A DNA stretch of 38,445 nucleotides from a virus. Shown piece by piece: positions 1 through 38,445 of this stretch (position 1 is the first letter of the stretch; each line of letters starts with the position of its first letter). The notes beneath the pieces are model-generated. The model ran no database searches. It worked only from the letters and a program-made list of their open reading frames with translations, and was not told the DNA's origin. A program made the translations under genes and the position numbers. Where the stretch lies: positions 1 through 38,445 of IMG/VR virus record IMGVR_UViG_3300035633_000149; one strand, written 5' to 3'.

Positions 1-2
1 AG

Positions 3-110
3 AGTGCGGAGAGTTTGCTTAGGGAATGTGTTGCCGAGTTTAAATCCTATGATGAATACCATAACTTATGGAATAAAATATCAGCCCTACTGGAGTCGAG
101 TGATGAGTGA
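3..110 (+). CDS. C-terminal end of an unknown protein (5' end outside window)
   Basis: The frame is open from the first base and ends at TGA 108-110. It gives a 35-residue tail rich in Glu, Ser and Leu, ending ALLESSDE. I do not recognise it. Its stop overlaps an ATG at 103 by 8 bases, as in a coupled operon. That ATG opens only a 13-codon frame (see the fragment at 103-144), so the original downstream partner appears to have been separated from it. The reading is supported by coding-like composition only, and the upstream part is not visible. Confidence 0.5.
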   Translation, partial: SAESLLRECVAEFKSYDEYHNLWNKISALLESSDE

Positions 111-115
111 GCCGA
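89..115. repeat. 27-bp direct repeat, left copy
   Basis: This stretch is identical to 663-689. It contains a GGAG ribosome binding site, a TGA stop and an ATGAGTGAGCC start. The two copies flank the DNA methylase gene and are 574 bp apart, start to start. The copy spans the junction between the gene ending at 110 and a short frame starting at 103. Confidence 0.9.
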
Positions 116-144
116 AAGAGTATATGGAGAGTATATGGTTATAA
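103..144 (+). pseudogene. 13-codon fragment resembling the start of the gene at 677
   Basis: The frame reads MSEPKEYMESIWL and then stops. The gene at 677 starts MSEPRDFES. Both use the same GGAG site and start codon inside the 27-bp repeat. The simplest reading is that the original gene began here, directly after the gene ending at 110, and that insertion of the methylase segment left this short relic while the second repeat copy restored a start at 677. Chance similarity beyond the repeat is possible, because only a few residues are involved. Confidence 0.4.
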
Positions 145-641
145 CAAGAAAGTGGGCAATGCCAAGCAGAGATACTTTAAGCATTAAGCCTATATATGAG
201 TGGGCCGATAAATACCTAATCGAGTCTAAAACCAGTGTTGACCCCTTTGCTAAAGATTGCACTGTTGCACAAATTACAAATGACCTTAATCCAAACACAA
301 AAGCCATGTTTCACATGAAGGCCGATGAATTTTTGTCGCAGCAAAATCAATTTGATTTGGTGATTTTTGACCCGCCATATTCCTTGAGGCAAATTAAAGA
401 GTGTTATAACGGTGTCGGCATTGGCTTTACCCATAAAGATAGTCAAAACTGTGTGAGGTGGACTATTGAGAGGGATATCATTAGCAGTAAACAAAAGGCG
501 GGCGATATCGTCTTGAGTTTCGGCTGGACATCAACGTGCATGGGCAAGAAACGTGGCTACACTATTGACTCAATTCTTTTGTGTTCACATGGTCCAGCCC
601 ATAACGATACTATTTGTGTGGCTGAATATAAATGCGACTAA
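135..641 (+). CDS. DNA methylase, DPPY (adenine-N6 type)
   Basis: Probable S-adenosylmethionine-dependent DNA methyltransferase of 168 residues. The catalytic DPPY lies at residues 79-82 after a hydrophobic strand (LVIF). A SVDPF segment at 35-39 and an NDLNP segment at 49-53 resemble the cofactor-binding side of small phage adenine methylases. It is shorter than bacterial Dam, with no obvious target recognition domain, as is usual for compact phage versions. The ATG at 135 has GGAG 5 bases upstream. Likely roles are evasion of host restriction or marking of phage DNA; the target sequence cannot be read from the gene. It lies between 27-bp direct repeats, suggesting it was inserted as a unit. 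Confidence 0.8.
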   Translation: MVITRKWAMPSRDTLSIKPIYEWADKYLIESKTSVDPFAKDCTVAQITNDLNPNTKAMFHMKADEFLSQQNQFDLVIFDPPYSLRQIKECYNGVGIGFTHKDSQNCVRWTIERDIISSKQKAGDIVLSFGWTSTCMGKKRGYTIDSILLCSHGPAHNDTICVAEYKCD

Positions 642-662
642 TGACAAAAAGAAAAATTGACA

Positions 663-689
663 ACTGGAGTCGAGTGATGAGTGAGCCGA
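663..689. repeat. 27-bp direct repeat, right copy
   Basis: Perfect copy of 89-115. It supplies the GGAG site (666-669) and ATG (677) of the following gene, which is why I choose 677 as that gene's start. Confidence 0.9.
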
Positions 690-1000
690 GAGATTTTGAA
701 TCAGCAAAACGTGGGGTTAACTATGCCTGGGAACATGAAGTCAGACACTGGGAAGAAAAATACTATAAACTACAAAAACTATGTGGCGACTTAGAGTTAA
801 GTGCTGCCAGAGCCAAATGGGAGCGCGACGACCTTGAAAAGAAACTCAAGATAGCTTTGGATGCCTTAGAGAAGGCAAGCTCAAGATTGATAATTGGTTC
901 GAGAGAATTTAATCCAGAAACAGATAGTATGGCAATGCATAGAGCGTCTCAAATGGCATTAATTGAAATGCAACAAGCCCTAAACAAGATAGGCGGTTAG
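677..1000 (+). CDS. Unknown helical/coiled-coil protein
   Basis: A 107-residue charged protein. Residues about 15-75 have heptad-like Leu spacing with many Glu, Lys and Arg, so a coiled coil is likely. No catalytic motif is seen. An in-frame ATG at 641 overlaps the methylase stop (TAATGA) and would add 12 residues, but it has no Shine-Dalgarno. The ATG at 677 has GGAG at 7 bases spacing. Function is unknown; it sits in a run of small early-type genes. Confidence 0.6.
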   Translation: MSEPRDFESAKRGVNYAWEHEVRHWEEKYYKLQKLCGDLELSAARAKWERDDLEKKLKIALDALEKASSRLIIGSREFNPETDSMAMHRASQMALIEMQQALNKIGG

Positions 1001-1003
1001 AGT

Positions 1004-1243
1004 ATGACAAAAGAGTTAAAAAAACAGTTGAACGAAAATATTGATGGGTTTTTACAAGACACTCAGGACATTTTTGAGATTGGTGAATTGTCAGATTTAA
1101 AAGTTCAATTTCATTTTTCTAAAAGCATGGAACCTGAAAACTCAGTAATGGTAATCGCATCAAAAACTGAGAAATGGCATATTGAAAATAATAAAGTGAT
1201 TGATGCCCTCGACGAGATAGGCGGTGAGAGTGCGGGTAATTGA
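1004..1243 (+). CDS. Unknown small acidic protein
   Basis: A 79-residue protein, helical at the start and predicted mixed later, with no recognisable motif. It begins 3 bases after the previous stop. The end of this gene and the end of the previous one share a short stretch (GATAGGCGGT followed by AGAGT), so both proteins end in or near IGG. This may be a small duplication. Function is not assigned. Confidence 0.55.
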   Translation: MTKELKKQLNENIDGFLQDTQDIFEIGELSDLKVQFHFSKSMEPENSVMVIASKTEKWHIENNKVIDALDEIGGESAGN

Positions 1244-1273
1244 CAGACTAACAAGAACCAAAGGAAAAATTAC

Positions 1274-1459
1274 ATGGAAATAAACGTAGGTATAAAGATA
1301 CACCCAAACAATAAACAAGTTTTAAAAACCATGATTATTCGTGTTGATCTTGCAGAAAATGAAGTTATTGCAATCGACCAAGACTTTCAAGATCGCATGG
1401 CCGAGGAAATAAAGCCCATAATAGAACATGAGATCGAAGGCACTAGGGAAATGGATTAA
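1274..1459 (+). CDS. Unknown 61-residue protein
   Basis: Begins at an ATG with AAGGAAA about 7 bases upstream. The sequence alternates hydrophobic and charged residues (GIKIHP, IIRVDL, VIAIDQ) and looks like a small beta-sheet domain with a C-terminal helix. I recognise no family. It belongs to the same rightward run of early-type small genes. Confidence 0.55.
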   Translation: MEINVGIKIHPNNKQVLKTMIIRVDLAENEVIAIDQDFQDRMAEEIKPIIEHEIEGTREMD

Positions 1460-1477
1460 GTTCCAAAGGAGAGAATA

Positions 1478-1588
1478 TTGATTGAAATACTAATGGCCTT
1501 AATTATTAACAGCACAGAAATTGACGAGCACGAAGAGTGGCTAGGTGCCGACGCTTGGGCTTGTCAGGAGGTTTTAACTAATGAATGA
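1478..1588 (+). CDS. Small 36-residue protein with TTG start
   Basis: Starts at TTG 1478 with a strong AAGGAGAG (1466-1473) 4 bases upstream, and ends at TGA 1586-1588, overlapping the next start by 8 bases. The product begins MIEILMALIINSTEIDEHEE and is acidic with several Trp. An ATG at 1493 could also start it, giving 31 residues. The strong ribosome binding site in an otherwise empty gap, and translational coupling to the next gene, support it. Function is unknown. Confidence 0.5.
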   Translation: MIEILMALIINSTEIDEHEEWLGADAWACQEVLTNE

Positions 1589-1883
1589 AAAACAAAAACT
1601 ATTACAAAGAAAAAAGCGGGCCGAAGAAGGCCTAGAAATTATTCGCCAAACACTGGTGGATCTAACGGAAATTTTGACTGATAGGCCAAGAAAGTCGTCT
1701 TATACTCTTTCTGAACTTTCTTATGAATTGCAAGGAATTGAAAATAAAATATTGTTTAGCGAAGAGTACAAAAATATAAAGGTTTTAATACCAGACCCTT
1801 CAGGCCAATTCGATAACATTGTTCTTACGGATGTTAGCGTTGAGATAACAGACAACAATGAAAAAGTTGTAGTGCTATCGTGA
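1581..1883 (+). CDS. Unknown 100-residue protein, helical N-terminus
   Basis: CAGGAGG sits about 9 bases before the ATG. Residues 1-30 are Lys/Arg/Glu-rich and helical. The C-terminal third (KVLIPDPSGQFDNIVLTDV) looks like beta strands. No family is recognised. It overlaps the small TTG gene upstream and the GTG gene downstream, which suggests coupled translation. Confidence 0.6.
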   Translation: MNEKQKLLQRKKRAEEGLEIIRQTLVDLTEILTDRPRKSSYTLSELSYELQGIENKILFSEEYKNIKVLIPDPSGQFDNIVLTDVSVEITDNNEKVVVLS

Positions 1884-2062
1884 ACGACGACATTAAAAAA
1901 GAAAACGACGCAAAACTAGAGGCTTGGAAAGTCCGGGCCAAAATGTATTATGAATCTAACGGCAAAAACGCGCCTAATCCAGTCGTGGCCGACAAGCAAG
2001 GCCGACTCCACTGGATGAATCGAAAAGACCGGCGCGAAGCCATGAAAAAATCTAAGGGCTAA
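1880..2062 (+). CDS. Unknown basic 60-residue protein
   Basis: Starts at GTG 1880, overlapping the preceding TGA in a GTGA arrangement. The C-terminal half is basic (LHWMNRKDRREAMKKSKG) and may bind nucleic acid, but that is only a guess from charge. It is the last gene of the left operon; a stable hairpin follows at 2076. Confidence 0.6.
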   Translation: MNDDIKKENDAKLEAWKVRAKMYYESNGKNAPNPVVADKQGRLHWMNRKDRREAMKKSKG

Positions 2063-2075
2063 TCCTAGGATGTAA

Positions 2076-2093
2076 GGGCTCCGAAAGGGGCCC
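2076..2093 (+). terminator. GNRA-loop hairpin after left operon
   Basis: GGGCTCC-GAAA-GGGGCCC forms a 7-bp stem with one G-U pair and a GAAA tetraloop. No T-run follows, so it is not a classic intrinsic terminator. It could stabilise the 3' end of the transcript or act with Rho. It lies between the left operon and the promoter at 2104. Confidence 0.4.
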
Positions 2094-2103
2094 AGCCCAC
2101 CAC

Positions 2104-2132
2104 TTGACATTAAACATTGTTAAACATATATA
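2104..2132 (+). promoter_or_regulatory. Near-consensus sigma70 promoter of the replication block
   Basis: TTGACA at 2104-2109, a 17-bp spacer, and TATATA at 2127-2132. The spacer holds a tandem copy of TTAAACAT (2110-2117 and 2120-2127, 10-bp period), on one face of the helix and a plausible operator. The expected transcription start, about 7 bases after the -10 box, is at or next to the ATG at 2139. Confidence 0.65.
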
Positions 2133-2138
2133 GATCGC

Positions 2139-2267
2139 ATGAAAGCTGCAATCTTACTAATAGGCGTACCTTTAATGCTAATATGGTGGCTTCTCCACAT
2201 GAGCTTGTGGGAGGCTTTATTTTGGTTCTTTATTGGGTATGTCATTTATCAATTTAACAAGGAGTAA
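2139..2267 (+). CDS. Small 42-residue membrane protein, possibly leaderless
   Basis: The frame runs from ATG 2139 to TAA 2265-2267. The product is strongly hydrophobic, with two probable membrane segments (about residues 3-20 and 25-38, Trp/Phe/Leu-rich). No Shine-Dalgarno precedes the ATG, which falls where transcription from the promoter at 2104 should start, so leaderless translation is plausible. Its last codons contain the AAGGAG that serves the helicase gene. It could be an early host-membrane-targeting peptide or only a leader ORF. Function is unknown. Confidence 0.5.
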   Translation: MKAAILLIGVPLMLIWWLLHMSLWEALFWFFIGYVIYQFNKE

Positions 2268-2270
2268 ATA

Positions 2271-3692
2271 ATGGCCGAATTCGAGCTAAGACCTTACCAA
2301 ACCGATTCACTTGATCTTATTCGCAAGCATTACGCTAGGGGCACAAAAAAGGTGCTCCTTCACTTGGCCACAGGTGGTGGCAAAACAGTCATTTTCTGCG
2401 AAGTCCTAAAAGGCGTACAAAAAAAAGGCAAAGCCGCAATCATGGTCGTAAGAGGCCGCAAGCTAGTTGACCAAGCGTCAAAGCGGCTTGATAGGGAAGG
2501 CGTAGACCATGGCGTTCTTATGGCTGGCCACAAAAGGTATAAGCCGGATTTGCCAATTCAAGTCTGTAGCATAGACACATTGCGGGCCAGAAATTTGCGT
2601 CCAAGTGCCGATCTTATAGTCATTGACGAGGCTCATTTTGCGACTTCAGATAGCTATAAAAACTTTCTCGCAAAATATCCCAATGCTTTCTTGCTGCCAG
2701 TTACCGCAACCCCTTATACTGAAAAAACTCTCTCTCATTTAGCCCATGAGGTAGTGCATCCAGTTAGCGTTAAAAAGCTCACAAAAGACGGTTACCTAGT
2801 TCCACCACGTTACTTTGCTCCAGCCATTCCTGACTTGTCTGGAGTTAAAACAGTCCAAACCACGGACGGTAAGGACTTCAATAATAAACAGCTCACTGAA
2901 GTCATGTCAGAAGGCGCTATTATTGGAGACATAGTTACCGAATGGAAAGATAAGGCAAAAGGCAAGCCTACAGTTTGCTTTGCCGTATCTGTTAAGCATT
3001 CCCAGGCAATTGCCGACAAGTTTAATTCAGAAGGCATTCCCGCCCAGCATATTGATGCTAATCACTCAGACCGTGAAAGGGAAGAAGCCTACAGGAGGCT
3101 TCAAAATGGAACAATTAAAGTCATTACCAATGTGGGCATACTTTGCACTGGTGTTGATCTGCCTTACCTTGGGTGCATTATTATGGCGCGTCCGACAAAA
3201 TCATATAACCTCTATATCCAGCAAGCAGGAAGAGGAACAAGACCGAACCCGGAAACTGGCAAAAAAGATTTTATACTACTCGATCACTCGGGTAACATCG
3301 CACGACACGGATTCATCTGCGAAGAACGAGAACCATCATTAGGTGAAGAAAAAGTTAAAAAAACCATAACTGTAAGCATTAAAATTTGCCGAAAATGCTT
3401 TTACGCATACCAGGGCAGCAAGTGCCCAGAGTGCGGCAATATGGAAACTAAGCCCAGAGAATTAAAGTCTGTAGACGGCAATTTAAAGGAAATTAAACCA
3501 GAAGACGTTGACCCCGTTCGCATCAAAATGGAAGAATTGAAGGCCATTGCCAAACAACGGGGATATAAGCGCGGATGGGTTTACCACAGACTTTGCGACA
3601 AATTTGGGGAAGAAATAGCAGGCCGCTATATGCCAAAAAGGCAGGTGCCTAGTTGGGTACTGGATCGCTTGCGGAACACAACAATGTCGTAA
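2271..3692 (+). CDS. SF2 DEAH-box DNA helicase with zinc ribbon
   Basis: ATP-dependent nucleic acid helicase or translocase, 473 residues. Visible motifs: RPYQ at 7-10, Walker A ATGGGKT at 33-39, DEAH at 119-122, TATP at 145-148, and motif VI QQAGRGTR at 317-324. A C-terminal CxxC-CxxC zinc ribbon uses Cys 373, 376, 385 and 388. The layout matches the COG1061-like helicases common in phages (UvsW/RecG-like roles in replication restart or recombination). It starts with AAGGAG 6 bases upstream. With the nuclease and primase that follow, it forms the replication block. Confidence 0.9.
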   Translation: MAEFELRPYQTDSLDLIRKHYARGTKKVLLHLATGGGKTVIFCEVLKGVQKKGKAAIMVVRGRKLVDQASKRLDREGVDHGVLMAGHKRYKPDLPIQVCSIDTLRARNLRPSADLIVIDEAHFATSDSYKNFLAKYPNAFLLPVTATPYTEKTLSHLAHEVVHPVSVKKLTKDGYLVPPRYFAPAIPDLSGVKTVQTTDGKDFNNKQLTEVMSEGAIIGDIVTEWKDKAKGKPTVCFAVSVKHSQAIADKFNSEGIPAQHIDANHSDREREEAYRRLQNGTIKVITNVGILCTGVDLPYLGCIIMARPTKSYNLYIQQAGRGTRPNPETGKKDFILLDHSGNIARHGFICEEREPSLGEEKVKKTITVSIKICRKCFYAYQGSKCPECGNMETKPRELKSVDGNLKEIKPEDVDPVRIKMEELKAIAKQRGYKRGWVYHRLCDKFGEEIAGRYMPKRQVPSWVLDRLRNTTMS

Positions 3693-4036
3693 ATAAAACT
3701 ATTTTGCGCATTTCTCAATCTGGCCTTGCCCGCGTATGGCGCAACGAAACTGGGAAGGCCATTAAACTTTCATACGTTAAAGCTATTCAAAAAGGCGAGT
3801 TGGATCTTCAAGATATAATGCGCGGATGCTTTAGTTTTGGACTTAACGGATCTGCCGACATTTTGGGGATTTGCATTAACGGAAAATTTCTAGCCATTGA
3901 AATCAAAACTGGTAACGCAAAGCAATCTAAAGACCAAAAGGCATTTCAGAAAATGGTGCAACGCTTTAACGGTATTTATATTCTTGCCAGAGATCCAGAC
4001 CAAGCGTTATCCATATTAAACCAGATATTGGATTAA
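3653..4036 (+). CDS. VRR-NUC-type nuclease (PD-(D/E)xK fold)
   Basis: A 127-residue protein starting at TTG 3653, overlapping the helicase end by 40 bases. The core GSADILG (about 66-72), the strand FLAIEIKTGNAKQSKDQ (about 80-96) with EIK, and the following Gln match the PD-(D/E)xK pattern D...ExK...Q of stand-alone VRR-NUC proteins. In phages these lie beside SF2 helicases and are thought to cut structured or branched DNA. No ATG start is available in frame, and the start is the least certain part. Confidence 0.8.
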   Translation: MGTGSLAEHNNVVNKTILRISQSGLARVWRNETGKAIKLSYVKAIQKGELDLQDIMRGCFSFGLNGSADILGICINGKFLAIEIKTGNAKQSKDQKAFQKMVQRFNGIYILARDPDQALSILNQILD

Positions 4037-4069
4037 AATCACAGCAGCACAGACTCAGCAGGGGGATTT

Positions 4070-6625
4070 ATGACGTTGTACGAACAACTGCATCAAAATG
4101 GCTATACCTTTTCACCAGTTCTTGATGGAAATATTCACAGGTTTAAAAAAGATGGATCTTGCAGGAAAAAGACTGCATGGTTTGTAGGTTGGGAAAACTT
4201 CACAAAAAAAGGTGAGAAGTACGAAGTCGCTATTTATGGGGATTGGAAAACAGGAGAAAAACATGAGTACAAAGACGAAACCAAAAAGTTATCAAAGCAA
4301 GAGCAAAAAGAAGTCCGAAAACAAATACAAAACCACCAGCAAAACCTCGAAGCTGAAAGGGAAAGGCTCAGACAAGAAGCCGCAGATAATTGTAAGGCGA
4401 CGTGGGAAATAGCCCAAGAGGGCACAGACTCCGAATACTTTAAACGCAAAAAAATATCTAAACCCTACGGCACGAAAACAGTCATGGTCGAAGACGGTGA
4501 CGCGGTTTTGGTGCCCACCAGGGACATAAAAGGAAAGCTCTGGGGCTTTCAAAAGATTATGCCAGATGGCTCTAAAATCTTTGTTGAAAACCAAAAAATA
4601 TCAGAATGCTTTCATTCAATTGGTGACTTAAAAAACGCTAACACTATATATATAACAGAGGGCTTTGCCACCGGGGCAAGTATCAGTTCAGTCATAAACT
4701 CCCAATGTGCTGTTGTGGTTTGTTTTTCGGCTAACAATCTTGTCTCGGTGGCTCGTCTTCTTAAAAAGAAATTCCAGCAAGCGGCATTTGTGGTTTGCGG
4801 TGATGACGACCAATTTACAGAAATAAACGAACAACCCTACAACACTGGCCGCATAAAAGCAGAAGAAGCTGCCAAGGCCTGCACCGGAAAAGCCATATTT
4901 CCAAAGTTTGCAAGCCTAGATTCAAAGCCTACAGACTTTAATGATTTGCACGTTTTGGAAGGGCTCAACACATTAAAAGATCAAATTTTAGGAGTAGAGC
5001 CGGAAGTGGGTGATTACATTATTCCACTCGGCCACATTGATAATAAATATTATTACATATCTTCAGACCAAAAGAGCATTATTTGCTACGGATCATCTTC
5101 CCACACTGCCGACAATCTTCTAGGTTTAATGCCACTTGAATATTGGGAAACACAATACCCAGGAGCAACGGATAGGACTCCCGTCGATTGGATGGCAGCC
5201 AAAAGTGATTTAATGACCAAGTGCCGTCGCCGCGGGCTTTACAAAATATCCAACTCCCGCGGGTGTGGAGCCTGGAAAGAGAAAAATGGCCTGGTTTTAA
5301 ACCTTGGAGACTCTCTTTGGTATGAAGGATCTATTAAGCCTTTTCGTAGCTTCAAGACTAAATATATTTATGAGTCTTCTGGGAATAATTATTTAATTCC
5401 GGGCGAGGATATTTTAACGGTGTCCGAAAGTATGGATTTTCTTAATTTGCTTTCCAAGCTCTCTTGGGAAAGGGGAAATTCATTTATGTTTTTAGGCGGC
5501 TGGCTAGGCTTGGCACCTTTTTGTGGAGCAATTGAGTGGAGGCCCCACCTCTGGATAACAGGTTCGAGAGGCACCGGGAAATCAACCATTATGGACGACA
5601 TAGTGGGGCCTCTAATTTCTGGATATTCCAAAAGGTTTGAGGGCGACACAACGGAAGCTGGAATTAGGCAGACTATTGGCACGGATGCCCTGCCCGTTTT
5701 ATTTGACGAGCTGGAAACCGAAAGAGATCCCCGCAGAGTCCAGAGCATTATTAAGCTATTCAGAAGTGCGAGCTCTCACAATTCAGGGCCCGTAATTAAG
5801 GGATCTGCCGGCGGGGAGGCAAAAGAGTTCAACACTCGGTTTGCAGCTATTGTTTCCTCAATTAACGTCAACTTGGCCCAGCAGCAGGACGAAAGCCGAT
5901 TTACGGTGGCTTCACTTAAAAAAGACGTGAACAGCTACGAGCAATTTAGGCAAATTCAAAAAGACATTAGTGGCATGATTACAGATGATTTTGCTCAGAG
6001 GTTCTTTAATAGATCCATTGCCCTGTATGACGTTTATTGCGCCAATTATGCGGTGCTCTTGGAAACAATCGCAAAACGCCATGACGCACGCACGGGACAG
6101 CAGTACGGGGCGCTACTGGCCGGCTATGCGATATTAGAGCAAGACCATGCTGTATGCCCAGACCAAGCCGAATACTACGTTGATATGGCCAAAATCGGTG
6201 AAGTCAGGGACGAAATGACCGAAGACGTGGAAGTGGACTGCTTTAACCATTTGCTCAATCAGACAGTGCGCGTCAATGGACCGGTCTCCCCGGCACAAGA
6301 TATTAGTGTCTACATGGCCATAGAAAATTGCTACGACTTTGGAAATCCGCTTCATCCTACAGAAAACAAAAGGCCCTATGAGTGGCGCAAGTCGCTTTCG
6401 ATGTGGGGCGTTAGATGCGAGGATGATGGAATATATGTTGCCAATCGGCATCCGAAATTGAAGGAAGTTTTTAAAGACACTCCGTGGCATGATAATATGT
6501 GGCAGCAACACCTTGCCAAAATTGAAGGCAGTCTAAAAAACCAGCCTTTGCACTTCACAAACGTAAAAAGTACAAAAAGTGTGAAGATTCCGGTAGACGC
6601 AGTGCTTAATATCTTACCAAAATGA
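4070..6625 (+). CDS. Primase/helicase: TOPRIM plus DUF927-like ATPase
   Basis: Large 851-residue replication protein. Residues about 190-295 form a TOPRIM domain: ITEGFATG near 195-202, CGDDD near 244-248, DFNDLH near 289-294. The second half is an ATPase with Walker A GSRGTGKST at 498-506 and an acidic Walker B strand (VLFDELE) near 543-549, as in DUF927/P4-alpha-like helicases. It should make primers and unwind DNA at the fork. Residues 80-115 are a Gln/Glu/Lys-rich coiled coil. AGGGGG precedes the ATG. The presumed origin lies directly downstream. Confidence 0.85.
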   Translation: MTLYEQLHQNGYTFSPVLDGNIHRFKKDGSCRKKTAWFVGWENFTKKGEKYEVAIYGDWKTGEKHEYKDETKKLSKQEQKEVRKQIQNHQQNLEAERERLRQEAADNCKATWEIAQEGTDSEYFKRKKISKPYGTKTVMVEDGDAVLVPTRDIKGKLWGFQKIMPDGSKIFVENQKISECFHSIGDLKNANTIYITEGFATGASISSVINSQCAVVVCFSANNLVSVARLLKKKFQQAAFVVCGDDDQFTEINEQPYNTGRIKAEEAAKACTGKAIFPKFASLDSKPTDFNDLHVLEGLNTLKDQILGVEPEVGDYIIPLGHIDNKYYYISSDQKSIICYGSSSHTADNLLGLMPLEYWETQYPGATDRTPVDWMAAKSDLMTKCRRRGLYKISNSRGCGAWKEKNGLVLNLGDSLWYEGSIKPFRSFKTKYIYESSGNNYLIPGEDILTVSESMDFLNLLSKLSWERGNSFMFLGGWLGLAPFCGAIEWRPHLWITGSRGTGKSTIMDDIVGPLISGYSKRFEGDTTEAGIRQTIGTDALPVLFDELETERDPRRVQSIIKLFRSASSHNSGPVIKGSAGGEAKEFNTRFAAIVSSINVNLAQQQDESRFTVASLKKDVNSYEQFRQIQKDISGMITDDFAQRFFNRSIALYDVYCANYAVLLETIAKRHDARTGQQYGALLAGYAILEQDHAVCPDQAEYYVDMAKIGEVRDEMTEDVEVDCFNHLLNQTVRVNGPVSPAQDISVYMAIENCYDFGNPLHPTENKRPYEWRKSLSMWGVRCEDDGIYVANRHPKLKEVFKDTPWHDNMWQQHLAKIEGSLKNQPLHFTNVKSTKSVKIPVDAVLNILPK

Positions 6626-6889
6626 AAATGGTAATGAAGTGGTAATGAGAATTCCTTAATGATTTCAGGTGTCTACCAAAATTACCAAAATTACCACTTT
6701 TGCGCGAAGAGATATATATAAATAAATAAATAAATAATATTATGCGTTATTTTATTTTTTTATCTCCTAGTATCTATAATAATAATAATGGTAATAAAAG
6801 TAATATAATAATAATAATAATAGAAAGGCCAAAAAAATCAATAACTTAATGCAATGCACAAATCTTACCGCGTAGGTAAGATTGGTAAT
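6614..6889. other. Candidate replication origin with GGTAA/TTACC iterons
   Basis: GGTAAT occurs at 6630, 6641, 6790 and 6884. The complement ATTACC occurs at 6681 and 6690, inside a 9-bp tandem repeat (ACCAAAATT, 6675-6692), and TTACC also at 6614. A perfect palindrome with 9-bp arms lies at 6861-6869 and 6875-6883 (AATCTTACC-GCGTA-GGTAAGATT). Between them is a very AT-rich stretch with TAAA and AATAAT runs (about 6710-6835) suited to duplex opening. It follows the primase/helicase gene. Repeats and position are seen; the origin role is inferred. Confidence 0.5.
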
Positions 6890-7027
6890 ATTGGTCAGCT
6901 CTACAAAATATTTTCTGATTGGAGTGCGGCGGCGATGAACCGCAGCAATTTAACCTAGACTCACTCGGATTTGGCCCCTAGACTTTCACTGTTGCCTTTT
7001 TTTGCAGTTAGGTAGGGTTAGGGTTAC
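6890..7027. other. Rest of the 400-bp non-coding region upstream of the packaging genes
   Basis: No coding frame is visible on either strand. It holds a small TGCGG/CCGCA stem near 6926-6946, two copies of CCTAGACT (6954-6961 and 6977-6984), and a T7 run near 6998. It ends with TAGGGTTAGGG just before the next ATG, probably serving as a weak ribosome binding site. A promoter or packaging site could lie here, but none can be shown. Confidence 0.35.
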
Positions 7028-7237
7028 ATGGAAACTAAAAACGTTAAATTCGTGGCTTTCCTGCGGTTACAGGACATTTATCCCAGTAAAGTCGAAAAAT
7101 TCGCTCGCGGAAAAGCTAAATACATTTTCGCCGATCTCACTCCAGATAAATGGAATCAACTAAAGCTCGACTTCGATAGGTCCGATTACCTCAAATATGC
7201 ACAAGCTCTCGACTCTGTGGTAGACTTGGCTTATTAG
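7028..7237 (+). CDS. DUF5659-like small protein
   Basis: A 69-residue protein with a hydrophobic start (VKFVAFLRL), a central GKAKYIFADL strand, a WNQLKLDF helix and a final YAQALDSVVDL helix. This order resembles DUF5659, a family of small phage proteins of unknown role often found near terminase. It lies 9 bases before the terminase small subunit and is probably co-transcribed with it. The family call is by pattern only. Confidence 0.55.
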   Translation: METKNVKFVAFLRLQDIYPSKVEKFARGKAKYIFADLTPDKWNQLKLDFDRSDYLKYAQALDSVVDLAY

Positions 7238-7246
7238 AGGGGAATC

Positions 7247-7648
7247 ATGGCTCAACTTAATGCAAAGCAGAAAAAATTTGTCGACGAATATGTGCGAAGT
7301 CGTAATGCGACACAGAGCGCCATAAATGCTGGATATTCTTCTGCCACTGCTCATGTGCAAGGTCCAAGGCTGTTAGGAAATGTTAGCGTTAAAGCTGAAC
7401 TCGATAAACGCTTGGCTCATGTGCGAGACGAATCACAAGTTACAGTTAAAAACGTCATCAATGAGTTGGCCAAAGGTGCCTTTGCCGAGCTGCCCATTGA
7501 AGAGATGAAATGGTCCGATAAACTTAAATGCTTAGAAGTCTTATCGAAGTACCTAGGGTTAATGGATGGAATTGGAGCACCTAAAGACAATCGAGACAAT
7601 GCCAAGACAAGACTTCTTGAATTGGTTGGAAGACTTAGTTCGCACTGA
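7247..7648 (+). CDS. terS: Terminase small subunit
   Basis: A 133-residue protein with the opening LNAKQKKFVDEYV...NATQSAINAGYS typical of the XtmA/Terminase_2 family: a helix-turn-helix that recognises the packaging start on phage DNA. The middle (VINELAKGAFAE) is the oligomerisation helix region, followed by KLKCLEVLSKYLGLMDG, a common C-terminal feature of the family. AGGGGAA precedes the ATG. It overlaps the large subunit by 83 bases. Confidence 0.9.
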   Translation: MAQLNAKQKKFVDEYVRSRNATQSAINAGYSSATAHVQGPRLLGNVSVKAELDKRLAHVRDESQVTVKNVINELAKGAFAELPIEEMKWSDKLKCLEVLSKYLGLMDGIGAPKDNRDNAKTRLLELVGRLSSH

Positions 7649-9239
7649 TGAAATCGAAGCGTCCGAAGAAGCAATTAGAATTAGGTGCCAGCACGACTTC
7701 GAGCTTTTCTGTCATATATTTTTTCCGCACTTTACTGAGCATCCATTTAACAAATTTCACCGTGACCTATTTGCGTTTTATGGACAATCTGAAGTGGCAA
7801 CTAGACGAGTGGATTGTGCGCCTCGCGGATATGCGAAGTCGACGGTTAAAAGCCTATTTAAGCCGGTCCACGACTTATGCTATGGATTACAACGCTATAT
7901 ACTCTTCATTAGTGCCACTCAAAAACAAGCAATTGGAAAACTTAAAGACATTAGGGCCGAAATACTTACTAACGATGCTCTTACTAGCATTTACGGAATA
8001 CGGTTTCCTCATAAGCGTCCGGCTGAACAGAGCTTTGAAGTCCTTACGGATCACGGCTCGGCTTACCTTCAAACGGTTAGTGCGGGCACTGAAATTCGAG
8101 GGATACGCTACCGGGAGGCACGGCCATCTAAGATTATACTCGATGATGTCGAAGACTCCGAAGAAGTCCAAAACGAAGAACTCAGAGAAAAAACAAGAAA
8201 CTGGTTCTTTGAAGTCGTCTCTAAGTTGGGAAATGAACGGACGGACATTGAAATAGTTGGCACCGTCCTGCACAGGGACTCGCTGCTAATGAACCTTTCT
8301 CGTAATCCAGCATACAAGACCAAAATCTATAAAGCAGTTATCTCATGGGCCGACCGTAAAGATTTGTGGGACGAGTGGCGACAAATATACGTGAACCTGG
8401 ATAACGATAACCGCGAAACGGATGCAAAAAAGTTCTACGAGGAACACAAGACCGAAATGGATCTTGGCACTGAAGTATTATGGCCAGAGAAAGAACCCTA
8501 CCATGCCCTAATGAAAGAACTCATCGAAACTGGTCGCCGTGCATTTATGAAGGAAAAACAAAACCAGCCATTGCCAAGTGGTGAGGCTTTGTTTGATGAT
8601 ATTTGGTGGTATAAAGAAGACCATGATCGCGGTGGCGTCGTAATTGAGAAGACTGGCGCATTTATTCCTTTCGAGGATATGCAAGCATTTGGAGCTATGG
8701 ACCCAGCTACTGGTGAAGGGAGCTCCAAAACTACTAAGCTAGACTATACTGTTATTGCGTCGGGTTATAAAGATTTGAAGGGCCGACTTTTTGTCCATAG
8801 AGACTGGACCAAAAGAGCAAAGCCTACTCGCTACATTAGAGAGATTTTTGAGCAGCACTTGTTAATGAAATATGAGAAATTTGCTGTAGAAACAAACCTT
8901 TACCGCGGTTTATTGTTGGAGAACTTACAAAGAGAGCGTAAATTGTTGGAAGCTGAGCGTAAAAAAAGTGGTTTAAAGGATTGGCGAATAACTATACCAT
9001 TTTACGAGATAGAAAGCCGCGAAAAGAAAGAGAAGCGGATTTTTACGCTTGAGCCCAAAGTTAATAATGGATGGATTCTATTTAATAAGAATCTAAGTGC
9101 GGAGTTTATGGAAATGATTGAAAATTTTCCTGTAGCAGATCACGACGACGCGCCGGATGCACTTGAGATGCTTTGGGGCTTGGTTAACAAGCGGTACAAG
9201 CCAAGTGCCCTTAATATATCGGCAATGGGGAGCGTTTAA
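7566..9239 (+). CDS. terL: Terminase large subunit (ATPase and nuclease)
   Basis: DNA packaging motor of 557 residues. The N-terminal ATPase has Walker A APRGYAKS at 85-92 and Walker B IILDDVED at 190-197. The C-terminal RNase H-like nuclease shows a first Asp in AMDPATGEG (about 377-385) and DDAPDALEM near 532-540. The ATG at 7566 lies inside the small-subunit gene with AGGG upstream; another ATG at 7599 would drop 11 residues. Full length for the family. Confidence 0.92.
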   Translation: MELEHLKTIETMPRQDFLNWLEDLVRTDEIEASEEAIRIRCQHDFELFCHIFFPHFTEHPFNKFHRDLFAFYGQSEVATRRVDCAPRGYAKSTVKSLFKPVHDLCYGLQRYILFISATQKQAIGKLKDIRAEILTNDALTSIYGIRFPHKRPAEQSFEVLTDHGSAYLQTVSAGTEIRGIRYREARPSKIILDDVEDSEEVQNEELREKTRNWFFEVVSKLGNERTDIEIVGTVLHRDSLLMNLSRNPAYKTKIYKAVISWADRKDLWDEWRQIYVNLDNDNRETDAKKFYEEHKTEMDLGTEVLWPEKEPYHALMKELIETGRRAFMKEKQNQPLPSGEALFDDIWWYKEDHDRGGVVIEKTGAFIPFEDMQAFGAMDPATGEGSSKTTKLDYTVIASGYKDLKGRLFVHRDWTKRAKPTRYIREIFEQHLLMKYEKFAVETNLYRGLLLENLQRERKLLEAERKKSGLKDWRITIPFYEIESREKKEKRIFTLEPKVNNGWILFNKNLSAEFMEMIENFPVADHDDAPDALEMLWGLVNKRYKPSALNISAMGSV

Positions 9240-10717
9240 TGGCGGAAACAAGACGCTGGGCCGGACTGGCCAGCAGATCAGAGCTGAAAGTGGCAAATAA
9301 CCTAGGCATTGTTCCTAAGCTACTTAATGACAAAGGTGCGAATAAATTTAGAAGAAAAGACCTTGATATTTACGACGCCTATTATGAGGGCCGGCAATAT
9401 GCGGGCATGACTCAGTGGAAGCAAGCAATGAACCCGGACGGATCTTATATTCCAGTCCGGGAGCGTGCGCCGCTTTTGCAATACAACTTTGTTAAGACAA
9501 TGTGCTCTAGGCTTTCTTCTAAGCTCGTCGGGGCCAAGAATTTTCCAAAATTCAAAGTAGAGGAAGATCCCGATACTGAGCAATATATTTCTATGGTTTT
9601 GAAAAGCTCTAAACTTAGGTCCAATATGGTTGAGCCCGTGCGCCGGATGTGCGCAAGTGGTTCAGCACTTGTAAGGTACTCAATTGTAAATGGAACTTGG
9701 AAGATTGACCACTATTTGGCAAAATGGTGCTTTCCGGAATTTGATGATAACGGAAATCTTCAGTCTGTAAAAATACAATATATTTATGAAGACAAAGAAG
9801 ACTTGGACGAAAGGAAGCTGCCCAAGAAAAAATGGTTCAAAATGGAATTGGGCCCGCAGCGTGATGTGCTTTATAATAACCCGGAAGTAAGTGATGTTGG
9901 TATTGAAGAACCTGTTTTTGAAGTGGCGAAAGTCGCAGACCACAACTTGGGATTCGTGCAAGCGGAGTGGCTACGAACAGCCAAGCAGCCAAACAGTATT
10001 GATGGGCCTAGCCTTGTTAGTGATATTCTGGGTTTTGTTGACGAACTAAACTATTCTCTTTCCCAATCTGCTCAATCAATCTCGTATAATCAAGATCCCC
10101 AGCTAATAGTCAAGGGGATGGACGAGGAGGAGCTTAGCAGCCTAATCCGTTCTGCTACCAAGGCATGGAACGTAGGGCGAGACGGAGAAGCTAGTTTCTT
10201 AGAGGCCGGTATGAACGGCACCGAAGCGGCTGGCGAGTTTAGGGAAATGGTTAAGCAGAAGATCCAAGATGTGGCTCGGGTTATTATGCTTGATCCAGAA
10301 AAAACCGTAGGCCATGCCCAAAGTGGTCGTGCAATGGAAGTATTGCATGGGCCAATGGTTGATCTAATTGAAGAATTAAAGCCTGCGTTAGAGCAATCAA
10401 TTCAGAACTTAGTTTTGAAAATGGCTTTAACTAATTTGATAGTGGCAGAGCGTGGCGGTATTGCGCCAATCAATGTGCCACCAGGCTATAAGCCAAAAAG
10501 CCTTAACCTTACCATTATGTGGCCTGATGTTTTTCCAAAAACAATGCAGGACTTACGGGACAAAGTTTCAGTTGCGGTGCAAGCTGCTAGTGGAAACCTT
10601 ATTTCTCGTAAGAGCATGACTAAGTGGCTGGCAAAAGATTTTGATATTGAAGACATAGAGGCTGAGCTTGAAGAGATTGCTACTCAGCCTATTATTAACC
10701 CATTTGGAGCGTTTTAA
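9239..10717 (+). CDS. Portal protein
   Basis: A 492-residue protein immediately after the terminase (1-base TAATG overlap). Features typical of portals: an N-terminal segment describing the outer wing (DIYDAYYEGRQYAGMTQW), LSSKLVGAKNFPKF, a central helical stem region (DGPSLVSDILGFVDELNYSL) and a late segment with QSGRAMEVLHGPM. It forms the dodecameric ring through which DNA passes. The identification rests on these patterns and on position. Confidence 0.88.
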   Translation: MAETRRWAGLASRSELKVANNLGIVPKLLNDKGANKFRRKDLDIYDAYYEGRQYAGMTQWKQAMNPDGSYIPVRERAPLLQYNFVKTMCSRLSSKLVGAKNFPKFKVEEDPDTEQYISMVLKSSKLRSNMVEPVRRMCASGSALVRYSIVNGTWKIDHYLAKWCFPEFDDNGNLQSVKIQYIYEDKEDLDERKLPKKKWFKMELGPQRDVLYNNPEVSDVGIEEPVFEVAKVADHNLGFVQAEWLRTAKQPNSIDGPSLVSDILGFVDELNYSLSQSAQSISYNQDPQLIVKGMDEEELSSLIRSATKAWNVGRDGEASFLEAGMNGTEAAGEFREMVKQKIQDVARVIMLDPEKTVGHAQSGRAMEVLHGPMVDLIEELKPALEQSIQNLVLKMALTNLIVAERGGIAPINVPPGYKPKSLNLTIMWPDVFPKTMQDLRDKVSVAVQAASGNLISRKSMTKWLAKDFDIEDIEAELEEIATQPIINPFGAF

Positions 10718-11176
10718 ATGAAAGATAATAAAGGCGGAGTTAGATTTATTCGTAAAAACGGCAGAGTCATTCCTATTCGTGGCGACAAATACAAGGGTGG
10801 CGCAAAAAGAAGTGGAATGAAGAAAAGAAGAAAGTCCTCTGGTTATAAGACGCAAAAAAGGGGAGTTGGTGAGCGAGCTAAATATGGAGCAAGAAAAGGC
10901 TTTGAATTCGGTGCAAAAATTGGTGGAGCTGTGGGTGGAATTGGAGCCGCAGCCAGTCTTGCATCAGGAAGTGGTCAAATATCCAGACAATTTTCTAGCA
11001 TTCGTGGCGGAAAAGCAAAAGCTCTTTACGCAATCGGCGCAGCAGGTGGTGCAGCTCTAGGTACTGGTTTTCGTGCGGCAAGTGGAGCAATAAAAACTGG
11101 TATTGCTGGAGCGGCACTTGGAGCAGCAGGAAGTGCTGCATTTGGAAGACGAACAAAGAAGAGAAAGAAAAAATAA
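10718..11176 (+). CDS. Motif-cluster protein 1: basic, Gly/Ala-rich
   Basis: A 152-residue protein. Residues 8-21 are the shared motif VRFIRKNGRVIPIR. A Lys/Arg-rich linker follows, then two Gly/Ala-rich stretches (about 65-85 and 105-145) with small residues spaced as in glycine zippers, and a very basic end (RRTKKRKKK). Such segments often insert in or cross membranes. It starts directly at the portal stop. It is not recognised as a named family; it could be an internal head or ejection protein. Confidence 0.6.
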   Translation: MKDNKGGVRFIRKNGRVIPIRGDKYKGGAKRSGMKKRRKSSGYKTQKRGVGERAKYGARKGFEFGAKIGGAVGGIGAAASLASGSGQISRQFSSIRGGKAKALYAIGAAGGAALGTGFRAASGAIKTGIAGAALGAAGSAAFGRRTKKRKKK

Positions 11177-11207
11177 AAACTCTACAAGATTTTAAGTGAG
11201 CGTTTTA

Positions 11208-11693
11208 ATGGCTAAAGAACATACAGACAAACAAGGAAACAAATTAAGATTTATTCGTAAAAACGGCAAGGTCATTCCCATTAGGGCCAAAAGTGGAAGA
11301 GGATATACTGGTGTTAAAGCCATGAAGGGAAAGAAAAAAGGCCGTTTTACTCGTACAAAAAAAGGTGGAGTCTTTGTTTCTAAAGGTGCCGACAAAAGAA
11401 TGAGTGAGTCTGGCAAAAGAGGAAGCTCTGCTGGATTTAAAATTGGCGGAATTTTAGGTGGTGGTGCTGCCGGCTATATGTTTGCAAATACTCCAAGAGG
11501 CAAGGGCGTAAGTAAACTTGGAGCAGCACTTGCTACAGCAGTTGGAGTTGGTGGTGCAGCTCTAGGTGGCGGAATAGTTGGAGCTGCTGTTGGTAGAGTT
11601 AAAGGCAGAAGAAGGCAGGCCAAGAAAGAAATTAAAAAGGGTAATATTGCAATTTATAGAAAGCGGCAAAAAGCTAGCACAACGGGTATGTAA
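11208..11693 (+). CDS. Motif-cluster protein 2: basic, Gly/Ala-rich
   Basis: A 161-residue protein if it starts at ATG 11208; a GTG at 11196 would add 4 residues. The motif LRFIRKNGKVIPIR is at residues 13-26. Gly/Ala-rich hydrophobic stretches follow (GGILGGGAAGYMFA and AVGVGGAALGGGIVGAAVG), then a basic C-terminus. Same plan as the previous protein (motif, basic linker, glycine-zipper pair, basic tail), so the two are likely paralogues. Confidence 0.6.
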   Translation: MAKEHTDKQGNKLRFIRKNGKVIPIRAKSGRGYTGVKAMKGKKKGRFTRTKKGGVFVSKGADKRMSESGKRGSSAGFKIGGILGGGAAGYMFANTPRGKGVSKLGAALATAVGVGGAALGGGIVGAAVGRVKGRRRQAKKEIKKGNIAIYRKRQKASTTGM

Positions 11694-12187
11694 TGGCACA
11701 ACAAAGAAAAAAAGGTCAAGTCAGATTTATAAGAAAGCGTGGCCGTATTATTCCAATTAGGTCTAATAAGAACACAAGGGCAGCGGGAGATATATTCTCA
11801 AAAAAAAACTTGCCAGCATTAGCTACCATTGGCGCGGCTTCTGGAGCAGCATTTGGCGGCTTATATGCGGCTGGGCGCGCTCAGAAAAAGTCTAATAGTC
11901 TTTTAAAAGTTGGAAAGACTGCAAAAGCGAATTCACTAAACCGAATGGCTAAGGTTTTAAAGTTTAAGTCTAGGGCAGTTCCTGCAATCATTGCTGGGAC
12001 GGCACTTTTATCTATTGATAGACGTTCAAGAGATGAAGGCACTGTTTTTGATATTGGAAACACTAAAGGGGCTTTTAATGTGGCCACCACATTGGGCTTG
12101 GGATACTTGGCCGCTAGAACCGGAAAGCGTTTTGAAAAGTGGGGACTTCGTGGCGGTAAATTTCCCTGGAAGTTGAGGGATATATAA
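11693..12187 (+). CDS. Motif-cluster protein 3: basic, Ala-rich
   Basis: A 164-residue protein with the motif VRFIRKRGRIIPIR at residues 10-23. Small-residue hydrophobic stretches lie near 39-61 (ALATIGAASGAAFGGLYAAG) and near 97-111 (VPAIIAGTALLSI), with a third weaker one near 130-145. Starts at TAATG after the previous gene. Related by motif and layout to its neighbours. No known family recognised. Confidence 0.6.
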   Translation: MAQQRKKGQVRFIRKRGRIIPIRSNKNTRAAGDIFSKKNLPALATIGAASGAAFGGLYAAGRAQKKSNSLLKVGKTAKANSLNRMAKVLKFKSRAVPAIIAGTALLSIDRRSRDEGTVFDIGNTKGAFNVATTLGLGYLAARTGKRFEKWGLRGGKFPWKLRDI

Positions 12188-12697
12188 ATGCCATTAGGAT
12201 TTCAAACTAGGACAATGAAAAAAGGCGTTCAAGAGGAGCGCCAATTTACAGAGCCGGCAATTCGTTTTCGTATGATTAAGGGCAGAGTTGTTCCTATATA
12301 CAACAAAAAAAGAATTGGTGAGATTACAGAAAAATATTCTGCAAGGGCTGTGGGTGCTGGTGCTGCAATTACAGCGGCTGGCCTTATGAAAACCCGGGCG
12401 AGAAAAAAGACTTCTGCGTTTTTAGCAAAACGAGGAATAAAATCTAAAGATTTGAAGTTTACTTTCAATCAAAATAGTGGCTTTTCCAAAATGATGAATA
12501 AAAGACCAAAAACTAAGTTTATAGCCAAGTCTTTAGCTAAGGTTTCAAAAGGAGCTGTGAAAGCTGCATTTAGCAAGAGAGTTGGCCTTGGATTGCTTGG
12601 AGCTGGATTGGTAGGAACTGAAGTTGGCATCGAGCTTCAAGCAAGAAGTCCTTTTGGATATGACGTTGGGGCTGGCGTAAAAACGGGAAATAAGTAA
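12188..12697 (+). CDS. Motif-cluster protein 4
   Basis: A 169-residue protein. The motif, IRFRMIKGRVVPIY, is displaced to residues 25-38 by an N-terminal extension. The final residue is Tyr rather than Arg or Lys. Small-residue stretches follow (VGAGAAITAAGL near 55-67, and VGLGLLGAGLVGTEVGI near 130-150). The region between is Lys/Arg-rich. It appears to be a more diverged paralogue of proteins 1-3. Confidence 0.6.
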   Translation: MPLGFQTRTMKKGVQEERQFTEPAIRFRMIKGRVVPIYNKKRIGEITEKYSARAVGAGAAITAAGLMKTRARKKTSAFLAKRGIKSKDLKFTFNQNSGFSKMMNKRPKTKFIAKSLAKVSKGAVKAAFSKRVGLGLLGAGLVGTEVGIELQARSPFGYDVGAGVKTGNK

Positions 12698-13308
12698 TGG
12701 AAAGAAAAAGACAAGATGTTGTTTTTCGTAGGGTAAGAGGCAGAATTGTTCCTATAAAACGTAAAAAAGGCCAATCAAGAAAGGCTCCAAAAAGGTTTGA
12801 CCCTACACGTAGAAGTAGATCCCAAAAACGAAAAGATAGAATAACAGGCTTTTCATTACTTGGTTCAGGATTATTAGGAGCTGGTGCCACTGGATATGCC
12901 TCTGGTCGTTTATTTAGAAAAGGCGCTGCCGTTGGTCAAGAAATTCAAAGTCTAACAATGGGAGCCGACATTGTTAATAGAATGCGCGGGGTAGATCCAA
13001 GACTACAACGCGATGTTAGCCGAAATATGCTAGGCCTTGCGGGCAGAAGATTGCCTAAGTTTGGTCGCACCATGGCCACATCAAAAGCTGGATTGGCACT
13101 TGCTGGTAGTAGCTTGTTATTTGGTGGTGTTGCTGGTGAAGGTGTTACAAGGCTATTTCAGTCAACGCAGCAAAAGGAAATTGGATCTGGTGAAGCAATT
13201 GGTTCGGCAATTGTTGGATTGGGCGTTGGAAAAGTGGTTGAAAAAAGTTTTAAAAAAGGTGTTGGCAAAAAGCTATTAAAGCGAATTCTTACTAAGGGCC
13301 GCATATAA
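12697..13308 (+). CDS. Motif-cluster protein 5
   Basis: A 203-residue protein, the longest of the cluster. The motif VVFRRVRGRIVPIK is at residues 8-21, followed by a highly basic linker (SRKAPKRFDPTRRSRSQKRK). Three Gly-rich hydrophobic stretches are visible: LLGSGLLGAGATGYASG, LALAGSSLLFGGVAGEG and IGSAIVGLGVGKVV. Starts in a TAATG overlap and ends in a 1-base overlap with the next gene, implying coupled, perhaps stoichiometric, expression. Confidence 0.6.
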   Translation: MERKRQDVVFRRVRGRIVPIKRKKGQSRKAPKRFDPTRRSRSQKRKDRITGFSLLGSGLLGAGATGYASGRLFRKGAAVGQEIQSLTMGADIVNRMRGVDPRLQRDVSRNMLGLAGRRLPKFGRTMATSKAGLALAGSSLLFGGVAGEGVTRLFQSTQQKEIGSGEAIGSAIVGLGVGKVVEKSFKKGVGKKLLKRILTKGRI

Positions 13309-13850
13309 TGTTTGCACCAGGTTCACAGCCAGAAGGCGACTTAGTTAAAAACAAAAACGCCAAGCCAATTACTTTTGTAAAGAATAAGGGGCGGCTTTCT
13401 TTGCGCATGGGCAATAAGAAAGTGGGCGGGGCAAAAATGGTAAATGAGCGGCTTGCAGAAATGAAGGCAGAAATTAAGCAGGCAGAAGCTGGCCGAGCTG
13501 TTACTACAATGAAAGATACAGGACCAGGAAGCCCAGAGTTTAAACGCTATGGGATTAAATCCACTTTCCCCACTTGGTTTAGGCAAGAGGGATACAGCTC
13601 AAAAAAAGATTTTTTGAAGGTTATCAATAGCAGGAAGGGCAAGAGATATGAAAGGCTTGTTAAGAGGGCTATTGGGGATCTTAGTAATGGTTATTCTTCC
13701 AGTTTTGGCCGCGTACCTGCTAATGATGATTTTCTTGTGAAGAGTCGGCAGCGGTTTAATAACAAAGGTGTTACGTTTAGGTATATAGACGGTAAGGTTA
13801 GGCCAATGCGTTTTGGTGGGCGTCCGCGGTTAGAGGAGGCTCCTTTTTAA
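13308..13850 (+). CDS. Motif-cluster protein 6: motif at both ends
   Basis: A 180-residue basic protein without glycine-zipper stretches. A clear copy of the shared motif, VTFRYIDGKVRPMR, is near the C-terminus (155-168). A weaker look-alike, ITFVKNKGRLSLRM, is near the N-terminus (21-34). The middle is charged and helical. Moving the motif from the N- to the C-terminus suggests that it works as a portable tag rather than as part of one fold. Confidence 0.55.
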   Translation: MFAPGSQPEGDLVKNKNAKPITFVKNKGRLSLRMGNKKVGGAKMVNERLAEMKAEIKQAEAGRAVTTMKDTGPGSPEFKRYGIKSTFPTWFRQEGYSSKKDFLKVINSRKGKRYERLVKRAIGDLSNGYSSSFGRVPANDDFLVKSRQRFNNKGVTFRYIDGKVRPMRFGGRPRLEEAPF

Positions 13851-14356
13851 TGGCAAAAGGTAAGCTATTAAAATTTAAAGGGCGGTTTAAGTTTGTGAAG
13901 GATTACGACCTTCACTTTGGAATTGCTCATGGTAAATTTAGAACGGCTGCTGGCAACGCATTATCTGCTGACAGAAGAATTCGATCTATTAAGGTAGCAA
14001 GAAATACCTATTCTGCGTCACGAAAAAACTATTTTAAAAATACTAAAGGCAAAATGGGCGTAATGAGCTTAGACCTATTTACTAAAGGTTTAGCCAAGCG
14101 TTTAAATTGGGATATGGGCACAGCACTGGCCAGTCAAAGAAACGTGGAATTGTCTAGAGCTGGGCAATTAAAGAAGCTGGCAAAAATGCGAAGAGATTCT
14201 GGAAAGCAAGCGGTTAAATCTCGTCGTGAAATGAATAATTTAATTAAGCCAAGGTCTAATCCTGACAGAATGGTAAATGCCAGAAGCAAAGGCGTAATAT
14301 TTAGATATGTAAAAGGCCGTGGGCTTGTGCCAATGCGACCAAAGAAAAAAAGGTAA
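13850..14356 (+). CDS. Motif-cluster protein 7: C-terminal motif
   Basis: A 168-residue, very basic protein. The shared motif appears at the C-terminus (149-163: VIFRYVKGRGLVPMR, one residue longer than the others), followed by PKKKR. There are no clear membrane segments. The high Lys/Arg content suggests contact with DNA. Last member of the cluster, 3 bases before the MuF-like head gene. Confidence 0.55.
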   Translation: MAKGKLLKFKGRFKFVKDYDLHFGIAHGKFRTAAGNALSADRRIRSIKVARNTYSASRKNYFKNTKGKMGVMSLDLFTKGLAKRLNWDMGTALASQRNVELSRAGQLKKLAKMRRDSGKQAVKSRREMNNLIKPRSNPDRMVNARSKGVIFRYVKGRGLVPMRPKKKR

Positions 14357-14359
14357 CGC

Positions 14360-15199
14360 ATGGCCTTTTTTGAAGACTCGACTGTTACAGAAACAATTGA
14401 TAAGACCATTAAAAGAGTTGAGCGCCTTGAGGAGGAGGAGCAAAAAAAACTCTTAAAGGTGTTTCAGCGTGTCAGAAGAGAATTACAAGACCGATTGCTC
14501 ACAATTCCACCAGGAACTTTCTCCGAGCAACAAGCAAATGTCACACTTGTTCAAGTTACGGCTGCAATTGAAGCAATTAAGCGTGATCTTAGAGGGCAAA
14601 TGGTTGAGTCCTCAGAAATCCTCGCCAATCGTGGAATTTCCGATCTGGTTGAAGAAATCGAAAAGTTCCAAAAAGAATTTGAAGGAATAGTGCAGCCCAT
14701 ACCCATTGATAGGGTGGTGGTGGCCACAGAAACAAATAGATTCTTGCTTAATAAATACCAGGCCTCAATTGATGCCTACGGCGAAGGCCTGCGCTCACAA
14801 ATTACTTCCAGCATAGTTACAGGCCTGGCAGCTAGAGACACCACAGAGAGAACCGTGGAGCGCCTAGTGGCCGATGTTGGCCGCTTCTTTATCGGTGAAG
14901 AGTGGAAGCTACGACGCATTGCACGAACAGAATTACATAACGTCTACAACTTTTCAAAGCTGCGCGGAATGCAGACAATAGCACAGGAAACGGTGCCTGA
15001 TTTGAAAAAAGCGTTAGTTCATCCGATTGATGGAAGGACTGGCGAGGATTCTATGGAGCTTGCTCGTAAGAATCCAGTTGTGGACATAGATCAGCCTTTT
15101 CGGTTTAAATGGAAGGGTGATACTCGGGTTTTTATGTTCCCGCCGGATAGGCCGAACGACCGAGCTATTATGATCCCTTACCGAAAGGCTTGGGATTAG
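14360..15199 (+). CDS. MuF/SPP1 gp7-like head morphogenesis protein
   Basis: Minor head protein of 279 residues. The N-terminal two thirds are helical and coiled. The C-terminal part shows the MuF pattern: RIARTELHNVYNFSKLRGM, then HPIDGRTGEDS, then PFRFKWKGD and PPDRPNDRA. In the usual family the last two segments carry Cys (DxRTCxxC, HPNCRC). Here those Cys are absent (Gly/Asp instead), so the usual metal or disulphide feature is lost. It probably sits inside the head near the portal. AAAGG lies upstream of the ATG. Confidence 0.8.
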   Translation: MAFFEDSTVTETIDKTIKRVERLEEEEQKKLLKVFQRVRRELQDRLLTIPPGTFSEQQANVTLVQVTAAIEAIKRDLRGQMVESSEILANRGISDLVEEIEKFQKEFEGIVQPIPIDRVVVATETNRFLLNKYQASIDAYGEGLRSQITSSIVTGLAARDTTERTVERLVADVGRFFIGEEWKLRRIARTELHNVYNFSKLRGMQTIAQETVPDLKKALVHPIDGRTGEDSMELARKNPVVDIDQPFRFKWKGDTRVFMFPPDRPNDRAIMIPYRKAWD

Positions 15200-15240
15200 T
15201 TACTAATAACGGGCCAGATGCCCAAAAAGGAGTTATAGTT

Positions 15241-15945
15241 ATGGATACAGAAGTCAGTGCAGAAACCCAGGTGGTGGAAACACAAGCAACGGTAGACGCT
15301 CAGGCAGCAGAAACCTCACATCAAGAAACCCAAGCGGCTCCTGGTGAGCGTGACCTTGGTTGGACGGATGAACAGAAGGCCTACATTGAAGGTCTTCGCA
15401 AAGAAAGTGCGAAATACAGAAGTAGAGCAAAGAACCTTGATGGCGAATTGCAGTCTGTAAATCAGCGGCTTTCTAAATTCGAGTCTGGATTAAAAAATAT
15501 GTTTGGAGGGGAAGAAGACCAGGAGTTGACCCCAGAAGAAACTATTTATCAGTTGCAGGCTCACAATGAGGCTTTAGAAATGCAAAACGCCATTACTGAA
15601 GTCGCGTTGGAATATGGTGTAGGTGCCCAGGATATGGGATTTTTCCGTTATTTGCTTAACGAAAGAGCGGCAGTGATGGAAGAGGGCGAGGAGCTGACAG
15701 AGGATGATCTAGAAGAGATTATTTCCGAAGTTAGGGCCAGAGGTGGCCAGCCAGCTAACACTAGCGTTACGGGTGACGTAACAGCAAGTGGCGTTGATTC
15801 TCCTGAAGCTGACTCAGGTGATGGAGTTACTTTTGAGCAATTCCAAACTATGAGCCTTGGCGAAAAATCAGCTCTCTACCAAAAGAGCCCGGACCTATAC
15901 AATAGACTAGCGGCGGCTGCAAAAAAGGCGCGTGTAAGAATTTAA
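15241..15945 (+). CDS. Capsid scaffolding protein
   Basis: A 234-residue acidic protein rich in Glu, Gln and Ala. Residues about 40-95 (WTDEQKAYIEGLRKESAKYR and onward) form the charged helical core seen in phage scaffolding proteins of the DUF4355 type, followed by an acidic helical middle and a basic end (AAAKKARVRI) suited to binding the capsid protein. The start at 15241 is preceded by AAGGAG at 8 bases; an upstream TTG at 15190 lacks such a site and would overlap the MuF gene. It lies directly upstream of the major capsid gene. Confidence 0.8.
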   Translation: MDTEVSAETQVVETQATVDAQAAETSHQETQAAPGERDLGWTDEQKAYIEGLRKESAKYRSRAKNLDGELQSVNQRLSKFESGLKNMFGGEEDQELTPEETIYQLQAHNEALEMQNAITEVALEYGVGAQDMGFFRYLLNERAAVMEEGEELTEDDLEEIISEVRARGGQPANTSVTGDVTASGVDSPEADSGDGVTFEQFQTMSLGEKSALYQKSPDLYNRLAAAAKKARVRI

Positions 15946-15955
15946 GGAGTAAATA

Positions 15956-16795
15956 ATGTCTACTGTAAGTACGGATTTTGTTTTTGAGCCCAAGGTGTGG
16001 AAAGACCACATTGCGGCATATTTTGACGATAAACTGCTTTTTGGTGCAATCGCTATGCGCGACGAGACCCTAAAAGCTCAACCAGGCGAAACAATCAACT
16101 TCCCTTATTTCAATACAATTGGGGCCGTTGAGGAGCCTGCGGAAACTGCCGCTTTGGCTGTGGACAAGCTAGCAGATGATAGCTTTCAGTCTACAGTGAA
16201 AGAAGTTGGTAAGGCCGTTGGTGTTAAAAAGAAGGCTTTCGTTGTTTCAGCAGCTCGTACAGAGCGAATCATTCAGGAAATCACTGCTCAAATGGGCCGT
16301 CGTCATGCTGAGAAAATTGACGATGATCTTTTGGCTGAGTTTTCTGGTGCTGGTAACTTTGCCACCACTTCAGTTGGTGCTGGAGCTACAGTTCAAAAAA
16401 TTAACCAAGGTAAAGTCACCATTTTCGGCGACAAGCACACAGATGCAATTGCCCTACAAATTAACAGTCTAGACCTTTTGTCTGTTGTTAATGACACAAC
16501 TACCGGCTTCCTAAAAGCAGATGCGAATGATCCAATGATTCGCGTTCCTGGTTTTATGGGCCGCTTGTTGGGTATGGCAGTTTTTGAAACTGACAAAGTT
16601 CCTGCTGGAAAGTGCTATGTGCACAAGCAAGATGCTTATGGCTTTATTGTTAAGCAAGACCTAGAGCTTGAAAGTGACTATGACGTGCTTAACCGTGAGT
16701 GGGTATTTACTTCTACTCAATGGTATGCAGTTAAGTCATTCCACGCTAAGATTGCCGTTGATGATCTTAAAACGGGTGAAATTGTATTTGCTTAA
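15956..16795 (+). CDS. Major capsid protein (N4 gp56-like, HK97 fold)
   Basis: A 279-residue protein. The opening (VFEPKVWKDHIAAYFDDKLLFGAIA) and the segment PGETINFPYFNTIG followed by an acidic region resemble the N4 gp56-type major capsid family, which has the HK97 fold. Position after the scaffold and before the connectors agrees. The ATG has TAAGGAGTAAATA upstream, one of the best ribosome binding sites in the window, as expected for an abundant protein. A strong hairpin follows the gene. Confidence 0.88.
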   Translation: MSTVSTDFVFEPKVWKDHIAAYFDDKLLFGAIAMRDETLKAQPGETINFPYFNTIGAVEEPAETAALAVDKLADDSFQSTVKEVGKAVGVKKKAFVVSAARTERIIQEITAQMGRRHAEKIDDDLLAEFSGAGNFATTSVGAGATVQKINQGKVTIFGDKHTDAIALQINSLDLLSVVNDTTTGFLKADANDPMIRVPGFMGRLLGMAVFETDKVPAGKCYVHKQDAYGFIVKQDLELESDYDVLNREWVFTSTQWYAVKSFHAKIAVDDLKTGEIVFA

Positions 16796-16814
16796 TTATT
16801 GGGCCCTGCAACTT

Positions 16815-16840
16815 GAGGGGGGAGACTATACTCCCCTCTC
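16815..16840 (+). terminator. Strong hairpin after the major capsid gene
   Basis: 10-bp stem with one G-U pair (GAGGGGGGAG / CTCCCCTCTC) and the loop ACTATA. No T-run follows, so termination would be partial. It may mainly protect the capsid mRNA 3' end, raising capsid protein output relative to downstream genes. Confidence 0.55.
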
Positions 16841-16859
16841 AGGCTTTAAGGAGTTGGAA

Positions 16860-17045
16860 ATGGGAATTATGATGGCCCGCAGACGGGCAAAGTATGAAAT
16901 GGACGAGGCTTCTAAGAAGCGCGCCGAAAAGAAAATGGCTGCAAGAGAAGCTGGTAAAAAACGTGGTCCTGGTCGTCCACCTAAACCCAAGGCTGAAGCC
17001 AAACCAGAGGTGAAGAGTGGCCCTAACGGACAAGGAAAAGCATAA
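16860..17045 (+). CDS. Small basic protein with AT-hook-like motif
   Basis: A 61-residue protein starting at ATG 16860, with AAGGAG 6 bases upstream (16848-16853), just after the capsid hairpin. Residues 34-43 read GPGRPPKPK-like after KKR, similar to the AT-hook core (G/R-R-P) that grips the minor groove of AT-rich DNA. Nearly a third of residues are Lys or Arg. It could be a capsid-associated DNA-binding protein, but simple low-complexity basic sequence is also possible. Confidence 0.55.
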   Translation: MGIMMARRRAKYEMDEASKKRAEKKMAAREAGKKRGPGRPPKPKAEAKPEVKSGPNGQGKA

Positions 17046-17385
17046 AACAATTTTCTACCTTGGTTGGAGTGGTCTAACCATTGTGGAAGATTCTACGCAA
17101 TTTAATAGCGTTGTCCGTGATAGGCTGGGGACTACTCTAAAGCCTTTAAACCTTCAAATTGAGAAGAAGGTAAAAGAGCTTCTGGAGCAGTTGGAGGCTT
17201 TAGACGAGTCGCTAGAGGCAGCCAGATGCCGTCTATCAGCTAGTAGAGTTGACAGCATTACCATGAACCCAGACGAGATTAAGTGGCTGAGAAGCGAGCG
17301 TAGGCGCTATATTCGCGAATTGTCGGATCATTTGGACATTCCAATTATGAAATCCGGCGGTGTTAATATGAGCGTGGTTGTATGA
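17017..17385 (+). CDS. Head-tail connector/adaptor candidate
   Basis: A 122-residue protein from GTG 17017, with GAGGTGA just upstream; overlaps the previous gene by 29 bases. The middle is a helical bundle (EKKVKELLEQLEALDESLEAARCR) and the end is SDHLDIPIMKSGG. Size, helicity and place between capsid and gp10-like genes fit a head completion adaptor ring protein. No specific family motif is recognised. Confidence 0.55.
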   Translation: MALTDKEKHKTIFYLGWSGLTIVEDSTQFNSVVRDRLGTTLKPLNLQIEKKVKELLEQLEALDESLEAARCRLSASRVDSITMNPDEIKWLRSERRRYIRELSDHLDIPIMKSGGVNMSVVV

Positions 17386-17813
17386 GCTGCAATATCCGTG
17401 AGTCTTTGCTTAGGTGTACAGACAAAATATTGGAAACCCGGGAGAATATCGGGGCCCAATTAGCGGATGCTTATATTATAACTAGAACTTGGTCTGGTGA
17501 GCGTCCTGGTGATGGCTCATTTTCCGATGTTGAGAGTAAAATATATCCTACTCCAGAGATAAAAGACTATTCTCACGATGTGAGGGTGCAGGAAGCTGGA
17601 GCATACAAGTCTGGGGATTTAGTTTTGGTAGGAATTAGCCGAAACCAATATCCAGAGGAAGAACCGTTGCGCACAGACACAACGGAGAGAAACGTGGAAA
17701 AGTTCATAAAAGTAGGGACTCATTACTACAGGACTATTCACATTAAAGAGAAATTAGTAACTTGGGATCTACATATTAGAAAAGTAGCCCAAGATGAAAC
17801 CGAAAGGGGTTAG
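17382..17813 (+). CDS. Head closure/neck protein candidate
   Basis: A 143-residue protein overlapping the previous gene by 4 bases (ATGA). The content is mainly beta (AYIITRTWSGERPGDG, DLVLVGISRNQYP, HYYRTIHIKEKLVTWDLHIRKV), which fits a stopper or head-closure protein. The assignment comes from position between the adaptor and gp10-like genes plus size; sequence alone does not prove it. Confidence 0.5.
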   Translation: MSCNIRESLLRCTDKILETRENIGAQLADAYIITRTWSGERPGDGSFSDVESKIYPTPEIKDYSHDVRVQEAGAYKSGDLVLVGISRNQYPEEEPLRTDTTERNVEKFIKVGTHYYRTIHIKEKLVTWDLHIRKVAQDETERG

Positions 17814-17815
17814 AA

Positions 17816-18025
17816 ATGAAAGACGAAATGACTAAAGGTTTTTGCATGAAGCCTACTTCTGCCTACAATTCACAAAAGCCGGTTGGCAAGCAAGGTGCTG
17901 GCCAAGCTGACATGGCAGGCGCTCCTGTTGATGCAGTTTCAAAGCCTGGTGTTATGCCTCGTAAAATGGGCAGCATGAAAATGGGTGGAATGCAGGGGCC
18001 AATTCAGCCTAAAGTTGGTAAGTAA
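17816..18025 (+). CDS. Unknown Met/Gly/Pro-rich 69-residue protein
   Basis: Low-complexity protein with many Met, Gly, Lys and Pro and a segment MPRKMGSMKMGGMQG. It is predicted disordered, with no known motif. AAAGGGG lies shortly before the ATG. It is embedded in the neck gene run, so it may be a minor virion or assembly factor. Confidence 0.5.
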   Translation: MKDEMTKGFCMKPTSAYNSQKPVGKQGAGQADMAGAPVDAVSKPGVMPRKMGSMKMGGMQGPIQPKVGK

Positions 18026-18493
18026 TTGGCCACGACCAAAACTGTAAGGCTTGAGAACTTCGCAGACGAGATAAGAAAAACAAATAAGGTTCGTTTGGAA
18101 GATTACCAGGCTTCAGTGGTCCACGGTGTAATTAAGTCAGTCCCGGATTTGATAGAATCGAGTCCGGTTGATACTGGCGAATATGCGGCCAGTTGGGATT
18201 TTACAGCAGATGAACAATCAGCGATTCTTGGTAATTATGCTCCTCATGCTCCTATTATTGAGCGCGGCGCTAGGCCATTTACACCACCTCTACAGCCTTT
18301 ACTTGCCTGGGCAAAAAGAGTGCTCCAAGACCCCAGCCAGCCACCAGACTACAGTAGAGAAGTATGGGCCCTGGCCCAAGGAACACAACAAAAGATTGCC
18401 AGAGAAGGAATGAAGCCGCGTAATATACTAGAGCAGGCCATTCCGGGAATCATTGCAAATATTAAAGAGGAATTAGCAAAGCGTGGCGGATAG
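18026..18493 (+). CDS. HK97 gp10-like neck/tail completion protein
   Basis: A 155-residue protein from TTG 18026, directly after the preceding stop. SSPVDTGEYAASWDF (about 45-60) followed by NYAPHAPIIERGARPFTPPL is the hallmark of gp10-like/Minor_tail_Z-type proteins: a Cys-free, mixed alpha/beta protein that connects head and tail. A C-terminal helix (ILEQAIPGIIANIKEEL) ends the protein. Good pattern match. Confidence 0.8.
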   Translation: MATTKTVRLENFADEIRKTNKVRLEDYQASVVHGVIKSVPDLIESSPVDTGEYAASWDFTADEQSAILGNYAPHAPIIERGARPFTPPLQPLLAWAKRVLQDPSQPPDYSREVWALAQGTQQKIAREGMKPRNILEQAIPGIIANIKEELAKRGG

Positions 18494-19064
18494 CACAGAT
18501 AATGAAAGCATAATAGAGGTTGTGCCCAAAGTTTTGGGCCAATACCTATTAGATAATGTGCAAGGCTTGCGCGAATACTATGAAGAATTTCCTTCTGCGC
18601 ACGAAAGAATTAGAACCCCTTCCGTGAGCATTATTGCCGCCACTACCGATTTTCGACCAATGGCGGCTCCCTACAAATTAGAGCAAGGCAATATTGTAAG
18701 AAGCCAATCCACCGTTCAATATGTGGTGGGCTTTTACGACTTTTCTTTGCAAGTTGATTTGTGGACCGGATCTAAAGAAGAAAGAGCTGATATATTTGAC
18801 GCTATGTTTAACGCACTAAATCCCGAGATTACTCCTATGGGGCTAGTCTTGGAAATGGAAGAATACTTTAATCAGTTGTGCGATTACACATATACGGGCC
18901 ATAATATGGGGGATAGTGAGGAACGATCCCAGCGAGACGAGTGGCGGGTTACTTTAACAGTGCTAGCCTCTTGCAAAGCGATTAGAGATAAGAAACAATT
19001 CATTATTGAAGACATTGAACTGCAATCTGATATTAGCGAGCAGGTTTTGGTCACTGAGGAGTAA
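18483..19064 (+). CDS. Tail terminator-like protein
   Basis: A 193-residue protein from GTG 18483, overlapping the gp10-like gene by 11 bases. Segments such as PSVSIIAATTDFRPMAAP, YVVGFYDFSLQVDLWTGSKEERADIFDAMFNAL and DEWRVTLTVLASCKAI follow the pattern of tail terminator or tail completion proteins (strands around a helix ending in DxxFNAL), which cap the tube. Position just upstream of the sheath gene agrees. Confidence 0.7.
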   Translation: MADSTDNESIIEVVPKVLGQYLLDNVQGLREYYEEFPSAHERIRTPSVSIIAATTDFRPMAAPYKLEQGNIVRSQSTVQYVVGFYDFSLQVDLWTGSKEERADIFDAMFNALNPEITPMGLVLEMEEYFNQLCDYTYTGHNMGDSEERSQRDEWRVTLTVLASCKAIRDKKQFIIEDIELQSDISEQVLVTEE

Positions 19065-19067
19065 TAA

Positions 19068-20501
19068 ATGGGAATTTTTAGAACAAACGACCCTACACAA
19101 TACGATGATATTGATGGAATCATCATAGATGAAACGGCTCCACCGCCAAGTATTAGTGGCGTTGCTGCTAACATTGCTATTCTTGTTGCTCAGTTTGAGC
19201 GTGGTCCCGAAGGTCTGGTAGAAGTAACAAGCGATCCCGAGCTTAAAGAGCTTTATGGTGGCGCTACTTCTTCAGGAATGAAACAACTAAAAAACAAGCG
19301 TTTTGGTCGTTTAAAAATTTCCCGAGCTGTAGCTTCAGATGCTGCGGCTTCTACTCTTTCCCATGATGCTAAGGTGCAATTCGATGCGCTTTACAAAGGT
19401 GCTTACGGCGACAATTTGTCGGTTGTTGTTGAAGCTGGAACTGCACAAGGTTCTAAATATATTTTCAACGACGGAAACCCTAAAGCCCAAGTGGTCCAAG
19501 AAATTTACGACAACTTGCTAATTGATGAAATTACTCCTGCCACTTTTGCCGGCTCTAAGTTGATGAAGGTAACAGTTTTGGATGCAGGTTCTGGTGAGCC
19601 CGCGGCTTTGGCTGAGACTAACTTAGCAAGTGGTTCTGATGGCACATTGGCCGACACTGATTATGAAACTGCAATTGGTTATTTGGCTGTTGAAAAAGCT
19701 GGTAACGTAGTATTCTTAGACGAGTACAACGCCACTAGAAACGGATACCTAAAAACCCATGCAGCAGATACACAAGACAAAATGGTTATTGTCTGCGGAG
19801 CGCCCGGTGATGATCGAGCTACTGCTATTGCCGATGTGGTTAATTATCGCGACGCTGATGGGCGGATTATTTATTCTTGGCCTTATGTTAATACCACTAT
19901 TGACGGCGCTCAAGAATTGGTTCCACCGGCTTCTTTTTACGCAAGTGTAATTTCCCAAACGTCTCCCCACATTGCTCCTTCATATACTCAAAACACTCAA
20001 TACCTTTCTGGAATTACAAGTCTTGAGTATGAGGAAAGCCGAAACGGTTACATTGCTCTAGATGCCGCTGGTATTAGTGCAATGGAGCTTGACCGTGACG
20101 TTGGTTTCCTAATTAAAAATGCTGTTGTGACACAAATTATTAACAGCTCCAAAATTACAGTTTTGCGTCGTCGAATGGCCGACTTCTTAACTAATTCTAT
20201 TGGCTTTTATTTGAAGGCTTATCAGAATGATGTAAACAGTCGAGAAAAACGTGATGAAGTTAAGTCTTCTATCGTTGCCTTTGACGACGGTTTAATTTTA
20301 GAAAAAATCCTACCTGGAGCCCAAGACGTGAAAGGCGGAAGCCCACGTCTAGTTGATACTGAGTCAGAAAACACTGATGAAAGTATTGCTCAAGGTAAAT
20401 TCATCATTCTTTACAAGCGTCGCATTTTCAGCTCTATGCGCTACATTGTGCTAAAAGCTGAGATTGGCGAAAGCGTAGTTGTAACAGAGCAAGAGGGGTA
20501 A
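19068..20501 (+). CDS. Contractile tail sheath protein
   Basis: A 477-residue protein. Typical sheath features: a start with IIIDETAPPPSISGVAANIAILVAQFERGPEG, insertion of a variable middle domain, and a C-terminal part containing SGITSLEYEESRNGYIALDAAGI and RRRMADFLTNSIGF. It forms the contractile layer around the tube. Starts with a GAGGAGTAATAA site. This gene fixes the window as a myovirus-type phage. Confidence 0.92.
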   Translation: MGIFRTNDPTQYDDIDGIIIDETAPPPSISGVAANIAILVAQFERGPEGLVEVTSDPELKELYGGATSSGMKQLKNKRFGRLKISRAVASDAAASTLSHDAKVQFDALYKGAYGDNLSVVVEAGTAQGSKYIFNDGNPKAQVVQEIYDNLLIDEITPATFAGSKLMKVTVLDAGSGEPAALAETNLASGSDGTLADTDYETAIGYLAVEKAGNVVFLDEYNATRNGYLKTHAADTQDKMVIVCGAPGDDRATAIADVVNYRDADGRIIYSWPYVNTTIDGAQELVPPASFYASVISQTSPHIAPSYTQNTQYLSGITSLEYEESRNGYIALDAAGISAMELDRDVGFLIKNAVVTQIINSSKITVLRRRMADFLTNSIGFYLKAYQNDVNSREKRDEVKSSIVAFDDGLILEKILPGAQDVKGGSPRLVDTESENTDESIAQGKFIILYKRRIFSSMRYIVLKAEIGESVVVTEQEG

Positions 20502-20504
20502 TAA

Positions 20505-20930
20505 ATGGCTAATCCATCAATTAGAGGTCATAAGGGCCAGTTTAAAGTATTTGAAAACGGGGCCCTTACAAATATCGTAGACATTACAAGCGTTGACGTT
20601 AGCCAAGACTCTAGCTTTCAGCGTACCTTTTACGTTGGCCGTCCACTTGCTGAAGGCGACCAAACAATTGAAGGCTGGAGCGGATCTATTGAAATGGAAG
20701 TGAAAGATGATTCGGTGGATGCTTTCATTGATGCGCTAATTGCTAACAACTTGGTTGGTGTTGGAATTAGTGACTACACTTTTCTAACTACTGAAGAGTA
20801 CACAAACGGCGTTAGAGCTAGTTACGTTTACTTTGATGTGCAGTGGAAAATGAGCCGCACGCAAGCTGGATTGACTGAGAAAATGACCAAACGTCTTGAA
20901 TTCCAAGCTTCTGGTCGTCAAAGACTGTAG
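20505..20930 (+). CDS. Tail tube protein
   Basis: A 141-residue beta-rich protein: GHKGQFKVFENGALTNIVDITSVDVSQDSSFQRTF in order, then WSGSIEMEVKDDSVDAF, and KRLEFQASGRQRL at the end. This matches contractile tail tube proteins (FII/XkdM-like). It starts 3 bases after the sheath stop with GAGGGGTAATAA upstream. A hairpin follows, then the chaperone gene, the standard order. Confidence 0.88.
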   Translation: MANPSIRGHKGQFKVFENGALTNIVDITSVDVSQDSSFQRTFYVGRPLAEGDQTIEGWSGSIEMEVKDDSVDAFIDALIANNLVGVGISDYTFLTTEEYTNGVRASYVYFDVQWKMSRTQAGLTEKMTKRLEFQASGRQRL

Positions 20931-20940
20931 TTTTAAGTTA

Positions 20941-20975
20941 AAAAAAAGAGGGATTTTGTAATTAACAAGATCCCT
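20941..20975 (-). terminator. Hairpin with T-run on the minus strand
   Basis: AGGGATTTTGT-AATTA-ACAAGATCCCT (20949-20975) is an 11-bp stem with one G-U pair. Preceded on the plus strand by a long A-run (20940-20947), it reads on the minus strand as stem plus T-run: a classic intrinsic terminator facing left. On the plus strand it is a hairpin without a T-run and may instead damp read-through from the tube gene. Confidence 0.5.
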
Positions 20976-20994
20976 AGTTACGTAGGAGTTAGTT

Positions 20995-21333
20995 ATGGCA
21001 GAGGTTATGGTTCACAAGGTAGTATTGTCCAGCGGTAAAGAGGTTTTGCTTCGGGACATGAAAATTAAGGACCAAGAGTTAGCGGCTCAGGCTGCCGGAC
21101 AAAGGGCCGGCGAAAACCAGATGGCAATGGCCATGGGAATGCAGCAAGAGCTTATTAAGTTGTTGCTTGTGCAAGTTGACGGCAAAGATATTCCCGCACC
21201 AGAACGGGAAAACCTAGACTCACTTTTCAGCTATCAAGAATATCAGCAGGTTTCACAGGTTCTTTCCAAACTAATGGGGACTGAAGACGTGGGAAAGTTT
21301 CAAATGGAACTCGTTCCCTCTGGCGCAATATAA
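20995..21333 (+). CDS. Tail assembly chaperone, short (G-like) product
   Basis: A 112-residue protein between tube and tape-measure genes, where tail assembly chaperones always lie. Predicted alpha-rich in the middle (KDQELAAQAAGQRAGENQ, ELIKLLLVQVDGK). These proteins coat the tape measure while the tube assembles. AGGAG lies upstream of the ATG. Read in the normal frame, it ends at TAA 21331. Most ribosomes should make this form; a minority should shift to the longer form. Confidence 0.85.
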   Translation: MAEVMVHKVVLSSGKEVLLRDMKIKDQELAAQAAGQRAGENQMAMAMGMQQELIKLLLVQVDGKDIPAPERENLDSLFSYQEYQQVSQVLSKLMGTEDVGKFQMELVPSGAI

Positions 21334-21452
21334 CCTGGATCTGCCGCTATACTAGCCTCCGGCCTAAAGATGTTTTGGAACTAAAGCCGATAGAGCTTAA
21401 AATATTGTCTGAGACTCTTGCGGATATACTCAATAAAGAGTCTGGAAGGTAG
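20995..21452 (+). CDS. Tail assembly chaperone, frameshifted (GT-like) product
   Basis: At GGGAAAG (21291-21297) the ribosome can slip back one base. Reading then continues as VSNGTRSLWRNITWICRY... to TAG 21450-21452, 3 bases before the tape-measure ATG. This gives 101 shared residues plus 51 new ones, 152 in all. The extension ends with DVLELKPIELKILSETL, similar to T-type extensions that bind the tape measure. The -1 frame has no start codon of its own suited to separate translation, which supports the frameshift. Confidence 0.85.
21291..21297 (+). other. Programmed -1 frameshift site G_GGA_AAG
   Basis: The heptamer GGGAAAG is in the required X_XXY_YYZ phase relative to the chaperone frame (GTG GGA AAG). 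It is the same heptamer used by phage lambda genes G and T. The -1 frame beyond it stays open for 51 codons, and the zero frame closes 33 bases later. No clear downstream pseudoknot was found by eye; lambda also needs none. Confidence 0.88.
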
Positions 21453-21454
21453 TA

Positions 21455-23431
21455 ATGGCGGCACCACAAGTATTTAAAGTCTTAACCGAGTTTCGTTTTG
21501 AAGTAGGCAGTGCCGTTGCTAAGTCTGAACAATTAGCTGGTGCTGTTGATAAAGTATCAAATGCCGCGGATCAGGCGCTTATTAGCTTCCAAAGAATGTC
21601 GATTGGTATGGTGGCCGGATATTTGTCTGGGCCTGGTGGTGGCGTTTTAGGCATTCTTGGAACTGCTATAAAAAGCTCAGAGCAATTTCTAAAAGCACAA
21701 GTGGCGCTAGCTAACATTATGGGCCGAAGTGCTGGATCTTTTGCCGCTCGAATGCAATTTGCCAAAAATGAAATGATGGAAATTAAGCGGTTATCTAGTG
21801 AATTTGGATTGCCGGCTGAACAGTTGGTTAATGTTACAAAGTTCACAGCTCCAGCCTTAAAGGGTACTTTTGGCGCTCAGGGCGCTATTAGAGAAGGCGC
21901 AAACCTTGGTAGGAACTTTTTAAAAGCCGCTCCTAGTTTAGGGATTGATTCCGCGGAAGCTCTGGATAACGTGCAAAGGGCTTTGCTTGGCACTATGCAC
22001 GCGGGAGATTCTTTATTTCAAACCTTGGTAGCTGACACAAAAACATTTGCTCAGTTTAACGGACAATTTAAGCAGTTTAAGGCTAAGAGCACAGCAGAGA
22101 AAGTTAAGTTATTAAACGAAGCATTTGAAGAATACTCAAAAGATTTAGATTCAGTTAAGCGGTTGCAGCAGTCCGTAAATGGTCAAATGCAAATGTTTAG
22201 AGAAAACCTAGTTGGAATGTACAGCATTTTAAGGCCACTAGGTGACACAATAAATAGTGTAGTTGTTGAAGCCTTGCAGAGAATGAACAACTACATAGAC
22301 GGGACTCTTAGAAGAACAATTGAAAACGTGTCTTTTGCCATTGAGCCATTTGTTAAAGATATGGACACATTGCTAGCCACTTTTATGCAATTTAGAGAGC
22401 TAAAGTCAGATTTGCAGCAGGCTGGGACATGGTTATTTAGAATTGGCGCAATGATTGGATTACAGGAGGCGCTTAACTTTTTAGGCATAAAAGTGCCAAT
22501 TGTAAGCACCGCATTGGGCAAGCTAAAAGATGCAATAGACTTGTTAAACGGATCTGCGCTCGCTGGGCTTAGAACAATAATGGAGGGCATATTGCCCGCT
22601 GCCAAGGGCATAGGAACTGGAATTATTGCTAGCTTTATTCCGTTTTTGAAAAGCGCTTTTAGTGGAATTAAGTCATTTTTTAAAATGATGCCTACGGTTT
22701 TTAAGTATTTAAACACTTTCACAAAGTTAATGAGTACGTTTTTAATTCCAATCATTGCTTTGGTGACTGTTTTTCAATTGCTTTCAAGGGCGGTTGCGAT
22801 TTTTAAAATTGAAAAAGCAAAAATGATTAGCGCGTCACTTGAACGACTTTCTGAAGTTGGCGCTTTAATATCAAGATTCCTTGCTGTTTTCTTGGAGGGC
22901 TTTGACAATTTAGCCAGAGGTTTAGCGGTAAGCCCGGTTTTTGATATTCTGTTCAAAATAGTAAATACTTTTGTGGATGTGGTGGAAACTGTTGTAAAGG
23001 GGCTTGTTTTAGCGGCTGGAACTTTCCAAGGCCTTGTCTTTGTGGTTATGGAAATGGCCAACAATGTAACTACTATGTTTAAGTTGATGGCCAGAGATAT
23101 TTTAATGGTATTGTCTGGATTACCAGGGCTTGGGGATCTTAAGCCAAAGGGGCCCGCTCCAAAGTTTAAAGGCGCATTTGGTGGCGAAATATTTAAAGCA
23201 TTCGACACTGGTGTAGAAAATATGTTGGAAAAGGTTTTTGGAAAGCCAGAAGAAGATTTGCCACTAAGCGGAATGCAGCAAACCAATAACATTACAAATA
23301 ACTTTGATATTAAAGAGAAAATAGAGCCAGACCGGATTGCATTTACACTTACGGATCAGTTGCAGAAATTGGCTCAAAACCCAAGGGGCGCTCAAGACAA
23401 ACCACTTGGAACGGTAACGGTGGGCGGATAG
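21455..23431 (+). CDS. Tape measure protein
   Basis: A 658-residue protein, the longest tail gene product before the fibre. N-terminal coiled region, helical core, and clustered hydrophobic segments (about 385-450 and 510-550) typical of tape measures, which also act in DNA ejection through the inner membrane. Length sets tail length: at about 1.5 angstrom per residue, near 100 nm. It starts with GGAAGGTAGTA upstream, right after the frameshift product. Confidence 0.85.
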   Translation: MAAPQVFKVLTEFRFEVGSAVAKSEQLAGAVDKVSNAADQALISFQRMSIGMVAGYLSGPGGGVLGILGTAIKSSEQFLKAQVALANIMGRSAGSFAARMQFAKNEMMEIKRLSSEFGLPAEQLVNVTKFTAPALKGTFGAQGAIREGANLGRNFLKAAPSLGIDSAEALDNVQRALLGTMHAGDSLFQTLVADTKTFAQFNGQFKQFKAKSTAEKVKLLNEAFEEYSKDLDSVKRLQQSVNGQMQMFRENLVGMYSILRPLGDTINSVVVEALQRMNNYIDGTLRRTIENVSFAIEPFVKDMDTLLATFMQFRELKSDLQQAGTWLFRIGAMIGLQEALNFLGIKVPIVSTALGKLKDAIDLLNGSALAGLRTIMEGILPAAKGIGTGIIASFIPFLKSAFSGIKSFFKMMPTVFKYLNTFTKLMSTFLIPIIALVTVFQLLSRAVAIFKIEKAKMISASLERLSEVGALISRFLAVFLEGFDNLARGLAVSPVFDILFKIVNTFVDVVETVVKGLVLAAGTFQGLVFVVMEMANNVTTMFKLMARDILMVLSGLPGLGDLKPKGPAPKFKGAFGGEIFKAFDTGVENMLEKVFGKPEEDLPLSGMQQTNNITNNFDIKEKIEPDRIAFTLTDQLQKLAQNPRGAQDKPLGTVTVGG

Positions 23432-24637
23432 ATGGCTGGATTTTTTGATTTAGATTTAGAAGCGGCGGGCAGAGATTTAGCTAATAAGCTGACTTCACCT
23501 TTTGACAAGATTCTAAACGCCAATGACTTAAAAAATGCACTTGCAGAAGCTAATAAGAAAAACGACTTCCCGGGCGGCTTTATTTTTAAGGAGCTTAGGG
23601 AGGAAGTCGAGGGTGAGCCTTTGCAGGTTACTCTCATAAATGAGTTTATGCCGCACGACTCGTTTACAAGTGGTGGTGAGCAGAGAATTCAGAAAGACTA
23701 TTACCCAGGAAACCCAGAGCCTACTGTTCAGGTGTTGGGGCCAAAAGAGTCTGATATTACTTTGCGTGGCCGACTAAAGGTAAAGAAATTCCAGTTTAGG
23801 AATGCCAGCATTACCCAGGAAGAAGCTAGACGTATTCCATTAAACCTTAGAAACCTAATGGAAAACGTAAGGCAAAGAGGATACACATTAGAAATTACTT
23901 TAGGTGGTTTTACAGTTTATGGCCACTTGGTTAAAACCGAGTTTTCTTTAAAGACTTTTGCCGATATTGATTACAGCATAACTTTTTCTATTATTGGGCC
24001 TAATAAGCCTTCGACTCTTAGCTGTAAAATTGATAATACACAGAAGAAGACTCCTTATGAGCTGAGCAACACTCTTAAAGAAGCCATGGCGGCATACGAA
24101 GCTAATTATAGCACGACGCCACCGGGAATGGATCAGAGTTTAGCAGACCAGATAAAGGGAAAGATTAGTGATGTGGCTGCCGCGGTAGCTACAGTTACTG
24201 ATTTTGTAGATAACTTTTTGGACGAGCTAGACGACTTGAGAAGTGCTGTAGATCAAGCCACGGGATTGGTAAAAAACACTAGGAATAAGATTTTAAGTTA
24301 TGGGCGGACCATCGGAGCAATCAATGCTTATGGAGGCGTTCCAATCGTCCTTGGGACGGGGATCTCCCTCAGATATATTAATGCCACCTTCATATCAGAT
24401 AGCCTTAGCGATAGTTATTCTCTCTTGTCTATTGTTGCTCAATTCGAGGAACAGATAGCAGCTATTGCAGCCACTGAGCCATTAGCTAGGCATAGAGTGC
24501 AAGACGGCGATAACTTGCAGCGGCTTTCTATGAAATATTACAATGATAGTTCATTGTGGCAGACTATTTTCGACCATAATAAACTTACTGACACAGAACT
24601 AGAAATTGGCTCAGTGCTTGAAATACCGAGGACATAA
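23432..24637 (+). CDS. LysM-containing baseplate hub protein
   Basis: A 401-residue protein. Residues about 70-200 form a beta-rich domain (DITLRGRLKVKKFQF, YTLEITLGGFTVYGHLVKTEFSLKTFADIDYSITF in segments) as in tail initiator or hub-associated proteins. A LysM-like module is at the C-terminus (about 350-401: RHRVQDGDNLQRLSMKYYND, then LWQTIFDHNKL and LEIPRT), which in tail proteins binds peptidoglycan or hub partners. Follows the tape measure immediately (TAGATGG). Confidence 0.8.
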   Translation: MAGFFDLDLEAAGRDLANKLTSPFDKILNANDLKNALAEANKKNDFPGGFIFKELREEVEGEPLQVTLINEFMPHDSFTSGGEQRIQKDYYPGNPEPTVQVLGPKESDITLRGRLKVKKFQFRNASITQEEARRIPLNLRNLMENVRQRGYTLEITLGGFTVYGHLVKTEFSLKTFADIDYSITFSIIGPNKPSTLSCKIDNTQKKTPYELSNTLKEAMAAYEANYSTTPPGMDQSLADQIKGKISDVAAAVATVTDFVDNFLDELDDLRSAVDQATGLVKNTRNKILSYGRTIGAINAYGGVPIVLGTGISLRYINATFISDSLSDSYSLLSIVAQFEEQIAAIAATEPLARHRVQDGDNLQRLSMKYYNDSSLWQTIFDHNKLTDTELEIGSVLEIPRT

Positions 24638-26076
24638 TGGGCGTATATTTTCCCCAGGCGGTAGTATCTTTTCGGATTTTGTTTGAGGATTATGGAAACA
24701 TAACCAAGGAAAAACTACAAAACGTCTATGTGTTTAATGTGATTCCCAAAATGGTCAAGGTGAACATAAATTCGTATCGTGAGGCCGACGAATTCGAGTG
24801 CGAGATTGATTACAAATATTTTCCTTTTGATCCAAGGTCGATTAGGTCTTGCGGTGTAACGGTTCATATTGAGGATAGGAAGAGATTGCCTTCTGATCTT
24901 TCTCAGTCTGTTTTGAAGCCTACAAAAGATAATATTTTGTTTCAGGGTTTTGTTGATGAAGACCATATAACATTGGATCAGCAGACTAGGACTGTAAAGT
25001 TAGAGGGACGAGACTTCACTTCAATGCTTACTGATAAGCAATATTTTGAGCGTCCACTTACTGGCTCTGAGACTTTGGACAAAACTATTCAGCGGCTTAT
25101 AGATACGAATGACGACACAAGGTGGGTGCCTTCTGAAAACCGAGGTATTGAAGTTGTAAACAGAACTGGAGCTCCTCTTATTACTTTTGGAAAAGTTTCT
25201 CCTGACCTTGGCAATAAGGGAAAATCCGGCCGTAAAAACAGCCGTCGTGGTCTTAGCTATTGGGATATAATCCAAAACCTATGTTCTAAGGCTGGCCTTG
25301 TTGCTTACATAGAAATAGACAAGCTAATTGTCACAAAACCAAGAAACCTTTTTAATAAAGACAACGCCAAGCTATTTATTTATGGCAAAAACGTAACGTC
25401 ATTGGATTTTAAAAGAAAGATTGGCCGGCAGAAAAACTACAATGTTAAGGTGACAAGCTACAACAGTTTGAAAAAGAAAGTCATTACTGCGCTAATTCCC
25501 AAAGACGCATCAAAAGAGTGGCGCAAAGAAATAGGTATTCCAGATGGGCTTTTAGACAAGCAAGGCCAATTGACAATTGATAAGCAAGGAACCGATGGAA
25601 AGCCTGTAAAGGAGCCGGCTCCTTATTTGTCTTTTAGAGTTAAAGATGTGACAGACCAAAAGACCTTGGTGGAAACCGCAGAAAGTATTTACGAGCAAAT
25701 TGGGCGGCAGCAAATTGAAGGCAAAATACAAACAAAAGAAATGGTTACTTGTAATAGGGATGAGACTACAAAATTTGATATATTAAAGCTGCGCGTGGGT
25801 ACTCCTCTTGAAATATCCATAGACCAGGGAGACATGAAGGGCATTCCTGATTTGCTAAAAACTGGAAATAAAGCAGAGCAAATTAGGCGAATAACAAAGT
25901 TTTTAACAGACCAGCGTTATCCCGAAAGAGTCGCTGGTGCCATGGCTGAAGCCTTGACCAGGTTTAGCAATCCATTTTTTACTAAGGCTGTGAGCTACAC
26001 AATGGGGCAAGATGGGTTTACGGCTGACATTGAATTTTTAAACTTTATCGAAATAGACGAAAATTTGGTGAAATAA
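24637..26076 (+). CDS. Baseplate hub protein (gp27/gpD-like)
   Basis: A 479-residue protein with hub-like sequence order: an N-terminal tube-type domain (KVNINSYREADEFECEIDY), FQGFVDEDHITLDQQTRTVKLEGRDFTSMLTD in segments, and KRKIGRQKNYNVKVTSYN later. This matches T4 gp27 or P2 gpD-type proteins that join tube and spike. It overlaps its neighbours by 1 base on both sides and comes just before the spike gene, the expected order. Confidence 0.8.
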   Translation: MGVYFPQAVVSFRILFEDYGNITKEKLQNVYVFNVIPKMVKVNINSYREADEFECEIDYKYFPFDPRSIRSCGVTVHIEDRKRLPSDLSQSVLKPTKDNILFQGFVDEDHITLDQQTRTVKLEGRDFTSMLTDKQYFERPLTGSETLDKTIQRLIDTNDDTRWVPSENRGIEVVNRTGAPLITFGKVSPDLGNKGKSGRKNSRRGLSYWDIIQNLCSKAGLVAYIEIDKLIVTKPRNLFNKDNAKLFIYGKNVTSLDFKRKIGRQKNYNVKVTSYNSLKKKVITALIPKDASKEWRKEIGIPDGLLDKQGQLTIDKQGTDGKPVKEPAPYLSFRVKDVTDQKTLVETAESIYEQIGRQQIEGKIQTKEMVTCNRDETTKFDILKLRVGTPLEISIDQGDMKGIPDLLKTGNKAEQIRRITKFLTDQRYPERVAGAMAEALTRFSNPFFTKAVSYTMGQDGFTADIEFLNFIEIDENLVK

Positions 26077-26726
26077 TGACCGGCGGTAACGTATTAGAGA
26101 CATTGAGGGAAGTATTTAAAGACCAGAGAATACACTTGTCTTTAGCAGTTGTTGAGAAGCTCGAGCTTGCCGACGATAGGTCATTTTTAAACGTGCTAGT
26201 TAATTTGGTGCCGGATCAGCTAACAATTGTTGCGCAAATGAGCTGGCAGCAAGTGGGGCCAGATGCTGGAATATATGGATTTCCTGTAGTTGGTGATGCT
26301 GTAATTGTGGCTTTTATGGAAGGTGACGAGGATGCGGCTTACGTAATTTCTAGGCTTAGTTCACAAGAGGATAAAATTCCTGTTCAAGCTGTGGACGGGG
26401 ATACTGTAGTTCGGGCGCTTTCAGGCAAAAAATCCCACATTTTGTCGGATTCAGAGATATTATTGGGGCGCGGCGGCTCAGATCCTACCGAGCCTTTAGT
26501 ATTGGGTGCTATATTTAAACAGGCATACAGTAATCACTTGGGGTTATTGCAGCAGCAAGCCAACACTTCGGCAGCTCATAAACATATTGGAAACTTAGGT
26601 TTCTTGACGGCTCCACCAGATTTGGCTTCTGATTTTACTCAGGTGGCCAGCGATGCCGGGGCAATTCAGTCTAGTCCGGTTGATGATGAGGCTATGCTTT
26701 CAGACCTAAGTAAGACGGAGAAATAA
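26076..26726 (+). CDS. Baseplate spike/OB-fold protein (gp5/gpV-like)
   Basis: A 216-residue protein. Residues about 20-95 form the OB domain (SFLNVLVNLVPDQLTIVAQM, GIYGFPVVGDAVIVAFMEGD, AYVISRLSSQED), typical for gpV/gp5-type spikes. A polar tail (KSHILSDSEILLGRGG) follows, and the C-terminal part is short and disordered, with no long triple-helix repeats. The spike tip may depend on another protein. Position between hub and gp25-like genes supports it. Confidence 0.75.
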   Translation: MTGGNVLETLREVFKDQRIHLSLAVVEKLELADDRSFLNVLVNLVPDQLTIVAQMSWQQVGPDAGIYGFPVVGDAVIVAFMEGDEDAAYVISRLSSQEDKIPVQAVDGDTVVRALSGKKSHILSDSEILLGRGGSDPTEPLVLGAIFKQAYSNHLGLLQQQANTSAAHKHIGNLGFLTAPPDLASDFTQVASDAGAIQSSPVDDEAMLSDLSKTEK

Positions 26727-26728
26727 TT

Positions 26729-26947
26729 ATGCCTATGACTCAGGCCACATTAGCAGCTAGAATTATTGCAGAGATAGTCGCTTTATATGGCCCGGCAGAT
26801 GACCCAGCAATTTTGCAGCAATTTGCTAATGCTATAGCGAAGGCGGTTGTGGACGAGATACAGCAGAATGCCCAAGTAAACCCAGGCATTCCAGTTTCGA
26901 CGAGTGGTGGGCCTGGTTCTACGACTGGGCCGGGGACGATAAGTTAA
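26729..26947 (+). CDS. Unknown small baseplate-region protein
   Basis: A 72-residue protein. The N-terminal two thirds are a helix (TLAARIIAEIVALYG, LQQFANAIAKAVVDEIQQNA); the end is a Gly/Ser/Thr/Pro-rich tail (STSGGPGSTTGPGTIS). Small proteins with this plan are common beside gp25 genes in myoviruses, role unknown. GGAG lies upstream of ATG 26729; a second ATG at 26735 is also possible. Confidence 0.6.
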   Translation: MPMTQATLAARIIAEIVALYGPADDPAILQQFANAIAKAVVDEIQQNAQVNPGIPVSTSGGPGSTTGPGTIS

Positions 26948-27345
26948 TGGCTAGAATTGACGAGATACTGTTAAGAGATATTTTACACGACGGGGATTTT
27001 AGGGAAACCGCAAACGGTGATTTGCAGACAATTTCTGGTCTTCAAAACCTATACCAGGCTCTTTTTCACAGGCTCATTACTTCACCGGGCACTTTAATTC
27101 ATAGGCCAGAATATGGCGTTGGGATTAAGGATTTTCAAAATGCGCCGGCTTCATTACAAAACCAGACCACATTGGCCAATAGAATTAGAGAACAATTCGA
27201 GCGTGAAAGCCGGATCGAGAGAATTACAGGCTTTCAGTTTGATGTTGATGACGAGCGGCCAGAATTGACTACAATAACCATAAAAGCAAGGATTCGCGGT
27301 TATGGCGAAATTGACCTTGGCTTTCAACCATTTGGAGCGGTTTAA
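26947..27345 (+). CDS. Baseplate wedge protein, gp25/W-like
   Basis: A 132-residue protein of the GPW_gp25 family. The diagnostic segment is near the middle: QALFHRLITSPGTLIHRPEYGVGIKDF in two parts, then IREQFERESRIERI and beta strands ending in a short Gly/Phe tail. It is the sheath-initiation component of the baseplate. Starts in a TAATGG overlap with the previous gene. Confidence 0.88.
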   Translation: MARIDEILLRDILHDGDFRETANGDLQTISGLQNLYQALFHRLITSPGTLIHRPEYGVGIKDFQNAPASLQNQTTLANRIREQFERESRIERITGFQFDVDDERPELTTITIKARIRGYGEIDLGFQPFGAV

Positions 27346-28533
27346 ATGGCTACAGAAGTCCCAAGTCAGGAAGAACTATATTTAATTTTTAAAAATGAAG
27401 TGCAGTCTCGTGCGCCACAATTAACGGATTTTGAAGAGGGCGCAATAAATGATGCAATTGCCGGTGCTACTTCCGTTGCTGGTACAGAGTTAATTAACCT
27501 TCTATTGAAGAAATTTGCACAAACTTGGTTTGGTACAGCCAATGGGCCAGAAATTACTGGTGGTCCAGATGACCTTGAAACCTTGGCGGTTGACCACTTT
27601 GGAACATTGTTTAGTCGTCCAGAGGCAAGTCCTGCTGTGGGTGTGGTGGAATTTAGCAGGCCAACAGCAGGAGCCGGCACAATTCCCATTTTGGCGGGCA
27701 CGGTTGTAAAAACAGATCCCGCGGCAGATGGGACTGAGCAAAGATTTGAAGTGCTTTCAGATGTTAATATTAGCGGCTTATCAGTCCAGGCTTCTGTGCA
27801 GGCAGTAAACCCGGGCGAAGAAGGCAACGTAAACCCTAATACTGTGGTGAATATTGAGACTGCCCTATTAGACCCGACTATTGTGGTCACAAACCCGGCT
27901 GCATTTACTGGTGGGGCGGCAGAATTAAATGATGCGGATTACAGGGATTTTATTCGACGAAGCATTGAGTCTTTGCGCGGGGCGACAAAGCAGGCGATTG
28001 AGGCGGCAGCCTTAAATGTTTCTGGGGTGGAAAACGCGACTGCTATTGAGGACTTAATTCCCGTTGTCGAATGGGATATTGGGGGAAATGCTCCTGTTAA
28101 TACGGATTACTTCCGTATTCCCCGCGTGAGGCTCTTTATTGCCGACATCAATGGTCAGGCAAGCCAAGCCTTAATCGACCTTGTAGAGGCGGCTGTGGAC
28201 GAAGTGAGGGCTTGTGGTGTTCGAGTGTTTATTGAGTCGGCCACTCCTCTTGCAATGAACTGGGATGCTAGTATTGCTCTAAATCCGGGCGGTCCAAACT
28301 TCCCTGAGCTTTCTGTGGACCCCCAGGCAATCGAAGACACTATGGCGCAGTACATTAGAGATTTGGCAATTGGCCAAGACTTTATTGTGGCAGATGCCGA
28401 GGCGGCCATTTTGGCCATTTGGGGCCCGGGTGGAACAAATGACATTACGCTATTTCAGACAAACGTGCCGAGTGCTGACTTAGACGTTACGGTAACTGAC
28501 AAACTAATTCCCGGCACAATATCGGTTAGCTAA
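27346..28533 (+). CDS. Baseplate J-like protein
   Basis: A 395-residue protein of the baseplate J family. Typical segments: GTELINLLLKKFAQTWFGTANG near the N-terminus, AVNPGEEGNV with the Gly-Asn turn, GGAAELNDADYRDFIRRSIESLRGATKQAIEAAALNVSGVENATA in segments, and a late VDEVRACGVRVFIESATP. It forms the wedge ring with gp25 and the I-like protein. Confidence 0.9.
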   Translation: MATEVPSQEELYLIFKNEVQSRAPQLTDFEEGAINDAIAGATSVAGTELINLLLKKFAQTWFGTANGPEITGGPDDLETLAVDHFGTLFSRPEASPAVGVVEFSRPTAGAGTIPILAGTVVKTDPAADGTEQRFEVLSDVNISGLSVQASVQAVNPGEEGNVNPNTVVNIETALLDPTIVVTNPAAFTGGAAELNDADYRDFIRRSIESLRGATKQAIEAAALNVSGVENATAIEDLIPVVEWDIGGNAPVNTDYFRIPRVRLFIADINGQASQALIDLVEAAVDEVRACGVRVFIESATPLAMNWDASIALNPGGPNFPELSVDPQAIEDTMAQYIRDLAIGQDFIVADAEAAILAIWGPGGTNDITLFQTNVPSADLDVTVTDKLIPGTISVS

Positions 28534-29201
28534 TGGCAGATACTAAAGAACTCTGGTACGACAAGCTAGAATCATGGGTGCCTAAGTGGTTTTTTGCAGA
28601 ACCAGAGCTGCAAGAGGCATATTGGTGGGGCATTGCCGCGGTTATGGAAGCCGTGGAATGCGCAATTTTAGACCACCAAAGAGAAACCTTTATTTGCCTA
28701 TCTGAAAACCCATATCTTGAGGAACATGGCCTAGAACGTGGACTAACGCAAGGCGAAACAGAATCAGATGCTTCGTTTTGTTTGCGGATTCAGTCCATTA
28801 TCAATACGGCCAATTGCCCGTATATTTTGGAGTCAGTAAGGGGCCTTCTTAACAATAATCCAGAGCTTGCGAGAATTGTTGAGCACGTAGAGCAGGGCGC
28901 TTTTTTCGATAGAGAGTTTTTTTACAATAGTTTTGACGCTTACCAGGCAGTGCCACCGGAAGAAATTGATTACAATTTCTTTACCTTAATAATTCCTGTG
29001 CAATACTATCCTACGCAAGGCGCTTATATGAACAATGAGAGCTTTATGGATAACGAGGATTTTTATTCTAGTTGGCCAAGAGTGGAAATTGACCAGGTTT
29101 ACAGCGACGTAATAAACTTTGTTAATGGAGCAAAAGCCGCGGGAGTCCTTTGGAGACTCTTAGTTTTCGGTGAGCCAGATCAGGGAGTGTTAGATGGCTA
29201 G
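28533..29201 (+). CDS. Tail protein I-like baseplate component
   Basis: A 222-residue protein directly after J, where gpI-type proteins lie. The N-terminal two thirds are helical with many aromatic residues (LQEAYWWGIAAVMEAVECA), and the C-terminal third includes an acidic loop with repeats (YMNNESFMDNEDFYSSW) and a hydrophobic end. It probably links the wedge to the fibre encoded next; the fibre start overlaps its end by 8 bases (ATGGCTAG). Confidence 0.65.
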   Translation: MADTKELWYDKLESWVPKWFFAEPELQEAYWWGIAAVMEAVECAILDHQRETFICLSENPYLEEHGLERGLTQGETESDASFCLRIQSIINTANCPYILESVRGLLNNNPELARIVEHVEQGAFFDREFFYNSFDAYQAVPPEEIDYNFFTLIIPVQYYPTQGAYMNNESFMDNEDFYSSWPRVEIDQVYSDVINFVNGAKAAGVLWRLLVFGEPDQGVLDG

Positions 29202-32049
29202 ACAGCAATTTAATGACGGCGAAGAAGTCGTTTATCAGGACCATAACGACTTACAGGCTCGTGTAGAGCAAGAATATGCCGACGACGTTTTATATCGACT
29301 TTTCCAAGAAGAAGATGGATTTATTGGCAACGGGCTTTCGGTAACGTATATTGATCCAGCTACGGTTCAAGTAAACCCAGGCCGAGGCTTTCAGTATGAC
29401 AATTCGGTTGCTGATACTGAGCCAAAATATCGTGGAATTGACGTAGATGATCCCGAACAATATTCTCTCCCAGCTCCTGATGCAACTAACCCTAGAATTG
29501 ATTTGCTGGTGGTTAAAAGCGATAGAGAGGTTATTCTTCAGGAAAATCGCAAAGTAAAAAATGCGCTGGATCAAACAATTACAACAGAGCTTTTGGACAA
29601 GGCTAGTAAATACGCAGCAGATGTTCAAGTTATTGAAGGAACGGCGGCTCCTGCTCCCGTTGCTCCGTCTGTACCTGCTGGATATTTGGCACTGGCTGAA
29701 GTTTACAGCAATGCCGGCTCTGGCCCGGCTTCTCAGAGTGATGTTACTGACAAGCGTAATATATTGCGTGTCGCTACAAACATTGGAGTTAATGTTAATT
29801 CTAGTGCTTTTGTCCGCGTCACTACCAAAGAGGTAAAGGCTCCACTTCAAACAATTCTAGCAGAAATGGATCAGTCAATTGACGATTCTTTTGATGCCTC
29901 AAACGACGCTTCAGAAATTAATTACGCTCCTGCTGATGTAAACGATTGGGACGGCGCAGTTGATCCCGGCCAAGTAAAAGATGGCTTGGACCAATTGGCT
30001 GCAAGGCAGACTTCAACAGAGGGCGATGTTTCAGTTTTAGAATCCAAAATGGATTACACTCCTGCAAACCTGCCGGACTGGGATAGTTCAACAGATCCCG
30101 GCGAATTGCCAGATGCTGCTGACCAGTTGGCTGCAAGGGTTAAAGTTTTAGAAGGCGCTGGTGGCGGCGGAATTGGCACGGTATTGCCTGGCGGATCTAC
30201 ATTGTCAGGAACTTATGAAGGCGTTTTGCTTGTAACTGGTGATTGCGATCTTGGCGGTGATGTAGTTGTTAAAGGTGACTTGCTTATTGAGGGAAGTCTG
30301 GACAACTTAGAAAACCATGATTTGTTGGTTAAACAAGATTGCTTTGTGGCTGGTGGTGTTCGATATGTTCCCGGGCCAGCATTTGAAATGGGTTATTTGA
30401 CTGTAGAAGGCGATCTTTACGTTGGCGAAAACCAATTGCCTGGCCCAGATTTTGATGGAGACATCAACTTTGCATTTTCTACAGACGAATTTATTTACAA
30501 CCAAAACCTAGAAAGTCAAGGAGTAGTAGTTGGATCTACTTTTGAGGTTATTTCAGGCGTAGATGCTGGTGCTACTGCTTTAGTAACAAACGTAAGTGGC
30601 AGTTTTGTTGAAATTGACACTCCACTTTCTGGAACTCCAAACCCTGGTGATGTTCACAGGTTTTCTACAGTTTCAGATTACAGCCTTACAATGAAGCGCA
30701 ACAGCCTTGGCGGCACCAACAATTTAAAAGTTGGTGGCGATATGCACTTGTATGGGATTGATGGCGTTCCACAAGACGTTGATGTTGCAGGTTTAAGCGT
30801 AGACTGTGGTGGCGACATTTACAGAGTAAGAGACGGGCAAACCACGGAAACAATATTTTTAAGTGCTTTAGACGGTGGCAATGGCGCTCCTGGTGGATCT
30901 ATAAATGTAGACGGAAATGTTTATGATTTAAATATTGAAACTAGAGGCTCAGAAAGCACTGGTGCTACTCCCGGCGGTCAAGGCGGGGAAGTAAACCTAG
31001 GCGGCTTTTATTCTGGATCTTCGGCAAAAATTATTACAGTTGCCGGCGGTGAAAACACTGGAACAGGAAGCGGCGGAAGCGCAAGTAATATAAAAATCAC
31101 TGGGAACTTGGTTGGTGGAGTAACCAAAATAGGTGGCGATTCAGCAGCAGCTAGTGGTGGCCTGACTGGATCACTTTTGGTTAGAGGAAATTGCACAGTC
31201 AGAAGTTCTTTGTCTTTAAATGGAGGCAATGGCCAAACTGGTGGCGGAAGTGCCGGATCTATTTCTATTGAAGGAAACTTAACCCACTGGAATGCTGCTA
31301 TTTCTTCAAACGGTGGAAACTCTTTAGGAACTGGTGCTCTATATAATGCCGGAAATGCAGGAGGCTTTTTTGTAAACGGAAGTGCTACAGGTAACACAGT
31401 CCAGCTAATTGGTGGACTTGCAGTTGAAGGTGAAGGTGGAGACGGTGGCGCGATGCAGGTTCAAGGTAGCGCCAATTATTCCGCTAACTTTAGAACTCAA
31501 GGCGGACAGTCACAGTCCGGACCTTATTTTGGGGGCCGGGCACAAGACATTTCGATTAACGGAAATTTTAATGGTGTAAGTGCTGACATTAGAGCCAATG
31601 GTGGAAGTTCAGTTGGTGGAACTGGTGGTGCTGGCGGGCAGATCAATGTTAATGGTTATTGCGCTGCTGACACAGTAACAAGCCAAGGTGGTGATGGATC
31701 TAACGTCAATGGCCTACCAAGAAATATTAACTTTAATGGTGGCTGCGCGGTTGATTATGTAATTCATAAACTTGGAGCTGGCGCTGGATCAAACCCAACA
31801 ACTGTTTATAAAGTTTCAATGAGTGGTTATTGCAACATTCAAAGGCTTTTCCAAAGTAGTGCTGGAAACTTGAGGCTTGAGTCTGGAAGCATAAACGCAA
31901 TGGTTAGAATTGCAATTTTTGATGACAAAGACACTTTCGAGTATGGCGGAACACCAACAGGTGGCCAATCTGCTAACGCTCCAAACAGCATTTACATTTG
32001 GGATTCTTCCGCGTCTCGTTGGAATAGAATTACAGGGAGTTTAATTTAA
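29194..32049 (+). CDS. Tail fibre/adhesin with glycine-rich repeats
   Basis: A 951-residue protein, the largest in the window. The N-terminal part (1-240) is a baseplate-attachment type domain. Residues about 243-325 hold two copies of a segment ending in DQLAAR, seen in many phage fibres. From about residue 565 to 865 there are about ten imperfect repeats of near 30-36 residues of the form I/V-x-V/I-x-G-N...GG(N/S), predicted as stacked beta strands with Gly-rich loops. It probably binds the host surface. AGGGAG lies upstream of the ATG. Confidence 0.8.
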   Translation: MARQQFNDGEEVVYQDHNDLQARVEQEYADDVLYRLFQEEDGFIGNGLSVTYIDPATVQVNPGRGFQYDNSVADTEPKYRGIDVDDPEQYSLPAPDATNPRIDLLVVKSDREVILQENRKVKNALDQTITTELLDKASKYAADVQVIEGTAAPAPVAPSVPAGYLALAEVYSNAGSGPASQSDVTDKRNILRVATNIGVNVNSSAFVRVTTKEVKAPLQTILAEMDQSIDDSFDASNDASEINYAPADVNDWDGAVDPGQVKDGLDQLAARQTSTEGDVSVLESKMDYTPANLPDWDSSTDPGELPDAADQLAARVKVLEGAGGGGIGTVLPGGSTLSGTYEGVLLVTGDCDLGGDVVVKGDLLIEGSLDNLENHDLLVKQDCFVAGGVRYVPGPAFEMGYLTVEGDLYVGENQLPGPDFDGDINFAFSTDEFIYNQNLESQGVVVGSTFEVISGVDAGATALVTNVSGSFVEIDTPLSGTPNPGDVHRFSTVSDYSLTMKRNSLGGTNNLKVGGDMHLYGIDGVPQDVDVAGLSVDCGGDIYRVRDGQTTETIFLSALDGGNGAPGGSINVDGNVYDLNIETRGSESTGATPGGQGGEVNLGGFYSGSSAKIITVAGGENTGTGSGGSASNIKITGNLVGGVTKIGGDSAAASGGLTGSLLVRGNCTVRSSLSLNGGNGQTGGGSAGSISIEGNLTHWNAAISSNGGNSLGTGALYNAGNAGGFFVNGSATGNTVQLIGGLAVEGEGGDGGAMQVQGSANYSANFRTQGGQSQSGPYFGGRAQDISINGNFNGVSADIRANGGSSVGGTGGAGGQINVNGYCAADTVTSQGGDGSNVNGLPRNINFNGGCAVDYVIHKLGAGAGSNPTTVYKVSMSGYCNIQRLFQSSAGNLRLESGSINAMVRIAIFDDKDTFEYGGTPTGGQSANAPNSIYIWDSSASRWNRITGSLI

Positions 32050-32405
32050 TGGATAAATATTACTACAGCCATTTGCACAACAGAATTACCGACACAAATA
32101 TTCCCTTTATGTTTTCTTACAAATATGAAGGGGAAGATGAAACCGGGCCAAACAGCGAAAGCATTAAACTTTTAAAGTTTGGAAAAAAATACGACTTGGC
32201 TAATTTGTCACTTGATGAAGTTTTTGACGACTTGTCTGCATTTTTAATTACTTTGAATGATAACCGAGAAATTAAAGGCAGAAAAAAGCACGGAGTAAAC
32301 TGCTATGAAGTTGGCGGAAAGTTGGCGGTTTACGTAGAAATTTACGTGTTAGCTTCTAATCATGCAGCAGCTCAGGCAGACGCAAGCGCATTTGTGGCTG
32401 CTTAA
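32049..32405 (+). CDS. Unknown protein after the fibre gene
   Basis: A 118-residue protein with aromatic-rich start (DKYYYSHLHNR), an acidic middle and a C-terminal segment of beta strands and small helix (KLAVYVEIYVLASNHAAAQADASAF). Its place just after the fibre would suit a fibre chaperone or small adaptor, but no motif proves this. 1-base overlap with the fibre gene. Confidence 0.55.
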   Translation: MDKYYYSHLHNRITDTNIPFMFSYKYEGEDETGPNSESIKLLKFGKKYDLANLSLDEVFDDLSAFLITLNDNREIKGRKKHGVNCYEVGGKLAVYVEIYVLASNHAAAQADASAFVAA

Positions 32406-32812
32406 TGGATTGGCAACAGATAGGCACTTGGCTGGGCATATCTGGCGGGACAATGGCAATCATTGGTCCCGTAATAAAGTGGTTAGTTGGCGACTGGTAT
32501 AAAAAGCAAAGAGAACTTCAAGACCTTAAATATTCCCAAAATACAAAAGCCATTGAGCGGCTCGATAATGTGGTCGAAGATATGAAGGCCAATATTAGGG
32601 CCCATGAGCACAAGTTATTAGAGCATCAAATTAAGCTAGAGCAGGCCGTGACTGATTACGGCGGCATATCCAGAAAACTCGAAAAATATATGTCAGAGAC
32701 TCGCCAAGCGACAAAAGGTCACATGGATCAAACTAAAGAACGGGTGGACAAGCTCCAGTCTTTAGTCGTGAAGATTGCAAAAGATTTTGTAATGCTTAAG
32801 AAGAAACAATAA
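32405..32812 (+). CDS. Membrane-anchored coiled-coil protein
   Basis: A 135-residue protein. A membrane segment is predicted at about 8-28 (TWLGISGGTMAIIGPVIKWLVG), followed by a long charged coiled coil. This resembles XhlA-type lysis accessory proteins or a spanin-like anchor, and lies at the start of the lysis region. The precise lysis role is inferred from position. It ends in TAATGG, which starts the next frame. Confidence 0.6.
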   Translation: MDWQQIGTWLGISGGTMAIIGPVIKWLVGDWYKKQRELQDLKYSQNTKAIERLDNVVEDMKANIRAHEHKLLEHQIKLEQAVTDYGGISRKLEKYMSETRQATKGHMDQTKERVDKLQSLVVKIAKDFVMLKKKQ

Positions 32813-33066
32813 TGGACTACAAAACCTTTCATTTTCGAGCCAAAATTAAGGCATGGCAAGCAATGAAACTTGGAAGAAACTTAAATATTTCTCAAAAGAT
32901 GGCCCGGATAATTGGGGAGACGCCGACGCGATGGATGACAATTTGCTTCTCGCGCTCGATGATTTTAGGGCTTTTATTGGTGTCCCTATTCTCGTTTTGC
33001 ACGGGAATGGTGGTAAGCATTCAGCAAAATCGTTCCACTATATCAAAAACGGGAGTTGCGCCGTAG
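32812..33066 (+). CDS. Overlapping small membrane protein (possible holin)
   Basis: An 84-residue frame that starts in a TAATGG overlap with the previous gene and runs out of frame through the first third of the endolysin gene. It has a basic, soluble start and one strong membrane segment (MILGLLLVSLFSFCTGMVVSI, about 51-71 in two parts). The start arrangement matches true gene junctions in this genome. The endolysin ATG at 32853 has AAGG only 2 bases away, so translation through this frame may help it. It could also be a chance frame. Confidence 0.4.
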   Translation: MDYKTFHFRAKIKAWQAMKLGRNLNISQKMARIIGETPTRWMTICFSRSMILGLLLVSLFSFCTGMVVSIQQNRSTISKTGVAP

Positions 33067-33374
33067 ATGTTATCATTCCTGATTACCCACGCAGTGCTAT
33101 TGACTTGTTACTTGATGTTTTTCGGTTTCCTTTTACTGGCGTTGGTTATTACCCAGAGTGGAAGTTTAATGGAAAACGCACTTTTGGCCTTCACCTAGAT
33201 GCAAGGCCGCTTAAGTGGGATTCTGATTTTACTTTAAATTATAAAGAAAGCAGATGGATTGGGGTTTACCAGAAAGCCTACGCTGATGGGCAAATGATTA
33301 AGCGTCAAATATATCTGCCAATGACATACGAAAACATTAAGAAGTATTCGGAGGAATCATGGTTGCTTGGATAA
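32853..33374 (+). CDS. Endolysin: M15-type D-Ala-D-Ala peptidase
   Basis: A 173-residue protein. KKLKYFSKD and MDDNLLLALDDFRAFIGVPI follow the opening of M15 peptidase-type endolysins. Candidate zinc ligands are His 62 (SFHYIKNGSCAVDV), Asp 72 and His 114 (GLHLDAR). The spacing between His 62 and Asp 72 is about 3 residues longer than in the standard HxxGxAxD motif. It should cut peptide cross-links in peptidoglycan. ATG 32853 is the first possible start, as a stop lies 2 codons upstream. Confidence 0.75.
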   Translation: MASNETWKKLKYFSKDGPDNWGDADAMDDNLLLALDDFRAFIGVPILVLHGNGGKHSAKSFHYIKNGSCAVDVIIPDYPRSAIDLLLDVFRFPFTGVGYYPEWKFNGKRTFGLHLDARPLKWDSDFTLNYKESRWIGVYQKAYADGQMIKRQIYLPMTYENIKKYSEESWLLG

Positions 33375-33562
33375 TGGAAAATTACCAGGAGCTTGGAGCA
33401 CTATTACTGGCCCTTGTTGGCGTTGCTGAAGTGGTGGTTAGGCTTACACCTACAAAGAAAGACGACGGCGCTATGGAGCGAATAGGGCACGTTATACGCA
33501 AAGCCATGGATTTAATGAAGGTTCCCAATGTCAGAAAAAAGCCTGCCGAAAAAGATTCTTGA
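33359..33562 (+). CDS. Holin-like small membrane protein
   Basis: A 67-residue protein with one membrane segment (about 10-30: ELGALLLALVGVAEVVVRLTP) and a charged end (KKDDGAMERIGHVIRKAMD). This resembles small single-span phage holin or holin-associated proteins (TPTKKDD after the span). Starts with CGGAGGAATC. It overlaps the endolysin end by 16 bases and the next gene by 35 bases. Confidence 0.6.
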   Translation: MVAWIMENYQELGALLLALVGVAEVVVRLTPTKKDDGAMERIGHVIRKAMDLMKVPNVRKKPAEKDS

Positions 33563-33794
33563 TAGAGTTTTAGCTTGGATTCGGGACGTATTGCCTTCGG
33601 TGACAGCAGTAGCTAGCCTAGTGTATAATTATATGCTGCGCAAGGTCAATTCTTTGGAAAAGAAAAAAGAGGCCCTGGAGCTTGAGTTAGAATATCGGAG
33701 AAATGAGGATGAAGTTAAGGAAGAAAATAGCGGCAAGTCTAGCCGTGATATTATTATGGGGGCCATTGACGAGGGCCGAAATTCCAAGGATTGA
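33528..33794 (+). CDS. Membrane-anchored coiled-coil, spanin-like
   Basis: An 88-residue protein with a membrane segment at about 20-37 (VLPSVTAVASLVYNYML) and a coiled coil after it (KVNSLEKKKEALELELEYRRNEDEV). This is the plan of an inner-membrane spanin (Rz). The following gene starts inside it, as Rz1 genes overlap Rz. No proof beyond architecture and location. Confidence 0.5.
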   Translation: MSEKSLPKKILDRVLAWIRDVLPSVTAVASLVYNYMLRKVNSLEKKKEALELELEYRRNEDEVKEENSGKSSRDIIMGAIDEGRNSKD

Positions 33795-34023
33795 GCCAAA
33801 TACAGTAAGCGGGCATTTAAGCCTAGACCGACATGAGCAGGATTCCCTTGCTCAGTTTATTACCCAATGTCGAGTGGACAAAAAGAACTTAGAAAGTGCG
33901 AAAAAAGCATATAGAATTTGTGTTGATAGAAACGAAATTGCGCCGGCATGGTGGCAAGAACCGTGGGCAGTTGTTAGCGTAGCCATAGTTTCGTTTTCGT
34001 TGGGCGCACTTGTTATTGATTGA
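33709..34023 (+). CDS. Signal peptide plus C-terminal TM protein, spanin-like
   Basis: A 104-residue protein from ATG 33709, with GGAG 8 bases upstream; an ATG at 33703 would add 2 residues. A basic N-terminus with hydrophobic core (about 5-22) and RAE suggests a signal peptide; no lipobox Cys follows. The soluble middle has two Cys (QFITQCRVDKKNL and AYRICVDR). A C-terminal membrane span (VVSVAIVSFSLGALVI) ends the protein. Adjacent to the coiled-coil membrane gene, it may take part in outer-membrane disruption. Confidence 0.5.
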   Translation: MKLRKKIAASLAVILLWGPLTRAEIPRIEPNTVSGHLSLDRHEQDSLAQFITQCRVDKKNLESAKKAYRICVDRNEIAPAWWQEPWAVVSVAIVSFSLGALVID

Positions 34024-34033
34024 AGGTTAATTT

Positions 34034-34411
34034 ATGGCGTTATCAGGACCAAGAGGGGCAAATGGAAGTATTTATAGCTGCCCGTCTACAGTTGAAGTAA
34101 ATGATTTTGTTTATGCTTCCAATGACGACACTGTAGACAAAGCGCAAGCGGATGCTTTGCCAAAGGCCCACGCGATTGGTGTGGTGATTGAAAAGCCTTC
34201 TTCTACGCAAGCAAGGGTTCAATCATTTAGTAGAGTTGGCGGGTTTAGCGGTTTAACCGCTGGCCAGCCAGTATGGTTAAGCGAAGCGGTAGCTGGGGCA
34301 ATTACTCAGACGCCGCCAACAGGGAGTGGGGAATGGCTTCAAATGGTGGGAATGGCAGTAGCAAGCGACAAAGTAGAGCTAAGTCTACAGCAGCCAATAG
34401 GCCTAAGTTAA
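34034..34411 (+). CDS. Virion decoration/adsorption-type protein A
   Basis: A 125-residue beta-rich protein. VEVNDFVYASNDDTVDKA, GLTAGQPVWLSEAVAGAI and VGMAVASDKVELSLQQPIGLS fit the type of DUF2190-like decoration folds. The C-terminal half aligns with the protein at 34714 (GLxAGxxxxL...AGAIT...P...VG.A.....L), so the two are probably paralogues. Preceded by AAGG 8 bases upstream. Confidence 0.55.
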   Translation: MALSGPRGANGSIYSCPSTVEVNDFVYASNDDTVDKAQADALPKAHAIGVVIEKPSSTQARVQSFSRVGGFSGLTAGQPVWLSEAVAGAITQTPPTGSGEWLQMVGMAVASDKVELSLQQPIGLS

Positions 34412-34713
34412 AGTTAACTGGCGAAGAGTTATACAATTATCTTTACATTCGAGAACAGAAGCGCGTTGTTACTCTTGAGCGCGAATCAGTGGAAAAGGAC
34501 ATAGAAAACAGAGCTTTGAAAAAGCGCGTCATGGATTTAGAAATGACATTGCTTGGACAAAAGCAAAGCGTCCTAAAGCAGAAGGGCCGAGATGCCGACA
34601 AAGACTTGGATCTACTAAGGTCCGAAATTTGTCAACGGTTGGGGATTGAGTCGATGAAAGACTATATCCTCAATACAGAAACCCTAACGCTTACCCACGA
34701 GAAGGAGGCATAA
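34333..34713 (+). CDS. Unknown coiled-coil protein
   Basis: A 126-residue protein from ATG 34333, with GGGAGTGGGGA just upstream; an ATG at 34273 lacks a site. Disordered Ser/Lys-rich start (SNGGNGSSKRQSRAKS), helical and coiled middle (REQKRVVTLERESVEKDIENRALKKRV), and a C-terminal domain ending in a charged tail. No family recognised. It overlaps the preceding gene by 79 bases, so it is likely coupled to it. Confidence 0.5.
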   Translation: MASNGGNGSSKRQSRAKSTAANRPKLKLTGEELYNYLYIREQKRVVTLERESVEKDIENRALKKRVMDLEMTLLGQKQSVLKQKGRDADKDLDLLRSEICQRLGIESMKDYILNTETLTLTHEKEA

Positions 34714-35313
34714 ATGGCATTAGTAAAATTCTTAAAAATCGACGGTGGTCGACCAAGAGAACACGACGAGGGCAATGACTCGGTAAACTTGTCAGACGTT
34801 CAGTTTGGCGGTGTTTCTCTTGCTGGCACCACTGGTCCCACTGCACTGGGTGATGATTCTACCCAGTACAGTAATATTTCTCCTGCTGGAGACACGTTGA
34901 ACCAAACACTTTTGGCAATCGACAGCGCCTTGGGGAGTGTTGTTTCAAACGAATCAAATGTTACTGAGACTTACACAAACGACGAAGGCGCAGCTATTAC
35001 AGTTGGCCAAGCCGTTTATATTGATAGCGCCGACAAAGTTAAGTTGGCAGATGCTAGTGACAGCGCCAAAGATAACCCTATGGGTTTTGTTAAGCCGGCT
35101 TCAATTGCCGATCAGGCTTCTGGCGGAATTGTTACTGGCGGTTTAGCTGAAGGTTTTACTGGCCTAGTTGCTGGAGATATTTATTATCTTGGCGCTGCTG
35201 GTGCAATTACGAATTCTGTACCAAGTTCTGGGCGAGTTTTTAAAGTCGGAGTAGCCAAGTCTGCTACCGAGCTTCAAATTCAATTCCAGGATATTGGTCT
35301 TCGTGATGACTAA
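34714..35313 (+). CDS. Virion decoration/adsorption-type protein B
   Basis: A 199-residue protein. The N-terminal 45 residues (LKIDGGRPREHDEG and VQFGGVSLAG) resemble the start of the gene at 35373, the helical LNQTLLAIDSALGSV follows, and the C-terminal half has the same GL.AGD.YYLG..GAIT pattern as the protein at 34034. Thus it is a two-part protein sharing different parts with its neighbours. AAGGAGG precedes the ATG. Possibly fibre- or capsid-attached. A strong terminator follows. Confidence 0.55.
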   Translation: MALVKFLKIDGGRPREHDEGNDSVNLSDVQFGGVSLAGTTGPTALGDDSTQYSNISPAGDTLNQTLLAIDSALGSVVSNESNVTETYTNDEGAAITVGQAVYIDSADKVKLADASDSAKDNPMGFVKPASIADQASGGIVTGGLAEGFTGLVAGDIYYLGAAGAITNSVPSSGRVFKVGVAKSATELQIQFQDIGLRDD

Positions 35314-35332
35314 TAGTTAGGGTTGAACACTA

Positions 35333-35364
35333 GGGCGGGGAAGTCACTCCCCGCCTATTTTTTG
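35333..35364 (+). terminator. Strong intrinsic terminator
   Basis: GGCGGGGA (35334-35341), loop AGTCAC, TCCCCGCC (35348-35355), then TATTTTTTG. An 8-bp GC-rich stem, extended by one G-U pair, plus T-run, the best terminator in the window. It ends the late structural operon, or limits read-through to the next genes. The TGAGGT just after the T-run may serve as ribosome binding site of the next gene. Confidence 0.8.
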
Positions 35365-35372
35365 AGGTTACA

Positions 35373-35975
35373 ATGTCGACTAGAATATTAAAAATTGGCA
35401 ACGTCTTAGATGGGCCAAAAGAAGTAGACGAAAACGAGTTAATAGAAGTCGGTGGTCTTGATCTTGGCGGTACTGATGAAGTTAAGTTAATCCGCATTGC
35501 TGATGACATGGTTTTCGAGGACAAGAACATTGGACCCAAAACCTTAACAGAGCTTTATCGGCACAACGCTATAGCTGTTCAGGTTGGTGGTTCCGCATCT
35601 AATTCTGCAAACCAAAATTTTTCTTTAGACCTATCCGACTATGGTTTTCAGATTGGCGATACGGTTCGCATTGGTAACTGCTATATTAGAGGCGACTTTG
35701 GTTCAACAAGTGAATTTATTTCTGTAGGAATTGGTTCAGCGGGAGCGCCAAAATCAAACCTTGGTGTGGAGGGTTATGAAGACGATGGCTTAAACATGAG
35801 GACAGATGGCACTCTTCTTGCCCTATTTTCTACTTACACTGTGGTCGATATTGGTGGCGGTGTCCCGGGGCTAGAGTTTTATATTTCACCAAGTAGTGCG
35901 GTAAACTTTTCTCCCGCTGGAATGCCCAATGGCTGGTGGTGGGAACTTGCTTGCGACGTGGTACAGGAGTCATAA
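35373..35975 (+). CDS. Unknown beta-rich protein, probable virion component
   Basis: A 200-residue protein. The N-terminal LKIGNVLDG...IEVGGLDLGG resembles that of the gene at 34714, so a shared anchoring segment is possible. The C-terminal half is a beta sandwich-like region with aromatic ends (NGWWWELACDVV) that could bind a ligand. It starts 8 bases after the terminator's T-run. No known family. Confidence 0.5.
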   Translation: MSTRILKIGNVLDGPKEVDENELIEVGGLDLGGTDEVKLIRIADDMVFEDKNIGPKTLTELYRHNAIAVQVGGSASNSANQNFSLDLSDYGFQIGDTVRIGNCYIRGDFGSTSEFISVGIGSAGAPKSNLGVEGYEDDGLNMRTDGTLLALFSTYTVVDIGGGVPGLEFYISPSSAVNFSPAGMPNGWWWELACDVVQES

Positions 35976-36638
35976 ATGAGTTGGAAACTTACAGCGTTTA
36001 TTTATGAAGGCAATCCTATAACAGATACACATGAAGAGGATATGTGGGAAATCACTTCAGAGCCTCTTAAAGTGGAGCAAACTGTTTCCGCTGGCTACCA
36101 GGACATTACTTCAATTTCTAATTGGGAGAAATACTGGGAAAATACCTGCAATGATTACAAATGTTTTCGCAACAGAATGATTGAATTCATGTTGGCCGGA
36201 AATCCTTTCAGCGGATTAACCCAAGCTGAAAAAGAAATTGTGGCAAAAAACTTTTGCGTTGCAAAGGCAGACCGTGACTCTCTTTTTACAGTACAACAGC
36301 AAATTGAGCATGGCAGAGAATTTCATAAAAAATCAGTTTTGGCGCGTGAAAAACGAAAAATGTACGCAGAAGCTGAAGTTTATAACCGAATTTTAGACGG
36401 CATTGAGCAAGCCGACTTGATGAACGACGTGTCTCTTTTGCTTCAAAACTATCACAAATTTGGGATTGAAGGCACGCTAGAGGGTGATGTGGCTGGGGTT
36501 TTTGACTACATAGAAAGCCGAGCTGGAACCCCTTATGAAAATGCAGGATTGCTGCAAAAAACCTACACAGTGGAAGGCATGACGGTGGCTCAGTTATCTC
36601 AAAGACTCATGGATATTATGAAAAATGGACTCTATTAA
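35976..36638 (+). CDS. Unknown helical protein
   Basis: A 220-residue protein. A beta-type start (WKLTAFIYEGNPITDTHEED), then mainly helical (QQQIEHGREFHKKSVLAREK, VYNRILDGIEQADL). It has four Cys but no regular zinc-binding pattern. Starts directly after the previous gene, with AGGAG (35965-35969) upstream. Function is unknown; its position among virion-type genes is the only clue. Confidence 0.5.
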   Translation: MSWKLTAFIYEGNPITDTHEEDMWEITSEPLKVEQTVSAGYQDITSISNWEKYWENTCNDYKCFRNRMIEFMLAGNPFSGLTQAEKEIVAKNFCVAKADRDSLFTVQQQIEHGREFHKKSVLAREKRKMYAEAEVYNRILDGIEQADLMNDVSLLLQNYHKFGIEGTLEGDVAGVFDYIESRAGTPYENAGLLQKTYTVEGMTVAQLSQRLMDIMKNGLY

Positions 36639-36876
36639 AACTCAAAAGCTACGCAGAATTACCATTATCATAATAGCTCTTACAGTGCTTGTTCTGGGGC
36701 TCTATGATATTTATGCTTATGTAGAAGGTGGTGGTGAGGCCACTATTTCCGTAGTTATTTGGGAAAACGCAAAAGATTGGCCCATGATTCCGTTTTTGGC
36801 GGGAGTCTTGTGCGGGCACTTTTTTTGGCAAAATGAAACTGTAGTGGTGAGATATGTCGACAAACAGCAAGGTTAA
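36625..36876 (+). CDS. Two-span small membrane protein
   Basis: An 83-residue protein with two likely membrane segments: about 11-33 (RITIIIIALTVLVLGLYDIYAY) and about 53-70 (MIPFLAGVLCGHFFW). Small proteins with two spans late in a phage genome are often holins or antiholins, but the main lysis genes are 3 kb upstream. It overlaps the genes on both sides by 14 and 23 bases. Confidence 0.55.
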   Translation: MDSIKTQKLRRITIIIIALTVLVLGLYDIYAYVEGGGEATISVVIWENAKDWPMIPFLAGVLCGHFFWQNETVVVRYVDKQQG

Positions 36877-37261
36877 AGTAGGAGATCCAATTAGGTTAAA
36901 CCTACAGCTATTTGATGGAGACGCGGGCAAGTTTGTGCAAGCCTATGTCAGGGACTCTTCTGGGGCACAATTGGCCGGAAGCCCGGTCACTTTGACCCAC
37001 ACAGACCAAGGTCTTTATGAAGACGACTCTCTTGTAATGCCAGACAACGCTGAAATTAGCGCAGTTTACAAGGTATTTAATGACGCCGGTTTTAGTTCAC
37101 CAAGCGCCATTCATTCCGACGCAATTGATATATATCAGCCAGACCGGGTTTTAGAGCTTGCCAATCAGCTAGTGGCTAATGCTTGCTCTACTGACCTAGA
37201 GGGAATTTTAATAGACAATGAGGAGATAGTGGGCACGGTTGACGACTGCCCTGGGGAGTAA
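36854..37261 (+). CDS. Ig-like beta-sandwich virion protein
   Basis: A 135-residue protein. Residues about 8-90 alternate strands (KVGDPIRLNLQLFDGDAGKF, GSPVTLTHTDQGLYEDDS, ISAVYKVFNDAG) as in Ig-like phage surface domains. The end (RVLELANQLVANACSTDLEG...) is helical and acidic. It may decorate capsid or baseplate. Overlaps the two-span membrane gene by 23 bases. Confidence 0.55.
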   Translation: MSTNSKVKVGDPIRLNLQLFDGDAGKFVQAYVRDSSGAQLAGSPVTLTHTDQGLYEDDSLVMPDNAEISAVYKVFNDAGFSSPSAIHSDAIDIYQPDRVLELANQLVANACSTDLEGILIDNEEIVGTVDDCPGE

Positions 37262-37263
37262 TT

Positions 37264-37623
37264 ATGGCCGTTAATATTATTCAGGACAGCGATAGATCAT
37301 TTATTGTCAGGCTGGTAGTTAAAAGCTCTCAGGAGCCTTTGGATTTGACTGGATTAACTGGTGAAGCCTTACGGGTTAAAATGGACGGTGAAGACGAGAC
37401 GCTTGTTCTAGACCTGGACAATGGTGTGAGCATTATATCAGCTATTGGTGGAAAAATTCGAGTAACATTAAATGAAGCACAGACCTTGGGCCTAAAACCG
37501 CGTGATGGGCAAACAATGGAAATTGTAATTCGTCGCGGAGCTGGCCCGGATTTTGATACTTCCGTTATTCAAATTCCCAATGCGTATAACGTAGCGCCAA
37601 GGGTTTACGAAATTACTACATAA
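37264..37623 (+). CDS. BppU-like/Ig-like small protein
   Basis: A 119-residue protein. RSFIVRLVVKSSQEPLDLTG and the strand pattern that follows resemble the N-terminal domain of BppU-type baseplate proteins: an Ig-like fold beginning D-R-S-F-x-V-x-L and containing DLTG. It may attach an adhesin to the virion or act as a decoration domain. Starts 3 bases after the previous stop; last clear gene of the rightward set. Confidence 0.55.
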   Translation: MAVNIIQDSDRSFIVRLVVKSSQEPLDLTGLTGEALRVKMDGEDETLVLDLDNGVSIISAIGGKIRVTLNEAQTLGLKPRDGQTMEIVIRRGAGPDFDTSVIQIPNAYNVAPRVYEITT

Positions 37624-37633
37624 GGCGGCGGTC

Positions 37634-37696
37634 ATGGTAAAATCATTTTTACCAGGGATGGACTGCTGCCCACGGATGGGCTCTAGATTATTTTAA
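37634..37696 (+). CDS. Possible 20-residue peptide
   Basis: ATG 37634 with AAGGCGG about 6 bases upstream, product MVKSFLPGMDCCPRMGSRLF, ending at TAA 37694. It overlaps two hairpins and the end of the minus-strand gene at 37683. The two adjacent Cys are unusual. It may be a real small gene or chance; kept at low confidence. Confidence 0.2.
   Translation: MVKSFLPGMDCCPRMGSRLF
37635..37681. terminator. Two hairpins between converging gene sets
   Basis: TGGTAAAA-TCAT-TTTTACCA (37635-37654) and GCCCA-CGGA-TGGGC (37668-37681) lie between the rightward gene ending at 37623 and the leftward gene ending at 37683. Converging operons commonly end in such hairpins. Neither has a long T-run, so efficiency is uncertain. 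Confidence 0.4.
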
Positions 37697-37865
37697 GCTC
37701 ATGTAATAATTCGATGATGCCGCGGACTTTTTCGCGGTAAATTTCTTTTTCATATTCTGGGATTTGCCAATAAGAAACTATTTTCTTTTCGTTGCGATAT
37801 GCGTATTCGTGTTCTAGCTCACAGAGCCGCTCAATTAAGGTATTTAGGCTGTATTTTTCGGTCAC
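37683..37865 (-). CDS. Unknown small helical protein, minus strand
   Basis: A 60-residue protein starting at GTG 37865 in a 4-base overlap with the zinc-ribbon gene. Helical and charged (TLIERLCELEHEYAYRNEKK, VRGIIELLHELKII). No family recognised. It is the last gene of the leftward small operon. Confidence 0.5.
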   Translation of the reverse strand: MTEKYSLNTLIERLCELEHEYAYRNEKKIVSYWQIPEYEKEIYREKVRGIIELLHELKII

Positions 37866-38008
37866 TCCAAAACCTCAATAATTAAGTAGCCGTGGCAGTC
37901 TTTACAGCGAAATTTGCCTCTTGATGGACCCCAATCGGTAACAAAGAATATTTCTTTGCTACCACACTTGGGGCAATATCTGATGCTTTTTCTATCTTTT
38001 TTGCTCAT
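37862..38008 (-). CDS. Small zinc-ribbon protein
   Basis: A 48-residue protein. A CxxC (YCPKCG, about 11-16) and a second CxxC (RCKDCHG, about 34-40) form a zinc-ribbon pattern. Between them FFVTDWGPSRGKF gives a beta hairpin. Such proteins bind nucleic acid or act as adaptors in transcription. ATG at 38008 overlaps the upstream gene stop by 4 bases (ATGA), confirming a tight operon of three. Good small-gene call. Confidence 0.65.
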   Translation of the reverse strand: MSKKDRKSIRYCPKCGSKEIFFVTDWGPSRGKFRCKDCHGYLIIEVLE

Positions 38009-38232
38009 TCACCATTGGCTAGAATGCCAGCCCTTCTCATTTCATCAATGGCGGCATTGTAGAATTCATTGAACATTTGGCGCACATGGGCTTTTTTAAC
38101 CCTTCCCCAATGATCTGGGGGAATTCTTGCCGCCCATTGGTTTAGCTCCTCGTCTTTCCTAGACTCTTCAGTAATGCCGTGCGGATCGCCGGCTGCCGTA
38201 ACTGCGCAATGTAAATGCACTTCTTTTCGCAT
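38005..38232 (-). CDS. Unknown protein, first gene of the minus-strand operon
   Basis: A 75-residue protein from ATG 38232 (MRKEVHLHCA), with AAGGAG upstream on the minus strand at a suitable distance; a TTG at 38259 lacks such support. It contains WAARIPPDHWGRVKKAHVRQ and ends in a helix. No family recognised. Its first 10 codons and its ribosome binding site are duplicated in inverted orientation at 38380-38428. Confidence 0.55.
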   Translation of the reverse strand: MRKEVHLHCAVTAAGDPHGITEESRKDEELNQWAARIPPDHWGRVKKAHVRQMFNEFYNAAIDEMRRAGILANGE

Positions 38233-38251
38233 AATTATTGCTCCTTGTCCG
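38203..38251. repeat. 49-bp inverted repeat, left arm
   Basis: Perfect reverse complement of 38380-38428. It covers the ribosome binding site and first 10 codons of the minus-strand gene at 38232. The arms are separated by 128 bp. Confidence 0.9.
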
Positions 38252-38396
38252 AGCTTCAAATGCCGAAAACGCTAAAGAATTAGTCGAGTTTCATCTGGCT
38301 ACACTTAAAAGCCTAGTCGAAGATAATTTAACAGTTAGTTTAAACCAACCAGTTACGAATCCGGCGCTATTTGATTCGCCGGACAAGGAGCAATAA
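38252..38396 (+). CDS. C-terminal part of an unknown protein, probably cut at a join
   Basis: Between the inverted arms the plus strand is open in one frame: ASNAENAKELVEFHLATLKS and onward, ending DSPDKEQ at TAA 38394. It looks coding (about 47 residues) but has no proper start; its left end runs straight into the inverted arm. On its right it is followed by AAGGAG and the start of a MRKEVHLHCA frame, that is, the natural upstream neighbour of the minus-strand gene, here in the opposite orientation. Confidence 0.4.
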
Positions 38397-38428
38397 TTAT
38401 GCGAAAAGAAGTGCATTTACATTGCGCA
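38380..38428. repeat. 49-bp inverted repeat, right arm
   Basis: Perfect reverse complement of 38203-38251, ending exactly after the tenth codon (GCA) of the copied gene start. The last 17 bases of the window beyond it are unrelated to the sequence beyond the left arm. Confidence 0.9.
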
Positions 38429-38431
38429 TGA
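38399..38431 (+). pseudogene. Truncated copy of the gene start MRKEVHLHCA
   Basis: ATG 38399 opens 10 codons identical to the start of the minus-strand gene at 38232, then TGA. AAGGAG sits in the same place upstream. It is part of the right inverted arm and is best seen as a product of the same rearrangement or assembly join rather than a working gene. Confidence 0.6.
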
Positions 38432-38445
38432 CATATTTTTGTAAT

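What the first reader, a model, noticed from the sequence alone, without database searches (positions are those of the whole stretch)
10718..14356. Seven-gene cluster sharing a short movable motif, five with glycine-zipper membrane segments
Seven consecutive genes between portal and MuF each carry one short motif of about 14 residues, approximately [VI]xFxxxxG[RK][VI][VI]P[IM][RKY] (for example VRFIRKNGRVIPIR). In five it is N-terminal; in the sixth and seventh it is C-terminal, and the sixth also has a weak N-terminal look-alike. The first five also have Gly/Ala-rich hydrophobic segments and very basic linkers. A tag that moves between ends suggests a capsid-targeting, packaging or cleavage signal, and the membrane-type segments suggest ejected proteins that form a conduit across the host envelope. 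I know of no described family that fits this whole set. Motif and layout are seen; function is inference.
Basis: partly seen in the sequence, partly recalled or inferred. Interest (0 to 1): 0.85.

Follow-up and report, generated by a model that had tools for sequence, protein, structure and literature searches.

The report
Shared tag on phage head cargo
A family of uncultured viruses of bacteria carries the same 14-residue label on the tip of hundreds of otherwise unrelated, strongly positively charged proteins encoded among its capsid genes, most likely an address that loads host-manipulating proteins into the virus particle for injection.

Summary
Five of the seven genes carry an unmistakable tag. 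Gene 6 has a weaker C-terminal tag and a decayed N-terminal one. Gene 7 has a C-terminal variant with one inserted residue. The window is an uncultured contractile-tailed phage with an SPP1-type head.

Tag-blind sampling of relatives by their MuF gene found tags in 65 of 70 contigs. In all, 255 distinct tagged proteins with about 164 unrelated bodies were collected. Every tag lies at a protein end (215 N, 31 C, 9 both); none is internal. Tags occur only in the head-gene module, never in core structural proteins; controls gave none. Orthologues carry the tag at opposite ends. Bodies are strongly basic (median +20), while untagged genes of the same islands are neutral or acidic. Besides Gly/Ala-rich hydrophobic proteins, tagged bodies include ADP-ribosyltransferases, acetyltransferases and, by motif, zinc proteases and kinase-like proteins: the repertoire of injected phage effectors.

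Best explanation: an end-independent capsid-targeting hairpin for injected cargo. It works like the T4 and P1 capsid-targeting sequences but is not a member: no N-end restriction, no prohead protease, no cleavage site. Packaging itself is inferred, not shown.

The parts
7566..9239 (+). terminase large subunit (flank)
   Evidence: PHROG 38, E=3e-83
9239..10717 (+). portal protein, SPP1 gp6-like (upstream flank of the island)
   Evidence: PF05133 E=1.3e-16; found in 21 of 26 tag-bearing records
10718..11176 (+). gene 1, 152 aa, net charge +34, Gly/Ala-rich (39%), N-terminal tag
10739..10780 (+). tag of gene 1: VRFIRKNGRVIPIR
   Evidence: 47.4 bits
11196..11693 (+). gene 2, 165 aa, +36, Gly-zipper-like C-terminal half, N-terminal tag
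   Evidence: weak Gly-zipper_Omp E=0.032, below cut-off
11244..11285 (+). tag of gene 2: LRFIRKNGKVIPIR
   Evidence: 39.6 bits
11693..12187 (+). gene 3, 164 aa, +29, N-terminal tag; orthologues in L017, L030, L045
   Evidence: body cluster 2
11720..11761 (+). tag of gene 3: VRFIRKRGRIIPIR
   Evidence: 48.0 bits
12188..12697 (+). gene 4, 169 aa, +28, N-terminal tag; orthologues in L030, L045
   Evidence: body cluster 6
12260..12301 (+). tag of gene 4: IRFRMIKGRVVPIY
   Evidence: 32.9 bits
12697..13308 (+). gene 5, 203 aa, +35, N-terminal tag; most widespread body family, usually close upstream of MuF
   Evidence: body cluster 0, 13 members; maps
12718..12759 (+). tag of gene 5: VVFRRVRGRIVPIK
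   Evidence: 43.1 bits
13308..13850 (+). gene 6, 180 aa, +23, no hydrophobic segment; family with tags at N, C or both ends
   Evidence: alignment A2; AlphaFold2 mean pLDDT 78, no fold match
13368..13409 (+). decayed N-terminal tag of gene 6: ITFVKNKGRLSLRM; predicted beta-hairpin
   Evidence: aligns with intact tags of orthologues; strands 21-26 and 29-34
13770..13811 (+). C-terminal tag of gene 6: VTFRYIDGKVRPMR; predicted beta-hairpin
   Evidence: 16.7 bits; strands 155-160 and 163-168
13850..14356 (+). gene 7, 168 aa, +37, no hydrophobic segment, no orthologue found
14294..14338 (+). C-terminal variant tag of gene 7 with one inserted residue: VIFRYVKGRGLVPMR
   Evidence: only such variant in the data set, reversed control 0
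14360..15199 (+). MuF-like minor head protein, untagged, no toxin extension (downstream flank)
   Evidence: PHROG head morphogenesis matches, E=7.5e-06 and others; 281 relatives in IMG/VR
15190..15945 (+). acidic, probable scaffolding protein; candidate receptor of the tag (inference)
   Evidence: position between MuF and the capsid gene; conserved in 19 records, net charge -12 median; no PHROG match
15956..16795 (+). major capsid protein, SPP1 type
   Evidence: PHROG 544 E=3.9e-40
19068..20501 (+). tail sheath: the phage is a myovirus
   Evidence: PHROG 23 E=2e-19

Best explanation
The 14-residue element is a portable capsid-targeting tag, probably a small basic beta-hairpin (VxFxRx-[N/R/G]G-[RK][VI][VI]PI[RK]). 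It docks on one conserved partner present during head assembly (scaffold, portal or MuF), from either end of a protein. Genes in islands beside the portal, MuF and neck genes encode the cargo: very basic proteins that sit among the packaged DNA and leave with it. The cargo is of two kinds: Gly/Ala-rich hydrophobic proteins that may help the envelope crossing, and single-domain effector enzymes (ADP-ribosyltransferase, GNAT, zinc-protease-like, kinase-like) that act on the new host. Shown: the motif, its terminal and movable placement, its confinement to head islands, the charge, and the ART and GNAT domains. Inferred: hairpin structure (low to moderate model confidence), encapsidation, the receptor, ejection and effector action.
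For: Tag-blind sampling by MuF: 65 of 70 informative contigs carry tags; 0 hits in 5346 reversed ORFs and 0 on the opposite strand. 255 distinct tagged proteins, about 164 body clusters, none with a tag more than 40 residues from an end; in 86 tags from gene calls the largest distance to an end is 24, where uniform placement would put only 27 of 86 that close. The end moves within a family: a GNAT has the tag N-terminal in 7 members and C-terminal in one; the gene 6 family has N, C or both, with decay at one end. Tags lie only in the head module, in the TerL/portal, portal/MuF and neck intervals; conserved structural proteins have none. Tagged bodies without their tag have median +22 (79 of 79 positive) against -5 for structural proteins (P=5e-44); untagged genes of the same islands have a median of -1.3 per 100 residues. 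Enzymes: ART-PolyVal E=1.6e-17 and 2.9e-11; GNAT E=3.1e-07; HE[ILM]GH in 7 proteins and kinase-like motifs in 4. Conservation is of the protein, not the DNA: synonymous codon identity 0.402 observed, 0.396 expected within a phage. Precedent: T4 internal proteins share only a capsid-targeting sequence (PMC3012670); residues 1-30 of P1 DarB suffice for packaging (PMC9024508); ART, kinase, GNAT and peptidase domains are the protein-acting domains of phage-injected polyvalent proteins (PMC5512222).
Against: No virion proteome exists; no tagged phage is cultured, and none was found in the phage records searched. The receptor is unknown. Some loci of the clade carry no such tag (L153, L175, L176 have another motif at the same place; L154 and L178 have no cargo gene of this type), so the tag is not essential for the head. 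Basic charge could equally reflect nucleic-acid binding in the cell. The kinase and protease assignments rest on motifs only; the kinase-like model failed (pLDDT 40).
Confidence: 0.68

Rival explanations
1. Conduit or core assembly motif: tagged proteins bind each other through the hairpins and build an internal core and, after ejection, a trans-envelope channel, as T7 gp14-16 or P22 gp7/16/20 do. The enzymes are accessory domains of that machine.
For: Several tagged Gly/Ala-rich hydrophobic proteins occur per phage; 70% of tagged bodies have a 19-residue stretch with hydropathy of at least 1.2 against 44% of structural proteins. Glycine-zipper Pfam and NCBIfam matches.
Against: The number of tagged proteins is very variable between relatives and there is no fixed set of partners. 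Several phages have a single tagged gene in the stretch held (G004, G002). Many tagged bodies are stand-alone enzymes. A contractile tail already supplies a tube.
Confidence: 0.13
2. In-host address: the tag acts after entry or during late infection by binding a host component (membrane, nucleoid, RNA polymerase, ribosome) and has no part in packaging.
For: Basic hairpins often bind nucleic acid (general knowledge), and bodies are basic too. Location of genes beside the head genes shows timing, not position of the product.
Against: The tag is almost invariant across phages whose MuF proteins are only 35-67% identical to the window's, which suggests a phage-encoded partner. Tag similarity does not follow phage or body family. 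Only the head module carries tags, although early genes would be the natural place for cytoplasmic factors.
Confidence: 0.12
3. Common descent without function: all tagged genes are paralogues with a conserved terminal segment that hitch-hikes.
For: The genes are contiguous and share Gly/Ala-rich, Lys-rich composition.
Against: Bodies fall into about 164 clusters including unrelated enzyme folds. The tag changes ends within families. Codon identity between tags of one phage equals chance, so there is no trace of recent duplication.
Confidence: 0.04
4. Cleavage or processing signal for a head protease.
For: T4 and giant-phage targeting sequences are removed by a prohead protease (PMC5694885).
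Against: No conserved site follows the tag, tags can be C-terminal, and no head protease was detected in the head module by family searches.
Confidence: 0.03

Closest known systems
T4 capsid-targeting sequence of internal proteins (IPI-III, Alt)
   Same: A short conserved segment is the only thing shared by a diverse set of injected defence or effector proteins (PMC3012670, PMC5694885)
   Different: The T4 sequence is N-terminal and cut off by prohead protease gp21. Here the tag is found at either end, is probably a hairpin, no protease was detected, and the head is SPP1-type
P1 DarB N-terminal packaging signal
   Same: A short terminal signal sufficient to load a protein into a head (PMC9024508)
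   Different: In P1 no consensus among the Dar proteins was found. Here one consensus is shared by hundreds of proteins
MuF polymorphic toxins
   Same: Same locus, head-borne delivery of enzymes including toxins (PMC5576092)
   Different: There the whole MuF domain is fused to one toxin. Here MuF is separate and untagged, and a 14-residue tag marks many independent proteins
Polyvalent proteins of phages and conjugative elements
   Same: Same enzyme repertoire: ART-PolyVal, kinases, GNATs, peptidases (PMC5512222)
   Different: Polyvalent proteins are single chains of 2-15 domains. Here the activities are separate small proteins united by a tag
Ejection proteins of T7 and P22
   Same: Proteins from the head region, some with hydrophobic segments, that leave with the DNA (known for T7 and P22; assumed here)
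   Different: No Pfam or PHROG match, and the content varies strongly between relatives

Membership tests
T4-type capsid-targeting sequence | shared short sequence on otherwise diverse internal proteins | tested here: met
   255 proteins, about 164 body clusters, one tag; that they are internal is not shown
T4-type capsid-targeting sequence | N-terminal location | tested here: not met
   31 proteins have it only at the C end, 9 at both
T4-type capsid-targeting sequence | removed by a prohead protease at a conserved site | tested here: not met
   no conserved downstream site; no protease found in the window's head module by family search
T4-type capsid-targeting sequence | sufficient to bring a foreign protein into the head | not testable with these tools
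   needs expression experiment
MuF polymorphic toxins | MuF domain in the same chain as the effector | tested here: not met
   no MuF family match in tagged proteins; MuF is a separate 279-aa gene
Polyvalent proteins | two or more effector domains in one chain | tested here: not met
   single domains in proteins of about 60-350 aa
Polyvalent proteins | domain families typical of the class | tested here: met
   PF18760 ART-PolyVal above its cut-off in two tagged proteins
GNAT acetyltransferases (part of the cargo) | family profile match with acetyl-CoA loop | tested here: met
   PF00583 31.1 bits against cut-off 20.7 in L042; profile matches to solved GNATs
Protein kinase-like (part of the cargo) | kinase fold | tested here: inconclusive
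   DxHxGN-type motifs but no profile match and failed model
Zinc metalloproteases (part of the cargo) | HExxH motif plus family match | tested here: inconclusive
   HE[ILM]GH in 7 tagged proteins; no significant profile match

The most novel reading that the evidence does not exclude
A universal, end-independent cargo address shared by a whole phage lineage: any protein given the 14-residue hairpin at either end is loaded into the head, so the injected proteome of these viruses can be read directly from sequence, and effectors are acquired simply by gaining a tag.
Probability: 0.5. Interest if true: 0.88.

Novelty: new variant of a known kind. Interest (0 to 1): 0.8.

Why it matters
Here a single motif would mark the injected set in hundreds of uncultured phages, reveal new effector families (about 130 bodies have no relative even within the set), and provide a small two-ended loading tag for putting proteins into capsids.

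Tried and rejected
Pfam, PHROGs and NCBIfam found no family for the window's seven proteins. Fold search with the gene 6 model (pLDDT 78) gave no match with E<=0.001 in PDB or viral models. The kinase-like model was too poor to search. Cultured relatives: nearest portal 26% (Komagataeibacter phages), nearest capsid 33% (Streptomyces phages), nearest sheath 24% (Alicyclobacillus phage); none of the three regions scanned has a tag. Host: the only genuine genome hit is a phage-sized contig in a Chitinivibrionales MAG, and 167 other genomes of its phylum have none, so the host is not settled. Signal-peptide and N-end-only mechanisms rejected because of C-terminal tags. DNA-level repeat or shufflon rejected by the codon test and by the absence of a tag-bearing tandem repeat. 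A resemblance to ribosomal protein L36 (E=0.33) was judged chance.
Full report
What is there. The window is a whole virus record of 38,445 bases. Genes 1-7 lie between an SPP1-like portal (PF05133, E=1.3e-16) and a MuF-like gene, followed by an acidic probable scaffold, an SPP1-type capsid protein, a neck protein and a tail sheath. It is therefore a myovirus with an SPP1-type head. None of the seven proteins belongs to a known family.

The motif is real. Two pattern scans of IMG/VR returned 19 and 24 contigs. Translating them showed many more tagged ORFs, always near a terminus. A 14-column profile from these (F, R, G, P almost invariant) gives six sites of 16.7-48 bits in the window, the next best position being -2.2. 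In 22 related records 80 of 1105 gene calls score 12 or more, against none in shuffled and none in reversed proteins. Because the first contigs were chosen by the motif, I sampled again without it: a MuF profile found 281 relatives, and of the best 80, 70 had at least 1 kb upstream, of which 65 carry tags, always on the coding strand, with no hit in 5346 reversed ORFs. Some of these 80 contigs had already been met in the motif scans, and a few are near-duplicates, so 65/70 is a count of contigs, not of independent lineages.

Placement. In the combined set there are 255 distinct tagged proteins: 215 N-terminal, 31 C-terminal, 9 both, none further than 40 residues from an end. N-terminal tags often begin at the start Met or 4-7 residues after it. 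The end changes within families. A GNAT family has seven members with N-terminal and one with C-terminal tag. In the gene 6 family, members have tags at both ends or one end only; the window's gene 6 keeps the C-terminal one and shows a decayed N-terminal one. AlphaFold2 models gene 6 with beta-hairpins at both sites (strands 21-26/29-34 and 155-160/163-168; mean pLDDT 78, with the C-terminal hairpin near 71). The usual residue pair at the turn is N-G, R-G or G-G, which fits a tight hairpin turn. Gene 7 carries a variant with one inserted residue, unique in the set, and is the least certain member.

Genomic context. In the maps the order is TerL, portal, MuF, scaffold, capsid, neck, sheath and so on. 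Tagged genes are confined to three islands: TerL/portal, portal/MuF, and just before the neck gene. Content is highly variable while the flanking genes are conserved. Conserved structural proteins never carry the tag. The islands also hold untagged genes (for example collagen-like and glycosyltransferase-like by eye), and these differ from tagged ones: the median charge is -1.3 per 100 residues for 20 untagged island genes against +12.2 for 79 tagged bodies with the tag removed. All 79 tagged bodies are net positive; structural proteins have a median of -5 (P=5e-44). Strong positive charge in small head-linked proteins is what proteins packed among DNA would need; in T4, lysines of internal proteins contact the DNA phosphates (PMC3012670).

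What the bodies are. About 164 clusters, 130 of them single. Recognisable ones: ADP-ribosyltransferases of the polyvalent-protein type (L079:1400-2122, E=2.9e-11; L133:6873-7616, E=1.6e-17); GNAT acetyltransferases (several, best E=3.1e-07; profile matches to solved GNATs); proteins with a zinc-protease motif HE[ILM]GH (7); kinase-like proteins by motif (4); one papain-like candidate with a weak NLPC_P60 or LRAT match; weak ATP-grasp matches. Gly/Ala-rich hydrophobic proteins are common. Iyer and colleagues list peptidases, ARTs, protein kinases and GNATs as the protein-acting domains of phage-injected polyvalent proteins (PMC5512222).

What kind of signal. Synonymous codons in tags of one phage agree no more than codon use predicts (0.402 against 0.396), so selection acts on the peptide. 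Tags of one phage are scarcely more alike (8.64 of 14 identical) than unrelated tags (8.38), so the recognised surface is common to the clade. No residue is conserved just downstream of N-terminal tags except a short K/G-rich linker, so there is no sign of a cleavage site.

Interpretation. The simplest account is a capsid-targeting tag for injected cargo, working like the T4 and P1 signals but not a member of the T4 class: it is not restricted to the N end and no protease was found. Encapsidation, the receptor and effector action are inference. The acidic scaffold is the receptor I would test first, then portal and MuF.

Limits. No cultured member; hosts unknown; one MAG contig of phage size is the only genome hit. 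Kinase and protease labels rest on motifs. ORF starts are mechanical, so leader lengths are approximate. Five of the 70 contigs lack this tag. In three of them the cargo gene has another N-terminal motif, GSRGGHIIGHTKSGAPIYG or similar, with the same G-x-P-[IV] end, possibly a second tag class.

Noticed in passing
L175:900-1604, L176:4270-4974, L153:4111-4689 and L153:1767-2555: In relatives without the tag, cargo genes next to the portal start with another hairpin-like motif, GSRGG[HK]II[GR]xx[KR]xGxP[IV]Y. It may be a second targeting tag.
   Followed up: partly
L180:10917-12950 (- strand): A 677-residue ORF of a different phage carries two copies of that second motif (GSRGGHQIGSTKSGKPIY and GSRGGHIIGHTKSGAPIYG).
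   Followed up: no
L079:4444-7140 and L103:15012-15974: Untagged accessory genes in the same islands (collagen-like repeats, a GDSL-like protein, a glycosyltransferase-like protein, by eye only) are neutral; they might be surface or capsid decoration genes.
   Followed up: partly
window 17816-18025: A 69-aa ORF just before the neck gene, resembling other short Gly/Lys/Met-rich ORFs ending near P-K-x-G-[KR] at the same place in several relatives; unknown function.
   Followed up: no
G026:C285 (L092, L093): A phage-sized 45-kb contig of this clade is binned in a Chitinivibrionales MAG; possible but unproven host link.
   Followed up: partly
window 12697-13308 (gene 5 family) and relatives: This tagged Gly/Ala-rich family is usually found close upstream of MuF and may be the one near-core tagged protein.
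   Followed up: partly
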